A stretch of 21,487 bases of DNA from a virus, in IMG/VR virus record IMGVR_UViG_3300031669_000272, positions 1 through 21,487 of that record, one strand, 5' to 3'. The position numbers and the translations under genes are program-made. This document shows, piece by piece, positions 1-21,487 of the stretch; the stretch's first letter is position 1; every line of letters starts with the position of its first letter. The notes beneath the pieces are model-generated. The model saw nothing but the letters and a program-made list of their open reading frames with translations, was not told the DNA's origin and ran no database searches.

Positions 1-2
1 TG

Positions 3-179
3 GCCAAAGGCAGGGTGGCAAGAAGACTTTATATCATGACCGAGCTTGAAAGATTGGATAAATTATGTGGCTATTATAAAACGCCAGAAGAGATAGATGA
101 GATAGCAGCAGACAATTTGTATAATCTGATGAAAAATAAATGCTTTTTTATTAATTTTATCGAAAATCTGGTTCCTTAA
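3..179 (+). CDS. C-terminal end of an unidentified protein (5' truncated by window edge)
   Basis: One frame is open from base 3 to a TAA at 177-179 and gives about 58 residues. It reads from AKGRVARRLYIM through an acidic helical part (TPEEIDEIAADNLYNLM) to the tail FINFIENLVP. The other two forward frames stop within the first 50 bases. An internal ATG at 36 could start a shorter protein, but the frame is open to the window edge, so a truncated longer gene is more likely. I recognise no family. Its last codons overlap the promoter-like element at 171-200. Confidence 0.5.
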   Translation, partial: AKGRVARRLYIMTELERLDKLCGYYKTPEEIDEIAADNLYNLMKNKCFFINFIENLVP

Positions 180-200
180 TTCAAGTAAACGTGCTATATT
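171..200 (+). promoter_or_regulatory. Copy 1 of the repeated promoter-like element
   Basis: GTTCCTTAATTCA, 8 bases, then TGCTATATT. It aligns without gaps to the elements at 4903 and 12809 (consensus GTNCCYTAATTCA-N8-TGYTATAKT). TGCTATATT is a good extended -10. A start about 7 bases past the -10 (near 207) leaves only about 6 bases before the ATG at 213 and would exclude the Shine-Dalgarno AGGAG at 201-205. Either the transcript is nearly leaderless, or this copy mainly drives the genes further down. Promoter function is inferred. Confidence 0.55.
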
Positions 201-212
201 AGGAGTTTTATT

Positions 213-650
213 ATGCATATACCTAAATTCCTCGCAAAAATAAATTCAAACCATGAGCCTGTGATCTTTGAGAGGTTCAAGAATTCCCACCGCCAATGGC
301 TATCTGGGTTTAAGCCAGACACCATCGTATCTGTTGTAATCAAGAAAGACAGTGTAGTAAAAATCAGGAGCTTAGAGGCTAATAATTATTATTTTGGGGT
401 TGTTGTAAAATATGTCTGCCAGGCATTTGGCTATGAACCCCATGAAAAAGATATGGTCCACGAAGGTCTCAAATTTAGATTTTTAACAGAGGAAAAAGTT
501 GTTGGGTTCCCAGTAACAAAGAGCACCGCAAAGATGGAGTCGCCAGAATTCTGGGACTATATTGATACTATCAAACGCTGGATGTCCTCGGAATACAATG
601 TTTACATTCCAGATCCGAACGAATACGACGATATCAACGAAACTGAATAA
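213..650 (+). CDS. NinB-like phage recombination-associated protein (tentative)
   Basis: 145 aa, ATG start with AGGAG at 201-205. The core RSLEANNYYFGVV (about residues 52-64) is followed by a helical segment, then STAKMESPEFWDYIDTIKRW (104-123) and IPDPNE (132-137). The order 'R-S-x-x-Q/A-N-x-x-Y/W, amphipathic middle, ST-[KR]-x-F-x-x-[YL]-I-x-x-[IA]' is what I know from NinB-type proteins and related phage proteins near replication genes, which are linked to RecF-pathway-type recombination or annealing. It is the first gene of a replication block (initiator-like protein, helicase, phosphoesterase, SSB follow), which suits a recombination or replication accessory role. The family assignment rests on pattern only. 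The minus-strand frame over its 3' end is a shadow. Confidence 0.45.
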   Translation: MHIPKFLAKINSNHEPVIFERFKNSHRQWLSGFKPDTIVSVVIKKDSVVKIRSLEANNYYFGVVVKYVCQAFGYEPHEKDMVHEGLKFRFLTEEKVVGFPVTKSTAKMESPEFWDYIDTIKRWMSSEYNVYIPDPNEYDDINETE

Positions 651-674
651 TTTAATTTAAAGGGGGAATGAATT

Positions 675-1385
675 ATGAGTGAAATAAGCAATTTAAATAT
701 AGATGATCTGTGCGAAGCTATACAGGAAAGTACTTTTGTAATTTCTAAGTCAATATCATCAGTTATTAAAGCACTTTCTATGCTTGCAGAGAATTTACAA
801 TCCGCTATTGAAGGTGAGGAATTTTCTCCCAATAGGGGTCCGGATTTTGATATTTTGATTTCTGAGATAGAAAAAACAACAGAAAAAAACAAAAGCAAAA
901 AGAAAAGATCCCCCCAGACCCCCCTAAAAGAAAAAAATAATAATAATATAAATATAAATACTAATCCTATCCCCCCTAAATCCCCCCTTTCCTTCAAGAC
1001 TGATCATGTTTTTACGACCGCTGATGATGTTTTCCCACCAGGAGCTGAGATTGTTACCACCGTCGAAGAGCTTAATAAATACCAGAAAAAAAATAAATAT
1101 ACGCTTCCAAAAGAATTGTTCAAAATGTATGAGCGTGAAGAAGTTCCTGAATTGTTTGTAAAATATGCAAGGCGTAAAAAAATGTTGTGTGATTTAGTAC
1201 CTGTTTTCACCGATTTCGTGTTATACCATAGCAAGAAAAATTCGAAGATGGCAAACTGGTATGCCGCTTGGCAGACATGGGTTAGAAACCGACTCACATT
1301 TGATCCAGGGTGTAAAAACCCGGAAAATCTTGCATCAGGAAGAAGTTTAACACCAGAGGACATGGGGAGAATCCTTGAAAACTGA
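675..1385 (+). CDS. DnaT-like / replisome-organiser protein
   Basis: 236 aa, ATG with GGGGG at 662-666. Residues 1-70 form an acidic helical N-terminus. Residues 72-105 are a low-complexity linker rich in Lys, Pro and Asn (SPQTPLKEK, NNNNININTN, PIPPKSP), typical of phage replisome organisers. The C-terminus has FTDFVLYHSKKNSKMANW followed by AAWQTWVRN (about 178-205), the aromatic 'F-x-x-Y/W ... W-x-x-x-W-x-x-W-x-R' signature seen in DnaT-like C-termini and phage O/DnaT-type proteins, thought to bind ssDNA or the helicase. It overlaps the helicase gene start by 11 bases, the usual loader-helicase order. Inferred role: origin recognition or primosome assembly for the DnaB homologue. The linker DNA has an unusual C-run/AT-rich structure described separately. 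Confidence 0.55.
   Translation: MSEISNLNIDDLCEAIQESTFVISKSISSVIKALSMLAENLQSAIEGEEFSPNRGPDFDILISEIEKTTEKNKSKKKRSPQTPLKEKNNNNININTNPIPPKSPLSFKTDHVFTTADDVFPPGAEIVTTVEELNKYQKKNKYTLPKELFKMYEREEVPELFVKYARRKKMLCDLVPVFTDFVLYHSKKNSKMANWYAAWQTWVRNRLTFDPGCKNPENLASGRSLTPEDMGRILEN
910..987 (+). other. Candidate replication origin inside the initiator-like gene
   Basis: Four perfect C6 runs lie at 910-915, 919-924, 971-976 and 982-987, as two close pairs. They flank a purely A/T stretch at about 931-960. The second and third runs are followed by TAAA. A GC-iteron/AT-rich/GC-iteron layout inside the gene for a replication organiser resembles the lambda origin inside gene O. The minus strand would carry paired G6 runs able to form a G-quadruplex. 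It also encodes the Pro/Asn linker, so low-complexity coding is the simpler alternative. Origin function is inferred. Confidence 0.3.
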
Positions 1386-2727
1386 ATTTCAAAAACTGCC
1401 ACCGCAAGCAATCGAAATCGAGGAATCGATCCTGGCATCGTGTTTGATAGATAATAAAAATATCGAGCAGGCCATTGATCTCTTACTCCCAGATGATTTT
1501 TATCGTACAAACCATGGGAAGATTTACCGGGCAATGACACGGATGTACCGGACCCAGATCAAGGTTGATGCCGTTACCCTGATGCAGTATCTCAGGGAGT
1601 CTGGGGAGTTGGACGAGATAGGGGGTGCGGGTTTTATATCAAGAGTTCTTGATTTCCCACCAGCAATGGATCTTGACTATTGCATCAAGAAAGTTTGTGA
1701 AAAAGCATCTCTCAGGCGGACGATTGAAGTTTGCAACGCTGTCGAGAAGAGATGTTACACGGACCAGGGTGATGCCGAGGAAACTATTGATTTCTTTCAG
1801 GAAAAAGCAAATGAGATCAGCCTTTATGGGGGACAGGGTACAATCTTTGGAATGCGCGACCTGGTCATGTCCGCGGGGGATAGATATCAGGATCTCCACG
1901 AAAACCGCGGCAAAGTGTCTGGTGTCCCAACCGGTTACCGGATGATGGATTATCTACTTGGCGGTCTTCAGCCAGGATTGAATATTTTAGCTGCCAGGCC
2001 GAGCATGGGCAAGACGTCACTCGCTGTTGATATCAGCAAAAACGCTGCCTCTGCCGGCCAGGGTAGTCTAATTTTTTCGATGGAGCAGGGAGAAGACGAG
2101 CTGATAGATCGTATCATTGCCGGCGAAGCCATGGTTAATCTGATGAAATTTAGGACTGGTCAATTTGGGACTGATGACTTGGATAAAATAAATTCTGCAA
2201 AAGAAAAAGTTTACCAGTGGCCAATTTTTATCGATCCGTCTGGTGGTCTGAGTGTATCCGAAATAAAGCGCCGGTCAAGACAATATATAAGATTTAACCC
2301 TGATATCAAGCTGATAATTATCGACTATCTACAGCTGATCATAGGGGCAAAGGCAGAAAATAGGAATCACGAAATAGGGATAATAACCAGGGGTTTGAAA
2401 GCTTTATCTAAAGAGCTTAAAATTCCTCTTCTCTTGTTATCTCAGTTAAATAGGGAGCTTGAGAGGCGACCAAATCCAAACAAAAGGCCGAAACTATCTG
2501 ATCTGCGCGATTCGGGTAATATTGAACAAGATGCTGATACTGTTATGTTTATTTATAGACCAGAAGTATATAACGATGAAGCTTCGATTAAGTTTGAAGG
2601 CCAGGCCGATATCGATATCGCAAAACATCGTAATGGCCCAACGGGTATGTTCTCCACCAGGTTCCATGTGAACCACACCCGGTTTTACGACATCGAGGTA
2701 ACCCAAAAACAGGAGCAAATGCCATGA
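1375..2727 (+). CDS. dnaB: Replicative DNA helicase, DnaB family
   Basis: 450 aa, normal length for a DnaB-type hexameric 5'-3' helicase. The N-terminal domain (KLPPQAIEIEESILASCL, about 7-24, to about 150) matches the DnaB primase/loader-interaction domain. The RecA-like domain has Walker A ARPSMGKT (207-214), Walker B LIIIDYLQL (313-321), the SQLNRELERR segment (356-365), SDLRDSGNIEQDAD (385-398) and KHRNGPTG (417-424, the beta-hairpin/arginine-finger region). The start is TTG at 1375 with GGGGAG upstream; it is chosen because the DnaB N-terminal motif begins at residue 7. The gene overlaps its upstream neighbour by 11 bases and the next gene by ATGA, so it is co-translated with the loader-like protein. 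The protein unwinds the fork on the lagging strand and recruits primase. No separate primase is visible in this window. Confidence 0.96.
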   Translation: MKTEFQKLPPQAIEIEESILASCLIDNKNIEQAIDLLLPDDFYRTNHGKIYRAMTRMYRTQIKVDAVTLMQYLRESGELDEIGGAGFISRVLDFPPAMDLDYCIKKVCEKASLRRTIEVCNAVEKRCYTDQGDAEETIDFFQEKANEISLYGGQGTIFGMRDLVMSAGDRYQDLHENRGKVSGVPTGYRMMDYLLGGLQPGLNILAARPSMGKTSLAVDISKNAASAGQGSLIFSMEQGEDELIDRIIAGEAMVNLMKFRTGQFGTDDLDKINSAKEKVYQWPIFIDPSGGLSVSEIKRRSRQYIRFNPDIKLIIIDYLQLIIGAKAENRNHEIGIITRGLKALSKELKIPLLLLSQLNRELERRPNPNKRPKLSDLRDSGNIEQDADTVMFIYRPEVYNDEASIKFEGQADIDIAKHRNGPTGMFSTRFHVNHTRFYDIEVTQKQEQMP

Positions 2728-4091
2728 GTAAATCAGTAGACGCCATAAAAGAGGCTTTTGAAAATAATGAAAAATTCAATCGCACTGTTTTAGCTAAAAA
2801 AATAAAAGTAAGTAATACATTTGTGCATAGGATTGTCAAAAGGCTTTTGGTAGAAAAATATGGTGACAATTATCATAATCACAAAATGGTTGGTGGCCGG
2901 CCAACGGATAAAGAGATTGATGGAAGGGGTCCAGATGTAACCCGGCCGTCAGAGGCCAAGGTTGAATTCGGTGATTTAAATGGGACCGTTCAGACAAGCT
3001 CTTTCACAATAAAGACAGCCGAGGATGCATGCGCTTATGCAGAGGTTGATATGAATGTCTGGGAGATAGAGCGCAAGATTATTAATTTCTGGGACGTTAC
3101 GATGAAGATTAAACAAATCTCTGCTTCAGGTAAGGAGATTGAAGTTCCGGTTACAAAAAGAAATTATCAAATCAAAGTATGGTTGCGCCGCCAGGTTCGT
3201 GAACGGGTAGAAGAGGCTATGGAACGCCTTGTAAAACGAATTCCAGAGTTTAAATATCCAAAATTTGTTCCCACTCATTTTAGATCAAAATCAGGATACG
3301 CTGCAGAGGTCGCTCCACTTGATGCCCATCTCGGAAAGCTTGCCTGGTCCGCTGAAACGCAACAGCGCGATTATGACCTTACGATAGGGGTGGCCGATTA
3401 TGGTTATGCCTGCACCCAAAACCTTGAATGGGTTTCTCCGTTCAGACCTGAAAAGATTTTCTATGTTTTAGGGCAAGACCTTATGCATGCTGAGAACCTT
3501 GAGGGGGTAACCCCAAGGGGCAGAAATGTTCTTGATATGGATACCAGATTCGATAAAATTATGGATGCTGCTATCGATATAACCATCAAAAATATTTATA
3601 AATGCAGATCTGTTGCACCGGTAGAGGTTATTTTAATACCTGGCAACCATGACATGCATGCTTCAAAATGGCTGGCAAGATGTATTGACCAGCACTTCCG
3701 GAAAGATAAACATGTCGATGTCGATCACGGTCCAAATAATCGTAAGGCGAGATTATGGGGCCAAACTCTGGTTGGTTGGTGCCATGAGATCCCACCGTCA
3801 AAAGCAGCTGCTTATGCCAATGAAATGGCCCAGGTGTTTAGGGCGGAGTGGTCAAAAGCAAAATATATTGAATGGCACCACGGACATAAGCATAAAAAGG
3901 GCGAAGTTAAAACATCTCCGGTTGTTACCCATGGCGGAGTCTTAATGCGCCAGCTGACAGCTTTGAGCCCGATAGACTTCTGGCACTATGAAAATATGTT
4001 CACAGACGCAGTCCCGGGTGGAGAATCATTCGTTTGGCATAAAGAGCTTGGTGTCGTTGCCAACTTTATCGCCTGGACAAATCACAAATAA
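2724..4091 (+). CDS. HTH-metallophosphoesterase fusion protein
   Basis: 455 aa. Residues 1-45 look like a winged or simple HTH (NRTVLAKKIKVSNTFVHRIVKRLL). After a linker and a charged helical middle, residues about 195-450 form a calcineurin-like metallophosphoesterase: D200-x-H202 (LDAHLGK), G250-x-D252 (VLGQDL, a one-residue insertion relative to the usual GD), G307-N-H-D310, H354 (GWCHE) and G387-H-K-H390. These are the usual di-metal ligands in the right order. Such fusions are recurrent in phage replication modules, often annotated only as 'metallophosphoesterase' or 'oxidoreductase', and their substrate is unknown. ATGA overlap with the helicase implies coupled expression. A nuclease or phosphatase acting on nucleic acid is plausible given the HTH, but that is inference. 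Confidence 0.8.
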   Translation: MSKSVDAIKEAFENNEKFNRTVLAKKIKVSNTFVHRIVKRLLVEKYGDNYHNHKMVGGRPTDKEIDGRGPDVTRPSEAKVEFGDLNGTVQTSSFTIKTAEDACAYAEVDMNVWEIERKIINFWDVTMKIKQISASGKEIEVPVTKRNYQIKVWLRRQVRERVEEAMERLVKRIPEFKYPKFVPTHFRSKSGYAAEVAPLDAHLGKLAWSAETQQRDYDLTIGVADYGYACTQNLEWVSPFRPEKIFYVLGQDLMHAENLEGVTPRGRNVLDMDTRFDKIMDAAIDITIKNIYKCRSVAPVEVILIPGNHDMHASKWLARCIDQHFRKDKHVDVDHGPNNRKARLWGQTLVGWCHEIPPSKAAAYANEMAQVFRAEWSKAKYIEWHHGHKHKKGEVKTSPVVTHGGVLMRQLTALSPIDFWHYENMFTDAVPGGESFVWHKELGVVANFIAWTNHK

Positions 4092-4100
4092 GGGGGTGTG

Positions 4101-4442
4101 ATGGAAAGCTTTATGATGTTGACATTGCTCGGTATTGTAGCATTTATACAAAATATGTTTTTTACGCTCGTATCGAGGTCGAGAAATTCAGCGGACCCGG
4201 GTTATCATAGAAAGTGTGCTTGGGGTTCTAATGGAGTTTGGTTCATATGTCAGGTATTGATTGTTAAAAACATATGGACAGCCATCCATGCTGGCCAATG
4301 GTGGTATGCTATCGCAGCTGGAGTGATATATTCTATTTTTACAACAGAAGGATCAGTGTTTATGATGAAACGTCTTTTAAAAACTGAAAAGGGTGCCAGG
4401 CGTGTTGGTGCTCAAATCGAAAAAGGGAGAGAAATATTATGA
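4101..4442 (+). CDS. Small multi-pass membrane protein
   Basis: 113 aa with about three hydrophobic segments: about 5-25 ([20 protein letters not shown]), about 45-62 ([18 protein letters not shown]) and about 68-88 ([20 protein letters not shown]). A basic C-terminal tail follows ([21 protein letters not shown]). Short polar loops carry [14 protein letters not shown] chose ATG 4101 over GTG 4098 because GGGGG at 4092-4096 sits 4 bases before ATG but only 1 base before GTG. The gene lies between a phosphoesterase gene and SSB and overlaps SSB by ATGA. I have seen proteins of this type in phage genomes without known function. It could remodel the host inner membrane or anchor the replication complex, but nothing in the sequence proves this. 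Confidence 0.75.
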
Positions 4443-4885
4443 GTGGAGTTAACAAAGTTATTGTTTTAGGTAGGTTAGGGAAAGATCCCGAGGTAAAATA
4501 TACACCAACCGGGACCGCTGTCGCAAATTTCAGCGTTGCGACGTCACAACAATGGAAAGATAAGGACTCCGGTGATAAAAAAGAGAAAACGGAATGGCAT
4601 TCAATAGTGGCCTGGCGTAAACAGGCAGAGCTGATGGGTGAATATTTCGGAAAGGGGGATCAGATTTACCTTGAGGGCCATCTCGAAACCAGATCCTGGG
4701 AGCCAGAAGATGGTAGCGGTAAAAGATATCGTACTGAAATAATTATGGATAGCTTCGCATTTGTTGGTAGCAAGAATGGTGGTGGCGGAGTATCCCGGCG
4801 CGAAGAGCCCGAGAACACGTTTCAAGGAAAGCCGGTACCGTTCGGTATGCCTGCTGGACCTGAAGACGATGATATACCGTTTTAA
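4439..4885 (+). CDS. ssb: Single-stranded DNA-binding protein
   Basis: 148 aa, bacterial-type SSB. The N-terminal OB fold starts [20 protein letters not shown], followed by the conserved [26 protein letters not shown] and [15 protein letters not shown] (to about 110). A short Gly/Pro/Glu-rich linker follows. The C-terminal tip is EDDDIPF, the acidic tail that docks partner proteins such as helicase, nuclease and repair enzymes. Length and architecture are typical of bacterial and phage SSB. It ends the replication transcription unit begun at 213; after it comes a 100-base gap with a new promoter-like element. Confidence 0.97.
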
Positions 4886-4902
4886 AAATATTTTTTAATT
4901 CG

Positions 4903-4932
4903 GTACCCTAATTCACCAGGTTGTGTTATAGT
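4903..4932 (+). promoter_or_regulatory. Copy 2 of the repeated promoter-like element
   Basis: GTACCCTAATTCA, 8 bases, TGTTATAGT. TGTTATAGT is an extended -10; the upstream box is shared with copies at 171 and 12809. Predicted start near 4939, leaving a leader of about 47 bases with CAGGGGGA at 4971-4978 before ATG 4986. It serves a single gene that ends in a terminator at 6059-6092. Confidence 0.7.
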
Positions 4933-4985
4933 ATTCTAAATTGTATTGTTGTTTAATCTTTCAACTTTAGCAGGGGGAATTCACA

Positions 4986-6035
4986 ATGGTAAAAATCGTT
5001 TTAAATGTTTTAGTGGCAATCGTGGTTTCATTCTTTATCGTGTCCGGATTTAATATGGCATATGCCAAGTCTGACAAATGCCCCCCGGGATCGTCCTGGG
5101 GTCCAGCCGGCTGTGTGAGTGATTCCGATGGAAGTGGTTCTTCTAATACCACCAATATCAATACCGCATTTGGTGGAAGTGGCGGAGATGCAAAGGCTTA
5201 TGGCGGAGATGCTGATGCGAGTGCTAAAGCCTATGGCGGAGATTCCAGTATCGACATCGGGAACGGAATGTTTAACAAAAACCTGTCCCCAGAGGCAAGC
5301 GCGGTTGTTTTTAACGACACCGACAATGAAATCGATATGGATCAAAAACAGAAACAGGACCAGGACCAAGAACAGTCTCAGGCTGCCATTGCAATCCAGG
5401 GGCAGAAAGCTGTCGCCAATAATGCTGGCAATAAACAGACCACAAATGTTGTTGTCGAGGGTGATAAGGTCACCTATAAAGAGCAGCCGAACCATATAAA
5501 TCCCGTTTCAGGTCCAGATACGGATTCTGAAACAACCAGATCCCGCGGCCATGATGCATTGACATTTGGTTCGATTATGGATAAAGTCTCTGGACTTCCA
5601 GTCGAAGGAATTAAAATGGCCGCCAAGGATGCCTCTGATGTTCGTATTCTTACGGCAGTATTTTTTGAGCCGCCCGAGAGTGTCAATTATGTCCGTGTTG
5701 GTTCAGATGGTGAATTCTCCGGTTATCTTTACGCGGATTGTGATGACGATGTATGCTCGGCAGCTGGTATGGAAGCCAAGGCAATGCTTAAAGCTTCAGA
5801 GCTTGGTTATACCCATATCAAAAGGGTCCATGTTAGTGCTGGTGAAAAGCTGTATGGTTCCGAATGGTCCGTAAAGCTTGGCGGTGGTGCTTCGGTAGCT
5901 GCAAGCGGTGGTAATATGATGATTGCTCCCGGTGGCGGAATTGGTGGTGGTGCAGCAGAATCCAGTACCGTAGACTTGCCGGCCATGACATTTGAAGTTT
6001 ACTATAACCCGCTGTTTATTAATGTCAAAAAATAG
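4986..6035 (+). CDS. Secreted Gly/Ala/Gln-rich repeat protein, candidate moron
   Basis: 349 aa. The N-terminus is a classic Sec signal peptide: MVK, hydrophobic IVLNVLVAIVVSFFIVSGF, and an AYA site, with cleavage likely after residue 27. Next come a Cys pair (KCPPGSSWGPAGC), a repeat area with three near copies of GGD(A/S) and two AKAYGGD units (about 64-90), a Gln/Asp/Lys run (QKQKQDQDQEQSQ) and a C-terminal folded part with a second Cys pair (DCDDDVC) and Gly-rich loops. It ends in a beta-like tail (MTFEVYYNPLFINVKK). Such Gly/Ala/Asn/Gln repeats occur in secreted surface proteins. It is transcribed alone: element 4903 in front, a strong terminator behind. That fits a moron-type gene altering the host envelope. 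No specific family recognised. Confidence 0.8.
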   Translation: MVKIVLNVLVAIVVSFFIVSGFNMAYAKSDKCPPGSSWGPAGCVSDSDGSGSSNTTNINTAFGGSGGDAKAYGGDADASAKAYGGDSSIDIGNGMFNKNLSPEASAVVFNDTDNEIDMDQKQKQDQDQEQSQAAIAIQGQKAVANNAGNKQTTNVVVEGDKVTYKEQPNHINPVSGPDTDSETTRSRGHDALTFGSIMDKVSGLPVEGIKMAAKDASDVRILTAVFFEPPESVNYVRVGSDGEFSGYLYADCDDDVCSAAGMEAKAMLKASELGYTHIKRVHVSAGEKLYGSEWSVKLGGGASVAASGGNMMIAPGGGIGGGAAESSTVDLPAMTFEVYYNPLFINVKK

Positions 6036-6058
6036 ATAGAGGCCCCGTTTAGGATATT

Positions 6059-6092
6059 ATCCCGGGGGCCATAAAGGTTCCCGGGATTTTTT
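6059..6092 (+). terminator. Strong rho-independent terminator
   Basis: The arm ATCCCGGGGGCC (6059-6070), loop ATAAA and arm GGTTCCCGGGAT (6076-6087) form a 12-bp stem with two G-U pairs, followed by a T-run (6087-6092). It lies 24 bases after the secreted-protein stop codon. GGCCCC at 6041-6046 can instead pair with GGGGCC at 6065-6070, which would disrupt the terminator, so an attenuator-like choice is possible. Confidence 0.9.
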
Positions 6093-6188
6093 CGTACCAT
6101 TCAGCGCCACGGCCCCTGGACCACCAAAGGGGATGTTGGCAGGCATCCATCAAACGGGCTTTAGGGGCCGTCGCACTGAAGAGTACGA
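6092..6188 (+). ncRNA. Structured RNA element / leader of the next gene
   Basis: A long imperfect inverted repeat closes a 97-base domain. TCGTAC (6092-6097) pairs GTACGA (6183-6188), TTCAG (6100-6104) pairs CTGAA (6176-6180), GC (6106-6107) pairs GC (6173-6174), and ACGGCCCCT (6109-6117) pairs AGGGGCCGT (6163-6171). Further G-U/A-U pairs extend the last helix to 6120/6160. The apical part has its own hairpin GGATG (6131-6135)/CATCC (6144-6148). The domain sits between the terminator and ATG 6221, so it could be a 5' leader regulator or a free RNA. There is no credible reading frame in it. I do not recognise a known riboswitch class. Confidence 0.5.
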
Positions 6189-6220
6189 GGAAAAACAAAT
6201 ACCCAGAAAGGATACGAAAT

Positions 6221-6808
6221 ATGAATGAATCGATAAACCTGTGCTTTGTTGATGTGATGCATCATTGCAGTTTCGGCCACTGGGATCAGCAAAAACATTG
6301 CTATTTTACCGAAAAATCTCGGTTTTCGAATAAGTGTCAGCACTGTCAGATGGATGAATACTGCCAGAATCTCGATGCGTACCCGACCGCAAGAACAGTC
6401 AGGGTGAAAGCCGAGGATCTGCCAAAAATAGTTGATCGGGGGGTGGGTGTCACAAAGGATAACGTGCTTGGTTATATAAACGAAGCTGCTGATATTCTTG
6501 AAGAAAATGCTATAGACCATATGTCTGAGTTCGGTATGATGCCTGAAAGATCTTGTGTAACAGGAATTTGGAATGATTCAGCTGAACATCTTAAGCGTAG
6601 AAATAATATGAGACTTTATAATAATGTATTACGAAATTGCATTGACAAAATAAACATATCTCCAACAGCACCGAGATTTGTAAAAGAACGTACTGGCGAA
6701 TCTATACTGGGTGGCGACGGTAGACTGCTTGGGACAGCTGATAATCCTATTGAATCGTGGAGAATACCGGCAAGTAGACTAAATCTTAGGGTTAAGAAGG
6801 TTGTCTGA
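6221..6808 (+). CDS. Cys/His-rich hypothetical protein
   Basis: 195 aa, ATG with AGAAAGGAT upstream. The N-terminal 50 residues are rich in potential metal ligands (MHHCSFGHW, HCYF, CQHCQMDEYC), suggesting one or two zinc-binding sites. The middle is helical (GYINEAADILEENAID), and the C-terminus is basic and ends LRVKKVV. A segment with GESILGGDGRLLGT (about 157-170) looks like a loop-rich region. It overlaps the RuvC-like gene by one base (TGATG), so the two are co-translated, and it is the first gene behind the structured leader at 6092-6188. I recognise no family. A nucleic-acid-binding accessory protein is plausible from the zinc-like motifs and context, but unproven. Confidence 0.65.
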   Translation: MNESINLCFVDVMHHCSFGHWDQQKHCYFTEKSRFSNKCQHCQMDEYCQNLDAYPTARTVRVKAEDLPKIVDRGVGVTKDNVLGYINEAADILEENAIDHMSEFGMMPERSCVTGIWNDSAEHLKRRNNMRLYNNVLRNCIDKINISPTAPRFVKERTGESILGGDGRLLGTADNPIESWRIPASRLNLRVKKVV

Positions 6809-7272
6809 TGATTGTTATAGGTATAGACCCTGGACCGGTTAAAAGCGCGCTTTGCGGTTGGGATGGAGAAAAACCATTTGATCCTCAATATTCTGAAAAT
6901 AGTTATATACTTTCCAGTCTATCTCGTCTTTGTACTCTCAAGAGCTTTTCTGTTCTGGCTATTGAGAAACCGGTCTGCCAGAGGTACTCGGGTTCGTCTG
7001 TAAGCGATACAGCAATACAGGCAGGGGTGTTTAAGGGTGCCTGGACGTGGGGCGTGGTCTATTTAATAACAAGATCAAAAATAAGATGGCATATTGGAAA
7101 GGTCAAAAAAACAAATGATTCTGTGGTTCGTAAAAATCTTATTGATAGAATATATCCTGATTATAATTTGCATCATAATCCAGGCCCGTTAGTTGGAATT
7201 GTCGAAGACACATGGCAGGCCCTGGCAGTAGCCGTAACATGTTTTGATTTAATAGAGAAGGGGGAAATTTAA
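6808..7272 (+). CDS. RuvC-like Holliday-junction resolvase / RNase H-fold endonuclease
   Basis: 154 aa, close to RuvC length (about 170). It starts IVIGIDPGPVKSALCGW, with the first catalytic Asp at residue 7. VLAIEKP gives the second acidic position at Glu53. Near the C-terminus VEDTWQALAVA (E133, D134) stands where RuvC has its final Asp pair (DxxDAxAxA), but the pattern is degenerate: Thr-Trp-Gln-Ala replaces the usual D-A. KTNDSVVRKNL (101-111) matches the basic region before it. It would resolve branched DNA before packaging, as in many phages, on Mg2+-dependent chemistry. Family confident; exact catalytic set less so. One-base overlap with the gene before it, and directly followed by the pyrophosphohydrolase gene. 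Confidence 0.8.
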   Translation: MIVIGIDPGPVKSALCGWDGEKPFDPQYSENSYILSSLSRLCTLKSFSVLAIEKPVCQRYSGSSVSDTAIQAGVFKGAWTWGVVYLITRSKIRWHIGKVKKTNDSVVRKNLIDRIYPDYNLHHNPGPLVGIVEDTWQALAVAVTCFDLIEKGEI

Positions 7273-7854
7273 ATGGATATCAAAGAGTTTGTAACCACCG
7301 ATACGGGCTATTCCATAAAAGACTCGGGTGTTCATCACGATTTTAATTCTGGATCAAGGCGTGATAGCCAGGAAGGTAAGCCGTTCCCTGACCTTATTTC
7401 GATGTTCATGCTTAAACGTCTCGGAGCTCATTATGCAGCCGGCGCTAAAAAATATGCTGCGCGCAATTGGGAGCTTGGACAGCCGACATCTCAATATATC
7501 AGATCGTGCCTTCGCCATTTGATTGAATACATGATTGGGAAGCGGGAAGAGGATCATCTCGCAGCCGCAATATGGAATCTTGCCGGCGCTATCCATAATG
7601 AAGAGCTGGTAAAACTGGGTCTCTATGATAAAGAAATCTTAGATACCCCTGACTATACAACAGCTGACGGTTTCCATCAAACCATAAAGGTTCCTGCCTT
7701 GAAGGAAAACGCGAAAAGAAAGGCGGAACAGGATGCTAAAGACGCTCATGAGCCCAAACAGGAAGGTGAATGTAGCAATGAATCGCCCAGTGAATTGCGA
7801 AGAGTGCCAGCAAAAACGATGTTTAACGACTGGGCATTTATGCCAGGCCGCTGA
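7273..7854 (+). CDS. dATP/dGTP pyrophosphohydrolase-like (DUF5664 / MazG-related)
   Basis: 193 aa, ATG with GGGGG at 7260-7264. The conserved core is GAHYAAGAKKYAARNWELGQ, then SCLRHLIEYMIGKREEDHLAAAIWNLAGAIHNEEL (about 50-113). The Lys/Tyr/Asn-Trp motif and the E-E-D-H-L-x-A-A-x-W-N helix are the hallmark of the phage dATP/dGTP diphosphohydrolase N-terminal domain (all-alpha NTP-PPase superfamily). Such enzymes convert dNTP to dNMP plus PPi, adjusting pools. Related enzymes (MazZ) act in 2-aminoadenine phages, but no PurZ or DatZ gene is seen here, so no base modification can be inferred. The C-terminal 60 residues are charged and may be disordered. The last 77 bases overlap the next gene in another frame. 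Confidence 0.8.
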   Translation: MDIKEFVTTDTGYSIKDSGVHHDFNSGSRRDSQEGKPFPDLISMFMLKRLGAHYAAGAKKYAARNWELGQPTSQYIRSCLRHLIEYMIGKREEDHLAAAIWNLAGAIHNEELVKLGLYDKEILDTPDYTTADGFHQTIKVPALKENAKRKAEQDAKDAHEPKQEGECSNESPSELRRVPAKTMFNDWAFMPGR

Positions 7855-8359
7855 GTTGTGGGTATCACAGGACTATGTTGGTCAGAATTCTTCAGAGGTT
7901 ATGGCTAACGGGTCAAGCGATTATGGCAGTTCTATGACACATTTGGACCTTGTAAGCTTTTATCATACCGATAGTGTCGGACGGGACAACCATACGGCAT
8001 ATGAAGCCTGGCAGAAAATAAAAAGTTTACGACTAAAACCTAAACATGTTGAAATATTACGACTTTTCTATAAAGAAGGAAAACGTCTGTGTGAGTGTTC
8101 ACTTGCTCTCGGGATACCTGATCAAACAGCATGGGCCAGGAAAGACATGGCAAAGAAAGCAGTGGCAAATAGACTTAAGCGTCTTGAATATTGGGAGAAA
8201 ATAAAGTTTAAGAAGAGATTGAATATTGGTCTTAGGAGAAAAGTATCAACTCTATATTTTAGGGAATTGTACGGAAAGAAAGAAATAGCTAAAATTCTTA
8301 ATGTCACACCATCTTGTATTGGCAGGAATTTGGCTAAAGTTATAAAATCGTTCGGTTAA
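7778..8359 (+). CDS. Zn-finger/HTH transcription-factor-like protein
   Basis: 193 aa from ATG 7778, preceded by GGAAGGTG at 7761-7768. I prefer it to the upstream ATG 7733, which has no good ribosome site and would overlap the previous gene by 122 bases rather than 77. C7, C10, C15 and C22 (NCEECQQKRC, GHLC) form a likely zinc knuckle. Residues 83-130 resemble sigma region 4 or LuxR-type HTH (KPKHVEILRLFYKEGKRLCE, then CSLALGIPDQTAWARKDMA). A second HTH at about 157-190 reads LYGKKEIAKILNVTPSCIGR. It is plausibly a phage transcription regulator or sigma-like factor and a candidate reader of the repeated promoter element. No close family recognised. Confidence 0.7.
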   Translation: MNRPVNCEECQQKRCLTTGHLCQAAELWVSQDYVGQNSSEVMANGSSDYGSSMTHLDLVSFYHTDSVGRDNHTAYEAWQKIKSLRLKPKHVEILRLFYKEGKRLCECSLALGIPDQTAWARKDMAKKAVANRLKRLEYWEKIKFKKRLNIGLRRKVSTLYFRELYGKKEIAKILNVTPSCIGRNLAKVIKSFG

Positions 8360-8379
8360 TTTGGCTTTACATGGGGTAT

Positions 8380-8748
8380 ATGGTGAACGCATTTTTCAAT
8401 CCACAACCGAAGGAAGAGTTCTGGCGCAGTAAGAAGTACCGGGACTTTGTAAGTAGAAGACCCTGTGCCAGGTGCGGTAAGATGAACCCAGACGGGCTCA
8501 ACGATCCTCACCATGAGAGGGCTTTAGGTGGTGGCGGGACCGCAATAAAGCCTTCTGACGTCTACCTGGTACCGCTGACTCATGACTGCCATGTTATTCG
8601 AGATGGCTGGAAGGGTCCGGTTGTGTTTGAAAGGAATGACAGTGCTATATGCTTGGAAGAATCATTCTATCCTGAGTTCGTGGACATAAAAATGCTAATA
8701 ATCAAGCAACTTAATGACTTTTTGATGGAGAAAGCCAATGTACGGTAA
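8380..8748 (+). CDS. HNH-type protein, DUF968-like
   Basis: 122 aa from ATG 8380. GTG 8383 is an alternative, and ATG 8371 is less likely because GGGG at 8373-8376 lies inside it. Core: RRPCARCGKMNPDGLNDPHHERALGGGGTAIKPSDVYLVPLTHDCHV. The CxxC pair, the DPHH pair, the KPSD...PL block and the final CH are the signature of the phage DUF968/HNH family found in ninB/ninG-type regions. The usual HNH third histidine (CHxxxH) is not obvious here (CHVIRDGW). Such proteins are thought to be nucleases acting in recombination. It follows the HTH gene and overlaps the next small gene by 11 bases. Confidence 0.7.
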   Translation: MVNAFFNPQPKEEFWRSKKYRDFVSRRPCARCGKMNPDGLNDPHHERALGGGGTAIKPSDVYLVPLTHDCHVIRDGWKGPVVFERNDSAICLEESFYPEFVDIKMLIIKQLNDFLMEKANVR

Positions 8749-8935
8749 AGAATGTTGTCACTGCGAGGGATGCCAGATGGTCGAAGGTGTTTGTACTGAG
8801 CCAGATGTAAAGCACCAGATGGACTATTCCGTGTCAGGAGTTCCAGAGACAAAGAAATCAACAGATCTCGTCTATCCGGGCGCCGCAGTCAGTGGCCCAA
8901 TGGCGGGTGGCGTTCAGGTAAAATTTCCCGTATAA
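8738..8935 (+). CDS. Small Cys-rich protein
   Basis: 65 aa, ATG at 8738 with GGAG about 8 bases upstream. The N-terminus CCHCEGCQMVEGVC holds five Cys and one His in about 15 residues, suggesting a zinc or metal site; the rest is extended and Pro/Gly-rich (YPGAAVSGPMAGGVQVKFPV). Overlaps the preceding HNH gene. No family recognised. Confidence 0.6.
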   Translation: MYGKECCHCEGCQMVEGVCTEPDVKHQMDYSVSGVPETKKSTDLVYPGAAVSGPMAGGVQVKFPV

Positions 8936-8961
8936 GGGACAAAAGGAAGGAGTACCGGACA

Positions 8962-9132
8962 ATGAAAGAGAAGAAAGAAAAAACCACAAAGATTGAACTG
9001 TTCTCGACCAAGGAAGATGCCAACGGGCCGAGCCAGCTTTTCCCGGGATCTGCAGCCAAGGGTACCACCTTGCCTGCCCAGGAGTCGATCAAACAGAAGA
9101 CTGAATTTGGCGGCGGCCAGTATAAATCTTAA
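8962..9132 (+). CDS. Short basic hypothetical protein
   Basis: 56 aa. ATG 8962 has a strong AAGGAAGGAG at 8943-8952, 9 bases before the start, and stop TAA at 9130-9132. The protein starts MKEKKEKTTKIELFS and ends KTEFGGGQYKS, all hydrophilic. It sits in a 200-base stretch otherwise empty between two supported genes and fits the compact order. No family recognised. Confidence 0.6.
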   Translation: MKEKKEKTTKIELFSTKEDANGPSQLFPGSAAKGTTLPAQESIKQKTEFGGGQYKS

Positions 9133-9153
9133 ATAGTCGCTCTGGGGGGAGCC

Positions 9154-9378
9154 ATGGATATCGAAGAAACCACACATAATTTTTTTATAGCGAATCCTAA
9201 AAGATCCGAATGGTATCAGTGCGTCCGATGCTATTCGGATCTTCGTTCTTTCAGCCACGGAGAAGCGTGTGGACTGAGCGAAGAGCAAAGGCAAGCAGAA
9301 GAAATGCGCGTTAATACAATAATTAAGAGTTATTTCAATGCTAAGGGGATCGAAATGCTAAAGGGGGGCAAAAAATGA
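9154..9378 (+). CDS. Small CxxC protein
   Basis: 74 aa, ATG with GGGGGG at 9144-9149. EWYQCVRCYSDLRSFSHGEAC (19-39) gives C-x2-C plus His and a third Cys, a partial zinc-ribbon-like pattern. It is followed by an acidic/basic helix (EEQRQAEEMRVNTIIKSYF). It overlaps the next gene by ATGA. No family recognised. Confidence 0.65.
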   Translation: MDIEETTHNFFIANPKRSEWYQCVRCYSDLRSFSHGEACGLSEEQRQAEEMRVNTIIKSYFNAKGIEMLKGGKK

Positions 9379-9845
9379 ATGACCAAAGGGTGATGTTCAC
9401 AATAAAGGAACGCTCGATAGGTTTCGCCAGGAAAGAGTTCAAGAATGGACAAAACTTTACGGTGCGTCTCGGGACTGAATGGGCCAAGGCCAGGGATATA
9501 AAGGTTGGCGATCACATCACCATGGCTTCCCAGGACCGTGAAGAGTTCTATTTTATCGGTAAAATAACCCATGTCATGATATGCGACCTGATAAATATAC
9601 CAAAGAGCGTCATCCAGGCAAACCATCAGGCGGACATGCGGGACGGAATAGGGCTTGTACTTGGCCTGCAGGACTATTATAAACAGACCCTTATCGCTTC
9701 CGACCGTGTCACCTGTGTTGGTTTCACGCCGGTTGTTGACGGTTCAAATAAGCTGCCTGCGGCTGCTCGTCCACCGGTTAAGGATGTGCCATCTGAACAC
9801 GCCATAACAGCTCCTATTGACCCGGGCGCCGGGTATGTTAACTGA
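9375..9845 (+). CDS. ASCH/PUA-like domain protein
   Basis: 156 aa, ATG with GGGGGG at 9363-9368. FTVRLGTEWAKARDIKVGDHITM, then a barrel-like run EEFYFIGKITHVMICDLINI and GLVLGLQDYY, then RVTCVGFTPV. The VGDxI core, the 'GKIT/HV' strand and the late 'VTCVGF' strand resemble the ASCH/PUA-type beta barrel found in small phage proteins, which may bind RNA or modified bases. The C-terminal 35 residues are Pro/Ala-rich and probably disordered. It starts inside the stop region of the previous gene (ATGA) and ends with TGATG into the next gene. Family call is tentative. Confidence 0.55.
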   Translation: MNDQRVMFTIKERSIGFARKEFKNGQNFTVRLGTEWAKARDIKVGDHITMASQDREEFYFIGKITHVMICDLINIPKSVIQANHQADMRDGIGLVLGLQDYYKQTLIASDRVTCVGFTPVVDGSNKLPAAARPPVKDVPSEHAITAPIDPGAGYVN

Positions 9846-10042
9846 TGAAAGAAAATCTATTTAATTCAGCTAATAAGGCAACCAATGACCGCTATCGCAG
9901 TCAATATGATGTGATGTTCGGTCGGCGGTGCCTTAAATGCCGCAAGGATGAAGTTAATTGCCGTTGTGACGTTAGAATTGGGCATTATGAGAGCTTTAGT
10001 GTATATAAAAATGGAAAAAAGGTGAGATATGAGACACTTTGA
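9845..10042 (+). CDS. Small CxxC protein
   Basis: 65 aa, TGATG overlap with the previous gene. Contains RRCLKCRKDEVNCRCD (about 27-42), a four-Cys knuckle of the form C-x2-C-x6-C-x-C that could bind one zinc ion. It ends with a basic tail (KNGKKVRYETL). It is one of several such small proteins in this part of the genome. No family recognised. Confidence 0.6.
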   Translation: MKENLFNSANKATNDRYRSQYDVMFGRRCLKCRKDEVNCRCDVRIGHYESFSVYKNGKKVRYETL

Positions 10043-10181
10043 TATAGGTTTTGAATACGATGTTCAACCATTTATGGAAAAAAAGTTTTTTACAAGTTAT
10101 TCAACCAAAGCCAGTAAGGGTGACGCAATATACTGGGTATTAAAAATCTGGCGTTTCCGACTGGAAATATACTGGGCTTAA
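10029..10181 (+). CDS. Short aromatic-rich hypothetical protein
   Basis: 50 aa, ATG 10029 with AAAAGGTGAG about 5 bases upstream, TAA at 10179-10181. It overlaps the previous gene by 14 bases and precedes the terminase small subunit by 5 bases. The C-terminal half is hydrophobic and aromatic (GDAIYWVLKIWRFRLEIYWA), perhaps a membrane-associated or amphipathic segment. No family recognised. Confidence 0.5.
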   Translation: MRHFDIGFEYDVQPFMEKKFFTSYSTKASKGDAIYWVLKIWRFRLEIYWA

Positions 10182-10186
10182 AAACT

Positions 10187-10726
10187 ATGGAATTAACCAA
10201 AAGCCAAAAGATGTTTGCAGACGATTACTTGATCAGTAACAATATGACCAAGTCCTATCGTTTGGGATTTCCGAATTGCAAATCTGATACGTCGGCCGCC
10301 GCCGCCGCCTCAAGACTTCTCCGGACAAATGAGGCAGTTAGGGATTATCTCGATACCCTGGAAGCTCAAGTGACCAAGCAGGCCATGTCCAAGGCGGCCA
10401 TATCTAAAGAGCGTATCCTGCAGGAAGAGAGCGCTATCGCTTTTGCAGATCCCAAAGACCTATTGGATGAGAATGGAGCCCTGAAGGATCTTAAAGATCT
10501 CCCAGAGGTCGTGCGCCGGGGTATAAAAAAGATTACCGAGAGCACGTTTAACGGTATTAAAACTGTTCGGATCGAGTTCTATGACAAGGGTAAGTCGCTT
10601 GATAGATTGGAGAAATGCTTAAAAATGCAGCAGGACGGTATCGATCTGGCCGGGGGCCTGACACTTAGATACATTATTGAGTCGATCGATGGTAAGAACC
10701 GCGGCCGGCTGCCACAGGATTCGTAA
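10187..10726 (+). CDS. terS: Terminase small subunit (Terminase_2-like)
   Basis: 179 aa. N-terminus LTKSQKMFADDYLISNNMTKSYRLGFP is the DNA-binding HTH of phage small terminases (normally 'L-T-x-K-Q-x-x-F-x-x-x-Y'). It is followed by the AAAAASRLLRTNEAVRDYLD helix (conserved 'A-x-R-L-L-x-x-x-x-V-x-x-Y-L'). The central part (ILQEESAIAFADPKDL) and the KITESTFNGIKTVRIEFYDK strand match Terminase_2-type proteins, and KGKSLDRLEKCL is the usual late helix. It recognises the packaging site and regulates the large subunit. No Shine-Dalgarno is visible before ATG 10187, so it probably depends on translational coupling with the short gene ending at 10181. The large subunit is 5 kb downstream at 15908, an unusually wide separation. 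Confidence 0.9.
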   Translation: MELTKSQKMFADDYLISNNMTKSYRLGFPNCKSDTSAAAAASRLLRTNEAVRDYLDTLEAQVTKQAMSKAAISKERILQEESAIAFADPKDLLDENGALKDLKDLPEVVRRGIKKITESTFNGIKTVRIEFYDKGKSLDRLEKCLKMQQDGIDLAGGLTLRYIIESIDGKNRGRLPQDS

Positions 10727-10739
10727 AGGGGGATAAATA

Positions 10740-10949
10740 ATGTTTCATTCACCATCAACAAATATTGGAGTGAGAACGCCAGCGCCAGCGCCTGTAGCAA
10801 AATGTATTGATTGTGAACATTTTATGGTGTTTAGTGCGTGTGGTCGTCAGTATTGTGGCATCGGGAATTATAGGTACTTCCCAGATAAGGGTATGGACTG
10901 TCGCTATTTCGTTAAGGGCGAGAACCAGGCAACCCGGGGTGAGGTATGA
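10740..10949 (+). CDS. Small Cys-rich protein
   Basis: 69 aa, ATG with GGGGG at 10728-10732. Cys at 22, 25, 34, 39 and 54 (AKCIDCEHF, FSACGRQYCG, GMDCRYF) suggests a zinc ribbon or mixed cluster. The Pro/Ala-rich N-terminus precedes it. ATGA overlap with the next gene. No family recognised. Confidence 0.6.
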   Translation: MFHSPSTNIGVRTPAPAPVAKCIDCEHFMVFSACGRQYCGIGNYRYFPDKGMDCRYFVKGENQATRGEV

Positions 10950-11107
10950 AAGTCACTGTAAACGTAATGACAGAGGATGATGTCGAAGTTCATAATATTG
11001 CCGGCGAGTGGCCCGTCTCTTCTCTAATGGCCGTTATGGATAAGCTTTATTTCCGGATGTACCGGGGAGAGGTCAAGATTGTGACCCTGGAAGTGACCGA
11101 GCCATGA
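10946..11107 (+). CDS. Short hypothetical protein
   Basis: 53 aa. Begins MKVTVNVMTEDDVEVHNIAGEW and ends VKIVTLEVTEP. ATG at 10946 overlaps the preceding gene by ATGA and its own stop overlaps the next gene by ATGA. Alternating strands are predicted by eye. No family recognised. Confidence 0.55.
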   Translation: MKVTVNVMTEDDVEVHNIAGEWPVSSLMAVMDKLYFRMYRGEVKIVTLEVTEP

Positions 11108-11241
11108 AAGATCCTATATCATTAAAAATCCTTGAGACCGGGCTTGCTATCCTGTTGTGGGGTTCAATAGCCATTGCAATTGGTGGATCATTCTTTTATC
11201 TCACAGCTCTTATAATCCACAAATGGGGGTTAATATTATGA
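11104..11241 (+). CDS. Short single-span membrane protein
   Basis: 45 aa. A short polar N-terminus (MKDPISLKILE) is followed by about 28 hydrophobic residues (GLAILLWGSIAIAIGGSFFYLTALII), then HKWGLIL. It has ATGA overlaps on both sides. It could be a holin or other small phage membrane protein, but nothing in the sequence decides this. Confidence 0.55.
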   Translation: MKDPISLKILETGLAILLWGSIAIAIGGSFFYLTALIIHKWGLIL

Positions 11242-11594
11242 TCGGGGATATCAAAGCCCATGTGACAAGTGCTTTTAATCGGTTCGGTATCGATATCGTC
11301 CTTTATATTGAAGAAGGGATGCGTAGATCGGTTGGTGTCTACAACCTGGATACCCAGGCATATGAATATTTCGAGCATAAGCCTGGACAAATCATACCAC
11401 CATATTCTAAGCTGTGCCTTTCAGAGGACGAGGCCCTGGCTATGTATATTGGTCTGAGCGAGAGGTTCAGTCCACCAGAGGCTTCAGCAACCACCCAGAA
11501 GCTTGAGGCTGTCCAGGGACATATGGAGCATATTTCTACCATCTTGGACCGTGTATTGCCAGCTGTATTAAAATGCGTCACAAGGGGTAACTGA
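11238..11594 (+). CDS. Hypothetical protein
   Basis: 118 aa from ATG 11238, with GGGGG at 11225-11229. A longer open frame starts upstream at TTG 11157, but it would overlap the small membrane gene and lacks a ribosome site, so I take 11238. Sequence: acidic/aromatic N-half (IVLYIEEGMRRSVGVYNLDTQAYEYFEHKPGQIIPPY), then a helical C-half (EDEALAMYIGLSERF, MEHISTILDRVL). No cysteine-rich motif and no membrane segment. Ends with TGATG into the next gene. No family recognised. Confidence 0.6.
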   Translation: MIGDIKAHVTSAFNRFGIDIVLYIEEGMRRSVGVYNLDTQAYEYFEHKPGQIIPPYSKLCLSEDEALAMYIGLSERFSPPEASATTQKLEAVQGHMEHISTILDRVLPAVLKCVTRGN

Positions 11595-11788
11595 TGAAGT
11601 GGAGAAAAAGCGATTACGGTTGTAAATACCGGATAGGACCAATCAATGCCTATCTAAAGGGTGTTGAACTAACCTTCTGGGATAGGTTCAGACTAATGCT
11701 CGGTGCTCAATTGTATATCGTGCATCATTATCAGCCGCCCAGGGATAAAACCCATAGACTCTGGCAAGATCCAATTACAGACCATTGA
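11594..11788 (+). CDS. Short basic hypothetical protein
   Basis: 64 aa, TGATG overlap with the previous gene. Basic and aromatic: MKWRKSDYGCKYRIGPINAY, WDRFRLMLGAQLYIVHHYQPP. No membrane span and no family recognised. It is the last gene before the 135-base gap at 11789-11923. Confidence 0.5.
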   Translation: MKWRKSDYGCKYRIGPINAYLKGVELTFWDRFRLMLGAQLYIVHHYQPPRDKTHRLWQDPITDH

Positions 11789-11803
11789 GGAATAGGTTAA
11801 GAC

Positions 11804-11831
11804 TCATAACATCTGGACTGCATCATAACAT
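11804..11831 (+). repeat. Two TCATAACAT direct repeats upstream of a promoter
   Basis: TCATAACAT occurs at 11804-11812 and 11823-11831, 19 bases apart (about two helical turns), with GACTC on both outer sides. The pair lies about 60 bases before a TATAAT box. It could bind a dimeric regulator; function is unknown. Confidence 0.45.
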
Positions 11832-11867
11832 AGACTCTGTTTGTGTGCATTAATACAGTAACTTGCT

Positions 11868-11896
11868 TTAATCTATACAAAAAATTGTACTATAAT
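11868..11896 (+). promoter_or_regulatory. Sigma70-like promoter (weak -35)
   Basis: Perfect -10 TATAAT at 11891-11896; TTAATC at 11868-11873 is 17 bases upstream but matches TTGACA poorly. It would start near 11903, giving about a 20-base leader to ATG 11924. It does not contain the GTNCCYTAATTCA box. Confidence 0.45.
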
Positions 11897-11923
11897 ATTT
11901 TGTCATGGAATGAGTGGTGTATA

Positions 11924-12073
11924 ATGAAGTTACGTTATAGAAAAATCAGGCGCTTTATTTCCTTTAAATGGTTAATATTGACTTATTTGGCGCAGGGGGC
12001 CACCTGGGAAGAGGCTGATTGGATTGCTAAATCAGTAACTTACGGATGGAACTGGGGGAAAGATGACGAGTAG
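11924..12073 (+). CDS. Short basic protein
   Basis: 49 aa from ATG 11924, just after TATAAT at 11891. A longer frame exists upstream (from 11843), but its start lies before the -10, so the short form is preferred. N-terminus is strongly basic with a hydrophobic run (MKLRYRKIRRFISFKWLILTY); C-terminus acidic and Trp-rich (WEEADWIAKSVTYGWNWGKDDE). Overlaps the next gene by 11 bases. No family recognised. Confidence 0.55.
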   Translation: MKLRYRKIRRFISFKWLILTYLAQGATWEEADWIAKSVTYGWNWGKDDE

Positions 12074-12287
12074 AAAGATACAAACAGCCATCCAGGTCGT
12101 CGGTGCCACCGGGGATATCGTTCTATTCCTGGCCGGCTATTTCATGGGGACCGGACAGATGGTGCCGGCCGCAATCGCCATTGTCTGGAAGGTATTGACC
12201 AAGCTTCTGATATCCGAATTGATGTATCGCCGGCAGCAGGCCGTGATAAAGGAAGGGTTTGAGGCCGCACAAGAACGGGGCTTATAG
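12063..12287 (+). CDS. Small membrane protein, holin-like topology
   Basis: 74 aa, ATG 12063 with GGGGG at 12054-12058. Two hydrophobic stretches: about 10-28 (IQVVGATGDIVLFLAGYFM) and 33-51 (MVPAAIAIVWKVLTKLLIS). A charged C-terminal tail follows (MYRRQQAVIKEGFEAAQERGL). Size, two spans and charged tail match class II holins, and the M15-type endolysin lies 2.3 kb downstream. The topology is not unique to holins. No family recognised. Confidence 0.6.
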   Translation: MTSRKIQTAIQVVGATGDIVLFLAGYFMGTGQMVPAAIAIVWKVLTKLLISELMYRRQQAVIKEGFEAAQERGL

Positions 12288-12315
12288 CCTAATAAAAGAA
12301 AGAAAGGATAATATT

Positions 12316-12804
12316 ATGAGCTACTTAATTCGTATCCGAGATTTAGTTAATGGCATCTTCGGTGGTCCATTGTCAGCTGTTGATGGCTGGCTAAACCGTC
12401 ACTACCGCAAGGTTATCGGTGTGTTGCTCATTATTATTTTCTTGGTGGTTACATTCGGATGCTCGACTGTCCCCAGTTCAAGGGTAGAGAGGACAGCTGG
12501 TGGCGGCTATAACTATTGGGAAAACGCTCCGGACTGGGTAGCAGCTGATTTTGTTAAGGCCGACTGGGGTTTATTGGATGGTATGCAATTTATCGGAGAA
12601 CAGGGCCAAATGTGCTATGTTATAAAGATAGATATGCCGCCAACGGATGGTGAATGTGATACAATTTCAGTTGTTTGCGAGTCTGGCGCATTTGATAACC
12701 GTCATGGCCCGGATACCCCTCTGGTTATTGGAGTTGGTAGAGCTCCGTGTGATTCATGGGACGATATCAAAGTAGCTGTTGATAATCTAAAAAAAGATTT
12801 ATAA
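12316..12804 (+). CDS. Membrane-anchored or lipobox-bearing protein
   Basis: 162 aa from ATG 12316 with AGAAAGGAT upstream; an alternative start at 12259 lies inside the previous gene. After 30 mostly polar residues, a hydrophobic segment (VIGVLLIIIFLVVTFGC) ends in C49, resembling a lipobox (V-T-F-G-C), although Leu at -3 is missing and the N-terminal lead is longer than in normal lipoproteins. The outer part has Cys pairs (QGQMCYV, ECDT, VVCES, APCDS) that could form disulphides in the periplasm. It might be a surface protein, an exclusion protein or a spanin-like factor; the sequence does not decide. Confidence 0.65.
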   Translation: MSYLIRIRDLVNGIFGGPLSAVDGWLNRHYRKVIGVLLIIIFLVVTFGCSTVPSSRVERTAGGGYNYWENAPDWVAADFVKADWGLLDGMQFIGEQGQMCYVIKIDMPPTDGECDTISVVCESGAFDNRHGPDTPLVIGVGRAPCDSWDDIKVAVDNLKKDL

Positions 12805-12808
12805 CCCA

Positions 12809-12838
12809 GTACCTTAATTCATTCTTTTATGTTATAGT
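12809..12838 (+). promoter_or_regulatory. Copy 3 of the repeated promoter-like element
   Basis: GTACCTTAATTCA, 8 bases, TGTTATAGT, aligned gaplessly with 171 and 4903. Starts just 5 bases after the stop at 12804. Predicted transcription start near 12845, giving a leader of about 42 bases and CAGGGGGA at 12872-12879 before ATG 12887. The unit would include two tRNAs and the structured RNA region. Confidence 0.7.
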
Positions 12839-12886
12839 GTCCTCAGTTTTAAATAAGTGTAAACAATTCAACAGGGGGACATTATC

Positions 12887-13396
12887 ATGGTAGAAGCAAA
12901 GATTATTGAATCGGCTGTAAAGGTATTGGTTGCAAGCGAGATTGAGCTTGCCGGCGAACGTGTTGCTGCTCGTATGTGCGCTGCATTTGGTAAGCTCGCA
13001 GCTGCTGCGTCGGATAGCACTGATGTCAAGGTTAATGTAGAAAAAGAATCTGGTTGCGTCGTAATTCGTATCGAGTATGAAAGTGTTATCAGGTCAGCAG
13101 GGGAAGATCTTAAAAAGGAGCTCTCGGTTATTGACGAGCAAATGATCTATTCTGGTCCGGAAGACCCGGCAGAGCCCATTGAAACAGACTGGGAAATAAG
13201 CCAGCGCAAGATGGCAGAGGTTGAAGCAACAGCAAAGGCTGACGACCGCGCCTTTGTTGACGCTCACATAGCGTCGATCGCTGATGAATCTGCAGAAGAT
13301 GATATGTATACGCTTGTACTTGAGCCAGGTGATATCCAGATGCTTAACGATGACGATATGGCTGATCTTCGTATGGATGATCCTGATTCAGTCTAA
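12887..13396 (+). CDS. Acidic hypothetical protein
   Basis: 169 aa, ATG 12887 with GGGGG at 12874-12878. Residues 1-70 are an Ala/Val-rich helix and strand region (IESAVKVLVASEIELAGERVAARMCAAFGKLAAAAS, VKVNVEKESGCVVIRIEYE). From about 75 the protein is very acidic, ending LNDDDMADLRMDDPDSV. The first 24 codons after the start share the context of the secreted gene (promoter copy 3, CAGGGGGA-type ribosome site). No signal peptide. No family recognised. It precedes two tRNAs, and the whole may be one transcription unit. Confidence 0.65.
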   Translation: MVEAKIIESAVKVLVASEIELAGERVAARMCAAFGKLAAAASDSTDVKVNVEKESGCVVIRIEYESVIRSAGEDLKKELSVIDEQMIYSGPEDPAEPIETDWEISQRKMAEVEATAKADDRAFVDAHIASIADESAEDDMYTLVLEPGDIQMLNDDDMADLRMDDPDSV

Positions 13397-13404
13397 AATT
13401 TTGA

Positions 13405-13482
13405 TGCGGGGTAGCCAAGCCCGGTAAGGCCCCGGTCTCATACACCGGAGATCCGTGGGTTCAAATCCCACCCCCGCTACCA
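13405..13482 (+). tRNA. tRNA with CAU anticodon (Met or lysidine-type Ile2)
   Basis: Cloverleaf read by eye: acceptor 13405-13411 (TGCGGGG) with CCCCGCT, D-arm GCC/GGC, anticodon stem CCGGT/ACCGG, loop CTCATAC with CAT anticodon, T-arm GTGGG-TTCAAAT-CCCAC, and encoded CCA at 13480-13482. Position 1 and 72 are both T, a mismatch, recalling the initiator; however the anticodon stem lacks the GGG:CCC initiator signature. CAU could also mean tRNA-Ile2 modified by TilS to read AUA. A start at 13406 is the alternative boundary. Lies in the unit started at 12809. Confidence 0.85.
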
Positions 13483-13492
13483 ATTTTTATAG

Positions 13493-13515
13493 TTTGCATA
13501 CTATAAGTATGCAAA
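13493..13515. repeat. 23-base palindrome between two tRNAs
   Basis: TTTGCATACT, three bases, AGTATGCAAA: perfect 10-bp inverted repeat around centre 13504. It could be an operator half-site pair or a processing hairpin. It lacks a downstream T-run, so it is not an obvious terminator. Confidence 0.6.
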
Positions 13516-13538
13516 TTATCTATTAATTAAACTAATTA

Positions 13539-13612
13539 CGCGGATACAGGCAAGGTGTCTGCTGCGCTTTGGAAGCGTGGTGGGGGTGGTTCGATTCCAC
13601 CATCCGCGACCA
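13539..13612 (+). tRNA. tRNA-Pro (UGG anticodon)
   Basis: Acceptor CGCGGAT (13539-13545) pairs perfectly with ATCCGCG; the C1-G72 pair is typical of Pro tRNAs. Anticodon stem TGCGC/GCGTG (two wobble pairs), loop TTTGGAA with TGG at 13570-13572, T-arm GGTGG-TTCGATT-CCACC, encoded CCA at 13610-13612. Only one base separates acceptor and D-stem, slightly odd. Immediately followed by the structured non-coding region. Confidence 0.85.
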
Positions 13613-13613
13613 A

Positions 13614-13708
13614 TCACCCGGGAGAACCCAGTTTAAGGTGCAACCTACCCATTAGAATTCGCACTCCGATGGGGTCTGGCAGATACCCGGGTCGAGTCAC
13701 CCGGGAGA
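13614..13708 (+). repeat. TCACCCGGGAGA direct repeat (two copies)
   Basis: The same 12 bases occur at 13614-13625 and 13697-13708, and a related TCACCCGAGA at 13851-13860. The second copy overlaps the outer helix of the structured RNA, so the first copy could compete for the partner GGTCTCCCGG. Sequence between the copies (13626-13696) folds into further small hairpins. Confidence 0.5.
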
Positions 13709-13986
13709 CCGGGTTATCAAGTCTGTCTATAAACGGTGACTAAGACAGAGGGGGTAGCCTCTCAAAACCCATGGGTAATCTGAAGCTGCTGCGACCGAAA
13801 AACAAAGGACACCGCGACTTACACCTTGAGAGTAAGGTGGCCGGCAGGGATCACCCGAGATCATCCATATGGTCATTAGGGTCTGCCAATGGAATAGGCT
13901 TATAAGATACGATGGAGCACCGTGGACCATAGATGTACTGGGATGAAGCGGCCCAGGATACAACATAAGCTGAATAGGTCTCCCGG
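13701..13986 (+). ncRNA. Candidate large structured non-coding RNA downstream of tRNA-Pro
   Basis: Outer helix: CCGGGAGACC (13701-13710) pairs GGTCTCCCGG (13977-13986), 10 perfect base pairs enclosing 266 bases. Inside: hairpin 13722-13728/13743-13749 (7 bp), CACCTT/AAGGTG at 13822-13827/13834-13839, and an 11-bp helix with a 2-base bulge, 13862-13874/13925-13935. CTGGG/CCCAG lies at 13938-13942/13952-13956. ACGGTG (13733-13738), in the first hairpin loop, can pair CACCGT (13918-13923), which would be a pseudoknot. The surrounding 13613-14085 has no supported gene. Position after tRNA genes in a phage recalls large ornate RNAs such as GOLLD or ROOL; this is a hypothesis only. Group I intron, tmRNA and RNase P cores were not matched. 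Confidence 0.55.
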
Positions 13987-14011
13987 TTTATGGACAAGGA
14001 TTTGAAGCCTT

Positions 14012-14040
14012 GGGCCGGGGGGCTCTTTCCAATTTATTTT
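14012..14040 (+). terminator. Weak intrinsic-terminator-like hairpin
   Basis: GGGCC-GGGG-GGCTC can form a 5-bp stem at 14012-14025, followed by TTTCC and then an interrupted T-rich stretch to 14040. It would end the transcript carrying the tRNAs and structured RNA. The stem is short and the T-run interrupted, so the call is weak. Confidence 0.3.
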
Positions 14041-14085
14041 TGACCCATATTTATATGCGTTTTTAGTTCAAAAAGGTTATTTAAA

Positions 14086-14472
14086 ATGAGCCCAGAGAAG
14101 ACCGAAAAACTGTTTAATCGATATCCGATGCTTTACCGAGGTAAGGATGAAGGGATACAGAAGAATCTAATGGTGTTCGGTTTTGAGTGCGGTGATGGAT
14201 GGTTCGATCTGATTGACGAGCTGTCCCGTCAGATATGTGAGCTGTCCCCAATGACCAAGGCTTTTCAGGTCAAGGAAAAGTATGGTACATTGCGTTTCTA
14301 TGTTGGTGTAGCAGACCCTTCGACATCGAGCGTTGTCTTTGATATAATTGATGATTTCGAAGAATGCTCCGAAAAGATATGCGAAGAATGCGGTGCTCCC
14401 GGCAAGTCCCGGGGTATTATCGCTGGTAGCAATGGGTGGATCAAAACCTTATGTGACGAGTGTGCTAAATGA
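14086..14472 (+). CDS. Phage Zn-finger hypothetical protein (FGFECGDGW family)
   Basis: 128 aa, ATG preceded by AAAAAGG. FGFECGDGWFDLIDELSRQI (31-50) and QVKEKYGTLRFYV (61-73) are well conserved in many phage hypothetical proteins. The C-terminus holds two CxxC pairs (KICEECGAPGKSRG and TLCDECAK), giving a likely zinc ribbon. The family is common, but I know of no established function. It overlaps the one-TM protein by ATGA. Confidence 0.85.
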   Translation: MSPEKTEKLFNRYPMLYRGKDEGIQKNLMVFGFECGDGWFDLIDELSRQICELSPMTKAFQVKEKYGTLRFYVGVADPSTSSVVFDIIDDFEECSEKICEECGAPGKSRGIIAGSNGWIKTLCDECAK

Positions 14473-14594
14473 TTGATTATATTTCAGACACTCTATTTAT
14501 TATCGGGGTTCCAATCGCTTTAGTTCTTTTCTACAAGATATTTAATGTCCTAACCCAAATCAGAGATATCTTGTGGTTTAACACGGAGAAATAA
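14469..14594 (+). CDS. Very small one-TM protein next to the endolysin
   Basis: 41 aa: MIDYISDTLFIIGVPIALVLFY, then KIFNVLTQIRDILWFNTEK. One hydrophobic span (about 8-22). ATG overlaps the previous stop (ATGA) and its stop overlaps the endolysin start (TAATG), so it is translated with the endolysin. The location makes it a holin, antiholin or pinholin candidate. Sequence alone does not decide. Confidence 0.55.
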   Translation: MIDYISDTLFIIGVPIALVLFYKIFNVLTQIRDILWFNTEK

Positions 14595-14986
14595 TGCCTA
14601 ACTTTGGCAAGAAATCTAAATTAATGTTAGACAATGTGCATCCTGATATTGTCCTGGTCCTTAATGATGTCATCGTTTATTTCGATTTCTCAATAATATC
14701 AGGGCATCGTGGACAGCTTGAGCAGACTCAGATATTTAATGAGGGCTGGAGTAAGAGTCCATGGCCCACCAGCAAGCACAACACTGACCCATCTGAAGCT
14801 GTTGATATTGCTCCATATCCTATAGACTGGGATAAACCAAATCGGTTCATATATCTTGCCGGCCACATAATGGCAGCAGCTCGGAAGTTTGCGGTCCCTA
14901 TCAGGTGGGGTGGAGACTGGAAAATGTCCAACATGGTATTTCCACAAACCTTTAATGATTGGGGCCATTTTGAACTTAGGAAGTAG
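14594..14986 (+). CDS. Endolysin, M15-type L-alanyl-D-glutamate peptidase
   Basis: 130 aa, TAATG start. Motifs: FDFSIISGHRGQLEQTQIFNEG (31-51), SKHNTDPSEAVDIAPYP (60-76) with zinc ligands H62 and D71, and FNDWGHFEL (120-128) with ligand H125. These are the metal-site motifs of VanY/L-alanyl-D-glutamate peptidases used as phage lysins (M15C-like). RWGGDWK at 104-110 lies near the active site in the family. It cuts the stem peptide of peptidoglycan after the small membrane protein opens the membrane. It lacks a signal peptide and a wall-binding domain, as is typical for small lysins exported by a holin. Confidence 0.93.
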   Translation: MPNFGKKSKLMLDNVHPDIVLVLNDVIVYFDFSIISGHRGQLEQTQIFNEGWSKSPWPTSKHNTDPSEAVDIAPYPIDWDKPNRFIYLAGHIMAAARKFAVPIRWGGDWKMSNMVFPQTFNDWGHFELRK

Positions 14987-14988
14987 CT

Positions 14989-15258
14989 TTGACAGATGAA
15001 ACAAAAAAAAACTGTGGAAATTGTAAATACTTCGTTAAGTGGAAAAATGACTCTATTGGTGGTGGGTTATGTGAGTTCTTTGATTGTCGCACCAAAACAG
15101 ATCATGGTCGCAAGTGTAAGAAGTGGCAAGGTAGTAGATACAAGCGTTCTAACAAATCAAGTGCATTGATTGCGGTCTTGGAACATTGCGAAACAGTTGC
15201 AAAAGAAAGGATGTGTCAATGGTCTCGAATAGCACAAGCTACTATTATGATAACGTAA
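14989..15258 (+). CDS. Small Cys-rich protein
   Basis: 89 aa from TTG 14989, with TAGGAAG 5-6 bases upstream. KNCGNCKYFVKWKNDSIGGG, then LCEFFDCRTKTDHGRKCKKW (about 27-46) gives a six-cysteine/histidine cluster, probably zinc-binding. Rest is basic and Ser-rich (RSNKSSA). Its 3' end overlaps the next gene by 40 bases. No family recognised. Confidence 0.6.
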   Translation: MTDETKKNCGNCKYFVKWKNDSIGGGLCEFFDCRTKTDHGRKCKKWQGSRYKRSNKSSALIAVLEHCETVAKERMCQWSRIAQATIMIT

Positions 15259-15434
15259 CTGTCCAATATATTGACCGCCATGCGTGTCCTGAATATGATC
15301 ACAAACCCTGGAGAGTGCAGAGGCATTTGAGCTCACCAAAGTTTTACCGCACCAAAGAAGAGGCATATCAGGCTGCAATACAGCTGTATTTCGATGCTTT
15401 AGTAGAGGAAAACGGGGGAGAAGATGGCCTATAG
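15219..15434 (+). CDS. Hypothetical protein
   Basis: 71 aa from ATG 15219 with GAAAGG about 7 bases upstream; the in-frame ATG 15186 lies inside the previous gene and has no ribosome site. Aromatic/basic: SYYYDNVTVQYIDRHACPEY, then KPWRVQRHLSSPKFYRTKEEAYQAAIQLYFDALVEE. The C-half looks like a short helical pair. Overlaps the HNH gene by 11 bases. No family recognised. Confidence 0.55.
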   Translation: MVSNSTSYYYDNVTVQYIDRHACPEYDHKPWRVQRHLSSPKFYRTKEEAYQAAIQLYFDALVEENGGEDGL

Positions 15435-15756
15435 GAACCATGAGGATCAGCTTGCATGTCAGAGACGAGGCTACCGTAGGCATAGGAAACAGCGCATAAA
15501 GAAAAATTGCAAAAGGATTGTGGCTCTTCGTGCTAAAATAACTAAATTTAAAATGGGTTTGCTGTGCTTCCATTGTGGTTTCTCATTTAAAAAACACCCT
15601 TATTGCTGTGACTTCCACAACCCAGATGAATCCAGGGATCATACCAGAATATCAAACATGATCAGGGATGGACATGCTTCAGAACGTATCTTTTATGAGA
15701 TATTACAGTGTATTCCGCTTTGCTCCAATTGTCATAGAATAGCGCACCATTCATGA
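15424..15756 (+). CDS. HNH endonuclease
   Basis: 110 aa, ATG with GGGGG at 15414-15418. The N-terminus is basic (RRGYRRHRKQRIKKNCKR), like many HNH homing-type proteins. CFHCG (48-52) is a zinc pair, followed by YCCDFHNPDESRDHTR (60-75) with the first H/N region, and CIPLCSNCHRIAHHS at the end with the second CxxC and the catalytic H-x-x-x-H-H. Probable free-standing HNH nuclease, possibly mobile. Its stop codon overlaps the first two bases of the tRNA-Glu. Confidence 0.8.
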   Translation: MAYRNHEDQLACQRRGYRRHRKQRIKKNCKRIVALRAKITKFKMGLLCFHCGFSFKKHPYCCDFHNPDESRDHTRISNMIRDGHASERIFYEILQCIPLCSNCHRIAHHS

Positions 15757-15832
15757 TCCCGTATGCCTAAAGGGCAAGGGCAATCAGGCTTTCAACTTGT
15801 TGGCGTGGGTTCGACTCCCACCGGGATCACCA
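15755..15832 (+). tRNA. tRNA-Glu (UUC anticodon)
   Basis: Acceptor GATCCCG (15755-15761) with CGGGATC (15822-15828), D-stem TGCC/GGCA with 11-base loop containing GG, anticodon loop CTTTCAA (15789-15795) with TTC at 15791-15793, T-arm GTGGG-TTCGACT-CCCAC, discriminator A, encoded CCA to 15832. Starts inside the stop codon of the HNH gene. Confidence 0.88.
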
Positions 15833-15836
15833 TCTA

Positions 15837-15862
15837 ATTGCGACAAATAACGCAATATTGCG
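15837..15862. repeat. ATTGCG half-site array (operator-like)
   Basis: ATTGCG at 15837-15842, then CGCAAT at 15851-15856 and ATTGCG at 15857-15862. The latter two form a 12-bp perfect palindrome CGCAATATTGCG; the first forms a second inverted pair with the middle copy. Located in the 75-base gap between tRNA-Glu and terL. Confidence 0.55.
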
Positions 15863-15866
15863 CCAC

Positions 15867-15890
15867 ATCCTGCCATTTATCCTGCCATTT
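15867..15890 (+). repeat. Perfect 12-bp tandem repeat before terL
   Basis: ATCCTGCCATTT twice in direct tandem at 15867-15878 and 15879-15890, 17 bases before ATG 15908. Could be a protein-binding or packaging-related site; no direct evidence. Confidence 0.55.
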
Positions 15891-15907
15891 TAGCATCAAG
15901 GTAAATA

Positions 15908-17563
15908 ATGACCGATTTATCCAGTATTGAGGACAGACGCCCAGACGAGCTGGCCGCTGAGTTCGGCATACCCATTGATGAGGCCACAGCTGCCATAGAG
16001 CTGGCCAAGAACATGGGTAACCAGCGCTGGCGTCTTGATAATCTGTATAAGATCGTTGCCGCCGTCCCCGGGGAGTTTAAGGATGATGATGACAAGCCTT
16101 TAAATGTCGAAACCGTCATTGATTTTCATATGAATTATGCCCAGAAGCTCTTATATCTGGGATATTGGTATTGTAATCTAATCCTCAAGAGTCGGCAGCA
16201 TGGCATAACTACCTTTGTTTGTTTGCTTTATCTCGATATCTGCTTGTTTAATTCAAACACCCACGCCTGTATTATCGCTCACAATAGAGAAGATGCTGAA
16301 GATTTCTTCGAAAAGAAGATCCTATTCGCTTATAATAACCTTCCTGATCATGTCAGAGAGGCTATGCCGGCCAAACGGTCCAGCTCGAAGAAGCTTGTGT
16401 TCGCAAATGGTTCAAGCATCAGGGTGACGACTTCAGGACGTTCTGGGACATATCACCTGGTCCATATCTCAGAGTTCGGTAAAATGTGCGCGCATTATCC
16501 TTTGAAGGCCAAAGAAGTGATATCTGGTACCCTTAACGCCATCCACCCGGGCATGCTGGTATCTATCGAGTCGACTGCTGAAGGCCGCGAGGGGCGCTTC
16601 TATGATATGTGCAAAACTGCCATGAAGCTGGACAAGTCCATCAAGGCTGGAACAGCGGAACTGAACAAGATGGATTATAAATTCTTCTTCTTCGGATGGG
16701 ATACAAACCTTCTGAACAGGGTGGAACCGACCGGGGTTGTATTTTACGATAGGCACGATAAATATTTCGAGAGGATTGAATTCTTATTAGGACGTCCATT
16801 GTCTATCGAGCAGAAAGCCTGGTACGTCAAAAAAGAGAGCACTCAGGGTGATTTGATGATGCAGGAACATCCATCAACACCTGAAGAGGCTTTTCACCAG
16901 TCGGTCGAGGGTGCATATTATTTCAAAGAGATGATGAAGACCAGAAAAGAGGGCCGGGTTACTGTTGTCCCGATAAAGGATAGCATTTTGGTCGATACCT
17001 GGTGGGATATTGGGTACAATGATGTTAATGCGATATGGTTTACCCAGAACGTAGGACGAGAGATCCACGTTATCCACTATTATGAGAACGCCAACGAAGG
17101 TATGATGCATTATGCTCAATACTGCGACGAATTCAGAAAGAAATACAGTTTTATTTATGGAGTTTGGATGGCACCGCACGACATTGTCGTACATGAATAC
17201 ACATCTGGCAAAACGCGTTTGGCGACTGCCGCGGAAGCTGGAATTAACTTTGGAGTGGGGAGCCGAGTTAGTATACCGACCCAAATCCAGCTCGTTAGAA
17301 ACATACTCAAAATATGTGTGTTTGATGAAGCTTCATGTGAAAAAGGTCTTGCCACGCTCGATTCATACCGCAAAGAGTGGAATGAAAAATCGGGGGCCTG
17401 GAAAAACACTCCCTACCATGACTGGGCTTCCAACGGTGCATCGGCGTTCGCAACAATGGCCGTCAATAACAAACTGATGTCTCTGAACGCTCCTGGGCCG
17501 CCTGTAACAGAGGATGTAAGGAAGTCTGAGGTCGGTAAATCTAACGCCCGGGGATGGACGTAG
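15908..17563 (+). CDS. terL: Terminase large subunit (packaging ATPase-nuclease)
   Basis: 551 aa. ATPase: deviant Walker A KSRQHGITT (94-102), adenine/Q-type region before it, Walker B LVHISE (184-189, catalytic Glu189) and coupling motif STAEG (222-226). The nuclease domain starts at TWWDIGYNDVNAIWF (Asp367 of the RNase H-like triad), with D425 (PHD) and D505 (HDWAS) as the other acidic residues. All positions fit the normal large-terminase order. It drives DNA into the capsid and cuts at termini. The upstream gap contains AAGG at a suitable spacing for the ATG at 15908. The small subunit lies 5 kb upstream. Confidence 0.93.
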   Translation: MTDLSSIEDRRPDELAAEFGIPIDEATAAIELAKNMGNQRWRLDNLYKIVAAVPGEFKDDDDKPLNVETVIDFHMNYAQKLLYLGYWYCNLILKSRQHGITTFVCLLYLDICLFNSNTHACIIAHNREDAEDFFEKKILFAYNNLPDHVREAMPAKRSSSKKLVFANGSSIRVTTSGRSGTYHLVHISEFGKMCAHYPLKAKEVISGTLNAIHPGMLVSIESTAEGREGRFYDMCKTAMKLDKSIKAGTAELNKMDYKFFFFGWDTNLLNRVEPTGVVFYDRHDKYFERIEFLLGRPLSIEQKAWYVKKESTQGDLMMQEHPSTPEEAFHQSVEGAYYFKEMMKTRKEGRVTVVPIKDSILVDTWWDIGYNDVNAIWFTQNVGREIHVIHYYENANEGMMHYAQYCDEFRKKYSFIYGVWMAPHDIVVHEYTSGKTRLATAAEAGINFGVGSRVSIPTQIQLVRNILKICVFDEASCEKGLATLDSYRKEWNEKSGAWKNTPYHDWASNGASAFATMAVNNKLMSLNAPGPPVTEDVRKSEVGKSNARGWT

Positions 17564-17595
17564 GCCAATAACCCTTTACACTCTATCTATTTTAT

Positions 17596-17853
17596 ATGAT
17601 TGATGTAATTTGGGAAACAGTTGCTAATTTAACTCCTACATCTGCAGAGTGTCCAAAATGCGCTAAAATCTACCAGATTGACAATTCAGAGTGGGAGCAG
17701 TGGTTTGATAGCCCCTTGACCGGTAGAATAATGACTCCGTTATGCTGCGCTGGTTTCTGGGCTATTTGGCGACGCGGTACCAGGCCGGGAGCCTGGGATT
17801 TCACATTCAAAACGAGGGGGATTTATGTACGAAGGTCATACGGGAATAGTTGA
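17596..17853 (+). CDS. Small Cys-containing protein
   Basis: 85 aa. ECPKC (18-22) and LCC (49-51) suggest one zinc site; WEQWFDS and GFWAIWRRGTRPGAW are Trp-rich. ATG 17596 has no clear Shine-Dalgarno; the 32-base gap after terL is AT-rich. Overlaps the next gene by 29 bases. No family recognised. Confidence 0.5.
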   Translation: MIDVIWETVANLTPTSAECPKCAKIYQIDNSEWEQWFDSPLTGRIMTPLCCAGFWAIWRRGTRPGAWDFTFKTRGIYVRRSYGNS

Positions 17854-18106
17854 GGGGATGTGTATCAAGAAGGACAAGGACGACAATGTTTTAATGTGCG
17901 ATAAGGTCCGAGAACCTTCTGGGCTGACCGACGCTGTCCCAATGTACGCAATGCAGTATCCTGCTGGATTTGTTTGTGAATCTTACGCTTTTCCTAAATC
18001 AAGAGAGAGACTTGGGGGGTGTGCGTTATGCTCGATCAAAGAGTTATCATCAAGTGTTAATAAGCACAAATTAAACCCGATAAAGGCATCTAAAAGGAAA
18101 CACTAA
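17825..18106 (+). CDS. Small Cys-containing protein
   Basis: 93 aa, ATG with GGGGG at 17816-17820. Cys in GMCIKK, LMCDK, FVCESY and GCALCS; C-terminus basic (KHKLNPIKASKRKH). It ends in TAATG with the portal start. It is one of several small Cys proteins interspersed in the packaging region. No family recognised. Confidence 0.55.
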   Translation: MYEGHTGIVEGMCIKKDKDDNVLMCDKVREPSGLTDAVPMYAMQYPAGFVCESYAFPKSRERLGGCALCSIKELSSSVNKHKLNPIKASKRKH

Positions 18107-20247
18107 TGCCATTAGCAATACCAGAGGGGACCAGGCCCAACGCCCCCAACGCCCCCAACGCCCCAAGCGCTCCTGTTGCCCCGCCTCGTCCCGGCATGTT
18201 GCGCGTTTTGAATAATAATCAGCTCGACGCTATGGAAGTCTCGAAACGTGCTGATATGCTTCAAAATAAACCAATGACGATAAATCTTGCCAGTCATCTT
18301 TTGAAGCACTGGTCATCCGCAAAGAATACCAAATGGTTTGTCGAAGAGCGTTTGCTCAAGTGCCTGCGCCAGAGGAAGGGTAAATATGATCCGGACGATC
18401 TGAATGCCATCAGAGCCTTCGGTGGGTCCGAGATCTATATGATGTTGACCAGTGTCAAGTGCCGATCTATCGAGGCAATGATAAGGGACGTCATGCTGCC
18501 TTCCGGTGAAAAACCATGGGGCATAGATCCGACCCCGGTCCCCGACCTTCCGGTTGAGGAAGAGATGGAGCTCGCTGTCCAGGTCCAGGGTGAGGTCGAG
18601 ATGATCATGGGTAATTTTGGCCCAGATGCTATCACACCCGAAATGATTGATATGCGCCTATGGGAGTTGCGGGATGAGAAGCGCCAGGAGACTACGAAGA
18701 TTGCCAAGAAAGAGGCAACAAGGATCGAGCGCGATATCGACGACAACTTCCGAGAGGGTGGATTCTACGAGCAAGTATCTTTATTTATTAAAGATTTCGC
18801 TACATACCCGTCAGCATTCCTCAAAGGTCCAGTCATCCGACGCGAGAGAACCCTTGTGTGGGAGCCCGATGAAAACGGTAAAATGAAGCCGGCCATGGGC
18901 TGGAAAAACATCCGGACCTGGAAACGTATCAGTCCCTTCGACATCTATATGTCTGCCGCGGCCAAAGGTATCAATGATGGCTACTTGATCGAGCGCATGC
19001 GCTTACGCCAGTCGGACCTTATGTCAATGAAGGATGTTGACGGGTTCGATAATAATACCATCGATCAAGTGCTGATGGAGCACAGAAACGGTAACCTAAC
19101 CGATTGGTTATGGACCGATCAAGAACGGGCCAATCTTGAATTCCGTCCCAATGAGCAGGAAGATCCCCAGGCCGTCATCGAATGTCTTGAATATCACGGT
19201 GAAGTACCCGGGACGCTGTTGATCGAGTGGGGTATGGACAAGAAAAAGATCGGCAACCCTGCCGAGCCTGTCTCTATTGTCGCAATCCTTATCGGCCGCT
19301 ATGTTGTCATGGCCAGGATTAATGAAGATCCATTAAAACGAAAACCTTATTACTGTGCCAGTTTCGAGCAGAGTAATGATTCCCTTTGGGGTATAGCCCC
19401 GCCAGAGCTCATGGAAGATTGTCAGCGTGTATGCAATGCGACCGCCAGGGCTCTGGTAAATAATATGGCCATTGCATCCGGTCCACAGGTTGAAGTTCAC
19501 CGTGACCGGTTGGACGGTGGTGAAAATATCGAAAAGCTTTACCCATGGAAGATATGGAAGACTAAATCAGATCCGATCGGTAATAATAGAGAGGCCATCC
19601 ACTTCTATCAGCCCAACATGATGACCGAGAAGTTGATAAAGGTCTACGATTATTTCTTCGGCCAGGCCAGTGAACAGGTTGGCGTTCCCGCCTATGAGCA
19701 GGGTGTTGGCTCGGCTGCTTCCGGTGCCGGGCAGACAGCCCATGGTTTATCCATGCTGATGAACGCGGCCTCGCGGATTATCAAAGATGCAATCATGTCG
19801 ATCGATTCCGGCGTTATCAAGAAGGTAGTCTACGACACATGGGTCCATATCCTCTTGAACGACAATACCGATTATCAAGGCGATATCAATGTCGTTGCCC
19901 GAGCGAGTGAATATCTGATCGTTGCCGAGCAGCTGCAGGCCAGAAGAAATGAATGGTTGATGGCCACAAACAACCCGACCGACCTGGCGATCATAGGTAT
20001 CCCGGGCAGGGCCAAGGTCTTGCGAGAGTCCTCTAAGGTGCTGAAAATGAGCGACAATATCGTCCCGACCGATGCCGAGATCGAGATGGCAATGAGTCAG
20101 CAGGCTGCCGCCCCGCCCGTAGGCCCCGATGGAATGCCGCTGACCGGTGGTGGTGGTGGTGGTGGTGGTGGAGCCGGGGGTGGCCCGGGGAAGACTTCCC
20201 TACAGGAAAAGCTTATGCCCGAGCTTGAAAGGGTATCAAACTTTTAA
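18106..20247 (+). CDS. Portal protein (P22-like, large)
   Basis: 713 aa. After a Pro/Asn repeat tail (about residues 9-27) come the standard portal features: a long helical stalk region (ERLLKCLRQRKG, YMMLTSVKCRSIEAMIRDVMLPS), the core from about 140 with IRTWKRISPFDIYMSAAAKGINDGYLIERMR, and the wing/crown-like CASFEQSNDSLWGIAPPELMEDCQRVCNATARALVNNMAIASG (412-454). SAASGAGQTAHGLSMLMNAASR (about 544-565) matches the conserved channel helix of P22-type portals. Forms the dodecameric ring at the capsid vertex. The Gly-rich run (about 681-694) and low-complexity N-terminus are coding repeats. TAATG overlap with the preceding gene. Confidence 0.88.
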   Translation: MPLAIPEGTRPNAPNAPNAPSAPVAPPRPGMLRVLNNNQLDAMEVSKRADMLQNKPMTINLASHLLKHWSSAKNTKWFVEERLLKCLRQRKGKYDPDDLNAIRAFGGSEIYMMLTSVKCRSIEAMIRDVMLPSGEKPWGIDPTPVPDLPVEEEMELAVQVQGEVEMIMGNFGPDAITPEMIDMRLWELRDEKRQETTKIAKKEATRIERDIDDNFREGGFYEQVSLFIKDFATYPSAFLKGPVIRRERTLVWEPDENGKMKPAMGWKNIRTWKRISPFDIYMSAAAKGINDGYLIERMRLRQSDLMSMKDVDGFDNNTIDQVLMEHRNGNLTDWLWTDQERANLEFRPNEQEDPQAVIECLEYHGEVPGTLLIEWGMDKKKIGNPAEPVSIVAILIGRYVVMARINEDPLKRKPYYCASFEQSNDSLWGIAPPELMEDCQRVCNATARALVNNMAIASGPQVEVHRDRLDGGENIEKLYPWKIWKTKSDPIGNNREAIHFYQPNMMTEKLIKVYDYFFGQASEQVGVPAYEQGVGSAASGAGQTAHGLSMLMNAASRIIKDAIMSIDSGVIKKVVYDTWVHILLNDNTDYQGDINVVARASEYLIVAEQLQARRNEWLMATNNPTDLAIIGIPGRAKVLRESSKVLKMSDNIVPTDAEIEMAMSQQAAAPPVGPDGMPLTGGGGGGGGGAGGGPGKTSLQEKLMPELERVSNF
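18136..18171 (+). repeat. Coding minisatellite in portal N-terminus
   Basis: Three perfect copies of the 9-base unit CCCAACGCC (18136-18162) plus a variant (18163-18171) encode PNAPNAPNAPSA. Slippage-prone and probably variable in length. Confidence 0.85.
20146..20169 (+). repeat. GGT trinucleotide repeat in portal C-terminus
   Basis: Eight perfect GGT codons followed by GGA encode a nine-Gly run near the portal C-terminus. Likely a flexible linker, and a hotspot for length variation. Confidence 0.85.
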
Positions 20248-20642
20248 TAAAATCAAGTCTGTGAGATAAAATGGACACATCAAAGATCCAAGATGAAATA
20301 GCAGTAACAAAGTCAACCGATATCCCAACCCATGAACAGAGGCGCTTAAAAGAAAGGGCTGGAACTGTATGGAATGATGCAGGGTATCTTCCGTGGGATC
20401 TTCCAAGGCCCAAGGAAGATTGGAAGCCAAAGAACAAAAAAAGGACAAAGCATAAGGAAGAGCTTTATAAAAAGAAAAGTGTTATGGCGTCTTCTATAGT
20501 ATCCGGTAAAGATCCAAATACAGGAAGACCTTCTAAGAGGGCTTGGGGTGGGTTAGGATCCGAGTCAAAGACGGAAGATGAAGAGAGGGAATATTGATGG
20601 ACCCTTCAAGCTGGTTACGAGAGTGTCAAACTTTTAATAAAA
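20236..20642 (+). repeat. Duplicated leader TCAAACTTTTAATAAAA
   Basis: The 17 bases are identical at 20236-20252 (across the portal stop codon) and 20626-20642, followed each time by YCAA and a short leader to an ATGGACACATCAA start. The second copy sits in a region that otherwise looks like debris. This points to tandem duplication of the leader plus gene. Confidence 0.85.
20271..20597 (+). CDS. Small post-portal protein, copy A
   Basis: 108 aa, ATG with GTGAGATAAA upstream. N-terminus MDTSKIQDEIAVTKSTDIPT then HEQRRLKERAG; C-terminus TEDEEREY. The middle is basic (KPKNKKRTKHKEELYKKKS). The first 31 residues match copy B at 20670 at most positions, whereas the middles are unrelated. No family recognised. 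A small virion or neck-associated protein is possible from position after the portal gene. Confidence 0.8.
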   Translation: MDTSKIQDEIAVTKSTDIPTHEQRRLKERAGTVWNDAGYLPWDLPRPKEDWKPKNKKRTKHKEELYKKKSVMASSIVSGKDPNTGRPSKRAWGGLGSESKTEDEEREY

Positions 20643-20668
20643 CCAACTCCCGGGGGGGCGTGAGGTAA
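20597..20668 (+). pseudogene. Deletion remnant of the third small gene
   Basis: From ATG 20597 (TGATG with copy A) reads MDPSSWLRECQTFNKTNSRGGVR, 23 codons to TAA. The 27 bases at 20583-20609 are identical to 20949-20975, the end of copy B and start of the third gene. The next 13 bases AAGCTGGTTACGA (20608-20620) also occur at 21165-21177 inside that gene. So it appears to be a copy of gene C whose middle is deleted at a short 'AA' overlap, joined to the duplicated leader. Confidence 0.6.
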
Positions 20669-20669
20669 A

Positions 20670-20963
20670 ATGGACACATCAACGATTGCAGATGATGTTG
20701 CTGTAAAAAAATCTACTGATATCCCTACTCATGAGCAGAAGCGTTTGAAGGAGAGGGCTGGCAGCGTTGGCCATGGCCATGAAAAATTTTGGGATACAAA
20801 ACATGCCCCTGAAGAGCGCGATTGGGCTGGTGGTAGGGTAACCAAAGAAAATTTTAAGGGTGGAAAATATCCTGGCACCGATAAGCCGGCAAAACATTGG
20901 AGAAAAAGAATGCTGAAGTGGCAGGATAAAACTAAAGGTCCAAAGGACGAGAGGGAATATTGA
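20670..20963 (+). CDS. Small post-portal protein, copy B
   Basis: 97 aa, ATG with GTGAGG upstream. N-terminus MDTSTIADDVAVKKSTDIPT then HEQKRLKERAG closely matches copy A; the middle (HGHEKFWDTKHAPEERDWAGGRVTKENFKGGKYPGTDKPAKHW) differs, and the C-terminus again ends DEREY. A module-swapped paralogue: the ends stay, the middle varies. Overlaps the third gene by one base. Confidence 0.8.
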   Translation: MDTSTIADDVAVKKSTDIPTHEQKRLKERAGSVGHGHEKFWDTKHAPEERDWAGGRVTKENFKGGKYPGTDKPAKHWRKRMLKWQDKTKGPKDEREY

Positions 20964-21232
20964 TGGACCCTTCAACCATAACAGATAGTATTGCTTCCAA
21001 GAAATTCGATCCGGAAGGGACTGATTACGATTATGAGACTGCGCGAGCAGCCGGCATAAAGCCAGATAAAACTGGCCACTGGCAGAGCAGAGAACCCAAA
21101 TCTGGATTAATTCTCAAAGGTAGGAAGCACAAGACCTGGAATTTGACAGAAAAGGGTGAAAAAGAAGCTGGTTACGAAATATATAAAGAAAATGGTAGGT
21201 ACAAATCAAGGAGAAAAGCAAATGGCCGATAA
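20963..21232 (+). CDS. Small post-portal protein, third family member
   Basis: 89 aa, ATG 20963 in TGATG with copy B. N-terminus MDPSTITDSIASKK echoes the MDTS-x-I-x-D-x-(I/V)-A-x-K of copies A and B. Then TDYDYETARAAGIKPDKTGHWQSREPKSGLILKGRKHKTW, a motif style found in small podovirus head/tail proteins encoded near the portal (YDY, GHW.SR.P.TG.ILK). C-terminus basic. Overlaps the next gene by 11 bases. Confidence 0.8.
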   Translation: MDPSTITDSIASKKFDPEGTDYDYETARAAGIKPDKTGHWQSREPKSGLILKGRKHKTWNLTEKGEKEAGYEIYKENGRYKSRRKANGR

Positions 21233-21413
21233 TTCTAATCCCATTAAAGAAACACCCAAGTCTGATGAAATTCCGGAACAGGTCAAAGACTATTCTATTC
21301 CGCCTCGTCTGGTCCGTATGAAAAAGCTTACCAAGCCCGGGGCAATGGATGACGATGCGGCTGAACGTATCCGCAAGCGCAAGGAAATGCTTAAAGAAGC
21401 TTTAAACGGTTAA
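21222..21413 (+). CDS. Small hydrophilic protein
   Basis: 63 aa from ATG 21222 with AAGGAG (21208-21213) 8 bases upstream; an upstream in-frame start at 21156 lies inside the third small gene. Pro/Lys/Asp rich (KETPKSDEIPEQ), then RMKKLTKPGAMDDDAAERIRKRKEMLKEAL. No family recognised. A one-gene neighbour of the family before it. Confidence 0.6.
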   Translation: MADNSNPIKETPKSDEIPEQVKDYSIPPRLVRMKKLTKPGAMDDDAAERIRKRKEMLKEALNG

Positions 21414-21414
21414 T

Positions 21415-21487
21415 GTGCATGAATACCGCTGCCAGAACTGGAGATGCGGGTATAAGCTGCTTACGCCATTGAGTATTCCACGTTATG
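21415..21487 (+). CDS. 5' end of a possible zinc-knuckle protein (truncated by window)
   Basis: From GTG 21415 the frame is open to the window end: MHEYRCQNWRCGYKLLTPLSIPRY. YRCQNWRC resembles small Com-like zinc-finger N-termini (YRC-x-x-C-x-K-L). The alternative ATG 21413 frame stops within 20 codons. There is no strong ribosome site besides the preceding stop. Partial, low certainty. Confidence 0.4.
   Translation, partial: MHEYRCQNWRCGYKLLTPLSIPRY

Follow-up and report, generated by a model that had tools for sequence, protein, structure and literature searches.

What kind of RNA, if any, is encoded in the gene-free stretch that follows tRNA-Pro in this phage? The window, meaning the whole 21,487-nt stretch of DNA analysed here (one strand of IMG/VR virus record IMGVR_UViG_3300031669_000272), carries tRNA-Met, tRNA-Pro and tRNA-Glu as detected by ARAGORN. 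The ca. 470 nt after tRNA-Pro had been described as lacking a supported gene and this holds, with 13613-14085 containing short open reading frames only on either strand. The original prediction assigned this stretch to a single structured RNA of 300-450 nt. A structured non-coding RNA is present beside the phage tRNAs, contains a pseudoknot and matches no known family; it is smaller than proposed and folded otherwise.

A conserved 144-nt unit downstream of tRNA-Pro

The folding stability of the 428 nt at 13613-14040 was ordinary (z -1.15, with 14 of 100 shuffles as stable; opposite strand z -1.82), and cmscan of the window with the whole Rfam 15 family set returned nothing but tRNAs at gathering score, and the matches at E values up to 10 were no better than chance. 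Fold energy and Rfam searches alone are insufficient to claim a structured RNA, and support came from comparison with relatives. Related phages were collected via terminase and portal scans of IMG/VR and two of them, L003 and L134, carry the RNA. The L134 copy, like that of the window, lies downstream of tRNA-Pro, and the copies in L135 and L136 are identical to it. L003 contains a 30-nt block that is 90% identical to the window (27 of 30 letters; local alignment 7 standard deviations above shuffles), and the sub-domain CTCTCAAAACCCATGGGTAATCTGAA of the inserted hairpin is common to both. The unit is thus conserved, with the coordinates of its parts given in Table 1, and the differences between the window, L134 and L003 in stem 1, the inserted hairpin, the tail and stem 2 are compensatory. 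In the tail, both strands change between the window and L134 and the loop GAGAGT is kept; in stem 2, CGGTG/CACCG of the window is replaced by CGGTA/TACCG in L003.

Table 1. Position and support of tRNA-Pro, the RNA unit and its parts in the window.
Feature	Position	Strand	Support
tRNA-Pro	13539-13612	+	ARAGORN; just upstream of unit
Whole RNA unit (5' hairpin, pseudoknot, tail hairpin)	13696-13839	+	L134 alignment z 15 (13696-13818); model R1 match 13696-13839; held-out model R2 match 13715-13838, E 5.6e-4
5' hairpin ACCCGG-GAGA-CCGGGT	13699-13714	+	L134 counterpart ACCCGT-TAGA-GCGGGT
Pseudoknot stem 1, TCTGTCT (13722-13728)/AGACAGA (13743-13749)	13722-13749	+	L134: TAAGTCT/AGACTTA (two compensatory changes)
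Pseudoknot stem 2, 5' strand CGGTG within loop AAACGGTG	13734-13738	+	L003: CGGTA with TACCG
Hairpin inserted in pseudoknot loop 3, GTAGC (13754-13758)/GCTGC (13785-13789)	13754-13789	+	L134: GGCG/CGCC
A-rich loop 3 strand TGCGACCGAAAAACAAA	13790-13806	+	identical in L134
Pseudoknot stem 2, 3' strand CACCG	13810-13814	+	kept in relatives
Tail hairpin CACCTT-GAGAGT-AAGGTG	13822-13839	+	L134: AGCGGG-GAGAGT-CCCGCT; family stem covariation

Two helices had been predicted from the window alone with exact coordinates, namely stem 1 and the stem of the tail hairpin (13822-13827/13834-13839), and both are kept in relatives with compensatory changes. A pseudoknot had also been proposed for the loop strand ACGGTG. 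This strand does form one, only with a different partner: CACCG at 13810-13814, which is conserved in relatives, and not CACCGT at 13918. The 10-bp helix 13701-13710/13977-13986, which was to close the whole RNA, exists as letters. Its length is matched in 5 of 300 shuffles, not far above chance, and no counterpart was found in the relatives. Further, it competes with the 5' hairpin at 13699-13714, which is kept in L134 and would be destroyed by the long-range pairing.

A large ornate RNA of ca. 300-450 nt of the GOLLD/ROOL type would suit the position beside tRNAs, the ca. 470 nt of gene-free DNA and the 10-bp long-range complement. Still, neither GOLLD nor ROOL is returned by all of Rfam 15 in cmscan even at E values up to 10, global stability is ordinary, the long helix conflicts with a conserved hairpin and homologues are restricted to 13696-13839, so that such an RNA is highly improbable here. 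No homologue was found for the flanks (13613-13695 and 13842-14030) by alignment to the relatives, and the two other helices proposed, 13862/13925 and 13938/13952, fall within this part of the sequence. In place of the large RNA, the results support a small, modular RNA from a family without annotation, a finding that is more general than what was first claimed. Group I intron, tmRNA and tRNA-like readings, considered by eye, were dropped as they had no Rfam support.

Two further features of this region were noted. A long AT-rich palindrome occupies 13489-13519 in the interval between tRNA-Met and tRNA-Pro. The sequence TCACCCG(GG)AGA opens three successive stretches of the window at 13613, 13696 and 13850, the 18-nt copies being 72-78% alike.

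The RNA is dispensable in some relatives, since the sister phages L137 and L161 are cleanly without the unit. In L134 the unit is flanked by ACATTTA on both sides, only one ACATTTA is present at the corresponding site of L137, and a promoter-like block common to both precedes the unit site. The direct repeats could be read as the trace of a mobile element. This reading was considered, and a putative gain or loss of the unit through the ACATTTA linker is preferred because the linker also follows tRNA-Pro of L134 and a second RNA. The latter is a structured non-coding unit with 95% identity between L134 (3591-3724) and L137 (5773-5907), an outer helix GCGGAT/ATCCGC, ACATTT boundaries and no Rfam match. 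The conserved promoter-like block (TTTGCACC ... TGGTATTATGGTTT; L134 3419-3468, L137 5734-5783) lies directly before RNA units. Contig IMGVR_UViG_3300028840_004913, which holds L136 and L137, is a 103-kb record in which this phage group is represented by two portal genes, with the RNA in one region only, and may be joined or chimeric. Other routes to homologues yielded little: the RNA was absent from relatives of the neighbouring gene at 14086-14469, an exact 21-mer of the 5' hairpin had no match, and two motif patterns returned only the already known L003 and chance matches.

An unannotated RNA family and its tail hairpin

The pattern AAACGGTG...CACCGYGAC...AGAG was found at 18 places in viral contigs. 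Beyond the L134 copies and chance matches, these gave ten clear members (L188, L191, L192, L194, L195, L197, L198, L199, L201 and L202). In the family fold, the loop of a first hairpin pairs with downstream sequence to form an H-type pseudoknot; UGAC comes next, and then a short hairpin whose conserved loop is of the GARAGA type. In the window unit, the UGAC position reads CGAC. Stem 1 is formed by GGTC/GACC, GGAT/ATCC or GTGT/ACAC in other members. The common tail comprises UGAC, one base, a 5-bp stem and GARAGA closed by the second strand of the stem, with a different spacing in L197. The conserved unit measures ca. 120-145 nt, and members also occur far from tRNAs, heading phage operons. 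Searching the window, L003, L134 and eleven further loci with Rfam 15 gave tRNA or chance matches only and no family above the gathering threshold; the family, which recurs in many unrelated phages, is unnamed, unannotated and without an Rfam model.

Covariation was assessed for the tail stem in the ten members, which had been picked by their motif without regard to pairing. Each of the 50 cells is paired, and the covariation value was 0.68 versus 0.12, a level reached in 0 of 500 shuffles; slid controls gave at most 0.14. With 22 members, a set partly picked by pairing, the values were 0.62 versus 0.12. A descriptor scan detected 34 tails versus none in reversed sequence, and a looser tail pattern 24 versus 4 over 34 records. 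A covariance model built from the ten members, with the window and its closest relative L134 left out, recovered both L134 (E 4e-9) and the window (Table 1); the same model did not recover L003. Based on these results, we regard both the existence of the family and the proposed fold as very likely.

A 35-nt tail query in blastn matched 35 phage records, mostly in unannotated intergenic DNA, and some low-scoring matches inside genes are probably due to chance. The hosts of these phages include Escherichia, Klebsiella, Cronobacter, Pseudomonas, Stenotrophomonas, Acinetobacter, Phaeobacter and cyanobacteria. In bacterial genomes, one pattern had no match and a second matched six places, none of which was scored by the family model. 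No match to the family was found in plasmids.

Support for the pseudoknot across the family is more uneven. Best pseudoknot scores exceeded dinucleotide shuffles in 24 members (Fisher p 3e-4) and random TGAC sites in 35 members (p 0.002), both being partly circular, as some members were fetched by a pattern containing both pseudoknot strands. L003 and the tail-found phages are independent of this pattern. Among them, L003 (CGGTA/TACCG) and Cruim01 (CGCTGC/GCAGCG, p 0.01) are independent cases, and pairings in mEp390 (AGTTC/GAACT), Pokken (ACTGG/CCAGT) and Medea1 (TGGCG/CGCCG) are suggestive. CS01, P7641 and two BUCT708 copies yielded no pseudoknot. The pseudoknot is firm for the AAACGGTG branch, window included. 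Because it was not found or is only suggestive in several members, the tail hairpin is the surest mark of the family.

Genomic positions and candidate functions

Placement of the RNA is recurrent. In six temperate phages (mEp390, Medea1, Cruim01, P7641, BUCT708 and L201) it lies between the repressor, of CI or helix-turn-helix type, and the early-left operon. DNA near the mEp390 leader, which spans ca. 27442-27812 on the reverse strand of JQ182729, is found in 31 of 5426 E. coli genomes, always on the chromosome. In Cronobacter phages the RNA precedes the terminase genes; in Pokken, Mwe-JY26, MD18 and L194 it lies inside or beside tRNA arrays, and in L202 beside tmRNA. Two phages have it ending 24-36 nt before the DNA polymerase gene, one T7-like phage (Autographiviridae) being among those with mid-operon or pre-DNA-polymerase copies, and in Alexa it sits between converging operons with no gene downstream in its direction. 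Some phages hold one copy and others several, and the BUCT708 leader has at least five tail hairpins in a row. No protein except the repressor is common to the neighbourhoods of five or more members, and terminators close downstream of members were not consistent, leaving that scan neutral.

Other conserved elements were seen in the same surroundings. The phage-borne tmRNA gene of L202 (3455-3718) follows the family member directly. The early leaders of L211, L215 and L193 have a long inverted segment in common (GCATCGGAGTGTGAT ... ATCACACCCCGATGC), seemingly another conserved leader RNA. Those of L209, L213 and L224 contain further conserved segments, namely AGCGGGTAGCCGGAATGTGCAAG and an outer helix ACAAC...GTTGT around GCGCA/TGCGC, which are common to E. 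coli, Klebsiella and Stenotrophomonas phages.

By analogy with the put RNA of phage HK022, we propose that the window unit may act as a nascent-RNA antiterminator. The RNA would fold while leaving RNA polymerase and remain on the elongating enzyme, which could then read through pauses and terminators in the downstream operon or in an untranslated tRNA/RNA array. Here, we infer that the unit is transcribed, binds polymerase and prevents termination, and we put the probability of the whole reading at a little more than one in three. It was judged the most likely because topology, loop motif and temperate slot match put, no protein but the repressor is shared by five or more neighbourhoods and none of the first early genes tested is a known antiterminator. 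Against it stand the lack of sequence kinship to put, the Alexa copy with nothing to read into, the mid-operon and pre-DNA-polymerase copies and the lack of consistent downstream terminators.

The main rival, next after the put-like reading and rather unlikely in our estimate, is a stable trans-acting small RNA that would be cut from polycistronic transcripts like the adjoining tRNAs and bind a host protein or RNA such as polymerase, ribosome, a nuclease or a defence factor. Many members lie in or beside tRNA arrays or tmRNA (window, L134, L194, L202, Pokken, Mwe-JY26 and MD18), and the L134 unit, just as the tRNA next to it, has ACATTTA linkers at its borders. The variable genome location, with usually one or two neighbouring copies, and the Alexa copy upstream of no gene in its direction also suit this explanation. 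It accounts poorly for the one identical leader slot in six temperate phages, for the lack of a terminator consistently following the unit and for the successive tails in some leaders, as in BUCT708, which suit a cis-acting array better. If it were nonetheless trans-acting and stable, the family would represent a common phage RNA with a host target. Under either reading, it could explain the long, seemingly empty leaders of many phage genomes.

The position before the DNA polymerase gene in two phages would be in line with a cis-acting mRNA leader element controlling translation or stability of the next gene. As downstream genes differ everywhere and tRNAs rather than a gene follow many copies, this is quite improbable.

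A site resembling lambda nut is likewise improbable. Here, the 5-bp hairpin with its GNRA-like loop would be recognised by an antiterminator protein of the phage or by Nus factors of the host. Lambda boxB is a 5-bp hairpin with a purine pentaloop, and the family resembles nut in its early-left leader position, the 5-bp hairpin and the purine loop; a 5-bp stem of variable, covarying letters with a constant purine loop is the usual form of a protein-binding hairpin. However, the upstream pseudoknot is foreign to nut sites, the GARAGA loop differs from the boxB pentaloop and no shared N-like gene was found near members. PHROGs searches on the early genes of five temperate phages detected no antiterminator and no N-like gene, a weak result given that N proteins diverge fast.

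Comparison with known phage RNAs

T4 stable RNAs C and D, encoded in its tRNA cluster, resemble the unit in size range and tRNA-array location. GOLLD and ROOL, too, are intricately folded RNAs of phages or prophages that are frequently encoded close to tRNA islands. Their lengths are several hundred nt for ROOL and, in many cases, more than 800 nt for GOLLD (PMC12286853). The unit differs from both in having ca. 144 conserved nt instead of several hundred nt with long-range structure, and their Rfam models do not match it.

To our knowledge, no phage RNA other than put renders RNA polymerase resistant to termination unaided by a protein. Antitermination by put runs via the zinc-binding domain of the beta' subunit. 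In putL, bases 3-7 pair with 15-19 and 9-14 with 30-35 (PMC9378689; structure PDB 7XUE). These published pairs cross and form a pseudoknot followed by a hairpin; this is our own reading, the word not being used in PMC9378689. We located putL in the HK022 record (L217; 27 of 27 published letters), with stem 1 AGACG/CGTCT, loop AACGGCG, a loop 3 of 10-11 nt and CGTCGG, followed by stem II. Although its structure is solved, putL has no Rfam family.

The two are distinct at the sequence level. HK022 has neither the UGAC/GARAGA tail nor a match to the family model. A blastn search with putL found put-bearing phages, with no examined member phage among the 25 records listed, 7 low-scoring ones lying beyond that listing; mEp390, which has the new RNA in the putL slot, is not among them. 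Stem II of putL is much longer than the family tail stem and has internal mismatches. HK022 carries one put per early operon, compared with one to several family copies per phage, and the family, unlike put, extends to lytic phages, to tRNA arrays and to positions in the middle of operons. Temperate members occupy the HK022 putL slot in the interval between repressor and early-left operon; the window and other lytic members do not.

The likeness lies in architecture. In the family as in put, a hairpin loop pairs downstream, ca. 10 nt of loop 3 run along stem 1 and a hairpin follows at once. The loop motif AACGG is common to the family and HK022 putL and, as for put, no protein partner was found near members. 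We tentatively consider that the family could form a widespread second class of RNA-only antiterminators, unrelated to put in sequence, that would protect early and late operons as well as tRNA arrays in both lytic and temperate phages infecting several groups of bacteria. As a compact element of ca. 50-145 nt, often located at sites that phages use for signals keeping RNA polymerase running, and far more widely spread than put, it may represent a new kind of RNA-only transcription control.
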